DNA of 47,153 nt from Lysobacterales bacterium (lineage in GTDB: Bacteria; Pseudomonadota; Gammaproteobacteria; Xanthomonadales; Rhodanobacteraceae). The position numbers and the translations under genes are program-made. The first letter of the stretch is position 1. The number at the start of each line of letters is the position of its first letter. Shown here piece after piece: positions 1 through 47,153 of this stretch. The stretch is from NCBI GenBank assembly GCA_017305055.1, contig JAFKMZ010000060.1, positions 8,014 through 55,166 of the forward strand. The letters run 5' to 3'. The notes beneath the pieces were generated by a model. That model saw nothing but the letters and a program-made list of their open reading frames with translations. It was not told the DNA's origin and did no database searches.

Positions 1-730
1 CCACGTCGGGCAGGGTGATGCGCTCGCCACAGTCCAACGAACAGGCCATGGCGTCGGAATCCTCGGCCTGCACGCCGATCAGCCGGGTCTGTGGCGACAG
101 CGTCTTGATGTAGCTGGCCACTCCGGCGGCGAGGCCACCACCACCCACCGGCACGAACACGGCCTCGGGCGCGGCGCACTGGCGCAGGATTTCCACGCCC
201 ACGGTGGCCTGCCCGGCGATGACGTCCAGGTCGTCGAAGGGATGCACGAAGACCAGGCCGCGCTCGGCCTGGAGACGCGCGGCGGCGGCCTGGGCGTCGT
301 CGTAGGAATCGCCTTGCAGCACCACCTCGACGGCGTCGCCGCCGATGCGGCGTACCGCATCCACCTTCACCCGCGGCGCGGTCATCGGCATCACGATCAC
401 CGCATGCAGGCCGAGCCTGGCGGCGGCGAGCGCCACGCCCTGGGCGTGGTTGCCGGCGGAGGCGGCGACCACGCCGCGCGCGCGTTGCGCCGCGCCGAGC
501 TGTGCCATCTTGTTGTAGGCGCCGCGCAGCTTGAACGAGAACACACTTTGCAGGTCCTCACGCTTGAGCAGCACCCGGCGGCCCAGCCGGGCCGAGAGCA
601 GGGCAGCCGGCTGCAGCGGGGTTTCCTGCGCCACCTCGTACACCCGCGCGGACAGCGTGCGGCGCAGCAGGTCGAGGTCGTCGGGCACCTCGTCGGCCAC
701 GCCGGTGCTTTCGGCCAGCGCGACGCTCAT
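1..730 (-). CDS. ilvA: Threonine ammonia-lyase (threonine dehydratase), biosynthetic; C-terminus beyond window
   Basis: PLP enzyme that deaminates threonine to 2-oxobutanoate, the committed step to isoleucine. The 243 N-terminal residues are present; the rest lies outside the window. The PLP-lysine motif SFKLRGAYNKM lies near residue 60 and the phosphate-binding loop PVGGGGLAAG near residue 190. The start ATG (728-730) overlaps the ilvM stop in an ATGA, so translation is probably coupled. It is the last gene seen in the leu-ilv operon, and its substrate is made by the thr operon immediately upstream. Whether the C-terminal ACT-like regulatory domain is present cannot be seen. Confidence 0.95.
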   Translation of the reverse strand, partial: MSVALAESTGVADEVPDDLDLLRRTLSARVYEVAQETPLQPAALLSARLGRRVLLKREDLQSVFSFKLRGAYNKMAQLGAAQRARGVVAASAGNHAQGVALAAARLGLHAVIVMPMTAPRVKVDAVRRIGGDAVEVVLQGDSYDDAQAAAARLQAERGLVFVHPFDDLDVIAGQATVGVEILRQCAAPEAVFVPVGGGGLAAGVASYIKTLSPQTRLIGVQAEDSDAMACSLDCGERITLPDV

Positions 731-1002
731 GTGTGTGCGGCAAGCGTGGGTTGGCCGAAGCCAGCTGCCAGCGACAGGCTGCTGGCGTCGAGCACGTCGA
801 CGAGCTTGCGCAGCTGACGCAGGATCTGCTCCAGCGTGCCCTCGTCGCCGTGCAGCACGAGAGTGAGCTGCGAGATGGCCGGGTCGTGGGTCGCGGCCAC
901 GGTGAGCGCGTCGATGTTGACGTGGCGCGCGGCGAACAGTCCTGCCACGCGTACCAGCGCGCCGGATTCGTTCTGCAGCAGGATGGACAGGGTGTGCTTC
1001 AT
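727..1002 (-). CDS. ilvM: Acetolactate synthase small subunit, ACT domain
   Basis: A 91-residue protein made essentially of one ACT domain (starts MKHTLSILLQNESGALVRVA). It matches the short IlvM type rather than the roughly 160-residue IlvN/IlvH type. It should bind the large subunit encoded just upstream and set its activity or feedback sensitivity. I chose the ATG at 1000-1002 because GGAG lies 9 bases upstream and the ACT fold begins there; a longer frame upstream runs into repeat DNA. It overlaps ilvA by 4 bases. Confidence 0.9.
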   Translation of the reverse strand: MKHTLSILLQNESGALVRVAGLFAARHVNIDALTVAATHDPAISQLTLVLHGDEGTLEQILRQLRKLVDVLDASSLSLAAGFGQPTLAAHT

Positions 1003-1022
1003 GGCGGTGCTCCGGTGGTGAG

Positions 1023-1168
1023 CCCCTCTCCCTTTGGCGACGGAAGGAAGTCCCATTGCGGGAGAGGGGTGCCGACAGGCGGGTGAGGGTGCGGGCGGAG
1101 CGGGGGCGCCGTAGCTCGCCCGAACCCTCATCTGGTATTGCGGGCCACCTTCTCCCGAGGGGAGAAGG
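1023..1168. repeat. Composite inverted-repeat element between ilvG and ilvM
   Basis: Most of the 180-base gap between ilvG and ilvM is inverted repeats: arms 1023-1032 with 1060-1069 (CCCCTCTCCC/GGGAGAGGGG), a second imperfect pair centred on GGGTGAGGGT and ACCCTCAT (about 1080-1133), and a tight hairpin 1148-1156/1160-1168 (CCTTCTCCC, loop GAG). It looks like the dispersed intergenic palindromes common in Xanthomonadales. Inside the operon transcript it would form strong hairpins that could act in processing or mRNA stability. Confidence 0.75.
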
Positions 1169-1182
1169 GACAGATCAAGTGC

Positions 1183-3057
1183 CTAGAACATGTGCGTGGT
1201 CGAGGCCTCGGCGTCGACGGGTGCTGGCGTCTCGCGCGAGGGGATGAAGTCGCCGGTGATCATCTGCGCATAGCTGGCGCCGGGGCCGACCATGGGATAG
1301 ACGCCGGCGTCGGGGTCCACCACCACCTCGAGGAAGGCCGGACCGGCGACGGCGAGGAACTCGGCGACGGTGGCCTCGAGCTCCTCCTTGCGCTCGAGCC
1401 GGCGTGCCCAGACGATGCCGTCGGCCTGGGCGGCGCGCACGAAATCCTTGGTGTGCAGGTTCTTGTCGGTGGCGGAGTAGCGACTCTTGAAGAACAGCTT
1501 CTGCCACTGCCGCACCATGCCGTCGCCATGGTTGTTGAGCAGCACGATCTTCAGCGGCAGGCCGTAGGTGGCCACGGTTTCCAGCTCGCCGACATTCATG
1601 CGGATCGAGCCGTCGCCGTCGACGTCGATCACCGTCGCCTCGGGATGCGCGAACTGCGCGCCGATCGCCGCCGGCAGGCCAAAGCCCATCGTGCCCATCG
1701 AGCCCGAGGTGAGCCAGTGGCGAGGCTCGGCAAAGTCGAAGAACTGCGCCGACCACATCTGGTGCTGGCCCACGCCGGTGGCGATGATGGCGCGGCCGCA
1801 GGTCTGCCGGTTGATGGCCTCGATGACCGCCTGCGGCTGCAGCAGCGGGCTGGCGCGGTCGTAATTCATCGCATGCACGCGCTTGAGCCCGGCCAGGTGG
1901 GCGTGCCAGGCATCCAGTTGCAGGTTCACGCCGCGGCTGCGCGCATGCTGGGCGATGCGCTCCAGGCTGGCGCCGAGCTGGCCGACGTGGGCCCAGTCCA
2001 CCGCCTTGACCTTGCCCACCTCGGCCGGATCGATGTCGATCTGCGCGATGAACCGGGCACGTGGTGCGAACTTGTCCGGCACGCCGGCCACGCGGTCGTC
2101 GAAGCGCGCGCCCAGCACCAGCAGGAAGTCGCAGTCCTCCACCGCATAGTTGGCGTAGGCCGTGCCGTGCATGCCCAGCATGTGCAGGGCCAGCGGGTCA
2201 CGGGTATCCATCACTCCCAGGCCCATCAGCGAGGTGACCACGGGCAGGCCGAAGGCGCGTGAGAACGCGCGCAGCGCCGGTGCCGCACCGCTGGCCACCA
2301 CCCCGCCGCCGGCGTAGACCAGTGGGCGCCGGGCCTGGGCCAGGGCGTCGAGCAGGCGCCCGCAGTCGGCGTCGCCGAGCCGTGCGTGTTCCAATGCCTC
2401 GAGCCGCCGGCGGTAACCGGGGATCGGCAGGTGTCTGGCGCCATCAAAAGGCTGCACGATGTTTTGCACATTCTTTGGGATGTCCACCACCACCGGGCCG
2501 GGGCGGCCGCTGCGTGCCAGCTCGAACGCGGTGCGCAGCGTGGCTTCCAGCTGCGAGGCATCGGTGACCAGGAACACGTGCTTGGCGCACGCGCCCATGA
2601 TGTTGGCCACCGGCGCCTCCTGAAAGGCGTCGCTGCCCAGCGCGGCGGTGGGCACCTGGCCGCAGATCGCCACCATGGGGATCGAGTCGGCCAGCGCGTC
2701 GCGGATCGGCGTGACCAGGTTGGTGGCGCCGGGACCGGAGGTGACCACGGCCACGCCCACACCACCGGAGGCGCGTGCAAAGCCGGAGGCCATGAAACCC
2801 GCGCCCTGCTCGTTGGCCGGCACGATCAGGGCCAGCGGATCGCGGCCGTCGGCATCGCGGTGCATGGCGTTGTAGCGGAAGATGGCGTCGTAGACCGGCA
2901 GGATCGCGCCGCCGGAGTAGCCGAACAATACCTTCGTGCCCTCATCGGCGAGCACCTGTACCACGATGTCCGCACCGCTCATGGGCAGGCCGGCAAGCGG
3001 ATGCCGTGGGGCAGCGGGAACGGGAGTGGCGGCTGGGCTGGGCGTGAGGGTGGTCAC
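1183..3057 (-). CDS. ilvG: Acetolactate synthase large subunit
   Basis: ThDP-dependent enzyme that condenses two pyruvates to acetolactate, or pyruvate with 2-oxobutanoate to acetohydroxybutanoate. 624 residues. The N-terminal ThDP domain has the Glu of LADEGTKVLFGY followed by GYSGG (usually GYPGG). The central FAD-type domain is present, and the C-terminal ThDP/Mg motif runs from DGDGSIRMN to LLNNHGDG (about residues 485-515). I prefer the GTG at 3055-3057, which has AGGA 8 bases upstream; an in-frame TTG at 3075 would add six residues. The next gene, ilvM, encodes its ACT partner, 180 bases downstream. Confidence 0.95.
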   Translation of the reverse strand: MTTLTPSPAATPVPAAPRHPLAGLPMSGADIVVQVLADEGTKVLFGYSGGAILPVYDAIFRYNAMHRDADGRDPLALIVPANEQGAGFMASGFARASGGVGVAVVTSGPGATNLVTPIRDALADSIPMVAICGQVPTAALGSDAFQEAPVANIMGACAKHVFLVTDASQLEATLRTAFELARSGRPGPVVVDIPKNVQNIVQPFDGARHLPIPGYRRRLEALEHARLGDADCGRLLDALAQARRPLVYAGGGVVASGAAPALRAFSRAFGLPVVTSLMGLGVMDTRDPLALHMLGMHGTAYANYAVEDCDFLLVLGARFDDRVAGVPDKFAPRARFIAQIDIDPAEVGKVKAVDWAHVGQLGASLERIAQHARSRGVNLQLDAWHAHLAGLKRVHAMNYDRASPLLQPQAVIEAINRQTCGRAIIATGVGQHQMWSAQFFDFAEPRHWLTSGSMGTMGFGLPAAIGAQFAHPEATVIDVDGDGSIRMNVGELETVATYGLPLKIVLLNNHGDGMVRQWQKLFFKSRYSATDKNLHTKDFVRAAQADGIVWARRLERKEELEATVAEFLAVAGPAFLEVVVDPDAGVYPMVGPGASYAQMITGDFIPSRETPAPVDAEASTTHMF

Positions 3058-3127
3058 GATGGCTTCCTGGTGCAAAGGATGATGGCCGGGCGGTCGGCGT
3101 CGGCCGGCCCGGTCGGTGGCGGACGGG

Positions 3128-3469
3128 TCAGTTGCGGATCAGCTCGTGCTCGACGGCTGGATGCACGGGGACGCCGAACGTGGTGATGATGCGCAGGTCC
3201 TGTTCGAGCGTGGAAAAGCGCTGCCATTCGATGCCATTGACGTCGGTGTCGCTGGCGAAGCCCTCGGCCGTGTCGTCCTCGAAGCCGATCTGCACCACCT
3301 GGCCGGCATGTGCCGGATCCCTGCGGATGGAAAAATTGAGCTGGTCGGTGCGCCACATGGCGTAGGTGTCGATGACCACGGCCTGGGGCGGCTGCCCCAG
3401 GCGCGTGCTGTAGTCGGCGACGGAGGCGTCCATGTCGGCGACGGCCAGGGCGATGTGAAAGCGTTTCAT
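3128..3469 (-). CDS. VOC (glyoxalase/bleomycin-resistance fold) family protein
   Basis: 113 residues with the single betaalphabetabetabeta-type VOC pattern (MKRFHIALAVADMDASVADY at the N-terminus, a second half from about residue 60). The start has GAGGT 7-8 bases upstream. It lies 33 bases after ilvC and 70 bases before ilvG on the same strand, so it is co-transcribed with the branched-chain genes. VOC proteins are metal-dependent isomerases, dioxygenases or binding proteins; nothing in the sequence fixes the substrate. It is not a recognised step of the pathway. A role in handling reactive 2-oxo intermediates is only speculation. Confidence 0.8.
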   Translation of the reverse strand: MKRFHIALAVADMDASVADYSTRLGQPPQAVVIDTYAMWRTDQLNFSIRRDPAHAGQVVQIGFEDDTAEGFASDTDVNGIEWQRFSTLEQDLRIITTFGVPVHPAVEHELIRN

Positions 3470-3502
3470 GACGGTACCTCTTGGTGGTTGGTGGGGCGGG
3501 AC

Positions 3503-4516
3503 TCAGGCGACGGCTGGCTCCTGGTCGGTCGCGCCCGTGGCGGGGGCTGGCTCCGGATGCAGCCAGGTCATGCGGGCGCGCAGCTTGCGGCCGACCTGCT
3601 CCAGCGGGTGGTCGAGGTCGGCCTGTTTGTAGCGGCGGTAGTTCGGCAGCCCGGCGCGGTACTCGGCAATCCAGTTCTGGGCGAAGGTGCCGTCCTGGAT
3701 GTCCTTCAGCACCGCCTGCATGCGCTCCTTTACGCCGGCATCGATCACCCGCGGGCCGGAGACGTAGTCGCCGTACTGCGCGGTCTCGCTGACGTACTTG
3801 AGCATCTTCTCCACGCCGCCCTCGTAGAACAGGTCGACGATCAGCTTCAGCTCGTGGAAGACCTCGTAGTAGGCGATCTCCGGCTGGTAGCCGGCTTCCA
3901 CCAGGGTCTCGAAGCCGGCCTGCACCAGCGAGCTGGCACCGCCGCAGAGCACGGCCTGCTCGCCGAACAGGTCGGTCTCGGTCTCTTCCTTGAAATCGGT
4001 CTTGATCAGCATGGCGCGCGTGCCACCGATGCCGTCGGCGTAGGCGATGGCCTTTTCCTCGGCCTGGCCGGAGACGTCCTGGTACACCGCCCAGATGTCC
4101 GGCACGCCGCGACCGCGCTCGTACTCGCTGCGCACCAGCGCACCCGGGCCCTTGGGCGCAACGAGGATCACGTCAATGTCCTGGCGCGGCGTGATCTGCT
4201 TGAAGTGAATGTTGAAGCCGTGCGCGAACAGCAGGGCGGCGCCGGGCTTGATGTTGGGCGCGATGGCTTCGGTGTAGAGCGCAGGCTGCACCATGTCCGG
4301 GGTGAGCACGGCGACCAGGTCGGCGGTCTTGACCGCCTCGCCCGGCTCGGCGACGCGGAAGCCCTCGGCCTTCGCCTTGTGCCAGGACGGGCCGTCCTTG
4401 CGCAGACCGACCACGACGTCGAGGCCGGAATCGCGCAGGTTGAGGGCGTGGGCGCGGCCCTGGCTGCCGTAGCCGAGCACGGCGATGCGGGATGAAGCGA
4501 GGATGGTGTGGCTCAT
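3503..4516 (-). CDS. ilvC: Ketol-acid reductoisomerase, class I
   Basis: NADPH-dependent isomerisation and reduction of acetolactate/acetohydroxybutanoate to dihydroxy acids. 337 residues. The Rossmann motif [13 protein letters not shown] lies at residues 15-27, and the Mg-binding Asp/Glu of [11 protein letters not shown] at about D182 and E186. As in Xanthomonas enzymes, the N-terminus begins directly at the first beta-strand and lacks the YYDKDADL-type leader of many class I enzymes. The start ATG overlaps the ilvD stop (ATGA). A short Ala/Pro-rich tail closes the protein. Confidence 0.96.
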
Positions 4517-6228
4517 GCGGTGACTCCGTGGGTGGATGGTTGGGTGCGGATGTAGGTGGCCGGCAACGTGGCCTGGGTAACGGCGCCGTCGGAGGCCGAG
4601 GTGCACAGCAGCGCGTACTTGGCGAGTGCGCCACGCGTGACCTTGGGCGCCGCCGGTGTCCAGCTCTTGCGCCGGCCGGCGAGGTCGGCGGTGGTATTGA
4701 TCTCGCGGCTGAGCGCGTCGATCACCAGCTTGTCGCCGTCGCGGAGCAGGCCGATGGCGCCGCCGCGCGCGGCTTCCGGCGCGATGTGGCCGACCATGAA
4801 GCCGTGGGTGGCGCCGGAAAAGCGGCCGTCGGTGATCAGCGCCACGTCGTCGCCCAGGCCGCGGCCGATCAAGGCCGCGGTGACGCCGAGCATCTCGCGC
4901 ATGCCTGGTCCACCGGCCGGGCCTTCGTTGCGGATCACCACCACGTCGCCCTTTTTGATCCGGCCTTCCTGCACGGCGGCGAACGCGGCCTCCTCACTCT
5001 CGTAGACGCGGGCGCTGCCTTCGAAGCGGGTGCTGCCGTGGCCGGCCGAGTTCTTGCCAGGCATCTTCAGGATGCAGCCGTCCGGCGCCACGTTGCCGTA
5101 GAGGATCGAATAGCCGCCGTGGGCCTTCAGCGGCGCGGCCATGCTGGCGATCACCTGCTGGTTGTCGAAGCGCGGCGCGGCGGCGGCTTCCTCGAACAAG
5201 GTGCGGCCGGTGACGGTGGGCGCGTCCTCCAGCATGCCGGCGGCAATGAGCTCCTGCGCCACGCGCGCGGCGCCGCCCGCGTCGAACATCTCCACCGCGG
5301 TGTAACGGCCGGAGGGCAGCAGGTCGGCGATCACCGGAGTGGCTTCGGTGGCCGGCTGGAAATCCTCCAGCGACCACTCGGTGCCGGCCTCGCGCGCGAT
5401 CGCCAGCAGGTGCAGCACGGCGTTGGTGGAGCCGGCGGTGGCCGCCACCATGCGCGCGGTGTTGCGCAGCGCGGTGCGCGAGATCAGCGCGCGTGGCGTG
5501 CGCTTGCTGCGCAGGCAATCCATCACCAGCTCGCCGCAGCGGCGCGCGGCGGTGAGCTTGTCCGGGTGTGTTGCGGGGATATCGTTCAGGCCCATCGGCG
5601 ACAGGCCGAGCGTGGTCAGCACCATGGCCATGGTGTTGGCGGTGAACTGGCCGCCGCAGGCGCCGGCGCCGCCGCAGGCGTCGCATTCCACCGCGCGCAG
5701 TTCGGCGTCGTCGATCTTGCCCGCGCCGTGCGCGCCGACGGCCTCGAACACCTGCTGGATGGTGATCGGCCGGTTCTTGTGTAGGCCGTGGGCGATCGTG
5801 CCGCCGTACAGCGCCACGGCGGGGATGTCCAGCCGCGCCATGGCCATGGCGGCGGCGGGGATGGTCTTGTCGCAGCCGCACAGCACGACCATGGCGTCAC
5901 ACAGATGGCCTTCCACCGCCGCCTCGATGGAGTCGGTGATGATTTCGCGGCTGACCAGCGAATAGCGCATGCCCGGCGTGCCCATGGCGATGCCGTCAGT
6001 GACCGCGATGGTGTTGAACTCCACCGGCGTGCCGCCGGCGGCGCGGATGCCGTCCATCGCCGCCCGCGCCAGCTCGCGCAGGTTCAAGTTGCACGGCGAG
6101 ACGTCCGACCAGGTGTGCACCACCGCGACCAGCGGCTTGCGCAGCGCCTCGTCGTCCATGCCGGTGGCGCGCAGCATGGCGCGGGCGGGGGCGCGGTCGG
6201 GGCCGGCCTTGATCAGGTCACTACGCAT
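4513..6228 (-). CDS. ilvD: Dihydroxy-acid dehydratase
   Basis: Fe-S enzyme that dehydrates dihydroxy acids to the 2-oxo acid precursors of valine and isoleucine. 571 residues. The three cluster cysteines are visible: C46 in [11 protein letters not shown]119 in [12 protein letters not shown], and C191 in [11 protein letters not shown]; the neighbouring K121 is the usual carbamylated metal-binding lysine. The ATG at 6226-6228 has AGGA 8 bases upstream. It overlaps ilvC by 4 bases. The 150-base gap to leuB carries a long inverted repeat. Confidence 0.96.
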
Positions 6229-6259
6229 GTGGGTTCCTGTTGCTGGACTGTGGAAGGGT

Positions 6260-6361
6260 GCCCGCCCCGCGCTGCGACGTCGGCTTTGGTGCACTGGCAC
6301 GATGTCGGGGAGCCACCGCCGGCCTCCATGGCCAATGCCGCACGCGGTGCGCGGGGCGGGC
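6260..6361. repeat. 13-bp perfect inverted repeat in the leuB-ilvD gap
   Basis: GCCCGCCCCGCGC at 6260-6272 is the exact reverse complement of 6349-6361, with 76 bases between. It is the largest gap in the first part of the operon. In the minus-strand transcript the second arm is not followed by a U-run, so it is not a typical terminator. It may mark an mRNA processing or stability boundary between the leu and ilv halves. Confidence 0.6.
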
Positions 6362-6378
6362 AAAACTGGTTGCGGCGC

Positions 6379-7479
6379 TCAACCGCAGCATGGGTCGGTC
6401 AACTTCGTGACGGAGGTGTTTCCGGCAGCCTGGCTGGCGAGCGTGGCGAGCACCGCGTCGCGCACTGCGGCTGTGCCGGCCTGGCCGCCAAGGTCAGGCG
6501 TATAGGGACCCGCGCGCAGCACGTGCTCCACCGCAGCCTCGACGGCGGCGGCCTCGGCGTGCAGGTGCAGCGAGTGGCGCAGCAGCAGCGCGGTCGACAG
6601 GATCGCACCCACCGGATTGGCGAGGTCCTGGCCGGCCAGGTCGGGTGCCGAGCCGTGGATGGGCTCGTACAGGCCACGCCGGCCAGCGCCCAGCGAGGCC
6701 GACGGCATCAGCCCCAGCGAGCCGGCCAGGGCGGCGGCCTCGTCGGTGAGGATGTCGCCGAACAGGTTCTCGGTGACCACCACGTCGTAGCTGGCCGGCC
6801 GGGTCGGCAGCAGCATGGCCATCGAATCGACCAGCTGGTGCTCGACCCGCACCTCCGGGTAGTCGGGCGCGATGCGCTGCACCGTGGCGCGCCACAGGCG
6901 CGAGGTTTCCAGCACGTTGGCCTTGTCCACCGAGGTGAGCTGCCGGCGCCGGCCGCGGGCCAACTCGAAGGCCAGTCGCACCACGCGCTCGATCTCGGCC
7001 ACGGTGTAGCGGTATTCGTCGCTGGCGCTGTCGGCGTCGCGGGTCTTGGCGCCGAAATAGGCGCCGCCGGTGAGTTCGCGCACGAACAGGACATCGACGC
7101 CGGCAAGCCTGTCGTTCTTCAGCGGCGACAACCCGACCAGGGCCGGATGCACGCTGAGCGGGCGCAGGTTCGCGTACACGCCCAGCGCCTTGCGCAAGCC
7201 GAGCAGGCCCTGCTCCGGGCGTACCTTGGCGTCGGGGTCGGACCAGCGCGGGCCACCCACCGCACCGAGCAGCACGGCATCGGCGGCGAGGCAGGCCGTC
7301 TCGGTGGCGGCCGGCAGCGCTGTGCCGCTGGCCTCGATGGCGCAGCCGCCGATCAGTTGTTCCTCGAAGCTGAAATCGTGCCCGTGGCTGGCCGCCACGG
7401 CCTGCAGCACGGCGACTGCCGCCGCGGTGACCTCGGGACCGATGCCGTCCCCAGGCAGGGTGACGATATGCGCCTTCAT
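6379..7479 (-). CDS. leuB: 3-isopropylmalate dehydrogenase
   Basis: NAD-dependent oxidation and decarboxylation of 3-isopropylmalate in leucine synthesis. 366 residues. The N-terminus [14 protein letters not shown], the substrate loop [16 protein letters not shown], the catalytic lysine region [15 protein letters not shown], the metal-binding [13 protein letters not shown] and the NAD loop [12 protein letters not shown] are all intact. The start overlaps leuD by 4 bases. The C-terminus ends in a short CCG tail. Confidence 0.96.
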
Positions 7480-8120
7480 GTCCCGGCTCCAGTGGTAGGT
7501 GAGCGGCTTTCTTGAGCAGTGCGGCCATGGATGGCCGCTTCCCGACCCTCGCGTTCACGGATGAACGCATCGATCAAATCCCCCTGCTGCAGCAGGAACC
7601 CGAGCTGGTCGACGCCTTCCAGCAGGCAGTGCCTCGCGAACGGCTCGAGCCAGAAGCCGAATTCGCGGCCGTCGGGCAGCGTGATCGTCTCGGCCACGAC
7701 GTCGATGCCGAGCTCCACGCCGGGATGCGCCAGCAACCAGCGGTGTACGGGCTCGCCGAGCACGATCGCCAGCAGGCCGTTCTTCAGCGCGTTGTTGCGG
7801 AAGATGTCCGCGATCTCGGAGCTGATCACGGCCTGGATGCCGTAGTCCAGCAATGCCCACGGCGCGTGCTCGCGCGAGGAGCCGCAGCCGAAGTTGCGCC
7901 CGGCGACCAGGATCGAGCAGCCGGCGGCTTCCGGCCGGTTCAGCGCGAATTCGGGGTTCGCGCTCCCGTCCGGCAGCCAGCGCCAGTCGTTGAAGCAATG
8001 GCGGCCCAGGCCCTCGCGCGAGGTCGTGGTCAGGAAGCGGGCCGGGATGATGCGGTCGGTGTCGACGTTCTCGTCGGCCAGCACGGCGGTGCGCGAGCGG
8101 ATACGGGTGATCGGCTTCAT
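7476..8120 (-). CDS. leuD: 3-isopropylmalate dehydratase small subunit
   Basis: Swivelling-domain partner of LeuC in isopropylmalate isomerase. 214 residues, normal for the family. It carries [15 protein letters not shown] near residue 18, the conserved [17 protein letters not shown] loop and the NALKNGLL segment. The start at 8118-8120 overlaps the leuC stop in an ATGA, consistent with balanced synthesis of the two subunits. Confidence 0.96.
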
Positions 8121-9525
8121 GCGATTGCCTCCGCCAGGTACTCGCGCGGATCGGCGATGCGCCCGGCAATGGCCGACGCGGCAGCCGTCGCCGGACTGGC
8201 CAGCACGGTGCGCGCCCCCTTGCCCTGGCGGCCCTCGAAGTTGCGGTTGGAGGTGGAGACGACGAGCTGGCCGGGTTGCGCCTGGTCGCCGTTCATGGCG
8301 ATGCACATGGAGCAGCCGGGCAGGCGCCATTCCGCGCCGGCGGCGCGGAACACCTGGTCCAGGCCTTCGGCCTCGGCGTCGACGCGCACCTGCTCGGAAC
8401 CGGGCACGACCAGCATGCGCACCCCCGGCGCCAGCTTGCGTCCGCGCAGGATGCCGGCGGCGACGCGCAGGTCGGGCAGGCGCGAGTTCGTGCAGCTGCC
8501 CAGGAACACCACGTCGACCTGCATGCCCTGCATCGGCTGGCCGGGTGTCACCTGCATGTAATCCAGCGCGCGCTGCTCGACCGCGGTGCGCGCAGCCGGC
8601 ACCGGCGCGTTCATCGGGATCGCCATGCCGGGGTGGGTGCCGTAGGTGACGGTTGGCACGATGTCGCCTGCGTCGATCACCACCTCGCGGTCAAACGACG
8701 CACCGTCGTCGGTGACCAGCTGCTGCCAGCGCTCGACGGCCCGGTTCCAGTCCGCCCCCTTTGGCGCTCGCTCGCGGCCCTGCAGCCAGGCGAACGTGGT
8801 CTGGTCCGGCGCGATCATGCCGGCGCGCGCACCGGCCTCGATGGACATGTTGCACACCGTCATGCGCTCTTCCATCGACAGCGCGCGGATCGCCTCGCCG
8901 CGATACTCGATGACGTGGCCGGTGCCGCCGGCGACGCCGATCCTGCCGATGATGGCGAGGATCAGGTCCTTCGCCGCGACGCCGGCCGGCAGGCGGCCCT
9001 CGACGGTGATCGCCATCGTCTTCGGCTTGCGCTGCAGCAGGCACTGGGTGGCGAGCACGTGGCCGACCTCGGTGGTGCCGATGCCGAACGCGAGTGCGCC
9101 GAAGGCGCCGTGGGTGGAGGTGTGGCTGTCGCCGCAGACGATGGTCATGCCGGGCTGGGTGGCGCCCAGCTCGGGGCCGATGACGTGCACGATGCCGCGT
9201 TGCCTGCTGCCCCAACCGTGCAGCTCGACGCCGAACTGCACGCTGTTCGCCTCCAGCTGCGCGACCTGGGCCTTCGCGGCCGGATTCGTGTACGGTCGCT
9301 CACCGCCGGCGGCGGCCGGCAGGGTGGGTGTGGAGTGGTCCAGCGTCGCCAGGGCGCGGTCGGGCTGGCGCAGCTGCAGCTGGCGCGCGCGCAGTTCGTC
9401 GAAGGCCTGCGGCGAGGTCACCTCGTGCAGCAGGTGCAGGTCGATGTACAGCACGGCCGGGGTCTGCGGCGTTTCCCGGGTGACGAGGTGCGCGTCCCAG
9501 ACCTTCTCGAACAGGGTGCGCGGGT

Positions 9526-9529
<4 letters not shown>
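8117..9529 (-). CDS. leuC: 3-isopropylmalate dehydratase large subunit
   Basis: Aconitase-family [4Fe-4S] subunit that isomerises 2- to 3-isopropylmalate with LeuD. 470 residues. Cluster cysteines are at about 346 ([11 protein letters not shown]) and at 406 and 409 ([10 protein letters not shown]), the same spacing as in E. coli LeuC. The motif [19 protein letters not shown] is intact. The start overlaps leuA by 4 bases. Confidence 0.97.
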
Positions 9530-10761
<1,232 letters not shown>

Positions 10762-10782
10762 GGATTTTGACCTTGCCGAGCG

Positions 10783-10818
10783 CAAAAAAAACCCCGCATC
10801 CGTTGCCGGGTGCGGGGT
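10783..10818 (-). terminator. leu-ilv attenuator terminator
   Basis: On the minus strand the hairpin ACCCCGCA...TGCGGGGT (10811-10818 with 10791-10798) has a stem of 8 pairs, extended by 2 more after one mismatch, and a 6-base loop. Seven to eight U residues follow (10784-10791). It lies between the leader peptide and leuA, so it is a textbook rho-independent attenuator rather than an end-of-operon terminator. Confidence 0.92.
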
Positions 10819-10872
10819 CTTGGGAGTCTTTTCAGGTTTTTCTCTACCTGGACACAGCCCTCAGCCCGCACC
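10809..10872 (-). promoter_or_regulatory. Antiterminator pairing region of the leu-ilv attenuator
   Basis: The last codons of the leader peptide contain GGUGCGGG (10872 down to 10865), exactly complementary to CCCGCACC (10816 down to 10809), the 5' arm of the terminator. A ribosome stalled on the Leu/Val codons would leave GGUGCGGG free, allowing an antiterminator. A ribosome at the stop codon would cover it and allow termination. A competing GGAGG (10871-10875) to CCUCC (10902-10906) pairing within the leader could serve as the pause structure. Confidence 0.75.
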
Positions 10873-10998
10873 TCCGCTGGTAATGAGGAGTACGAGTACA
10901 AGGAGGGCAAGCAGCGTGCCACGCAGTTGCAACAAGCCAGCAACCGTCAGCGGACGGTAGTCCTTGGCGATGCTGTAGTGGCTGTTGCGCTGCGACAT
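10861..10998 (-). CDS. leuL: Branched-chain leader peptide of the leu-ilv operon
   Basis: A 45-codon frame ending 100 bases before leuA. Residues 29-39 read LLALLVLVLLI: seven Leu, two Val and one Ile in eleven codons, matching the products of the operon. A U-rich terminator and a perfectly matched antiterminator segment follow. The start ATG (10996-10998) has no Shine-Dalgarno sequence; it lies 9 bases after a predicted -10 box, so the mRNA should have almost no 5' UTR. The hydrophobic run could also suggest a small membrane protein, but position and RNA structures strongly favour a leader peptide. Confidence 0.87.
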   Translation of the reverse strand: MSQRNSHYSIAKDYRPLTVAGLLQLRGTLLALLVLVLLITSGGAG

Positions 10999-11007
10999 GA
11001 AGGCGAC

Positions 11008-11035
11008 GTTATCGTGCCCCGCGGAGGCCTGTCAA
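11008..11035 (-). promoter_or_regulatory. Predicted leu-ilv operon promoter
   Basis: Minus-strand TTGACA (11030-11035), a 16-base spacer and GATAAC (11008-11013). The -35 box is perfect and the -10 box matches 4 of 6. An A/T-rich stretch lies just upstream (about 11036-11070). Transcription should begin at about 11001-10999, next to the leader ATG. Confidence 0.75.
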
Positions 11036-11086
11036 GCGTTTTTTCCAACTTTCTTCGATTCCTTCCGATTTGTACGGTCGGACGTC

Positions 11087-11116
11087 CAGATGGCCACATG
11101 TTCAGATGGCCATATG
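11087..11116. promoter_or_regulatory. Direct repeat upstream of the leu-ilv promoter
   Basis: CAGATGGCCACATG (11087-11100) and CAGATGGCCATATG (11103-11116) match at 13 of 14 positions and are 16 bases apart, centred about 65-80 bases upstream of the -35 box. This is a plausible activator binding site on one face of the helix. No regulator can be named. Confidence 0.4.
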
Positions 11117-11118
11117 AC

Positions 11119-11150
11119 CCAGGAGCGCGGTCAAGGAGCAGAGCTCCTGG
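11119..11150 (-). terminator. Inverted repeat downstream of thrC
   Basis: CCAGGAGC (11119-11126) pairs with GCTCCTGG (11143-11150) across 16 bases, just beyond the thrC stop at 11176. There is no U-run after it on the minus strand, so it is at best a weak or Rho-assisted end of the thr operon. Confidence 0.35.
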
Positions 11151-11175
11151 AATGCCCCCCCGGGCCCGGCGACGC

Positions 11176-12537
11176 TCAGTGCAGCCCGACAGCGGCACGC
11201 GTGCCGAGCAGCCACTTCCGCAGGGCGCCCTCACTGGCGGCCAGGGGATCGGCGTGGGACGGCCTGGCCAGCATGTCCGCCAGGACCTCCGGCACTGCCA
11301 CCGGATGGCCGATGAGCGGCTCCACCACGCTCGCGAACTTGGCCGCGTGGGCAGTGGCCACCACCACCCATGGCGCCTGGTCGCCTTGGGCGCGCAGGCG
11401 GTCGAGCACGCACATGGCGGTGGCGGTGTGCGGACAGAAAACCTCGCCGTGCATGCGCCCGTGCTGCTCGAGCGTGGCGCGGATCGCCGCGTCGTCGACT
11501 GTCTCCGCGTACAGCGCGCGGCGCAGCGCCGACTCGTCCGGAAACGTCCAGCGCAGCCGCTCGAAGTTGCTTGGCGCGCCCACGTCCATGGCGTTGGCCA
11601 GGGTGCGGAGCGCCGGGCGCGGACGGTAATCCGCGCCGGCGAAGTACTCCGCAAGCGTGGCATTGGCATTGCAGGCCAGGCGCACCGTGCCGATGGGCAG
11701 CCCCATGCCGCGCGCCCACAGGCAGGCCATGGCATTGCCGAGGTTGCCGGTGGGGACGATGAAGTTCAGCGCCGTGCCATGCGCGCGCCACCAGCCCAGC
11801 GCGGCGTGCGCGTAATAACTCATCTGCGGCAGGAGGCGGCCCAGGCTGATGCTGTTGGCCGAGGACATGGGCACCGCAGCCTGCAGCGAGGTGTCGTTCA
11901 ATGCCGCCTTCACCAGGCGCTGGCAGTCATCGAAACGACCATCCACGCGCAGCGCACGGACGTTGTCACCAAAGCAGCCGAGCTGGTGGGCCTGGCGCGG
12001 GGACACCCGGCCATCCGGGTACAGGATGGCCACTTCGACCCCCGGCCGGCCGTGAAAGGCCGCACCGACGGCGGCCCCGGTGTCGCCGGAGGTCGCGACC
12101 AGGATGGTCAGCGGCCGGGCATCGGCACGCGGCAGGCGGGCGAGGCAGGCGGCGAGGAAGCGGGCGCCGAAGTCCTTGAACGCCGCGGTCGGGCCATGGA
12201 ACAGCTCCAGCATCCAACTGTCCGGGTGCGCCGGCAACGGGCGCAACGGCGCCCCGAACGTGAACGCCTCGGCGCAAATCGCCGGCAGCCCGTCGGCCAG
12301 CACGTCCCCGGCGAAGAACGGCGCGAGCAGCGTGCACGCGGTGTCGGCCAGGCTGCCGCGCAGGTCGAATGTCGCCGGGTCCACCGTCGGCAGCGTCGTG
12401 GGTACGTACAAGCCGCCATCCGGGGCGAGGCCGGTAGCGATTGCCTGGCTGAGCGGCACGGCCGGGGAGGCCCCTCGCGTACTGACGCAGCAGCCCACGG
12501 GCAGGCTTCCACGGGTATCGGAGACGGTACCGGTCAT
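11176..12537 (-). CDS. thrC: Threonine synthase
   Basis: PLP enzyme that converts O-phosphohomoserine to threonine. 453 residues. The N-terminal [20 protein letters not shown] and [10 protein letters not shown] are typical. The PLP lysine is in [13 protein letters not shown], followed by [17 protein letters not shown] and the [15 protein letters not shown] segment. The start overlaps thrB by 4 bases (ATGA). It is the last gene of the thr operon; the leu-ilv promoter lies 140-180 bases downstream. Confidence 0.96.
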
Positions 12538-13529
12538 GGCAGGGCCTCGTCGAGCGATCGGATCAGGCCGGCGGCGGGCCCGTTGATGGGCGACACCCAG
12601 GCGTCGCTGGTCAGGCCGGCCTCGGCAAACGCGGCCCGCATGGCAAGGGCCGCAGCGCTGGCATCGGCGTGGTTGGCGTACCAGCCGAACACGCTGGGGC
12701 CGGCACCGGAGATGCTTGCACCCAGGGCGTGGGAGTCGAGCGCAGCCTGTTTGACCCGCGCGAAGTTGGCAATGAGCGCCGCGCGGCGCGGTTCCACCAG
12801 CACGTCGCTCAGGCCGGCCCGCACCAGGTCCGCGTCGCCGCGTTCGCAGCCCATCAGCACCAGCGCCAGGTTCGCGCTTTGCGCGACGAATTCGCGCAAC
12901 GCATAGCCGCCATCCAGCACCGCGCGCGCCCGGCGCGTTTCCAGCACGGCGTGCGGATGGACCAGGGCGCAATGCCATGCGTCTGGCACAGGGATGCGTA
13001 CCAGCCGCTCGCGCGTCGCCAGCACCAGCCCGCCGAGCAGCATCGGCCCGATGTTGTCGCCGTGCCGGCTGCCGCTGGCGACCGCCTCGCCATCCAGTGC
13101 GAACGGATACAGCGCCTCGCGGGCCTGCGGTTGCGGCAGCAGGGCATTGGCGGCAACCAGGGCGGCCACGCAGGAAGCCGCCGAGCCGCCCATGCCGGAG
13201 CCGAGCGCGATACCCTTGTGCAGCACGAGTTCGAAGCCGTGGTCGAGACCGAGCGCGTGGCGCAGCGACAGCAGCGCGGCACCGGCCGTGTTGCGCGACG
13301 GCTCAAGCGGCAATTCGCTGACACAGCCACGGATCGTGGCGATGCGCACCACCGGCTCGGCGATGCGGCGCACCTGGGCGCGGTCGCCGGCGCCGGTCAC
13401 GCTGTGGCCAAGCAGGTCGAAGCCGACGCCGACGTTGCCGACGCTGGCCGGCGCAAAGGCGCAGGCCACCTGGGTGGACACGCTGGCTGCTTTGGGAGTC
13501 ATGACGGGTTCCAACGATATCGCGCTCAT
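12534..13529 (-). CDS. thrB: Homoserine kinase
   Basis: GHMP-family kinase that phosphorylates homoserine with ATP. 331 residues. [19 protein letters not shown] is at the N-terminus, the ATP-binding glycine loop [17 protein letters not shown] lies in the middle, and [17 protein letters not shown] near the C-terminus. I chose the ATG at 13527-13529 because it overlaps the hom stop in an ATGA; a second in-frame ATG at 13502 is possible. It is linked by 4-base overlaps on both sides. Confidence 0.95.
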
Positions 13530-14689
13530 GCGCTGGCCTGCAGGGTTTCGGCGATGCGCAGCAGGTCGGTGAACACGCCGGCGGCAGTGACCTCCGGTCC
13601 GGCACCAGGACCTTGCACCGACAGCGGATTGTCGCAGTAGCGGCGGGTGGTGAAGCGCACGATATTGTCGGTCAAACTGGTGTGCGCAAAGGCATGCATT
13701 GCTGGCAGCACGGTCAGACGCACGCTGGCATGCCCGTGGCGGTCCAGGTGCGCGACGTGCCGCAGCACGCCGCCTGCGGCGCGCGCGCAGGCCAGCTGGG
13801 CGGCCATCGGCGCATCCAGATCCCCCAGCCGTTGCATGAATTCGCCTGGCGGCACGCCAGCCAGCGCATCGGGGACCAGGCCTTGCACCTCGACATCCTC
13901 CAGCGCCAGTGGCCAGCCGGCCTCGCGCGCGAGGATCACGAGCTTGCGCGCCACGTCCAGGCCCGACAGGTCGTCGCGCGGATCGGGCTCGGTATAACCG
14001 GCTGCGTGGGCTTCGCGCAGCAGCGCGGAGAACGCCCGGGTGCCATCGTGGCGGTTGCACAGCCAGGCCAGCGTGCCGGAGAACATGCCCTCGATGGACG
14101 TGAGCTCATCGCCGGTGTCGAGCAGGTCGCGCAGGGTTTGCACCACCGGCAGGCCGGCGCAGACGGTGGCCTCGTAGCGGAAGCGGGCCGCGTCGTGGCA
14201 GGCGGCACGGATCGCCAGCCAGCGGGACAGCGGGCCACTGCCGGCGCGCTTGTTCGGCGTCACCACGTGCAATCCGCTGGACAGCCAGTCCGGGTAGTGG
14301 TTGACCACCGCGTCGCTCGCGGTGGCGTCAATCAGCAGCGCAGGGCGTCGCACGCGGCCACGTACGTGCGCGGCGAATTCGTCCAGGTTGCAGGGCCGCC
14401 AGATTTCCGCGCGCTGCCCGGGCGTGTCCCCGCCGGCGCGGGTCAAATCCGGATCGTCGCAGTCGAGCCACATGCGGCGGCTGGCGGCGACCCCGCACAA
14501 TTGCAACTCCAGCCCGGTTTCGCGCGCCAGGCGCGGTTGCGCCGCGCGCAGCTGGGCCAGCAGGGCGGCGCCGACGCGGCCGGGTCCAATCAGTCCGACG
14601 GCCAGCGTCCGCCGGCGGTGGATGGCGGGCTGCGCGCGGGCTTGCGGCGGGCGGGGCAGGACGGGCGGTGTCAATGCACAGACGTTCAC
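13526..14689 (-). CDS. hom: Homoserine dehydrogenase, ThrA-type without the aspartokinase domain
   Basis: Reduces aspartate semialdehyde to homoserine. 387 residues. The sequence follows the C-terminal half of bifunctional ThrA: nucleotide loop [43 protein letters not shown] and the ending [19 protein letters not shown]. The aspartokinase and ACT portions that precede this in ThrA are absent; only about 30 Pro/Arg-rich residues come before the Rossmann fold. The GTG start (14687-14689) has a strong GGAGG five bases upstream. The same frame stays open further upstream, but that stretch overlaps the leader region and lacks coding character. Confidence 0.92.
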
Positions 14690-14692
14690 GAT

Positions 14693-14708
14693 GGCCTCCA
14701 AAGGGGCC
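14693..14708 (-). promoter_or_regulatory. Hairpin that masks the hom ribosome-binding site
   Basis: On the minus strand GGCCCC UUU GGAGGCC folds into GGCC/GGCC plus CC/GG with one bulged A. It buries the GGAGG of hom (14695-14699). The segment 14705-14711 can instead pair with 14770-14776, part of the hairpin after the leader peptide, so the two folds compete. This suggests translational control of hom, but the switching logic is not clear from sequence alone. Confidence 0.45.
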
Positions 14709-14736
14709 CCGTGCTCGTTGGCGGATTGGCTGATTG

Positions 14737-14790
14737 CTGCAAGGTCACGGCCGTCCGCCTGGTCGAGGGCGGGGCCGTTGCGTGTTGCAG
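14737..14790 (-). promoter_or_regulatory. Large hairpin immediately after the thr leader peptide
   Basis: Three nested stems: CTGCAA/TTGCAG (14737-14742 with 14785-14790), ACGGCC/GGCCGT (14747-14752 with 14773-14778) and CCGCC/GGCGG (14755-14759 with 14768-14772). It begins 3 bases after the leader stop codon. There is no following U-run, so it is not a standard rho-independent terminator; an attenuator stem or Rho-related pause site is likely. Confidence 0.6.
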
Positions 14791-14793
14791 AGC

Positions 14794-14961
14794 TTAGTTG
14801 CGCGCGGCCACCGTCCTCGACGTCGACGTCGAAGTCGAAATCGAGCTCATGGTCGAGGTGATGGCGGTCATGCACCCGGCATCGGGGCCAGCGCGCCAGG
14901 CGGCGTGACCGGCATTGGCCGGTGGGCGCTGGACGTGTACGGGCGTGGAATGCGGGTGCAT
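14794..14961 (-). CDS. thrL: Threonine operon leader peptide
   Basis: A frame of 55 codons whose last 25 residues include TSTMSSISTSTSTSRT: seven Thr, two Ile and seven Ser in 25 codons, the signature of thr operon attenuation (threonine with isoleucine). It ends just before a strong hairpin and 105 bases before hom. The ATG at 14959-14961 lies exactly 7 bases after the predicted -10 box, so the mRNA should be leaderless. An internal ATG at 14869-14871 would give only the 25-residue regulatory part, but has just a weak ribosome site. Confidence 0.85.
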   Translation of the reverse strand: MHPHSTPVHVQRPPANAGHAAWRAGPDAGCMTAITSTMSSISTSTSTSRTVAARN

Positions 14962-14967
14962 GAAACC

Positions 14968-14997
14968 AAGGTAGCGGCGTTGCCGCTACGTCGTCAA
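14968..14997 (-). promoter_or_regulatory. Predicted thr operon promoter with embedded palindrome
   Basis: Minus-strand TTGACG (14992-14997), an 18-base spacer and TACCTT (14968-14973). The spacer and the upstream half of the -10 box are occupied by a perfect palindrome with 8-bp arms, GTAGCGGC (14971-14978) and GCCGCTAC (14982-14989), separated by 3 bases. A repressor bound there would block RNA polymerase. Confidence 0.65.
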
Positions 14998-15065
14998 GTC
15001 GAAAATTGCACCCGGGCGACGGACTCGGGCGTGACGGCGGCGTGCGCCGGCAGTTGCCGGACGTC

Positions 15066-15599
15066 CTACTTCGCCTGGTCGACCAGCCAATGCACGGCGT
15101 TGGTGACCTGCTCGTCGGTCAGGGCCGGATTGCCGCCCTTGGGCGGCATGAAGTTGCCGTCCGGACCGTGGTAGCCATCGATGGCGTGCTTGACCAGGGT
15201 ATCGATGCCCTCGGCAATGCGCGGTGCCCACTTGGCCTTGTCGCCGGTGGTCGGCGCCCCGGCGACGCCGCTGGCGTGGCAGGCGCTGCACAGGTGGTCG
15301 TAGATTTCCTTGCCGTCGGTGGTGCCGCCATAGGCGACCTGGGAGGCGGCAGCCTTGCTGGCTGCTTCGGCGGCGGCCTGCATGGCGGCGCGGCCAGTAT
15401 TGCCGGCATAGACGGCGCCGACCGGCGCGATCCGGGCCGCGGTGGCGGCCGCCGCATTGGGATTGGTCGGCAGCTCCACGGTTCGATAGACCATGATCGC
15501 CATGAACAACAGGAACAACGCGAGCAGGACCAGCAGCGCGAACATGATCGAGAACTGACGCGCTGTCTTCTTGTCATCTGGATGGGTGGGGCGACTCAC
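15066..15599 (-). CDS. Membrane-anchored c-type cytochrome (cytochrome c5-like)
   Basis: 177 residues. One N-terminal membrane segment (FALLVLLALFLLFMAIMVY, about residues 20-38) is followed by an Ala-rich linker and a single haem-binding CSACH motif near residue 100. A likely Met axial ligand sits in FMPPKGGNPALTDEQV. It should be a periplasmic electron carrier facing a respiratory chain. The GTG start (15597-15599) has AGGAG 7 bases upstream; an in-frame TTG further up lacks one. Partner oxidase genes are not in the window. Confidence 0.88.
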   Translation of the reverse strand: MSRPTHPDDKKTARQFSIMFALLVLLALFLLFMAIMVYRTVELPTNPNAAAATAARIAPVGAVYAGNTGRAAMQAAAEAASKAAASQVAYGGTTDGKEIYDHLCSACHASGVAGAPTTGDKAKWAPRIAEGIDTLVKHAIDGYHGPDGNFMPPKGGNPALTDEQVTNAVHWLVDQAK

Positions 15600-15757
15600 G
15601 CGCGTACTCCTGTCGATCTGTAGCAAAAGTGGAAGGGTCCCTGCGCGGACCCGACACGGTCTGGTCTTTGTTCCCGGGGTGCTCTCAGGGGGTACCGGAA
15701 TACGGCGGAGGTCCCCAACCCGTAAGCGGAGTGCCCTGGGACGGGCAACAGCGCCGG

Positions 15758-15763
15758 ATTATA
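15758..15763 (-). promoter_or_regulatory. Consensus -10 box for the cytochrome gene
   Basis: A perfect TATAAT on the minus strand, with no clear -35 match at 16-18 bases. It would give a 5' UTR of about 150 bases before the cytochrome start. That UTR contains small inverted repeats such as GGGTCC/GGACCC near 15636-15653. Confidence 0.4.
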
Positions 15764-15829
15764 GACGAAGCGCGACACGAAGTTTCATGCCCGCCCGGAA
15801 CAATTCATGCCGCGTGGGGACCTCCCGCA

Positions 15830-15845
15830 TGTCAACTGTGTCAAC
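15830..15845. repeat. Tandem TGTCAAC repeat in the cytochrome/mdtA divergent region
   Basis: TGTCAAC at 15830-15836 and again at 15839-15845, 9 bases apart, in the 405-base intergenic region between two divergent units. Read on the minus strand it gives two overlapping TTGACA-like boxes. It could be an operator or alternative -35 elements. Nothing else was recognised between 15600 and 16004 apart from the -10 box listed. Confidence 0.3.
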
Positions 15846-16004
15846 CGGCAGGTACTGAATTCGTTCAACTAGCCCTATGCTTCAACGGCGAACAGTGGTG
15901 CAGCGGGATGCCGGATCGGCCGGCCGCGGCTCGGTAGCCTCGATACGGCGCTCCAGGCCGGGCGCGCGTTGGACAGCCACCTATGGAATCCTCGGGAGTT
16001 TTGC

Positions 16005-17225
16005 ATGTCGCGTTTCTGGAAAATTGCAGGGATCATCCTTGCCGTGGTCGTGGTGGCTGCTCTGGGCTATCGCTTCCTGCACAAGGCAGGTGGGGCGGGG
16101 GCGGCAGGGCGTGGCCAGGGCGCGGGTGACGGCGCTCCGGTACCGGTCACCGCGGTACCCGTGGTCAAGCAGAACGTGCCGGTGTACCTGACCTCGCTGG
16201 GGACAGTGCAGGCACTCAATACCGTGGTGGTCAGTCCGCAGGTCTCGGGCCGCCTGCTGAGCCTGGATTTTGTCGAGGGCCAGCCGGTCAAGAAGGGCCA
16301 GGTGCTGGCCCACATCGACCCGCGCACCTACCAGGCCGCCTATGACCAGGCAGTGGCGCGACAGTCCCAGGATACGGCGCAGTTGGCCACGGCCAAGAGC
16401 AACCTGGAGCGCAGCGAGGGCCTGGTCGGCAAGGGTTATATTTCCAAGCAGGACCTGGATGCCTTGCGCAACACCGCCAACCAGTTGCAGGCCGCCGTGG
16501 CGGCTGATGCGGCCAGCGTGCGCGACAGCAAGGTGCAGCTCGACTACACCAATATCATTTCACCGATCGACGGCCTGGCCGGCATCCGCGGCGTCGACCC
16601 GGGCAACGTGGTGACCACCACCTCGTCGATCGTGACCTTGACCCAGCTGCATCCGATCAATGTCATGTTCACCCTGCCCGAGCAGGATCTCGACCTGGTA
16701 CGCAGCGCGTTCGCCAAGGACGCCTCAGCGCTGCAGGTGGCCGCACTGGATCGTACCGACTCGCATCCCATTGCCAGCGGCGGCGTGTTGCGGGTGATCG
16801 ACAACCAGATCGATACCAGCACCGGCACGTTCCGGCTCAAGTCGGAATTCTCCAACGCGGACAACGCGCTGTGGCCGGGCCAGTTCGTCAACGTGCGCTT
16901 GCTGGTCAGCACCGTGGATGGTGGCCTGGTGGTTCCCGCCCAGGCGGTAAGCCGTGGGCCGGACGGCGACTATGTCTACCAGGTGCAGGCCGACAACACC
17001 GTGAAAATGCAGCCGGTGGTGGTGGCCGGCGAGGTCGGCGACACCCACGTGATGATCGGCAGCGGCCTGAAAGCCGGGGACCAGGTGGTGACCGAGGGTC
17101 AGTTCCGCCTGAAGCCCGGCAGCAAGGTCACCACGCTCAAGCCGGGCGAGGTGCCGCCGGCGCCCACGGCCGCCGAGCTCGAGAAATCGACGCAGGCGCG
17201 TGCCCGTGGCGGTCGGCGTGGATGA
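16005..17225 (+). CDS. mdtA: RND efflux periplasmic adaptor, MdtA-like
   Basis: Membrane-fusion protein linking an inner-membrane RND pump to an outer-membrane channel. 406 residues. An N-terminal membrane anchor (IAGIILAVVVVAALGYRF) is followed by a lipoyl/hairpin domain starting VSGRLLSLDFVEGQPVKKGQ and a long alpha-hairpin (about 110-175). The beta-barrel contains PINVMFTLPEQDL, and a membrane-proximal domain follows. The C-terminus is basic (ARGGRRG). The start has GGGAG 8 bases upstream. mdtB follows after 93 bases. Confidence 0.9.
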   Translation: MSRFWKIAGIILAVVVVAALGYRFLHKAGGAGAAGRGQGAGDGAPVPVTAVPVVKQNVPVYLTSLGTVQALNTVVVSPQVSGRLLSLDFVEGQPVKKGQVLAHIDPRTYQAAYDQAVARQSQDTAQLATAKSNLERSEGLVGKGYISKQDLDALRNTANQLQAAVAADAASVRDSKVQLDYTNIISPIDGLAGIRGVDPGNVVTTTSSIVTLTQLHPINVMFTLPEQDLDLVRSAFAKDASALQVAALDRTDSHPIASGGVLRVIDNQIDTSTGTFRLKSEFSNADNALWPGQFVNVRLLVSTVDGGLVVPAQAVSRGPDGDYVYQVQADNTVKMQPVVVAGEVGDTHVMIGSGLKAGDQVVTEGQFRLKPGSKVTTLKPGEVPPAPTAAELEKSTQARARGGRRG

Positions 17226-17318
17226 CAGGACGCACGCAGCACATCCGGACGGCCGCGGGTCTCTTGGCGGGTACGCGCGGTGGCCGCTGACATCCTCTCC
17301 TCGAGGTAACGCATAGAC

Positions 17319-20300
17319 ATGGGTTTTTCGACCATCTTCATTCGCCGGCCGATCGCGACCTCGTTGCTGATGATCGCGGTGCTGCTGCTCGGCGTGCTCG
17401 GCTACCGCCAGTTGCCGGTGTCCGCGCTGCCGGAGATCGAGGCGCCGAGCCTGGTGGTGACCACGCAGTACCCTGGCGCCAGCGCCAGCACCATGGCCTC
17501 GCTGATCACCACGCCGCTGGAGCGCAATCTCGGGCAGATCTCCGGCTTGACCATGATGAGTTCGGACTCGTCGGCCGGACTGTCCACGATCATCCTCGAG
17601 TTCGGCATGGACCGCGACATCGACGTCGCCGCGCAGGACGTGCAGGCGGCGATCAACCAGGCGCGCGGCACCCTGCCCAGCAACCTGCCGTATCCGCCGG
17701 TGTACAACCGGGTGAATCCGGCCGACGCGCCCATCCTCACGCTGTCCCTGCAGTCCGACAGCCGGCCGCTGCGCGACGTCAACGACCTGGCCGATTCGAT
17801 CCTGGCGCAGAAGCTCTCGCAGGTGCAGGGCGTGGGCCTGGTGTCGATCGCCGGCAATGTGCGCCCAGCCGTGCGCATCCAGGTCAACCCCTCGCAGTTG
17901 TCCAACCTCGGCCTGACCCTGGAGGACGTGCGCAGCGCGCTGACCCAGGCCAACGTCAACGCGCCCAAGGGGACGCTGAACGGCAAGACCCAGAGCTACT
18001 CGATCGGCACCAACGACCAGCTGAGCAATGCCGCCGAGTACAAGCAGACCATCATCAGCTACAAGAACGGCGCGCCGGTACGCCTCAGCGATGTGGCCAA
18101 CGTGGTCGATGGCGTCGAGGACGACCAGCTGGCGGCGTGGGCCAACGGCCAGCCGGCCGTGCTGCTGGACATCCGGCGCCAGCCCGGTGCGAACATCGTC
18201 GAGACGGTCAAGCAGATCCGCGCGGTGCTGCCGGAGTTGCGCAGCGTGTTGCCGGCGGATGTCCATCTGGACATCCTGGCGGACCGCACGGTGACCATCC
18301 GCGCCTCGGTGCTGGATGTCCAGTTCACCCTGGTGCTGGCCATCCTGCTGGTCATCGGCGTGATCTTCGTCTTCCTGCGGCGGGTCTGGGCAACGCTCAT
18401 TCCCTCGGTGGCGGTGCCGCTCTCGCTGCTTGGCACGTTCGGGGTCATGTCCTTCACCGGCATGTCGCTGGACAACCTGTCGCTGATGGCGCTGACCGTG
18501 GCCACCGGCTTCGTGGTGGACGATGCGATCGTCATGATCGAGAACATCGTGCGCTACATCGAGCACGGCAAGAGCGGGCCGGAAGCGGCCGAGATCGGGG
18601 CGAAGGAAATCGGCTTCACCGTGGTGTCGCTGACCGTGTCGCTGGTGGCGGTATTCCTGCCCCTGCTGCTGATGCCCGGAGTCACCGGCCGCCTGTTCCA
18701 CGAGTTTGCCTGGGTGCTGACGATCGCGGTGACCATCTCGATGCTGGTGTCGCTGACACTCACGCCGATGATGTGCGCCTACCTGCTCAAGCCCGACCAG
18801 TTGCCTGAAGGCAGCGAGGGACGCGAGCACGACCGCCTGGATGGCCAGAAGACCGACCTGTGGACGCGCACGGTCGGCCTGTACGAGCACTCGCTGAACT
18901 GGGTGCTCGCCCACCAGCGCCTCACCATGCTCGTGGCGAGCGCGGCCATCGCGCTGACGGTGGTGCTGTACATCATGATCCCCAAGGGCCTGCTGCCCGA
19001 GCAGGACACCGGCCTGATCACCGGCGTGGTGCAGGCCGACCAGAACGTCGCCTTCCCGCAGATGGAGCAGCGCACCAAGGCCGTGGCCGCCGCCATGCGT
19101 GCCGATCCGGCGGTGGCCGGGGTGGCCGCGTTCATCGGTGCCGGCACCATCAACCCGACGATCAACCAGGGCCAGCTCACCATCGTGCTCAAGGACCGCG
19201 GCGACCGCGACGGGCTGGACAAGCTGCTGCCGCGCCTGCAGCACGCCGTGGCCGGCATTCCTGGCGTGGCGCTGTTCCTGAAGCCGGTGCAGGACGTCAC
19301 CCTGGACAGCCGGGTCTCGCCCACCGAGTACCAGTACGCGTTGTCGGACGTGAACTCGACCGAGTTGGCCGGCTACGCGCAGCAGATGACGACCGCGCTG
19401 CGCCAGCGCAAGGAGCTGGCCGACGTCAGCAGCAACCTCGCCGACCAGGGCAATGCGCTCAAGCTGACCATCGACCGCGACAAGGCCAGTCGTCTCGGCG
19501 TGCCGGTGCAGACGATCGACGACACCTTGTACGACGCCTTTGGCCAGCGCCAGATCTCCACCATCTTCACCCAGCTGAACCAGTACCGCGTGGTGCTGGA
19601 GGTGGCCCCGCAGTTCCGCAACAGCGAAGACCTGCTGAACATGCTGACGGTGCGCGGCAACGGCAGTGGCGCGCTCACCGGCAGCAATGCCACCAGCTTC
19701 GGCCAGCTCACCTCGAGCAATTCGGCCACACCGTCGGGCATCGGCAACCAGGGCAACGTCGGTTTCACCCTCGGTGGCGGCGGCACCATCCCGCTGTCGG
19801 CGATCGCCACCGCCACGCCGGGCACCGCGCCGCTGATCGTCAGCCACCAGCAGCAGCTGCCGGCGGTGACCCTGGCCTTCAATGTGGCGCCAGGCTATTC
19901 CCTGTCGGACGCGGTCGATGCGATCCACGAGGTCGAGCGCCAGCTGGCGTTTCCGCCGCAGGTGCGCGGCGAGTTCATCGGCAAGGCCGCGGAGTTCGCC
20001 TCGTCGATCGGCGACGAGGTCCTGCTGCTGCTGGCCGCCGTGGTGGTGATCTACATCGTGCTCGGCGTGCTGTACGAGAGCTACATCCATCCGTTGACCA
20101 TCATCTCCACGCTCCCGCCGGCCGGCGTCGGCGCGCTGCTGGCGCTGATGTTGTTTGGCATGAGCCTGTCGGTGGACGGCATCGTCGGCATCGTGCTGCT
20201 GATCGGCATCGTCAAGAAAAACGCGATCATGATGATCGACTTCGCGATCGAGGCCAGGCGCACCGGCATGAACGCCTATGACGCGATCCATCGCGCCTGC

Positions 20301-20561
20301 CTCCTGCGCTTCCGGCCGATCATGATGACCACGTTCGCGGCGATGCTTGGCGCCTTGCCGCTGGCGCTGGGCACGGGCATCGGCTCCGAGCTGCGCCGGC
20401 CGCTCGGCGTCGCCATCGTCGGCGGTCTGCTGCTTTCGCAGCTGGTGACGCTGTACACCACGCCGGTGATCTACCTGTACATGGAGCGGGCCTCCGACTG
20501 GCTGGCGGCGCGGCGTGAACGCCGGGCGCTGGCCCACGCCCAGCACGGCCTCGCGCCATGA
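17319..20561 (+). CDS. mdtB: RND multidrug efflux transporter, MdtB-like
   Basis: Proton-driven HAE1-family inner-membrane pump. 1080 residues, slightly longer than E. coli MdtB (1040). It has FIRRPIATSLLMIAVLLLG at the N-terminus, NPADAPILTLSLQSDSRPL in the porter domain, and the proton-relay Asp pair in GFVVDDAIVMIENI (about residue 405). The second transmembrane half begins near residue 895. An unusual Gly/Ser/Asn-rich insert of about 45 residues (about 780-825, for example GNGSGALTGSNATS) lies in the second periplasmic loop. It overlaps mdtC by 4 bases, so the two pump subunits probably form a heteromultimer as in MdtBC. Confidence 0.9.
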   Translation: MGFSTIFIRRPIATSLLMIAVLLLGVLGYRQLPVSALPEIEAPSLVVTTQYPGASASTMASLITTPLERNLGQISGLTMMSSDSSAGLSTIILEFGMDRDIDVAAQDVQAAINQARGTLPSNLPYPPVYNRVNPADAPILTLSLQSDSRPLRDVNDLADSILAQKLSQVQGVGLVSIAGNVRPAVRIQVNPSQLSNLGLTLEDVRSALTQANVNAPKGTLNGKTQSYSIGTNDQLSNAAEYKQTIISYKNGAPVRLSDVANVVDGVEDDQLAAWANGQPAVLLDIRRQPGANIVETVKQIRAVLPELRSVLPADVHLDILADRTVTIRASVLDVQFTLVLAILLVIGVIFVFLRRVWATLIPSVAVPLSLLGTFGVMSFTGMSLDNLSLMALTVATGFVVDDAIVMIENIVRYIEHGKSGPEAAEIGAKEIGFTVVSLTVSLVAVFLPLLLMPGVTGRLFHEFAWVLTIAVTISMLVSLTLTPMMCAYLLKPDQLPEGSEGREHDRLDGQKTDLWTRTVGLYEHSLNWVLAHQRLTMLVASAAIALTVVLYIMIPKGLLPEQDTGLITGVVQADQNVAFPQMEQRTKAVAAAMRADPAVAGVAAFIGAGTINPTINQGQLTIVLKDRGDRDGLDKLLPRLQHAVAGIPGVALFLKPVQDVTLDSRVSPTEYQYALSDVNSTELAGYAQQMTTALRQRKELADVSSNLADQGNALKLTIDRDKASRLGVPVQTIDDTLYDAFGQRQISTIFTQLNQYRVVLEVAPQFRNSEDLLNMLTVRGNGSGALTGSNATSFGQLTSSNSATPSGIGNQGNVGFTLGGGGTIPLSAIATATPGTAPLIVSHQQQLPAVTLAFNVAPGYSLSDAVDAIHEVERQLAFPPQVRGEFIGKAAEFASSIGDEVLLLLAAVVVIYIVLGVLYESYIHPLTIISTLPPAGVGALLALMLFGMSLSVDGIVGIVLLIGIVKKNAIMMIDFAIEARRTGMNAYDAIHRACLLRFRPIMMTTFAAMLGALPLALGTGIGSELRRPLGVAIVGGLLLSQLVTLYTTPVIYLYMERASDWLAARRERRALAHAQHGLAP

Positions 20562-23500
20562 GCATCTCGGGCCTGTTCATCCGGCGGCCAATCGGCACCT
20601 CGCTGCTGGCGATCGGGCTGTTCGTGGGCGGGATGATCGCCTACCTCCTGCTGGGCGTGGCGGCACTGCCCAACATGCAGTTCCCGGCCATCTTCGTGCA
20701 GGCCAGCCAGTCCGGCGCCGACGCCAGCACCATGGCCGCGACCGTGGCCGCGCCGCTCGAGCGCCACCTTGGCCAGGTGCCAGGGGTCGATTCGATGCGC
20801 TCGCACAGTTCCGAGGGCCGGGTATCGGTGTTCCTGTCGTTCCGCTCCGGCACCGACCTCGACGCGGCCGCGCGCAGCGTCCAGGCCGCGATCAATGCCG
20901 CGGCACCGGATCTGCCCAGCGGACTCAACGGCCAGCCGCAATACCGCAAGGCCAACCCGAACGACGATCCCATCATTGCCTATGCGCTGACTTCCGACAC
21001 CCAGTCGGCCGCCGACCTCTACAACCTGGCAGACACCTTCCTGGCCCAGCGCATGCGCCAACTGGTTGGCGTGTCCTCGGTGGACATCGCCGGTGCGGCC
21101 ACCCCGGCCATCCGCGTCGACGTCAACCTGCGTGCGCTGAACGCGATGGGACTGTCGCCGGACCAGCTGCGCAACGCGCTGCGTGCGGCGAACGTCACCG
21201 CGCCGCAGGGCTTCCTGTCCAATGGCAGCACGCGGATGGCGGTCGACGCCACGACGCAGCTGCAGACGCCCGAGGAGTTTGCCCGGCTGGTGATCGCGAT
21301 GCACAAGGGCACGCCGGTGCGCCTGCAGGACGTGGCCCGGGTCTACGCCGGGCAGCAGGACGCGTACCAGGCGGCATGGTTCCAGGGCAAGCCTGCCGTG
21401 CTCATGTATGTGTACAAGAAGGCCGATGCCAACGTCATTGCCACCGTCGATCTGGTGAAGGACCAGGTGCCGGCGCTGCGTGCCTTCCTGCAGCCGGGCA
21501 CGCAGCTGACCTCGTTTTTCGACGGCACGCCGACGATCCGCGCCTCCCTGCACGAGGTGCAGGCCACGCTGCTGATCTCGCTGGCCATGGTCATCCTGGT
21601 CATGGCGCTGTTCCTGCGCCGCCTGGCGCCGACCCTGATTGCGGCGACCGCGGTGCCGCTGTCGCTGGCCGGCGCATTCGTGGTCATGTACATCCTCGGC
21701 TATACGCTCAACAACCTCACCTTGCTGGCGTTGGTGATCGCGATCGGCTTCGTGGTGGATGACGCCATCGTGGTGATCGAGAACATCATCCGCCACATCG
21801 ATGCCGGCATGCCGCGCATGCAGGCGACCCTGACCGGCGCCAGGGAGATCGGCTTCACCATCGTTTCCATCACTGCCTCGCTGATCGCCGTGTTCATTCC
21901 GCTGCTGTTTGCCGGTGGCGTGACCGGCATGTTCATGCACGCGTTCTCGGTGACCCTGGTGTCGGCGATCATCGTCTCGTCGATGATCTCGCTGACCCTG
22001 ACCCCGGCGCTGTGCGGCCGCTTCCTGAAGCCGCATGACGTGCGCGGCCCCGGATCCAGGCCACCGTCCAGGTTCTCGCGCGCCCTGGACGCGTTCCACG
22101 CCTGGATGTTGCGCACCTATACGCGATCGCTGGATTACTCGCTGCGCCACGCGCTGTGGTTTGCGTTGACGCCGCTGGTGCTGATCGTGGCCACCTGGCT
22201 GCTGCTCGGCGTGGTCAAGACCGGGCTGTTCCCGCAGCAGGACACGGGCCTGATCTGGGGCCGCGCCTCGTCCAACGTCACCGTGTCGTTTGCCGACAGC
22301 AAGCAGCGCATGCAGCGCATCACCGACATGCTGCTGGCCGATCCTGACGTGGCCACCGTGGGTGCGCGCATCGGCAGCAGCTGGCAGGGCACCAGCGGCT
22401 CGTTCAACATCGACCTCAAGACCCGCGCCGACGGCCGCAAGGACGACACCTTCGCCGTGCTGGCGCGCCTGAGCGCGAAGGCGGCAAAGTTCCCCGACCT
22501 CAACCTGCGCCTGCGTCCTGTGCAGGATCTGCCCAGCGGCGGCGGTGGCACCAGCCAGGGCGCACAGTACGAAGTCTCGCTGGCCGGCAACGACCTGGCC
22601 GAGCTCGAGGAATGGCTGCCGAAGCTGGCGACCCAGCTCAAGAGCGAGCCCAGGCTGCGCGACGTCGGCTCGGACATCGACAGCGGTGGCCTGCGCCAGA
22701 ACATCGTCATCGACCGTGCGCGCGCCTCCCGGCTCGGGGTCTCCATCGGCGACATCGACGGCGCGCTGTACGACGCCTTCGGCCAGCGTCAGGTATCGAC
22801 CATCTATTCGGACATCAACCAGTACAAGGTGGTGGTCAATGCCTTGCCCGCGCAGACCGCGACGCCGGCGGCACTCGACCAGATCTACGTGCGCTCGGCC
22901 AGCGGCAAGATGATCCCGATCACTGCCGTGGCAGAGCAGAAATCGGGGCTGGCACCGGCCGAGATCACCCACCAGGACCAGTTCACCACCATGAGCCTCA
23001 GCTTCAACCTGGCCCCCGGGGTGAGCATGGGCGAGGTGTTGCCGCTGATCCAGCGCACCGCGGCCAACATGCGCATGCCCGGCGACATCAAGGTCAGCAT
23101 GGGCAGCAGTTTCCGGCGCTTCCAGCAATCGCAGAGCGGCATGGCCTGGCTGGTGCTGGCGGCGGTGGTGACCGTATACATCGTGCTCGGCATGCTCTAC
23201 GAGAGCCTGCTGCATCCAGTGACCATCCTTTCCACTTTGCCGGCGGCGGGCATGGGGGCGCTGCTGGCCTTGTGGCTGACCAATACCGAGCTGTCCGTGG
23301 TGGCGCAGATCGCCCTGGTCCTGTTGATAGGCATTGTGGAAAAGAACGCGATCATGATGATCGACTTTGCGCTGGTGGCCGAGCGTGAGCACCACAAGAG
23401 CCCGCTCGAGGCTGCGCGCGAGGCATGCATCGTGCGCTTCCGGCCGATCATGATGACCACCATGGTGGCTACGCTGGCTGCGTTGCCGATCGCCATTGGC

Positions 23501-23701
23501 CTGGGCGAGGGCAGCGACCTGCGCCGTCCGCTGGGCATTGCCCTGGTCGGTGGCCTGTTCGTGTCGCAAAGCCTGACCCTGCTCAGCACGCCTGCGCTGT
23601 ACGTGATCTTTTCCTGCCTCGCCGCACGCCGCAAGGCCTGGGCCGAGCGCAGGCGCACTCGCCGCGCGCCTGCCGCCCGACATCGCCTCGCCGATACCTG
23701 A
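20558..23701 (+). CDS. mdtC: RND multidrug efflux transporter, MdtC-like
   Basis: The second RND pump subunit, 1047 residues. The start ATG overlaps the mdtB stop. It carries FIRRPIGTSLLAIGLFVGG, the YRKANPNDDPIIAYALTSDT segment typical of MdtC, and the VDDAIVVIENI proton-relay motif near residue 405. The EKNAIMMIDFAL motif lies in the second half. No TolC/OprM-type outer-membrane gene follows, so the channel must be encoded elsewhere. A weak inverted repeat CACCCG/CGGGTG (23702-23707 with 23721-23726) directly follows the stop. Confidence 0.9.
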   Translation: MSISGLFIRRPIGTSLLAIGLFVGGMIAYLLLGVAALPNMQFPAIFVQASQSGADASTMAATVAAPLERHLGQVPGVDSMRSHSSEGRVSVFLSFRSGTDLDAAARSVQAAINAAAPDLPSGLNGQPQYRKANPNDDPIIAYALTSDTQSAADLYNLADTFLAQRMRQLVGVSSVDIAGAATPAIRVDVNLRALNAMGLSPDQLRNALRAANVTAPQGFLSNGSTRMAVDATTQLQTPEEFARLVIAMHKGTPVRLQDVARVYAGQQDAYQAAWFQGKPAVLMYVYKKADANVIATVDLVKDQVPALRAFLQPGTQLTSFFDGTPTIRASLHEVQATLLISLAMVILVMALFLRRLAPTLIAATAVPLSLAGAFVVMYILGYTLNNLTLLALVIAIGFVVDDAIVVIENIIRHIDAGMPRMQATLTGAREIGFTIVSITASLIAVFIPLLFAGGVTGMFMHAFSVTLVSAIIVSSMISLTLTPALCGRFLKPHDVRGPGSRPPSRFSRALDAFHAWMLRTYTRSLDYSLRHALWFALTPLVLIVATWLLLGVVKTGLFPQQDTGLIWGRASSNVTVSFADSKQRMQRITDMLLADPDVATVGARIGSSWQGTSGSFNIDLKTRADGRKDDTFAVLARLSAKAAKFPDLNLRLRPVQDLPSGGGGTSQGAQYEVSLAGNDLAELEEWLPKLATQLKSEPRLRDVGSDIDSGGLRQNIVIDRARASRLGVSIGDIDGALYDAFGQRQVSTIYSDINQYKVVVNALPAQTATPAALDQIYVRSASGKMIPITAVAEQKSGLAPAEITHQDQFTTMSLSFNLAPGVSMGEVLPLIQRTAANMRMPGDIKVSMGSSFRRFQQSQSGMAWLVLAAVVTVYIVLGMLYESLLHPVTILSTLPAAGMGALLALWLTNTELSVVAQIALVLLIGIVEKNAIMMIDFALVAEREHHKSPLEAAREACIVRFRPIMMTTMVATLAALPIAIGLGEGSDLRRPLGIALVGGLFVSQSLTLLSTPALYVIFSCLAARRKAWAERRRTRRAPAARHRLADT

Positions 23702-24097
23702 CACCCGGGCCGGGTCGCAGCGGGTGCAGGTTTTGGGCCGTGTCGCGTTGACCCAGGTCAGGTGATGCAAAAAAAGCCGCGCGGCAGGTGCGTATTGCGC
23801 GGCATTGTCTGGACTTGCCGGGGCGGGTTCAGTATAAACAAACAAGCCATTGGCCACGACTGCGGCGGCGGAAACATCGCCGGCTGCAGGCCACTTCGCG
23901 TACAGACACGGGGCGCGCGCCAGATGACCATGACTCCTCGCAAGGTGTTGCTCAACCGCAAGTTGCCGCGTGGCGACGAGCCCGCGTTTGCGTGAGGACG
24001 TGCTTCGCCGGCTGGCCCGGCGGCCGCCGCATCACCGCAATCATGACGGACGTCCAGACGTCCATTCGCATGTTGTTACGCAATTGAGGATCCATCC
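23702..24097. other. 396-base region between mdtC and the beta-propeller gene
   Basis: Contains the weak repeat after mdtC and a clear minus-strand terminator (listed separately). A TATAAA box (23833-23838, plus strand) has no convincing -35. A 23-codon plus-strand frame (23924-23995, begins MTMTPRKVLL) has no good ribosome site. No recognisable gene was found. Confidence 0.5.
23769..23803 (-). terminator. Minus-strand rho-independent terminator with no obvious gene
   Basis: Reading the minus strand, GCCGCGC (23803-23797), a 14-base loop, GCGCGGC (23782-23776), then seven U residues (23775-23769). It cannot end mdtC, which is on the plus strand. A TATACT -10-like box lies about 26 bases upstream on the minus strand (around 23830-23835), so a short transcript is possible. 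Confidence 0.65.
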
Positions 24098-27000
24098 ATG
24101 AGTCATCCAAGACCATTCCGCCTGCTTGGGCTGGCGGTACTGTCGATGGCGTTGGTGACCGCTGCCGCCGTCCCGACGGCTGCGGCGGCCGCCGACCCGC
24201 AGGTTCCCGTGCAGAGCTACGCCGCGCTGCATTACCGCAACATTGGCCCGTTTGTCGGCGGCCGTACGCTCGCCGTGTCCGGCAACAAGGCCACGCCGCA
24301 CACGTTCTACGCCGGCTTCACCGGCGGCGGGGTGTGGAAGACCACCGATGACGGCCTCAACTGGAAGCGCATGACCGATCAGCAGTACGGCCTCGGCGTG
24401 GTCGGCGCACTGGAAGTGGCGCCCTCGGCCCCGGACACCATCTACGTCGGCACCGGCGAAAGTGCGATCCGCGGCAACATGATGACCGGCAACGGCATGT
24501 ACAAGTCCACCGATGCCGGCAAGACCTGGCAGCACATCGGCCTGGCCGATACGCGGACGATCGGCCGCATCGCGGTCGATCCCAAGGATCCGAGCCGCGT
24601 CTTTGTCGCGGCGCTCGGCCACGTCTTCGGCCCCAATGCCGAGCGCGGCGTGTACAAGACCACCGATGGCGGCGCGACCTGGAAGAAGGTGCTCTTCGTC
24701 AGCGACAAGGCCGGTGCCGTCGATGTCGTGATGGACCAGAACAACCCGCAGGTGCTGTATGCCAGCACCTGGGAGGCCTATCGCCGGCCGTGGACGCTCT
24801 CCAGCGGCGGTCCGGACAGTGGCCTGTGGAAGAGCACCGACGGCGGCGAGCACTGGACCAACATCTCGAAGAACGCCGGCTTGCCCAGCGGCATCCTCGG
24901 CAAGATCGGCGTGGCCGTGTCGCCGGCCGACTCGAATGTCGTCTACGCGATCATCGAGGCCAAGGAAGGCGGCGTCTATCGTTCCGCCGATGCCGGCAAG
25001 ACCTGGCAGCACCTGTATGACAAGCCCAATCTCACCCAGCGCGCCTGGTACTACATGCACATCTTCGCCGACCCGAAGGATGTGAACACGGTCTACGCGC
25101 CCCAGGTCGAGGGCATCTTCAAGTCCACGGACGGCGGCAAGACGTTCGCCGCGCTGAAACTGCCGCATGGCGACGTGCACAGCATGTGGATCAATCCCGA
25201 CCGCACCAACGTCATGGTCTCGGCCAGCGATGGCGGCGCGGCGGTGAGCACGAACGGCGGCCAGACCTGGGGCAACATCCACAACCAGTCGACCGGCCAG
25301 TTCTACCACGTCACCGTGGACGACCAGTTCCCGTACCACGTGTACGGCGCGCAGCAGGACAACCCGTCCTTCGAGGTCGCCAGCGCCAGCGAGAACTCCG
25401 GGATCGGGCCGGTCGACGTGCGGCTCAGCGCCGCCGGCGAAAGCGGCTGGCTGGTGCCGGTGCCGGGCAAACCCTGGATCACCTATGGTGGCGGCTACGG
25501 CAACCAGTTGACCCTGCTGGATCGCCGCACCCAGGTGAAGCGCAGCATCAGCGCCTGGCCGGACAACCCGATGGGCCACGGCGCGGAGAACCTCAAGTAC
25601 CGCTTCCAGTGGACGTTCCCGATCACCGTCTCCACGCATGGCGACAATGCGGTGTACATCGGCAGCCAGTACGTGATGCGCAGCCGCAACCAGGGCATGA
25701 GCTGGGACACCATCAGCCCGGACCTGACCCGCAACCTCAAGAAGTACCAGGGCAAATCCGGCGGTCCATTGACCAAGGACGACACCTCGGTCGAGTACTA
25801 CGGTGTGGTGTTCGCGATCGCCGAATCACCGGTGAAGCAGGGCGTGCTGTGGGCCGGCTCCGATGACGGCCTCGTCCACGTGTCGCAGGATGACGGCGGC
25901 AGCTGGGAGAACGTGACGCCGAAGGGCCTGCCGGAGCTCACGACGATCAGCCTCATCGACGCATCGCCGACCGATGCCGGCACGGCGTATGTGGCCGCGC
26001 GCCGCTACCGCCTGAACGACTATCAGCCGTACCTGTACAAGACCACCGACTACGGCAAGACCTGGACCAAGATCACCAATGGACTGCCGAATAACGAGTC
26101 CAGCTTCGTGGTGCGCCAGGATCCCAAGGACGCGAACCTGCTGTTCGCCGGTACGTTCAAGGGCGTGTATGTCTCCTTCAACGGCGGTGGGCTGTGGCAG
26201 CCGCTGCAGCAGAACCTGCCGGCGGTCGCCGTGCAGGACTTGGTGATCCAGCCGCGGGCCAGCGCCCTGGTGGTGGCCTCGCATGGTCTGGGCTTCTGGA
26301 TCATGGACGACCTGCAGCCGTTGCGTGAGATGTCGGAGCGCGTGGCCACGGCGGGCCAGCACCTGTTTACCCCGCAGACCGCGTACCTGGTCCGTCGCAG
26401 TGGACGTCCTTCCGGCGCCAATGACGAGGGCCAGAACCCGGCCAATGGCGCGGTGGTGTATTACGAGCTCGCGCAGGATGTGCCGGAGAGCCAGCCGGTC
26501 ACGCTGACCTTCTCCACGCCGTCGGGCGAGAAGATCGCCACGTTCTCCAATCAGCCGCCGAAGGCCGAGCCGGCAGCGGCCGGTGGCGAGGACGAGGAGG
26601 ACGCGCCCAAGAAGCCGAAGAACCTGGTGGCGGCCAAGGCTGGCATGAACCGCTTCGTCTGGGACATGCGCTACCCCGAGGCGACCAAGGTGCCGGGCGC
26701 GGTGCTCTGGGCAGGCAACCTGATGGGTCCCAAGATCGTGCCGGGAACCTACAAGGTGACGCTGACGGTGAATGGCACGACGCTCACGCGTGACCTCAAC
26801 GTCGAGAAGAACCCGAACAATCCGGCCACCCAGGCGGACTTCGAGGCGCAGCTCGCCCTGCAGCAGCAGATCCACGCCAAGCTGGAGCAGACCAACCAGG
26901 CGATCCTGGCGATCCGCAAGGCGCGTGACGGCGGGGTCAGCAAGGCCAACGCGGCCAAGCTGACCACGATCGAGAACGCGCTGATGCAGACGCTCTCGCA

Positions 27001-27175
27001 CGCCAACGAGGATCCGCTCAACTACCCGATCCGCCTGGACAACAAGCTGGCCTCGCTGGCGGCGCAAGTGGGCTCGGACTTCGGTGCACCGACCCGCCAG
27101 GACCGCGAGGTGTACACCGAGTTGGCGGCACAGGTCGATCGGCAGCTGCAGTTGCTCCAGCCCTTGCTGAAGTAA
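24098..27175 (+). CDS. Secreted BNR/Asp-box (VPS10/sortilin-like) beta-propeller protein
   Basis: 1025 residues with an N-terminal signal peptide (LLGLAVLSMALVTAAAVPTA, cleavage near AAAA-DPQ). About ten Asp-box motifs of S/T-x-D-x-G-x-T-W type recur through residues 70-700, for example TTDDGLNWKR, STDAGKTWQH, STDGGEHWTN and TTDYGKTWTK. A two-bladed propeller pair similar to sortilin/VPS10 and xyloglucanase-like proteins is expected. An acidic linker (EDEEDAPKKPK, about 830) precedes an Ig-like segment (NRFVWDMRYPEA) and a helical tail. Often annotated as glycosyl hydrolase, but no catalytic residues can be assigned; a binding or sorting role is equally possible. The ribosome site GAGGATCC lies just before ATG. 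Confidence 0.85.
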   Translation: MSHPRPFRLLGLAVLSMALVTAAAVPTAAAAADPQVPVQSYAALHYRNIGPFVGGRTLAVSGNKATPHTFYAGFTGGGVWKTTDDGLNWKRMTDQQYGLGVVGALEVAPSAPDTIYVGTGESAIRGNMMTGNGMYKSTDAGKTWQHIGLADTRTIGRIAVDPKDPSRVFVAALGHVFGPNAERGVYKTTDGGATWKKVLFVSDKAGAVDVVMDQNNPQVLYASTWEAYRRPWTLSSGGPDSGLWKSTDGGEHWTNISKNAGLPSGILGKIGVAVSPADSNVVYAIIEAKEGGVYRSADAGKTWQHLYDKPNLTQRAWYYMHIFADPKDVNTVYAPQVEGIFKSTDGGKTFAALKLPHGDVHSMWINPDRTNVMVSASDGGAAVSTNGGQTWGNIHNQSTGQFYHVTVDDQFPYHVYGAQQDNPSFEVASASENSGIGPVDVRLSAAGESGWLVPVPGKPWITYGGGYGNQLTLLDRRTQVKRSISAWPDNPMGHGAENLKYRFQWTFPITVSTHGDNAVYIGSQYVMRSRNQGMSWDTISPDLTRNLKKYQGKSGGPLTKDDTSVEYYGVVFAIAESPVKQGVLWAGSDDGLVHVSQDDGGSWENVTPKGLPELTTISLIDASPTDAGTAYVAARRYRLNDYQPYLYKTTDYGKTWTKITNGLPNNESSFVVRQDPKDANLLFAGTFKGVYVSFNGGGLWQPLQQNLPAVAVQDLVIQPRASALVVASHGLGFWIMDDLQPLREMSERVATAGQHLFTPQTAYLVRRSGRPSGANDEGQNPANGAVVYYELAQDVPESQPVTLTFSTPSGEKIATFSNQPPKAEPAAAGGEDEEDAPKKPKNLVAAKAGMNRFVWDMRYPEATKVPGAVLWAGNLMGPKIVPGTYKVTLTVNGTTLTRDLNVEKNPNNPATQADFEAQLALQQQIHAKLEQTNQAILAIRKARDGGVSKANAAKLTTIENALMQTLSHANEDPLNYPIRLDNKLASLAAQVGSDFGAPTRQDREVYTELAAQVDRQLQLLQPLLK

Positions 27176-27203
27176 CCCCGCGCCAGTCGCGGCGACCACC
27201 CAC

Positions 27204-27234
27204 CGGGGCTGCATGCGTGCAGCCCCGTTTTTTT
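27204..27234 (+). terminator. Terminator of the beta-propeller gene
   Basis: A 10-bp stem CGGGGCTGCA/TGCAGCCCCG (27204-27213 with 27218-27227), a 4-base loop TGCG and seven T residues (27228-27234), 29 bases after the stop codon. A classic rho-independent terminator. Confidence 0.93.
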
Positions 27235-27407
27235 GTGCTTGGCGCAGGCCGATGGCCGGCCCGGTAGGCCGCCGTGGATACACGGGTTGGAGCGTCGGCG
27301 AACGTCCGAACAATTGCCGTCATCCCGGCTCCCCTCTGGCCATTCCCGGGCCACTCCCTTGCTATTCCCGCGGCTCCCCACGCGCCATTCCTGCGCGGCA
27401 ACTCCCC

Positions 27408-27441
27408 GCTCGTCATTCCCGCTTTCGCGGGAATGACGAGC
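27408..27441. repeat. Perfect REP-like hairpin
   Basis: 15-bp arms GCTCGTCATTCCCGC (27408-27422) and its reverse complement (27427-27441) around TTTC. This is the widespread CGTCATTCCCGC type of proteobacterial palindrome. Upstream (27320-27405) are several degenerate CATTCC-containing units. It sits between two convergent genes. Nothing else was seen in 27235-27486. Confidence 0.85.
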
Positions 27442-27486
27442 AGGGGCGTGGCGTTCAGGCCCTGCCCGGGCCTGGCTGGAGACTGA

Positions 27487-28692
27487 TCAGGCCGCGGCGG
27501 GGGCGCCCGCCAGGGTGTAGCCCTTGAGGCGCGCGGCGAAATCCTGCAATGAACGGATGCCGCTGGCCTCGGCCTCGCTGATCCACTGCTGCAGGCCTTT
27601 CAGTGCCTGGTCGGCGCCGCGTTGATCCAGCAGCGTGGACAGGCGGGTGCGGAATTCGTACACCGTCTTCAGCGTCGGGCGCTTTGCCAGCACCGCCTGC
27701 AGCCGCTCGCGCCCCTCGCTGTCCAGCCAGCGGCCACCGTTGGCCAGGGCCCGACGCATGCGCCGCGGCATGGAACGGACGCTGTCGCCCGCGCGCTGGC
27801 GTTCCTCCGCCATGGTCGGCACGATCACCCTGCGGTAGAAATCCGACAGCGCCTGGAAGCGGTGGGTGAGCACGGCCTTCAAGGTGTCGGCATCCGGCAG
27901 CGGTACATTGGGCAGCACATCCAGCGATGGCGCCACGCGCAGCACCTTGGCCAGGCCCAGCTTGCGCAGCGCGCAGATGCTCAGCCAGCCGATGTCGAAC
28001 TCCCACTTGCGCAGGGCGAATTTCGCCGAGCTGGGGAAGGCATGATGGTTGTTGTGCAGCTCCTCGCCACCGATCCAGAAGCCCCAGGGGATGAGGTTGC
28101 GCGAGGTGTCGCTGGTCTCGAAGTTGCGGTAGCCGGCCCAATGGCCGATGCCGTTGACGAAACCGGCTGCCCAGAACGGTATCCAGATCATCTGCACAGC
28201 CCACAGCGCCCCGCCGATGACACCGAACAGCGCCAGGTCGATGACGGCCATCAGCGCCGGTCCCCAGTACGGGTGCGCACCATAGACATGACGCTCCATC
28301 CAGTCGTCCGGCGCACCGCGCCCATACTTTTCCATGTCGGCCTTCGAGGCGCAGGCCTCCCGGTACAGCGACACGCCGTCCCAGAACACCTTGTGGATGC
28401 CGTAGACCATCGGGCTGTGCGGATCCTCGGCAGTCTCGACCTTGGCGTGGTGCTTGCGGTGCACGGCCACCCATTCACGGGTCACCATGCCGGTGGTGAG
28501 CCAGCCCCAGAAGCGGAAGAAGTGCGCAAGTGCCGGATGGAAATCCACGCCGCGATGGGTCTGGCTGCGGTGCAGATAGAGTGTCACGGTCAGGATGGTG
28601 ATCTGGGTGACGATCAGCATATAGACCAGCATGCCGATCCAGCTGGCATTGCTGAGGCCTTGGTCCAGGAAATCGAGTACCGCATCGAGCAT
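27487..28692 (-). CDS. Acyl-CoA/phospholipid fatty acid desaturase, DesA-like, with C-terminal extension
   Basis: Membrane di-iron desaturase that introduces a double bond into acyl chains. 401 residues. The three histidine boxes are HRSQTH (about 46), HRKHH (about 82) and HNNHH (about 217), with hydrophobic segments between them (LVYMLIVTQITILTVTLYL, and another around residues 150-180). After about residue 275 a basic helical region follows (MPRRMRRALANGG, then TVYEFRTRLSTLLDQ) that the catalytic core does not need. The start at 28690-28692 has only a weak ribosome site. It is divergent from the ABC operon; no regulator is seen in the 192-base gap. Confidence 0.88.
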   Translation of the reverse strand: MLDAVLDFLDQGLSNASWIGMLVYMLIVTQITILTVTLYLHRSQTHRGVDFHPALAHFFRFWGWLTTGMVTREWVAVHRKHHAKVETAEDPHSPMVYGIHKVFWDGVSLYREACASKADMEKYGRGAPDDWMERHVYGAHPYWGPALMAVIDLALFGVIGGALWAVQMIWIPFWAAGFVNGIGHWAGYRNFETSDTSRNLIPWGFWIGGEELHNNHHAFPSSAKFALRKWEFDIGWLSICALRKLGLAKVLRVAPSLDVLPNVPLPDADTLKAVLTHRFQALSDFYRRVIVPTMAEERQRAGDSVRSMPRRMRRALANGGRWLDSEGRERLQAVLAKRPTLKTVYEFRTRLSTLLDQRGADQALKGLQQWISEAEASGIRSLQDFAARLKGYTLAGAPAAA

Positions 28693-28884
28693 GGGGGGTG
28701 CACCGGATGGAGAGTGGGACGAGGCAGCGGCGACCGCATGAACCTGCGCGGCGCCAGCCTGCCCATGATAGTCGGCCGTGGCGCCATGCACCTGAATAGG
28801 GGCGCCGCGGCGTTCACGTACGTGTCGGGCCGTCGCCGCAACGCGTGGGTTGTCTGAACATGGGGGCGCCGTGACAATGGCGCA

Positions 28885-29649
28885 ATGCTGATTGCCGATA
28901 CCCCGCCATTGCTGCAGTTGACCCAGGTCGGTCGCCGGCGCGGTGGCCGGCTGGCGGTATCCGGGCTGGACCTGGCTGTGCGTCGCGGCGAAGTCGTCGG
29001 GCTGCTCGGCATCAACGGCGCGGGAAAATCCACCACCTTGTCCATGATCGCTGGTGCGCTGGCCCCGGACTCCGGCCGGATCACCCTGGATGGCACGGAT
29101 TTCGTCGAGCACCCCGAGTTGGCGCGGCACCTGGTGGGCTGGCTGCCCGAGCGTGCGCCGGTGTGGCCCGAGCTCACCGTGCTCGAACACCTCCATGCGC
29201 ATGGGCGCCTGCGTGGCCTGGCGGGTGCCGGCCTGCGCGAGGCCTGCGCCCGCGTCCTCGGGCAGCTGGAATTGCAGGCGCTGGACAGGCGTCTTGCCGG
29301 GGCCTTGTCGCAAGGCCAGCGGCAACGGCTGGGCCTGGCCTGCGCGCTGCTGCATGGGCCGGCGCTGTTGGTGCTGGACGAGCCGGCCAGTGCGTTGGAC
29401 CCGGTGCAGGTGGCTGGCCTGCGCAGTCTGATCCGCGCCCAGGCTGCCGCGGGCGTCGCGGTGATCCTCTCCACCCACGTGCTGGCGGAAGTGACCGCCG
29501 TGTGCGATCGCGTGGCGATCATGCATGGCGGCGTGCTGCGCCACGACGGCCCGGTCGGCAGCGACGGCCAGGCCGGCCTGGAGCGCCTCTTCTTCGACAT
29601 CGCCGTGCGCGGCCAGCCCGCCGCATCTGCATCCGGGGCTGCGGCATGA
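28885..29649 (+). CDS. ABC transporter ATP-binding protein, GldA-like
   Basis: 254 residues. Walker A is GINGAGKSTT (about 44), the signature LSQGQRQRLGLA (about 147), Walker B LLVLDEPASALDP (about 167) and the switch His is in STHVLAEV. It energises the fused permease encoded next, with a 4-base overlap. With that gene and the DUF4340 gene it forms the ATPase-permease-GldG-DUF4340 cluster found in many bacteria without gliding motility. The substrate is unknown. The last 30 residues are Ala/Gly-rich. Confidence 0.9.
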   Translation: MLIADTPPLLQLTQVGRRRGGRLAVSGLDLAVRRGEVVGLLGINGAGKSTTLSMIAGALAPDSGRITLDGTDFVEHPELARHLVGWLPERAPVWPELTVLEHLHAHGRLRGLAGAGLREACARVLGQLELQALDRRLAGALSQGQRQRLGLACALLHGPALLVLDEPASALDPVQVAGLRSLIRAQAAAGVAVILSTHVLAEVTAVCDRVAIMHGGVLRHDGPVGSDGQAGLERLFFDIAVRGQPAASASGAAA

Positions 29650-31709
29650 ACACGCTGGCCGTCATGCGCCTGGAGCTGCGGCGCCTGTTCGTGCGCCCGC
29701 TGGCCTGGGTACTGGCTGGCTTGACCCTGGCCGAGCTGGGATGGCGCTTCGTGCTGCTCCTCGGCAACTTCCTCGGCGTGCAGATCAAGCTCGCGGCGCT
29801 GCCTGGCGGACCGGGCTTCACCGACATGGTCGCCGTGCCGCTGCTGAGCAGCCTCCTGACCGGTGGCCTCGTGCCGTTCGGCCTCACCGAGCTGGCCATC
29901 GTGGTGGTGCCGCTGCTGACCATGTCCACCCTGGCCGGCGAGCGTGGTGGCGGCACCTTGCGCCTCCTGCTCGCCACCGGCACGCCGGCGTGGGCCATGG
30001 TGCTCGGCAAGTATCTCGCCATCTGCATCTGGATGGCCCTGTGGCTGGTGCTGGTGCTGCTGATGCCCTTGTCCCTGGCGCACGGTACCCACCTGGATTG
30101 GGGCAAGCTGGCGGCGGCGAGTCTCGGCGTGGCGTTGCTGCTGGCCACCCTGGCGGCGATCGGGGTGGCTTGTTCCGCCTACGCCTCGCATCCGGCGGTG
30201 GCTGCCACCGCGAGCCTGCTGCTGGTGCTCGGCCTGCTGATGGTCAACCTGGGCGCGCAGACGGCCGGCGTGGCCAACGGCCTCATCGACTGGCTGGCCC
30301 TGGGCACGCATCTGGAGACCATGCTGCGTGGAGGGCACCGAGCGGAGGCGCGGCTGATGCGCGCCTGGCGCCGGCTGGACGGCTGGTTGCTCGCGCTGGC
30401 GCTGGTGCTGTGCGCCGGCGCGGTCGGCTACCTCAGCACGCGGCACAACCTGGTGTCCGATTGGACGACGGGCGGCCGCGCCAGCCTGTCGGTCGAGACC
30501 CGGGCCGTGCTGGCCAAGCTCGATGGCCCGGTGGACATCGTCAGCTACGCCAGCCCCCAGGGCAGGCTGCGCCAGACCGTGGCCGCGTTCATCGCGCGCT
30601 ACACCGCGGTCAAGCCCGACCTGCGCCTGCGCTTCGTCGATCCGACGCTCGATCCGGCGGCCATGCGCGAGCTCGGCGTCAGCGTCGACGGCGCCCTGAT
30701 CGTGCATTACCGGGACCGCGAACAGCACCTGGATGAACTGTCCGAGCGCTCGCTCAGCAATGCGCTGGAACGCCTGGCGCGCGGCGGCGAGCGCATCATC
30801 GGCTTCGTCACCGGCGACGGCGAGCGCCAGGCCGACGGCAAGGCGAATGCCGACCTGGGCATGTTCATCGGCCAGCTGGAAAGCCGCGGCGTGCGCGCCG
30901 TGCCGCTGAATTTCTCCCAGGTCAGCGCCGTGCCCGAGGGCACCGACCTGGTGGTGCTGGCCAGCCCCACGGCGCCCCTGGCGCCCGGCGCGGTGCAGGC
31001 CTTGCTGGATTACCTGGCCGGCGGCGGCAACCTGCTCTGGCTCACCGAACCCGGCAACGACGACCTCGGCCTGGCCCCGCTGGCCGCCGCGTTGAGTGTG
31101 CAGGTGCTGCCGGGGGTGCTGGTCGACGGCAGCGGCAGCGCGCTCGGCCTCGGCGATCCGCGCATGATCACCGTGGGCCAGTACCCGGCGCATCCGGTCA
31201 CCGCCGGCCTGCGCCTGACCACCCTGTTTCCGCAGGCCGCCGCACTGGCCCAGGTGAGCAATGCGGCGTGGGCGGTGGTGCCGATCCTGCGCTCCGGGCC
31301 GCAGAGCTGGACCGAATTCCAGCCCATCAGCAACACAGGCAGCTCGACGATACGCTATGACGCCAGCCTGGGCGAGCTCAAGGGGCCGCTGGATTTCGGC
31401 TTTGCCTTGAGCCGGCTGTCGCCGAGTCCAGGCAAGAGCGTGCAGCGTGCCATGGTGATCGGCGACGGCGATTTCCTGTCCAACAGCTACCTCGGCAACG
31501 GCGGCAACCGCGCGCTGGGCGAGCGCATGTTCGACTGGCTGCTGGGCGACGACGAGCTGGTGGACATGCCGGTGCGTGGCGCGCCGGATCGTGTGCTGCG
31601 CCTGTCGCAGGGCGAGTTGAACCTGCTGAGCTTCGTCTTCCTGCTGGCGCTGCCCGCGCTGCTGCTGCTGGCCGGCGGCTTGATCGCCTGGCGCCGGCGT
31701 CGGCGCTGA
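29646..31709 (+). CDS. Fused ABC-2 permease and GldG-type auxiliary protein
   Basis: 687 residues. Residues 1-235 are an ABC-2 permease of the GldF type (MRLELRRLFVRPLAWVLAGL, TLAGERGGGTLRLLLATGTP, five hydrophobic segments). It reaches the usual LGTHLETMLRG region, where a last membrane helix should follow. Instead the chain continues into a GldG-like protein. That part has its own membrane helix (LLALALVLCAGAVGYLS, about 245-262), a large periplasmic domain (ABC_transp_aux type, containing IIGFVTGDGERQ and NLLWLTEPGND) and a C-terminal helix (FVFLLALPALLLLAGGLIAW). The ATG overlaps the ATPase stop. The two parts are normally separate genes. Confidence 0.85.
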   Translation: MNTLAVMRLELRRLFVRPLAWVLAGLTLAELGWRFVLLLGNFLGVQIKLAALPGGPGFTDMVAVPLLSSLLTGGLVPFGLTELAIVVVPLLTMSTLAGERGGGTLRLLLATGTPAWAMVLGKYLAICIWMALWLVLVLLMPLSLAHGTHLDWGKLAAASLGVALLLATLAAIGVACSAYASHPAVAATASLLLVLGLLMVNLGAQTAGVANGLIDWLALGTHLETMLRGGHRAEARLMRAWRRLDGWLLALALVLCAGAVGYLSTRHNLVSDWTTGGRASLSVETRAVLAKLDGPVDIVSYASPQGRLRQTVAAFIARYTAVKPDLRLRFVDPTLDPAAMRELGVSVDGALIVHYRDREQHLDELSERSLSNALERLARGGERIIGFVTGDGERQADGKANADLGMFIGQLESRGVRAVPLNFSQVSAVPEGTDLVVLASPTAPLAPGAVQALLDYLAGGGNLLWLTEPGNDDLGLAPLAAALSVQVLPGVLVDGSGSALGLGDPRMITVGQYPAHPVTAGLRLTTLFPQAAALAQVSNAAWAVVPILRSGPQSWTEFQPISNTGSSTIRYDASLGELKGPLDFGFALSRLSPSPGKSVQRAMVIGDGDFLSNSYLGNGGNRALGERMFDWLLGDDELVDMPVRGAPDRVLRLSQGELNLLSFVFLLALPALLLLAGGLIAWRRRRR

Positions 31710-31712
31710 AGC

Positions 31713-32207
31713 ATGCAGCGCGCCACGCGCCAACGCCTGGCTTGGACCGTCGCGGTCATGCTGCTGCTGGTCCTGGCGGCCTGGCAATGGCGCCACGACG
31801 CCAGCGCCGAGCCGGGGAGCGTGCTCGACCTGGTCCCGGAGCAGGTCACCCGCATCGCCCTGGGCATTGGCGGCGCGCCGCCAATGCACTACGAGAGGCG
31901 CGACGGGCATTGGTGGCAGACCGACGGTACGCCGCGCCGCACCGATGACGGCCGGCTGGCCGAGCTGGCCGCGACCGCGGCGGCGCCGGTCATCAGCTGG
32001 CACGCCGCCAGCGATTTCGATCCCGCCAGGATTGGCCTGGACCCGCCACAGGCGGTACTGAGCCTGGATGGCCACATACTGGAATTCGGTGCCACCGCTG
32101 CCACCGGCGATCAGCGCTACGTGCGCGTCGGCCCGCGCATCGCCCTGTTGCCGGAGCGATACAGCCCACGCCCGCCCACCGGCAAGGTGCGCGACCTCGA
32201 CCGCTGA
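31713..32207 (+). CDS. DUF4340-type membrane-anchored protein
   Basis: 164 residues, beginning 3 bases after the fused permease. An N-terminal membrane segment (LAWTVAVMLLLVLAAW) is followed by a periplasmic domain with EQVTRIALGI and YERRDGHWWQTDG, typical of the DUF4340 proteins that accompany GldG. It is shorter than many DUF4340 proteins, which often carry tandem copies. Function unknown; presumed to be part of the same complex. Confidence 0.75.
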   Translation: MQRATRQRLAWTVAVMLLLVLAAWQWRHDASAEPGSVLDLVPEQVTRIALGIGGAPPMHYERRDGHWWQTDGTPRRTDDGRLAELAATAAAPVISWHAASDFDPARIGLDPPQAVLSLDGHILEFGATAATGDQRYVRVGPRIALLPERYSPRPPTGKVRDLDR

Positions 32208-32348
32208 TTGCCGGCGCTGGAATGCCGCGTCCGCGCTTGTTTGTTTGCGCTGGCCGCCGATGCCTTCTGGCCATGGGTCAAACAGCACCGCCCGTCAGCG
32301 GGCGCCCGCGAGCTCGTATACAGTGGCGCCGCTCCCGTCTGGATCCGT

Positions 32349-33176
32349 ATGCCTGAACTTCCCGAAGTCGAAACCACGCGCCGTGGCATTGCGCCCTATC
32401 TGGTCGGCCGGCGCGTGCGCGTGGTGACGCTGCGTCGTCCGGACCTGCGCTGGCCGATCCCTCGCGAGATTGCCGAGCGCCTGCCCGGCCAGCGCATCGA
32501 CGCGGTGGAGCGCCGCGCAAAATATCTGCTGCTGCATACGGCGGCGGGCAGTGCGCTGCTCCACCTGGGCATGTCCGGCTCGCTGCGCGTGCTGCCAGCC
32601 GATACGCCGCCGCGCAGGCACGACCACGTCGACATCCGGCTCGAAGCGCAGCCGGGCGAGGGGGGGCTGATCCTGCGCTTCACCGATCCGCGCCGCTTCG
32701 GCTCCCTGTTGTGGCAGGCACCCGGAACCATTCACCCGCTGCTCGCCGCGCTTGGCCCCGAGCCGCTTGGAGGGGAGTTCACCGGCGACACGCTGTGGCG
32801 CGCGTCGCGCGGCCGCACCGCGGCGGTCAAGACGTTCCTCATGGACAGCCACGTCGTCGTCGGCGTCGGCAACATCTACGCCAGCGAGGCCTTGTTTGCC
32901 GCGCGCATCGATCCGCGCCGGGCCGCTGGCGGCATTTCGCGCGCGCGTTACGCGCGCCTGGCGACCGAGGTGAAGCTGCTGCTGGCGCGGGCGATCGAGC
33001 GCGGCGGCACGACGCTGCGCGACTTCATCAGCCCGGACGGCCAACCTGGCTATTTCCTGCGCGAGCTCAGCGTCTATGGCCACGCCGGCGAGGCCTGTCC
33101 GGTCTGCGGCACGGTCGTGCGCCAGGTCACGCTCGGCCAGCGCTCCACGTTCTGGTGCCCGCGCTGCCAGCATTGA
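32349..33176 (+). CDS. mutM: Formamidopyrimidine-DNA glycosylase
   Basis: Removes oxidised purines such as 8-oxoguanine and cleaves the abasic site. 275 residues. After Met removal the catalytic Pro and Glu are at the N-terminus ([14 protein letters not shown]). The beta-elimination lysine is in ERRAKYLLL (about 58), the helix-two-turn-helix in [13 protein letters not shown], and the C-terminal zinc finger has CPVCG and CPRCQ. The ATG at 32349 starts the canonical N-terminus. Upstream there is a TATACA box near 32317. Confidence 0.97.
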
Positions 33177-33226
33177 ACTGCACCGCAGCGGCTCGGACGC
33201 CTTGGCCTGTCTGCGGAATCGGCGGC

Positions 33227-34000
33227 TCAGTCCGGCCAGCGCAGCGACACGTGGGTGTTGTTGAAGTGCGGGTCAGCCATGTCGCCGCCCGGTTGGGCCA
33301 CCAGTCCGGCGGGCAGGCCGTCGACTTCCAGTGCCTGGCCAGGCTCGAGACGCGCACCGAGTGCCTCCAGCTCCACCAGCCGCTCGCACAGCATGCCGGC
33401 GCGATCGACCTCGCCTTTCGGGATATTGGTGATGCTGATGTCCGGCCGGGCAAACTTGCGCATGCCGCGCGTGCGCACCCAGGAGCGGCCGGGGCGTTCC
33501 ACGTCGGGGTCGAGCAGGATCAGCACGTGGTTGCGCAGCGGCGCGCCGCCTTTGACCAGGTAGTGTTCGCGCCACTCGGCGGCGCTGAACAGGCGCAGCA
33601 TCTGCGGATCCAGGATCGAGGTGGCGCCGATGTCGAGCAGGGCGGCGAGCACGCCCAGGGTGTGGCGCAGGTAGTCCAGCGTGCCGGCGTCCTCGAGCTC
33701 GCCGCGCAGCACCAGCACCTCGGGTGCGTTGCGGGCGTCGGCAAAAGTTTCCGGGCTGTCCCCGCGCAGCGTGGCGCCGAGCTCGCCGAACAGCGGATAG
33801 CCGTCCCACTGGCGCAACACCGCATTCTGGAAACGTTCGAGCTTCACACCTGCAGGCAGGCTGGCGTTGCCGTAGCGCGTGGTCGGGATGGCAAGTTCCG
33901 GCGCGAACTTGCCGAAGACGTAGAAGTGCACCAGCGCGCGTTCGTTCCCCGCATGCCAGTGGGGCCGTGACCATGGGGCGATCTGCTCTTGCTCGGTCAT
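33227..34000 (-). CDS. Uncharacterised protein (possibly DUF4261-like)
   Basis: 257 residues, soluble, with no signal peptide or membrane segment. The C-terminal part has WVRTRGMRKFARPDISI, which weakly recalls DUF4261 proteins; I am not certain of this. It lies 16 bases after tdk on the same strand, so it may be co-transcribed. The start at 33998-34000 is chosen because the reading frame upstream overlaps tdk and looks non-coding. No function can be assigned. Confidence 0.7.
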   Translation of the reverse strand: MTEQEQIAPWSRPHWHAGNERALVHFYVFGKFAPELAIPTTRYGNASLPAGVKLERFQNAVLRQWDGYPLFGELGATLRGDSPETFADARNAPEVLVLRGELEDAGTLDYLRHTLGVLAALLDIGATSILDPQMLRLFSAAEWREHYLVKGGAPLRNHVLILLDPDVERPGRSWVRTRGMRKFARPDISITNIPKGEVDRAGMLCERLVELEALGARLEPGQALEVDGLPAGLVAQPGGDMADPHFNNTHVSLRWPD

Positions 34001-34016
34001 CGGGGTGCCTGCGCTC

Positions 34017-34649
34017 TCAATACGGTTCGTCCGTGTCCTGCGATGCACGTGGCACGCCGCCATGGCCCGCACGCCGCATGATCTTCTTGAACTCTGCGCG
34101 GCTCACCGAGACATAGCGCTCGTTGCCGCCAATCTCAACCTGCGGACCCTCGGTGACCGGCTGCCCGCGCCCGTCCATGCGCACCACCATGGTGGCCTTG
34201 TGCCCGCTGTGGCAGATGGTCTTGATCTCGTGCAGCTCGTCGGCCCAGGCCAGCAGGTAGCTGCTGCCGGCGAACAGCTCGCCGCGGAAATCGGTGCGCA
34301 GGCCATAGGCCAGCACCGGCACCTGCAGCAGGTCGACCACGTCACTGAGCTGCCACACCTGCGCGCTGGTGAGGAACTGCGCCTCGTCGACGAAGACGCA
34401 ATGCAGCGCGCCATTCCCGCCGATGTCGTCGCGCACCCGTTGCAGCAGGTCGTCGCCCGGCGCGAAGCGGCTGGCCGGGGCCTTGAGGCCGATGCGCGAG
34501 GCTACGGCATCCTCGCCGAGGCGATCGTCCAGCGTCGGCGCCAGGATCAGGGTGCGCATGCCCCGCTCGCGGTAGTTCCACGCGCTCTGCAGCAGCGCCG
34601 TGGTCTTGCCGGCGTTCATGGCCGAGTAGTGGAAATAGAGTTTGGCCAC
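34017..34649 (-). CDS. tdk: Thymidine kinase (TK1 type)
   Basis: Phosphorylates thymidine with ATP. 210 residues. The P-loop is SAMNAGKTT (9-17), the Walker B-like Asp/Glu in [10 protein letters not shown], and the lasso region [21 protein letters not shown] is E. coli-like, followed by [12 protein letters not shown]. The GTG at 34647-34649 gives the standard N-terminus ([14 protein letters not shown]). The cysteines that usually bind the structural zinc are mostly missing: TICHSG where TICFCG is common, and VSVSRAEF where VSVCRKHY is common. Confidence 0.92.
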
Positions 34650-34687
34650 CTGATCGCCGGGCTTGTGGGGCTCGGGGGAACATAGCG

Positions 34688-34710
34688 GATTTCCCGGCGC
34701 CCGGGAAATC
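34688..34710. repeat. Perfect palindrome upstream of tdk
   Basis: GATTTCCCGG (34688-34697) and CCGGGAAATC (34701-34710) are exact reverse complements around CGC. It lies 38 bases upstream of the tdk start in the divergent tdk/DUF2946 gap. It could be an operator or, if transcribed, a 5' UTR hairpin. Another short palindrome, TGGACC-TG-GGTCCA, lies at 34866-34879 before the DUF2946 gene. Confidence 0.6.
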
Positions 34711-34903
34711 GCCCGCGGGAACCGCTGGCGACGCGGCGCATCTGATACTTGCCACGGTCGCCTGTCCGGACCGCCCTGGACGACATGGGCAGCGGGAAGG
34801 CCGTGTTGTGACATTTCGCCACGTCCCGTGCCGCGCCGATGCAAAATCGTACGTGGCATGATGTTTGGACCTGGGTCCAGGGTTCCGCCCAGTTGGATAT
34901 GAC

Positions 34904-35338
34904 TTGATCCGCAAGCGCACACCACGTCGTCTTGCCGTATGCCTGGCCTCGTTCGCGCTGGGCCTGCTGCTGTTTGCGCCGTCGATCTCCCGCGTCCTGT
35001 ACGCGTGGTCGGCCGACAACGTTGCTGTGGCCGCGATGGCCGGCGGCCACGCGCATCCGGGCATGTCCGATCACGCAGGCACGGTCGAACACCCAGGCAT
35101 GCCCGACCACGCCGGCATGGCCGACCACGCCAGCATGCCCGACCACCCCGGCATGCCGATGACCGGCGACGTGTGCGCCTACTGCACGCTGATGTGCCAC
35201 AGCCCGGTGCTGGCCTCGGCGCTGGCCTTCGTCATCCTGCCGCTGCCGAGTACGCCTTGCGCGACGGCATTTGCGCAGACCCGCGCGCCTGTCTCCGCCT
35301 TGCTGGACCGCCGTTCCCGCGGTCCGCCGGCAGCCTGA
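34904..35338 (+). CDS. DUF2946-like His/Met-rich membrane or periplasmic protein
   Basis: About 144 residues from a TTG start (34904); a TTG at 34865 is the other choice. No ATG fits and both starts are uncertain. An N-terminal hydrophobic segment ([19 protein letters not shown]) is followed by a His/Met-rich stretch of about 40 residues with repeating HPGM, DHAGM and DHASM units, then [12 protein letters not shown] and a second hydrophobic segment. This arrangement suggests copper or other soft-metal binding. A TonB receptor gene follows 203 bases downstream on the same strand; DUF2946 genes often sit beside such receptors. Nothing else was recognised in that gap. Confidence 0.7.
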
Positions 35339-35541
35339 GCCTCTTCCCCGGAGCAGAGCTTCGCCGATGGCCACTCCCGATTGTCCGCCCAGGGCAATCG
35401 GCGCCCCGCGCGCCCTGCATGAAGGCACCCGCATGGTCGGCCGCGTGCTCGCTGCCGTGCCGACGCGCGGTGTGCCCGTCGCCCACAGACAGCCGTCCGC
35501 TGCCACGCAGCGCAGCCGGCTGCACACCCTCAGGTAGCGTG

Positions 35542-37791
35542 ATGAAGACAACAGGATGCAGGAAATCCATTGGCCCGCTGCGCTGCGGCCTGGCAGCCTT
35601 GGCGCTGGCGGCTGCAGGCTCGGCCCTGGCCGCGGATGCCGCGCCGCAGAGCAGCCCGGACACGGCCACCAACCTCGCCACGGTCACCGTCTCGGCCAGC
35701 CTCAACCAGACCCGGGTCGAGGACATGCCGCTGCACACCACGGTCATCGGCCAGGACGAGATCAAGCTTTCCGCTGCGCAGACACTGGACCAGCTGCTGC
35801 GCACGGTTCCCGGCTTCAATTTCACCGGCGTGCCCGCCGCCATCTCCGATCCCACCGGCCAGCAGACCAGGATGCGCGGCCTCGGCAACGCCAAGGTGCT
35901 GGTGCTGCTCGACGGCATCCCGATCATCGATCCGTTCTACCTGACCACGCAGTTCTACAAGGTCCCGCTGGCCGACGTCGACCACATCGAGGTCATCCGC
36001 GGCGGCACCTCCAGCCTGTGGGGCAGCATGGCGGTGGCCGGCATGGTCAACATCATCACCAGGCGTCCCGCGGGCAACGCCGGCGTGGTCACCGCCGGCG
36101 GCGGCAACCACGGCACCGCCAGCCTGTCCTGGAGCCAGGATCTCACGGTCTCCGACGCGCTGGCGCTGAACCTGGCCGTCAACCAGTACCGCACGGACGG
36201 CTATATCACCACGCCGCCAATGTACCGGTGGAAGTTCCCCTTGCAGCAGGCCACCTCGGCGCGCGACACCAACGTCGCGCTGTCGGCGTACTTCAAGCTC
36301 GGCGACGACCTGAAAGGATTCCTGCGCCTGGGCCAGCACCGGCAGGACCAGCACATCGGCTACCGCCACGGCCGCAACCTGCAGAAGAATCCCGACGGCG
36401 CACTCGGCCTGGACCAGCGTCTCGGCAAGGACGGTTCGCTGTCCTGGCGTGCCTGGGCGCAGGACGTGCACTTCACCAAGTACAACGGTGCCACCTGCTA
36501 CTACCAGGCCACGGGCGTGTGCCAGAACAGCAACGCCAGGAACCAGACGATCAGCGACGAGGTGGTGGAGTACCACAGCCAGTACGGCGACCAGCACTAC
36601 CGCGAACAGGGCAGCTCGCTGACCTGGTCGAAATCCTTCAATGCCGTCCTCAACAGCCTGCAGGTCGGCACCAGCTATCGCCATCTGTCGGCCAGGGATG
36701 CCGAGTCGTTCTTCGCCACGCCCCGCGACCCGAACAGGCCGCAGGTGCTGAACGCCACGGGCTATGGGCAGGGTGCGCAGACCTTCGGCGGGGCGTTCGT
36801 GCAGGCGAAGATCTCGCCGCTAGCGGCGTTGCAGGTCACCGTCAGCGGCCGCTACGACTCCTGGCGCAACACCGACCAGGTGCACACCCTGGCCAAGGCA
36901 TCGACTGGTGTGGCGAGCGGCGGCGCGTTGCCCTCGGGCAGCAAGTCAGCGTTCAATCCCGGGGTGGGACTGCACTACGACCTCAGCAACGAGTGGTCGC
37001 TGCGTGGCGCGGCCTACAAGGCCTTCCGTGCGCCGGGCTTCAACAACACCACGCGCAGCTACGGCGTCGGCCCCACCACCGTGGCCAACCCGAACCTGGG
37101 GCCGGAAACCATGACCGGCTGGGAGGCGGGCAGCGACTGGCGCGGCTATGTGCTGACGCTGGGGGCGACGTACTTCCGCTACGACATCCGCGACATGATC
37201 GCCACCTACCGGCTGACCTCGCCGACCGGTGCGCCGCAACCGGTGCTGAGCCTGTGCAGTTCATCGGCCACGATTCCCAACTTCGACAACTGCGGCGGCG
37301 CGGCCAACTACTACACCAACGACCAGAACGGCCAATCGCACGGTGTGGAATTGAATGGCAGCTGGCAGCTCACCCCGGCGCTGCGGCTGGGCGCCAACTT
37401 CACCTGGACCAGCACCTACCTCACCAGCGAGGCGTCCGCGATCACCACGCCGCTCGATGTCCAACTGGTTGGCATCCCGAGGAAGAAGGGCTCGCTGGAC
37501 GCCACCTGGCATCCGACGCCCAGGCTCACGCTGTACGGGCAAATGCTCTACATCGGCCCGATGCATCTCGACGTGACCACGACCCGCGGCGCGCATTACG
37601 GGCAGGGCGGCAACCTGGTCTACAACGCCAGCGCGGGCTACGCGCTCACCGACAGCCTCGACCTGTCGCTCAGTCTGACCAACCTCTTCGATAGGACCTA
37701 CTCAGAGAACGCCTACGCCATCACCCAACCGTGGTCACGCACCTTGGCCATGCCGCGCACGTTCTTCGTGTCCGCCACGGTCAGGTACTGA
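35542..37791 (+). CDS. TonB-dependent outer-membrane receptor
   Basis: 749 residues. Signal peptide (LRCGLAALALAAAGSALAADA), a TonB-box-like ATVTVSAS, a plug domain with VLVLLDGIPIIDP and IEVIRGGTSSLWGSMAVAG (about 115-165), then a 22-strand barrel ending in the aromatic FFVSATVRY. Loop cysteines (TCYYQATGVC and LCSSS/NCGG) probably form disulphides. The substrate is not shown by sequence. The metal-rich DUF2946-like neighbour suggests copper or another metal chelate; cobalamin or a siderophore are alternatives. Confidence 0.88.
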   Translation: MKTTGCRKSIGPLRCGLAALALAAAGSALAADAAPQSSPDTATNLATVTVSASLNQTRVEDMPLHTTVIGQDEIKLSAAQTLDQLLRTVPGFNFTGVPAAISDPTGQQTRMRGLGNAKVLVLLDGIPIIDPFYLTTQFYKVPLADVDHIEVIRGGTSSLWGSMAVAGMVNIITRRPAGNAGVVTAGGGNHGTASLSWSQDLTVSDALALNLAVNQYRTDGYITTPPMYRWKFPLQQATSARDTNVALSAYFKLGDDLKGFLRLGQHRQDQHIGYRHGRNLQKNPDGALGLDQRLGKDGSLSWRAWAQDVHFTKYNGATCYYQATGVCQNSNARNQTISDEVVEYHSQYGDQHYREQGSSLTWSKSFNAVLNSLQVGTSYRHLSARDAESFFATPRDPNRPQVLNATGYGQGAQTFGGAFVQAKISPLAALQVTVSGRYDSWRNTDQVHTLAKASTGVASGGALPSGSKSAFNPGVGLHYDLSNEWSLRGAAYKAFRAPGFNNTTRSYGVGPTTVANPNLGPETMTGWEAGSDWRGYVLTLGATYFRYDIRDMIATYRLTSPTGAPQPVLSLCSSSATIPNFDNCGGAANYYTNDQNGQSHGVELNGSWQLTPALRLGANFTWTSTYLTSEASAITTPLDVQLVGIPRKKGSLDATWHPTPRLTLYGQMLYIGPMHLDVTTTRGAHYGQGGNLVYNASAGYALTDSLDLSLSLTNLFDRTYSENAYAITQPWSRTLAMPRTFFVSATVRY

Positions 37792-37922
37792 GCGAACCCG
37801 CCACTGCCACGCCATGATCGTTGCCGACGCAGCGGCGCGCGCGTCGCCATGGATGCGCATGCCATGGCCATGGTCCGCCGTGATCGTTCTGCCGTCGGCC
37901 GGCGGCGGCTCGGGCGCGCGGC

Positions 37923-38864
37923 TCAGTGAATGCCCTGGGCCTGGATGAAATCCGCGATGGTGTCGGTGAGCGCTCCGGGCAGGCCCACGTCCACATTGAT
38001 CTGCCGGTGCTGCAAGGCCACGCGGTCGAGCTCGACGCGGCCACCGAAGCCCGTGGCCCTGGCCGCGTAGGCGGCAGCCTGGTCGCAGGAATTGCGGCGC
38101 AGCGTGGAGCACACCAGCAGGACGGGTACCGGTGGTGCAGCCTGCAGCGCCAGGGTGGGCGATGCCGCCTCCCACAGCGCGGGATCGCTGCCGAACACCT
38201 GGTCGTACAGCCGCAGGTGCGGTCCGCGCATGAGCGCGGTGATGTCGTAGCCGGCGCTGTCCAGGGCGATGGTCGCGCGCCAGGGAGCGACCCCCGCGGC
38301 TTGCCGGATGGCGGGCGTGGAGGTCAACAACATCACCAGGTGGGCGCCGGCCGAGTGGCCCATGACCACGATGCTGGAGGCGTCGCCACCCCAGCTTGCG
38401 GCGTGCGCCTGGACATAGGCCAGGGCCGTTGCCACATCGGCGCCCTCGGTCATCACCCCGACCGCGGGCAGCATGCGGTAGTCGACCGAGACGAGGATGA
38501 AGCCACGCGGCAGGAAGTAGTCGATCTTGTTCTGCACGACACCGTCGTTGGCCTTGTCGCCGCGCTGCCAGCCGCCGCCGTGCACCATGAAGACGATTGG
38601 CGCGGCGTGGGTGTCGTGTGGAATGTAGACGTCCAGCGCCTGGTCCGGGGCGGAGCCGTAGGCGACGTTCCGCACTTCCCGTGCACCTGCCGGTAGGGTG
38701 GTTGCACGACCACGGTCGGCGCTTCCCTGTTGCAACCGTTGCTGGAACTGTCCGCCCCGGTGCAATCGGCCATATCCGTTTTGCATGGGAGCGGACCAGA
38801 CCGACATGGCCACGCAGGCGAGCAATGCCGGAATCGACGCCTTGATGATCGAGCGCACATGCAT
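37923..38864 (-). CDS. Secreted alpha/beta-hydrolase (esterase/lipase)
   Basis: 313 residues. Signal peptide (ASIPALLACVAMSVWSA) followed by a serine-hydrolase fold of the carboxylesterase/BD-FAE type. The oxyanion HGGGWQRGDK motif is near residue 95, the nucleophile in VMGHSAGAHLVMLL near 170, the acid probably in the SCDQA region, and the His probably in LQHRQINVDVG near 290. It is convergent with the TonB receptor gene; the 131-base gap holds no obvious terminator. Substrate unknown. Confidence 0.85.
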   Translation of the reverse strand: MHVRSIIKASIPALLACVAMSVWSAPMQNGYGRLHRGGQFQQRLQQGSADRGRATTLPAGAREVRNVAYGSAPDQALDVYIPHDTHAAPIVFMVHGGGWQRGDKANDGVVQNKIDYFLPRGFILVSVDYRMLPAVGVMTEGADVATALAYVQAHAASWGGDASSIVVMGHSAGAHLVMLLTSTPAIRQAAGVAPWRATIALDSAGYDITALMRGPHLRLYDQVFGSDPALWEAASPTLALQAAPPVPVLLVCSTLRRNSCDQAAAYAARATGFGGRVELDRVALQHRQINVDVGLPGALTDTIADFIQAQGIH

Positions 38865-38971
38865 CGGCTGCCTCCCGTGGTCGGCGCATCACGATATCGA
38901 TGCAAACGACCGGTCAGCCCCGCGGTTGACATGACTTCCCCGCGCTTGCGGAAAGGGCGCCTCGCCTCCGT

Positions 38972-38997
38972 GGGAGCCCGCCTGCGGGCAGGCTCCC
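38972..38997. repeat. Short inverted repeat between the esterase and SIMPL genes
   Basis: GGGAGCC (38972-38978) and GGCTCCC (38991-38997), with an inner GCC/GGC pair. It resembles the GGGAGCCCGCCTGCGGGC-type dispersed palindromes of pseudomonads and Xanthomonadales. It lies downstream of the SIMPL gene and may help end its transcript. Confidence 0.45.
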
Positions 38998-39019
38998 CGT
39001 CCGATGTGGTTGCGCCGTG

Positions 39020-39739
39020 TCAGTTGGTCACGGCGTAGTCGATGCTTGCGACCACGCGCACCGTCTTCTCCACCTGGCGGTCCTCCTGCAACATGGGAGC
39101 CTTGTCGCGCGGCAGGATCTGGAACACGCCCTGGTTGGCGCGCCGGATGCCGCCGAGCTTGCTGCCCGAATCGTGCGCGAACTGCGCGGCGGCGGCACGT
39201 GCGTTCTTCGTGGCCTCGGCGATCATCGAGGGCTTCAGCGCGTTCAGGCCGTCGAACAGATAGGTGGGCGCCTGGTCGTCGCCGCCATTGGACCCGCCCA
39301 GCACAACGCCCTGGGCGATCAGCGCGCCGGTATCCTGGGCCGCCGCGGCCACCGCATCGACATCCTTGGTGCGCACCATGAGCGTGCCGGTGACGATGAA
39401 GCGCGTCTTGTACTCGCTGTTGCCGTACATCTGCGCGGCGCGGTCGGTGACCTGGATGTTGCGGAAGGCGATGGCGTCGTTGCCGAGCTTGTGCGTGGCG
39501 AGGAATGCCGTCACCACCTCTTCGTCATGCTGGACGCGCCCCTGCGCGTCGGCCAGCTGGTTGCCGGTTTCGACAAACTGGATGCGCCACAGCGCGATGT
39601 CGGCCTTGACGTCCCGCTCGGCCAGGCCCTTCACCGAGACATAGCGCTCGTTGCGCGAATGCTCGAAGCCGTTGCCGATGAACCAGCCGCTGACGACCAG
39701 CCCGATGGCGATGAGCAGCGCGGCGATGAGGCGCAGCAT
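39020..39739 (-). CDS. SIMPL (DUF541) domain protein
   Basis: 239 residues. An N-terminal membrane anchor or signal (MLRLIAALLIAIGLVVSGWF) is followed by a SIMPL/BP26-type domain with RYVSVKGLAERDVKADIALW, then FIVTGTLMVRTKDVD and a central EATKNARAAAAQFAHDSGSK helix. The start at 39737-39739 has GGAG six bases upstream. SIMPL proteins are periplasmic or membrane-bound oligomers, several linked to oxidative stress; the role here is unknown. Confidence 0.88.
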   Translation of the reverse strand: MLRLIAALLIAIGLVVSGWFIGNGFEHSRNERYVSVKGLAERDVKADIALWRIQFVETGNQLADAQGRVQHDEEVVTAFLATHKLGNDAIAFRNIQVTDRAAQMYGNSEYKTRFIVTGTLMVRTKDVDAVAAAAQDTGALIAQGVVLGGSNGGDDQAPTYLFDGLNALKPSMIAEATKNARAAAAQFAHDSGSKLGGIRRANQGVFQILPRDKAPMLQEDRQVEKTVRVVASIDYAVTN

Positions 39740-39955
39740 GGCGTTCTCCGGTGGATACGGTGATCCCGAGTGTGGCATGAGTGCGCGTGACATCACCAGC
39801 GCGCGGAATTCGCCACAGCTGCGTCATGCCGCAGGATTGGACGTCCGGTCCATACGCATCCCCTGGTTGCGTGGCCACGGCAAGCCCAGGCGCGCTGCGC
39901 CACACTGGCATCGGGGGGTGATGCGTTCCCCCGCCCGCGCCGGCGTGAGCCGCAT

Positions 39956-39986
39956 GGGGCGGGTCACTTGCTGGACAACCCGCCCC
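39956..39986 (-). terminator. Hairpin downstream of the PEP-CTERM gene
   Basis: A 9-bp perfect stem GGGGCGGGT/ACCCGCCCC (39956-39964 with 39978-39986), 13-base loop, 10 bases after the stop codon. No U-run follows on the minus strand, so termination may be inefficient. Nothing else was recognised in the 256-base gap 39740-39995. Confidence 0.5.
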
Positions 39987-39995
39987 GGGGTTGCG

Positions 39996-40763
39996 TCAAA
40001 CCATCGTCCGCATTGCGCGGCGATCAAGACGGCGTTTCAACAGGATCAGGCCAATCCCGCCGAGCCCCAGTCCAAACAGCGGCGCTGGCGATGGCTCGGG
40101 CACATCGTTGCCTGGTTCCAGTGCTTCGGTGGTGCGAATCCCAAACGTGAAGCCGTGCCAGTACTCGGGGACCGGTACGGTCCACGAAAAATCGGAGTAG
40201 GTACCGACGAACTTGATCGCGCCGCTCCCTTCCGAGCCAATCAGATTGTTCCCGGACTGCTGAAGGCAGGTATTGCAACCGCCCCAGTAGTCCGTGCCTT
40301 GGCTGAGTATGGTGAAAGGCACGTCGAAACTGTATTGCGTCGTTATGGCCGGGGAACCCAGGCTGACGATGTCCATGAGCGGGTCCTTGATGGGCGCACC
40401 CAGGTGGACCTTGTAGATCTGATTTTGGCCCCCTGCGAGCTGGAGCATGTCGGGCAACGGAAGATTGTCGACCTCGGTGCTGGTGTAGGCCGATGGGTAG
40501 GCTGCCCAGCCAGCCCAATTGCCGGCTGTGTAGGCACCCACGAAGCTGCCCGGTGAACCGTCGGCGTAGACTGCCGTGAAGTCCACCGATACGGTGGAGG
40601 CATCCGGCAGCGTGATGACACCGTGCGCGGTGCCCGCCGAGGGGTTCGCGCTGAGCCAATCCGTGTAGTAGTACGGAACGGCGAATGCACTCGATGCGAC
40701 GCCCAGGCCGAGTGTGGCGAGTGCAATGCGGGCGCCACTCAAAACGCGGAAATCGGTCTTCAT
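39996..40763 (-). CDS. PEP-CTERM sorting-signal protein
   Basis: 255 residues. An N-terminal signal peptide (ARIALATLGLGVASSAFA) is followed by a secreted beta-rich domain with CNTCLQQ (possible disulphide). The C-terminal sorting signal is VPEPSPAPLFGLGLGGIGL followed by the basic KRRLDRR. The sequence matches the VPEP-helix-Arg arrangement recognised by exosortase/archaeosortase systems. Neither exosortase nor an exopolysaccharide cluster is in the window. Role unknown. Confidence 0.88.
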   Translation of the reverse strand: MKTDFRVLSGARIALATLGLGVASSAFAVPYYYTDWLSANPSAGTAHGVITLPDASTVSVDFTAVYADGSPGSFVGAYTAGNWAGWAAYPSAYTSTEVDNLPLPDMLQLAGGQNQIYKVHLGAPIKDPLMDIVSLGSPAITTQYSFDVPFTILSQGTDYWGGCNTCLQQSGNNLIGSEGSGAIKFVGTYSDFSWTVPVPEYWHGFTFGIRTTEALEPGNDVPEPSPAPLFGLGLGGIGLILLKRRLDRRAMRTMV

Positions 40764-41270
40764 CTTGATCCTCCTTCAGGGCAGCGTGCCGTCAGTAATG
40801 GATGCGGGCACAAACCTTGCCCAACCATGGGACAGGGTGGGCAGGGAGTGGGCCGAATATGCCCAGCCTGTGCCGAAGCAAGGTTTCAGGCTGTCGAAGT
40901 CACCCCAAGAAACGGAATCCTGAGCTTCCCGCACGTTCTTGCATTACCAGGGCACGTGGACGTGATTCCGATTCCTGCCACAAATACCCGTGCCCCTGCG
41001 CACACCATGGCTAGACTGGAATTCAGCACGTTCTGTGCCAAACCGTCAGGCCATTCATTTCCTTGGCTATTGCTGTTCGTGGCCTCTGGCAAGGCGCTGA
41101 AAATGTAAAGCTTGTCGACACGCCGCAAGGCGCGGGAGGCGGCCACATTCCTTAAAGGGGGCCAGAGTTACTTTCCGGCGTTGTGGCATGCGCAGAACTG
41201 AAACTGACCCCGTTCCCCGTGATTTTTTCCGGAGCCAGGCGAATCATGGGGTGAAACCGGGGAGCAATAG
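40764..41270. other. 507-base region between the PEP-CTERM gene and the sigma factor gene
   Basis: No convincing gene. The promoters of both divergent units must lie here. The right part contains one copy of a dispersed repeat (41155-41219, listed). A minus-strand frame of 86 codons (40886-41146) has no ribosome site, recognisable domain or coding bias. Confidence 0.6.
41155..41219 (+). repeat. Dispersed GGGGTCAG-type repeat, copy A
   Basis: The core CCGGCGTTGTGGCATGCGCA (41175-41194) and the tail CTGACCCCGTTCCCCGT (41204-41220) match copy B (42480-42545) at most positions. This copy's left arm is degenerate, so the hairpin is imperfect. It sits about 50 bases upstream of the sigma factor start. 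Confidence 0.65.
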
Positions 41271-41798
41271 GTGGCCATGATCGTCGGACAACATCAACGG
41301 CACTTCGTGGCACTGCTGCGCGAGCATCGCGGGATCGTGTTCAAGGTGGCGGGTCTGTACAGCCGCAGCGTGGCCGATCGGGAGGACCTGGTGCAGGAGA
41401 TCGGCACGCAGTTGTGGCGCTCGTTCGGGCGTTATGACGCGGCGCGGGGAAAGTTTTCCACCTGGATGTACCGCATTGCGTTGAACGTGGCGATCTCGCA
41501 GGCGCGGCGCTGGCGCGAGGCAGATCGCCTGGAGCCGCTGGAAATGCACCACCTGGAGACCGTGGGCGGTGGCGAGTCGATCCGCGAACAGGACGAGCGG
41601 CTGGCCGCGTTGCATGCGTTCATCGGTCAGCTCGATGCGCTCAATCGCGCCTTGATCCTGCTGTACCTGGAGGATCGCAGCTACGCCGAGATGGCCGAGA
41701 TTCTCGGCATCAGCGAAACCAACGTGGCGACCAAGCTCGGTCGCATCAAGCAGAAGCTGCGCGGGCAGATGGCCGGCGCGGCGACGACCGGAGCATGA
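41271..41798 (+). CDS. ECF-type RNA polymerase sigma factor
   Basis: 175 residues. Region 2 has DREDLVQEIGTQLWRSFGRY and KFSTWMYRIALNVAISQARR. Region 4 has LNRALILLYLEDRSYAEMAE and LGISETNVATKLGRIKQKLR. The GTG at 41271 has GGGGAG 6 bases upstream; an ATG two codons on is possible. It overlaps the membrane protein gene by 4 bases, which may encode its anti-sigma partner. Regulon unknown. Confidence 0.9.
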   Translation: MAMIVGQHQRHFVALLREHRGIVFKVAGLYSRSVADREDLVQEIGTQLWRSFGRYDAARGKFSTWMYRIALNVAISQARRWREADRLEPLEMHHLETVGGGESIREQDERLAALHAFIGQLDALNRALILLYLEDRSYAEMAEILGISETNVATKLGRIKQKLRGQMAGAATTGA

Positions 41799-42466
41799 CG
41801 ATGGAGCTCGATGAAATGAAGCGGGCGTGGGCGCACATGGATCTGCGCCAGGATGGCATGGAGGCATTGTTGCGGCAGGGCTTTCGCGACCGGCGGATGG
41901 ACAAGGCGCGTGGGGCGATGCGCTGGAGCCTGCTGGGACAGGCGGTGGAGATCGCCTGCTGGGTGGCATTCGTGGTGTTCGTCGCCTCGTTCTGGGTGGT
42001 GCATCGGCAGGTGACGCATTTGTTGCTGGTTGGCCTGCTGCTGCACGCCTATGGCATCGCCGGCATCTGGTCGGGTGCCACCCAGTTGTTCCTGCTCAGC
42101 CGCATCTATCTGTTCGATGCGCCGGTGCTGGTGTTGCAGCGGCGGCTGGCGCAATTGCGCCGTTTTCGCATGGTGAGCACGCTGGCACTGGGCCTGCCGT
42201 GGTGGTTCCTGTGGCTGCTGGTGCCGCTGGTGGTACTGACCTGGTGGTCCGGGGTGGACCTGTTTGCCGGGGCCCCGGGATGGATCTGGGCATGCATGGC
42301 GGTCGGCGTGGCCGGCACCGGTTTCAGCCTGTGGCTGGCGCGCCGGCTGGCTGGGCGTGCGATGTGGTCGCCGTGGCTGCAGCGGGTGGTCGATGACATG
42401 TCGGGCCGCACCCTGGCGCGTGTTTCGCGGCAACTGGATGAGATCGCCCGCTTCGAGCGTGACTGA
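41795..42466 (+). CDS. Membrane protein, putative regulator of the ECF sigma factor
   Basis: 223 residues. A cytoplasmic, charged N-terminus (ELDEMKRAWAHMDLRQD) is followed by four predicted membrane helices (around residues 48-70, 76-100, 126-150, 160-182) and a cytoplasmic C-terminal tail. No ZAS zinc motif (HxxxCxxC) is visible. The 4-base overlap with the sigma gene suggests a functional pair, so an atypical anti-sigma factor is a reasonable guess but not shown. Confidence 0.75.
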   Translation: MTMELDEMKRAWAHMDLRQDGMEALLRQGFRDRRMDKARGAMRWSLLGQAVEIACWVAFVVFVASFWVVHRQVTHLLLVGLLLHAYGIAGIWSGATQLFLLSRIYLFDAPVLVLQRRLAQLRRFRMVSTLALGLPWWFLWLLVPLVVLTWWSGVDLFAGAPGWIWACMAVGVAGTGFSLWLARRLAGRAMWSPWLQRVVDDMSGRTLARVSRQLDEIARFERD

Positions 42467-42479
42467 TCAGCGTGCCTTG

Positions 42480-42545
42480 GGGAAATGGGGTCGGGTTCAC
42501 TACCGGCGCTGCGGCATGCGCAGACATGAACCTGATCCCATTCCC
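42480..42545 (+). repeat. Dispersed GGGGTCAG-type repeat, copy B (hairpin)
   Basis: The left arm GGGAAATGGGGTCGGGTTCA (42480-42499) is nearly the reverse complement of 42527-42545 (TGAACCTGATCCCATTCCC). The centre CCGGCGCTGCGGCATGCGCA matches copy A at 18 of 20 positions. It lies between the sigma operon and the toxin gene and touches the toxin stop codon. It resembles the REP-like elements of Xanthomonadales mobilised by RAYT transposases; no such transposase is seen here. Confidence 0.75.
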
Positions 42546-42546
42546 G

Positions 42547-42972
42547 TCAGCCCAGGATGCGCATCCCGCGTACCTTGGCAAAATCGCGATCATGCGTGAC
42601 CAGGGCATCCGCGTTGATCGCAATGGCGCTGCCTAGCTGGATGGCGTCCGGCAGTTTCAAGCCGTAGCTTGCCCGCAGCCGCGCGGCGGCTTCGGCAATG
42701 TCGAGGTCGAAGTCCACCACCTGCCAGGTCTCCAGGGCCGCGCGGTAGCGTTTGGCCAGTGCCTCCTCGCCCGCCGCGAGTGGGCCGGTGAGTACTTCGG
42801 CGATGGTGACGGTGGTCACCGCCAGCGTGACCTCGCCGCGCGCGTGGCGCTCGAACAAGGGCGCGAAATGCGCCGCGAATCTGGCGTGGCCTTCCAGCAC
42901 GTAGATGATGGGCGCGCTGTCGACTAGCAGCAGCGCATCGGCAGGGAGCGCCGCGGCGTTCAGCGCTTCCAT
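42547..42972 (-). CDS. PIN-domain toxin, VapC-like
   Basis: 141 residues. The PIN acidic residues appear in LLLVDSAPIIYVLEGH, TVTIAEVLTGPL, KLPDAIQLGSAIAI and LVTHDRDFAKV. A Mg-dependent ribonuclease toxin is expected. The ATG at 42970-42972 lies inside the end of the antitoxin gene (13-base overlap), typical for a coupled toxin-antitoxin pair. Confidence 0.88.
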   Translation of the reverse strand: MEALNAAALPADALLLVDSAPIIYVLEGHARFAAHFAPLFERHARGEVTLAVTTVTIAEVLTGPLAAGEEALAKRYRAALETWQVVDFDLDIAEAAARLRASYGLKLPDAIQLGSAIAINADALVTHDRDFAKVRGMRILG

Positions 42973-43220
42973 TCTTCGCGCAGCCGGGCGATGGCAGCTG
43001 CGCTGCGGGCACCCCACAGGCTGCGCCCGGTGCCGGCCAGGGCCGTCAAGGGCATGACCTTGACTGGCCGCGCCGCGGTGATGGGTACCACGGCGGCCAC
43101 CTCGCGACCACGTCGGGTGATCACGGTGGTGTGTCCGGCGGCCGCTTCGGCGAGGATCGTCGGCAGCTCCTGGCGCGCCTGTTCGGCGCCCCGCGAAGTC
43201 TGTCTGGATATGCGTTTCAT
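42960..43220 (-). CDS. Phd/YefM-type antitoxin
   Basis: 86 residues. The N-terminal part fits the Phd/YefM DNA-binding fold: QARQELPTILAEAAAGHTTV then ITRRGREVAAVVPI. The basic C-terminus (RLREEWKR) should contact the toxin. The start codon lies 7 bases after a predicted -10 box with no ribosome site, so the mRNA is probably leaderless. It is preceded by a perfect palindromic operator. Confidence 0.85.
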   Translation of the reverse strand: MKRISRQTSRGAEQARQELPTILAEAAAGHTTVITRRGREVAAVVPITAARPVKVMPLTALAGTGRSLWGARSAAAIARLREEWKR

Positions 43221-43223
43221 GCC

Positions 43224-43255
43224 GTAACTGTACGGTCCGTACAGTTACGTGTCAA
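43224..43255 (-). promoter_or_regulatory. Toxin-antitoxin promoter and autoregulatory operator
   Basis: Minus-strand TTGACA (43250-43255), a 17-base spacer and TACAGT (43227-43232). A perfect inverted repeat, GTAACTGTAC (43224-43233) with GTACAGTTAC (43239-43248) around a 5-base centre, covers the spacer and the -10 box. Phd/YefM antitoxins bind such palindromes to repress their own operon. Confidence 0.8.
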
Positions 43256-43299
43256 GCCCGACAGGACGTTCCCCAGGTCACACTGGCTGGCGCGGACCA

Positions 43300-43570
43300 T
43301 CAGAAAATTGCGGCGCGCGAACACACTTGGCTGCGCGCGCCCAAAAGTCGACCAATGCCCGGATGTGGCGCGAGCGGAATATCGCAGGGTAAAGACGCTA
43401 CTACCGCAAAGCTGTGCTCGAAGTGTTCGAGGGTATTTGGAGACTTCGTGTTCCCGAGCAGTTTGAAGCAGTTTGAATCCGGGCGCAGACAGGCTCCCGA
43501 CATCAACCCTATGCAAGCAGCGCTTGCCCTCGCATGACATCCACGTCCCGCATGTCATGGGCCGGTTCAT
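43300..43570 (-). pseudogene. Remnant of a subclass B3 metallo-beta-lactamase
   Basis: Two minus-strand frames join into the C-terminal part of a B3 enzyme. The first reads TWMSCEGKRCLH then GSLSAPGFKLL. The second reads GNTKSPNTLEHFEHSFAVVA then SLPCDIPLAPHPG, where the last His is the expected zinc ligand (like H263 of L1). The frame break falls at a tandem 10-base duplication (43458-43467 and 43468-43477); removing one copy restores the frame exactly. The N-terminal half with HxHxDH is absent and the far C-terminus is also lost. It is a decayed fragment, not an active resistance gene. The rest of the 43256-43660 gap holds nothing recognised. Confidence 0.72.
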
Positions 43571-43660
43571 ATTTGTGTGCTGCGGCAGTCGAGGCCAATG
43601 GACCTAGCCCGTTACCCGCATGATCCCTTGCTGGGGATTCGAGCCGATCTCCCTGCGGGT

Positions 43661-45016
43661 TCATCGGTTTCCTTTGGCCGATTGCCGGTTGTCCCGCCGG
43701 TTCCCGAAGTCGATCACCATGCCATCGAGCGGCGACTGGTTTGTGCGTGGGCCTGTCGGGTATCTGCCCCCGTCCGCTGGTTGCAAGCCGCGCGCGGGGA
43801 TCCCATCGCCGACGCCGGTCGGAACCTTGCCGCCCGTGATCTCGAAATGATCGATCGCATAGGGGAGGCCCTCTCCGACCAGCAGCGGGATGGCTGTCGT
43901 CACTTCAAAATGCAGGTGTGGTTCGCGGGCGTCCCCGGATGCGCCGATGCGCGCGATGACTTCGCCGCGCCGCACGGCTTGCCCCACCTTCACCAGCACG
44001 CTGCCGGGCTGCAAATGGTAGTAATGGGCGAACTCGCCATCGCCGAGAGCGAGGGCGATCGTATTGCCGCCTGCGTTGGCGAGCGTCACCCGGACGGCGG
44101 GATGGAAATTCCCGTTGTGACCGGGCGGATTGTCCGGCAAGCCGTCGCGAGCCTTCACGACGGTGGCATCGGCAACCGCGAATACGGGTTGGTCGTAGGC
44201 GTAGTAGTCGGTGTCGCGCAGGCCTTCACCGCGATGGGAGGAGCCGTGCTCGACCCGCTTCCAGTCCACCGCATGGCGGCGGGAGTCCGCCAGTGTACCG
44301 TTGACGATGAAAATACCGCGCCGATGGTGGTTCCAGCGACCATTGCCGGGGCCGTTCGCTGCCAGTCAGTTCGCGCCTTCGACCGGTGCCGCCAAGGTCT
44401 TCACTATGTTGTGGCGCGTGCCGATCACCGCGCCCTGCACCTGCCCATCCCTCAGGGTCAGCCGGTGCTCCAGACTTGCAGGCGTTGGCTTTCCTTCCGG
44501 CACCGTGACGGCCATGAACAGTGCGAGTGTCTCGCCCGAGACGATGTGCACCGGCTTTACGGTGTCGCTCATATCCATACCCGCCCCAGGGTTCATGGCG
44601 ATGTCGTTCAAGGGACGGCCGGAAAAGCGGGCCAGCACCGTGCCCTCCGTGTCGTCGGCCGCCAGGGCCTCGACGCGATCGAGCGTGATGGCATGGTCCC
44701 CGAAATTGGTCACGTACAGCTCATACAACAGGTGCTCGCCACCCTCCGCGGGAAACGCGGTCGGGGCGAACGGCACGCGCAGCTCCACTTGCGGCGGAAA
44801 CGGCGCAGTACCGGATGTCTTCGCGGCATCGTGTCCGCCGGATGCGGCTGCGGGAAAGCACGCCATGCCCACAGACAGCAGGCTGCCAAATATCAACGCG
44901 GCGCGCAGGTGAACACCGACCATCCTCGGCGACCACCAGCGTATTTTTTCAAGCTGGAACATCCAGGCTTCTCCACGGGCGATTTCAAGGGCCCAACGCG
45001 CGTCCGATTGCTTCAT
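43661..45016 (-). pseudogene. M23-family metallopeptidase interrupted by one in-frame stop codon
   Basis: Two segments in the same frame (45016-44369 and 44365-43661) are separated only by TGA at 44366-44368. The upstream part has a signal peptide (LRAALIFGSLLSVGMACFPA) and a beta-rich domain. The downstream part continues LAANGPGNGRWNHHRRGIFI and carries the M23 core with YDQPVFAVADATVV, AHYYHLQPGSV and EPHLHFEV. Family members usually have Trp at the stop position (GANW), so TGG to TGA is the simplest change. The start is either the ATG at 45016, overlapping the upstream stop, or the ATG at 44962 with GGAG 8 bases upstream, which gives a better signal peptide. UGA readthrough cannot be excluded. 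Confidence 0.8.
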
Positions 45017-46017
45017 TGTCTTGAGGGCACTGCCCGCAGCGTGAATGGCTGCGATCCGCCTTCCCGGGAAAACGTACCGGTCAGCGTGTCGCCCGCAGCA
45101 TTCATGCTGCCGGTGATCGTGGCGGGGTGTCCCGGAATCGCAATGGCGAGGCTCACCCGGTTGCCGTGCTGGCTCGGTGTCGCAGGTGCGTTCCTGACCT
45201 GCTCGGATGGAATGTCGAGGGTGAAGGCCGGGCTGGCGCCGGAGGTGACCATGTGCAGCACGACGTCGGTTTTACCGCCGATCTGTCCGGTCCAGTCCTG
45301 GTAGGTGACGGGCATCGCCAGTGGCGAGATGCCGAGGTCCGTCTTCCACCCGGTGCCCAGGTACTCCATGAAGTCGGCGGTCTGCTGCGCCACGTCCTGT
45401 CCGAACCGATCGGCCACCATGTGCAGGGCCAGGTCGATGCCTGAGGTCAGTCCGCCGGCGGTGAAGGTGATGGGGTCGGCCTGTACGTAGCGCACCTGCT
45501 TCACCAGCTTGACGTCAGGGAACTCGCGGACAAAGTTGCCGAAGTACCAGTGATGCGTGGTGGCCTGCTTGCCGTCCAGCAGGCCGGCTTGCGCCAGTTT
45601 GAAGGCGCCGGTGCAGACCGACATGATGGTAACGTGCTGCGCGTGGATTTTCCTGAGCCACGCTTCCAGTTCCGGGTCGCCCATCTGCGCGGGCACCACC
45701 ACGATGTCCGGCGTGGGCACGTCAGCGTAGTCGTAATCCGGGGTGATGGCCAGGCCCGGATGGTTGGCGCCGGCGCTGCGCAGCGGTGCCTTGCTGGCCG
45801 CCACGGTGTAGAGCTCGTACGGCGCGATGTCCTTGCCTTGGGTGTCTTTCAGCGACGTATCCGCGAAGACTTCCCAGGGCCCGGCGATGTCCATCACATT
45901 GACGTGCGGGCTGATCGCGAAGGCCACCTTGATCATGCCGTTGCTTGGCGCTTTCGGTGCCGCCGTGCCCACGACCGGGAGCACCGCCAGCACGGCGACA
46001 AGAAAGAAATGTTTCAC
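45013..46017 (-). CDS. Secreted DJ-1/PfpI-family protein with C-terminal beta-rich domain
   Basis: 334 residues from a GTG start (46015-46017) that gives a clean signal peptide (VKHFFLVAVLAVLPVVGTAA); a longer frame to 46059 is less likely. The PfpI/isonitrile hydratase-like domain (about 28-225) has the nucleophile Cys in IMSVCTGAFKLAQAGLLDG and the conserved ATTHHWYFGNF and FTAGGLTSGIDLALHMV. From about residue 233 a second, beta-rich domain (DWTGQIGGKTDVVLHMV, ITGSMNAAGDTLTGTFSREG) resembles the small domain often placed before secreted serine hydrolases. It overlaps the broken M23 gene by 4 bases. Substrate unknown. Confidence 0.82.
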   Translation of the reverse strand: MKHFFLVAVLAVLPVVGTAAPKAPSNGMIKVAFAISPHVNVMDIAGPWEVFADTSLKDTQGKDIAPYELYTVAASKAPLRSAGANHPGLAITPDYDYADVPTPDIVVVPAQMGDPELEAWLRKIHAQHVTIMSVCTGAFKLAQAGLLDGKQATTHHWYFGNFVREFPDVKLVKQVRYVQADPITFTAGGLTSGIDLALHMVADRFGQDVAQQTADFMEYLGTGWKTDLGISPLAMPVTYQDWTGQIGGKTDVVLHMVTSGASPAFTLDIPSEQVRNAPATPSQHGNRVSLAIAIPGHPATITGSMNAAGDTLTGTFSREGGSQPFTLRAVPSRQ

Positions 46018-46104
46018 GGCACGACCCCGATGCGTCGAGGTGCGTATTGTCACCAGCACGCTCCGGGCAGATCGGACAGGGTTCCGACGATTCCGGCCAT
46101 CGAC

Positions 46105-46862
46105 TCAGCGCCTGAAGCGCTCGCGGTACTCTCCAGGTGTCGCGCCGTAGCGCTTCTGGAACGCGCGCCGGAACGTGTCCATGCCCTGGAAGCCGACGCC
46201 GGCGGCGATGCGCTGGATCGACGCATGGCTTTCCGTCAACTGCAGGCAGGCCTGCTCGAGCCGCAACCTGGTGACGAAACGTGCGGGCGTGGTGTCGAAG
46301 GTCTCCGCAAACACGCGGCGGAAGTGGCGCACGCTCATGGCGGCCTGTTCGGCCATGCGTTCGACGGTCAGGTCGTCATGCAGATGCGCCAGCAGCCAGT
46401 CCGCCACCGCGCCCATACGGCTGGTGCCATGCGTTTGCACCTCCAGCGGCACGGAAAACTGCACCTGGTTGCCCGGCCGCTTCACGTACATCACCAGGAA
46501 GCGCGCCACGGTGAGTGCAGCGGATTCACCCAGATCCTCTTCGACCAGTGCAAGCGCGAGATCGATGCCGGCAGACAGGCCACCCGAAGTACCGAAGCCG
46601 CCATCGCGCAGGAACAACTGGTCCGGTTCGACCCGCACAGCTGGATAGCGGCGGGCGAAATCGTCCGCGTAGCGCCAATGCGTGGTCGCGCGCCGGCCAT
46701 CGAGCAGACCCGCCGCAGCGAGCACGTAGGCACCGGTGCAAACGGAAACGATGCGTCGCGTGTATTTCGCGCGTTCGCGCAGCCAGTGAAGCACGCGTGG
46801 ATCGCGATTGACCCCATCCCGCGCCCCGATCCCGCCCGGGATGAGCAGCGTATCCGGGTTCT
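46105..46862 (-). pseudogene. GlxA-type AraC-family regulator, N-terminus lost to an IS insertion
   Basis: The frame is open from about 46862 to the stop at 46105 (about 252 residues). It begins mid-domain with PDTLLIPGGIGARDG and continues through VSVCTGAYVLAAAGLLDG and GTSGGLSAGIDLALAL (DJ-1-like sensor domain) into a C-terminal AraC helix-turn-helix (MSVRHFRRVFAETF, IQRIAAGVGFQGMDTFRRAF). About 70-80 residues and the start codon are missing where the IS sequence begins. An internal GTG at 46794 could still give a shortened protein with the DNA-binding domain. The sensor domain is related to the neighbouring PfpI protein, a probable target. Confidence 0.82.
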
Positions 46863-47153
46863 ACCCCGTTTCCGCGGACGGTTTGATTAAGGCTGAAAAC
46901 TCTCGGTCACGCCGGGCAACTCTACGACGCATGCGCGGGTTGTGGAACCGCTCCAGGTAGTCGAACAGATCAGCGCGTGCTTCATCCCGCGTTCGGTAGC
47001 TGCAGTGATACACCCGCTCGCGCTTGAGCAGGCCGAAGAAGCCCTCGCAGGCCGCGTTGTCGGCGCAGTGACCGACTGCGCTCATGCTACTCACCAAGGC
47101 GTTCCCGCCGAGGAACTTCTGATAGGTGCCACTGATGAACTGACCACCGCGAT
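46861..47153 (-). mobile_element. IS3-family insertion sequence, 3' end of the transposase (continues past window)
   Basis: The frame runs from the window edge to a TAG at 46861-46863. It encodes the end of an OrfB integrase-type transposase: RGGQFISGTYQKF, SMSAVGHCADNAACEGFFGL with the catalytic Glu of the DDE triad, then DLFDYLERFHNPRMRRR. The stop codon lies at the apparent junction with the regulator gene. The terminal inverted repeat could not be defined because the other end is not visible. Confidence 0.85.

Follow-up and report, generated by a model that had tools for sequence, protein, structure and literature searches.

A probable ribosome-mediated attenuator of predicted leaderless form ahead of the branched-chain amino acid operon of Xanthomonadales

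From its sequence and from comparison with relatives, we conclude that the segment ahead of leuA in the 47,153-nt stretch of DNA analyzed here (the window) is very probably a ribosome-mediated transcription attenuator of an operon for branched-chain amino acids, with a leader mRNA predicted to be leaderless. The draft genome that contains the window comprises 3.5 Mb in 108 contigs, and all elements of the attenuator and the operon lie on the minus strand of the window. A leader ORF of 45 codons with LLALLVLVLLI at residues 29-39, which the sequence-only reading had described, was confirmed at 10998..10861 (45 codons plus stop; product MSQRNSHYSIAKDYRPLTVAGLLQLRGTLLALLVLVLLITSGGAG) by its translation and by family comparison. 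Control codons 29-39 (10882..10914) read CTG CTT GCC CTC CTT GTA CTC GTA CTC CTC ATT. Within the last codons of the leader lies the antiterminator strand GGTGCGGG (GGUGCGGG in RNA; 10865..10872), and its complementarity to the terminator 5′ arm, noticed in that same reading, holds for CCCGCACC at 10809..10816. The intrinsic terminator hairpin (10784..10818) is U-rich as first reported, with a 3′ arm TGCGGGG at 10798-10792 followed by eight T at 10791-10784. RNA folding recovered this hairpin, including one C-A mismatch, and the whole window leader folded with an MFE z of -2.53 (1 of 200 shuffles equally low). The leader terminator is absent from a mechanical pattern scan on the minus strand, which lists no minus-strand terminator in 1-11200.

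Behind the leader lie leuA, leuC, leuD, leuB, ilvD, ilvC, a 113-aa ORF, ilvG, ilvM, and ilvA. The proposal of a ten-gene leu-ilv operon thus stands in its gene count: nine genes had been named, and the 113-aa ORF is the tenth. The first gene, leuA (9526..10761), starts at 10761, 22 nt past the last T of the terminator, and encodes a 2-isopropylmalate synthase of 411 aa that lacked the LeuA_dimer regulatory domain in a domain search. It is followed by leuC (8117..9529), leuD (7476..8120), leuB (6379..7479), an ilvD open frame (4513..6363; probable gene start 6228), an ilvC open frame (3503..4606; probable gene start near 4516), the 113-aa ORF in the ilvC/ilvG interval (3128..3469; no Pfam match), ilvG for the acetolactate synthase large subunit (1183..3075), an ilvM-like small subunit with an ACT domain (727..1131), and the first part of ilvA (2..730), which extends past the window edge. 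The ilvA frame is broken near the first bases of the window (window 1-730, minus strand, continued in L251 7055-8743), with PALP positions 6-211 in one frame and positions 216-295 plus the regulatory domain in another. Because the assembly is a draft, an assembly error and a mutation are indistinguishable here. We also note that the allosteric LeuA_dimer domain was found nowhere in the window’s genome (97% complete) and was present in 14 of 14 control genomes. Among relatives, it was present in L083 and absent from L141, and 21 of 123 loci, including one named Luteibacter (L019), had a short LeuA as judged by length. Upstream of the leader, thrC lies on the same strand in the window and in many relatives.

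To define the samples, a leuA search of 197 family genomes gave a match in 194, with weak paralogs counted in, and the nearest named LeuA relatives among the matches listed were Rhodanobacter, Dyella, and Luteibacter. Our family set comprised 110 loci, namely, the window, 29 loci, and 80 more places taken from part of the leuA match list. The leader was found 5′ of leuA in 109 of these 110 loci (window included), and both the Leu/Val/Ile run and the complementary segments, on whose conservation in relatives the sequence-only reading had staked its claim, were kept. Ten family loci that fell below the first threshold were read by eye, and nine of them had the leader. The exception was L184, where leuA directly follows an ilvA-like frame and no leader stands there; its genome (G086) has a model match elsewhere, at a place not listed, with E 1.5e-9. 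The 109 family leaders together with 24 of the 80 loci in a list of LeuA relatives made 133 leaders, 123 of them distinct; the other 56 loci of that list fell below the leader threshold and mostly belonged to other orders or had leuA inside an operon. Adding 20 leaders from other families of the order to the 123 gave a set of 143, in which L241 is identical to L025. Leader length ranged from 36 to 57 aa, and the middle of the peptide was variable.

As in known attenuators, the short ORF holds a run of codons for the amino acids that the operon makes. Across the 143 leaders, the control block consisted of 39.5% Leu, 14.3% Val, and 11.0% Ile codons (64.8% summed), and their spelling was unusual. 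Leucine was written CTT (49%) or CTC (47%), jointly 96%, and CTG in only 3%, compared to 65% CTG, 3% CTT, and 23% CTC in leuA of the 123 leuA-side loci and 70% CTG in the window’s operon genes. Valine was GTA in 76% of cases vs. 5% in leuA of the same 123 loci and 3% in the window’s operon genes, and isoleucine was ATT in 94% vs. 7% in both. By contrast, threonine was ACC in 74% of the control block, near the 63% of leuA and the 69% of the operon genes, and alanine likewise stayed near the genes. For Leu, Val, and Ile, the run thus avoids the usual synonymous codons; for Thr and Ala, it does not. Codon use in the N-terminal part of the leader was intermediate (CTG 52%, ATC 76%, but GTT 23% vs. 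3%).

An intrinsic terminator lies between the ORF and the first gene, and its 5′ arm is shared with a conserved alternative pairing to the leader. We counted this pairing without an alignment, from the stop codon on one side and from the end of the arm’s C run on the other. Leader positions -2 to -9 and arm positions 2 to 9 formed Watson-Crick pairs at 8 of 8 places in 105 of the 123 distinct leaders, with seven pairs in 12, six in 3, and five in 3. Positions 5-9 made 589 pairs, compared to a maximum of 583 in 2000 shuffles. In the 143-leader set, the final 24 nt of the ORF and the 5′-arm region shared a longest Watson-Crick run of at least 8 in 124 leaders vs. 0.9% of shuffled tails, and a column-based count on 36 leaders found 95.3% of cells paired vs. 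at most 63.1% when the strands were slid. At arm position 7, the leader pair was intact in 114 of 123 and the terminator pair in 84; at position 8, the leader pair was intact in 115 (plus 6 G-U) and the terminator pair in 47. Because the terminator’s own pair was lost here while the leader pair stayed intact, the arm appears to be kept for the leader and not for the terminator only.

Compensatory changes in the 10809-10816/10865-10872 pairing, proposed at the outset as a check, were found in modest number. Three cells of the antiterminator helix had changed on both sides among the 36 leaders, and two such pairs were reached by 18 of 500 shuffles; few changes are seen because the strand hardly varies. 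Among the 123 leaders, U-A became A-U in four and C-G became U-A in one. Other families added more: in L223 (GGCGCGGGG with CCCCGCGCC; run of 12) and L238 (GGTAGCGGG with CCCGCTACC; run of 9), strand and arm were altered jointly. In L163, L165, and L169, complementarity was kept through a shifted run, GGAGG(TG) with (CA)CCTCC. The terminator stem also covaried, with 19 cells changed on both sides vs. 8.0 after shuffling.

We next placed a ribosome on the leaders, with an assumed footprint that extends 15 nt to either side of the first P-site base, and counted 134 leaders (9 of the 143 lacked a 7-nt run and were excluded). With the last Leu, Val, or Ile codon in the A site, this assumed footprint covered only 0-1 nt of the antiterminator strand in 116 of 134 leaders, and in 124 of 134, that last control codon was Ile. 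With the ribosome at the stop codon, the same footprint covered the whole strand in 124 of 134. The earlier suggestion that stalling would expose the antiterminator and that reaching the stop would hide it is therefore consistent with the geometry. Folding agreed with this as well. When the RNA was left free beginning 21 nt ahead of the stop and ended before the 3′ arm, the antiterminator formed in 109 of 123 leaders; with the ribosome at the stop, it formed in 0 of 123, and all 123 complete transcripts formed the terminator. Whatever part of the complete transcript was masked, the terminator was favored in 119 to 123 of 123 (119 with the control region masked), so antitermination would have to be kinetic, occurring during RNA synthesis. 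Known attenuators likewise act while the RNA is being made. We note that the antiterminator also formed in 62 of 123 untranslated partial transcripts, which counts against the attenuator reading.

Promoter spacing predicts that the leader mRNA is leaderless. In the window, a predicted -35 hexamer TTGACA lies at 11030..11035 and a -10-like hexamer TAACGT at 11006..11011, 7 nt 5′ of the ATG; the latter was assigned by its position in the family pattern, and an automatic choice of -10 may differ for this sequence. A TTGACA-like hexamer stood 29-32 nt 5′ of an in-frame ATG in 143 of 143 leaders from several families, when placement was left free over 24-39 nt and choices at 30 nt or with ATG were slightly favored. 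The match was 6/6 in 127 leaders, 5/6 in 14, and 3/6 in 2 (the identical L025 and L241). In 134 of 141 leaders, the best -10-like hexamer ended 6-8 nt 5′ of the ATG; TAGGGT, TACGGT, and TACGTT were the commonest forms, and at least 118 of 141 fitted TAnnnT. The base at -1 was C in 93% of the 141, with +1 taken as the A of the ATG. This tight spacing of TTGACA, -10, and ATG can hardly accommodate a Shine-Dalgarno site, and transcription would be expected to start on or beside the ATG. The first 39 nt were also little structured, with a mean MFE of -4.26 vs. -7.20 at the leuA start (53 loci).

The first codons of the leader are rich in A and C, and the N-terminus is conserved across much of the order, typically as M-(S/T/P)-QRNSH (codons 2-7 are 10978-10995 on the minus strand of the window). 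Among the 143 leaders, R4 was found in 126, Q3 in 109, and H7 in 88. Plain attenuation does not need this conservation, which may reflect a function in loading ribosomes or a peptide that acts in trans. Further upstream, tandem met-box-like 8-mers, mostly 78-116 nt 5′ of the leader ATG, were enriched relative to a downstream control (for example, GGACGTCTGGACGTCT in L135), and the window’s genome encodes MetJ. The best such tandem in the window (11080-11095) is weak, with 11 of 16 letters and a score reached by 3 of 143 control stretches.

Codons 14-19 of the leader (10942..10959) probably form a hairpin within the ORF, as suggested by a consensus fold and by covariation, although the covariation statistics were mixed. 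In an alignment of 60 of the 67 distinct 45-codon leaders, 78.1% of cells were paired vs. at most 51.7% when slid, 44 cells had changed on both sides vs. 16.3 after shuffling (0 of 500 shuffles), and the covariation score was 0.310 vs. 0.149 shuffled (0 of 500) and at most 0.172 when slid. On the contrary side, 103 of 500 shuffles reached the 6 double-changed pairs and 407 of 500 the further pair types; of all the measures, these two are the least affected by relatedness. The hairpin is a candidate pause site for RNA polymerase.

Several other pairings were considered. We rejected a conserved long-range hairpin that would join the first codons to codons 20-28: single leaders do fold it (codon-permutation z, mean -1.81 over 60 leaders), but the consensus of 67 equal-length leaders keeps the hairpin of codons 14-19 only. 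Upstream pairing of segment 2 was seen in 111 of 123 full transcripts folded naked, but we dropped a conserved 1:2 pairing between GGAG and the CUCC of the control codons because many relatives lack CUCC. Between the stop codon and the terminator, RNA folding gave a small hairpin CAGGT...ACCTG (10833..10850; mean z -1.42 over 58 loci, vs. mononucleotide shuffles). By eye, GGGCA past the stop might pair with TGCCC past the T run.

Taken together, we propose the following mechanism. Transcription would begin on the A of the leader ATG or right next to it, and ribosomes would consequently load directly on the 5′ end, without a Shine-Dalgarno site. The in-ORF hairpin may delay RNA polymerase, giving a ribosome time to load and follow. 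When charged Leu, Val, and Ile tRNA is ample, the ribosome would reach the stop codon and cover GGUGCGGG; the terminator (5′ arm CCCCGCA, 3′ arm UGCGGGG) would then form, ending transcription 22 nt before leuA. If any of the three amino acids ran short, the ribosome would wait in the unusually written codons and leave GGUGCGGG free to pair with the terminator 5′ arm before the 3′ arm is made. The polymerase would then continue through leuACDB-ilvDC-orf113-ilvGM-ilvA, presumably in a single transcript.

To determine how far the element reaches, we built a covariance model from 36 leaders. It matched 318 of 398 genomes of the order at E ≤0.01, with short terminator-only matches included. Within the window’s family, 118 of 125 genomes matched at E ≤1e-8, a count that takes listing order as kinship and in which 60 non-matching genomes were not displayed; the seven family genomes with no strong model match had leuA hits only at paralog level, no better than 7.6e-8. 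Twenty chosen matches among those listed, nearly all from other families, were read, and each had a leader of the same build. It preceded ilvD in 13, ilvC in 4, leuA in 2, and an ilvG-like frame in 1; more ilv and leu genes followed for as far as each stretch extended. This reach across the order with a changing first gene, like the predicted leaderless start, the codon bias, and the in-ORF hairpin, was not part of the sequence-only reading. In a search of the window’s own genome for further copies, the 7 remaining matches were weak (E 0.008 to 6.6), and one was the same terminator on the opposite strand. At class level, 25 of 274 genomes matched at E ≤0.001; three of them lie within the order, and most others were partial or weak. 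Of five out-of-order loci read by eye (L254, L256, L257, L258, and L260), the whole arrangement was seen in L260 only. That locus has a short Leu/Val-rich ORF, TTGACA 31 nt 5′ of its ATG, a terminator, and then an ilvC-like frame. L257 has a short ORF rich in branched-chain codons with AGGAG upstream and a terminator behind it.

Other explanations fit parts of these data. Attenuation could operate on an mRNA that is not leaderless, with transcription starting further upstream and the TTGACA-ATG spacing having another cause, and we consider this unlikely. The -10 boxes do depart from TATAAT in their commonest forms (TAGGGT, TACGGT, TACGTT), a generic promoter scan found no promoter at the leader, and 25 of 143 leaders carry a 4/6 match to AGGAGG 5′ of the ATG, none better, in a stretch that overlaps the presumed -10. 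However, an upstream start sits poorly with a 29-32 nt spacing kept in 143 leaders of several families (141 with at least 5/6 of TTGACA), with the C at -1 in 93%, with a -10-like box 6-8 nt from the ATG in 134 of 141, and with the little-structured first 39 nt (MFE -4.26 vs. -7.20, 53 loci). It is less probable still that the leader chiefly serves to make a functional small membrane peptide, or a terminated RNA acting in trans, and attenuates only secondarily. Such a role would account for the conserved N-terminus (R4, Q3, and H7 in 126, 109, and 88 of 143), and Sinorhizobium meliloti peTrpL, which also comes from a leaderless leader and is reported to act in trans (PMC7298713), provides a precedent. 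Yet the A/C-rich N-terminus may instead serve ribosome loading, the middle of the peptide varies, its length ranges over 36-57 aa, the leader precedes a branched-chain gene in the loci read, and the codon bias touches Leu, Val, and Ile, not Thr and Ala.

Control of the terminator by a protein or ligand (a T-box, a riboswitch, or an RNA-binding protein), with the ORF incidental, seems very improbable. A terminator with alternative pairings is compatible with any attenuator, but T-boxes, riboswitches, and every other Rfam 15 family gave 0 matches at gathering score in the window, and the control-codon block, the codon bias, and the footprint geometry all point to translation. We give hardly any weight to an ordinary terminator of upstream thr genes next to a chance ORF. 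The position of thrC upstream on the same strand, in the window and many relatives, would suit it, and thrC is also upstream in L224 and L231, where the cassette precedes ilvD. Against it, the cassette precedes ilvD or ilvC in other families, for which the sequence covered extended only ~400 nt upstream. Conservation of the ORF, the promoter spacing, and the leader-arm pairing also argues against a mere thr terminator. Ribosome-mediated attenuation from a leaderless mRNA thus remains the reading that we favor.

A wider reading, which we hold tentatively and at slightly less than even chance, is that these leaders form an order-wide, ancestral class of leaderless attenuators in gammaproteobacteria. 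In this class, the transcription start would coincide with the start codon, the A/C-rich first codons would be the loading site, and the in-ORF hairpin would synchronize polymerase and ribosome. One composite Leu/Val/Ile sensor, written in unusual codons, would act as the master switch for the entire branched-chain pathway. It would keep its position as the genes downstream are reshuffled, and in some lineages it would assume control when LeuA loses its leucine feedback domain. Where LeuA lacks LeuA_dimer, the attenuator may be the sole leucine control. The leaders, 116 of 134 of which share one footprint geometry (with the footprint size assumed), offer a natural series bearing on how a ribosome with no Shine-Dalgarno site keeps step with RNA polymerase, and on how codon choice tunes an amino acid sensor. 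No Rfam 15 family scored up to its cut-off in the window, so that the annotation of the Xanthomonadales branched-chain operon would gain a new element. In the parts of the literature that our search covered (including PMC2965389, PMC1262725, PMC7298713, PMC10272879, PMC11857589, and PMC3771888; the 2004 survey of Vitreschak et al. lies outside that scope), we found no description of the element for Xanthomonadales, and we do not claim priority.

Attenuators of this general kind are well known, and those with leader peptides in ilv and leu operons are textbook examples. The attenuators of Escherichia coli ilvGMEDA, ilvBN, and leuABCD resemble ours in their control codons, alternative hairpins, and terminator before the first gene. 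Their leader ORFs start from Shine-Dalgarno sites, however, and ilv and leu have separate leaders. The Rfam model of the E. coli leu leader (Leu_leader, RF00512) aligned with the same stretch and strand over its full length (1-148 of 148), but at 16.2 bits vs. a cut-off of 50 (E 0.92). A closer parallel in its start is the Corynebacterium glutamicum ilvBNC attenuator, whose transcription is reported to start a single nucleotide away from the start codon of the leader (PMC11857589). As described there and in PMC10272879, that leader also has an Ile/Val/Leu-rich peptide, no reported ribosome binding site, and a terminator set against an antiterminator, but it encodes a 15-aa peptide, belongs to another phylum, and controls ilvBNC. 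In a comparison by description and not by sequence, the window leader differs in its 45 aa, in an antiterminator strand within the last codons, and in having both leu and ilv genes behind one leader. The S. meliloti trpL leader RNA likewise begins with the ATG of its leader peptide, although that case concerns tryptophan, a 14-aa peptide, an alphaproteobacterium, and a reported role in trans (PMC7298713). The ilvB-II, ilvB-OMG, and ilvB motifs also place ORFs with many branched-chain codons ahead of ilv genes, but they come from other lineages and were set beside the window by description rather than by structure (PMC10272879). Against this background, the traits that would be the element’s own are its predicted leaderless start, its composite sensor, and its pathway-wide reach.
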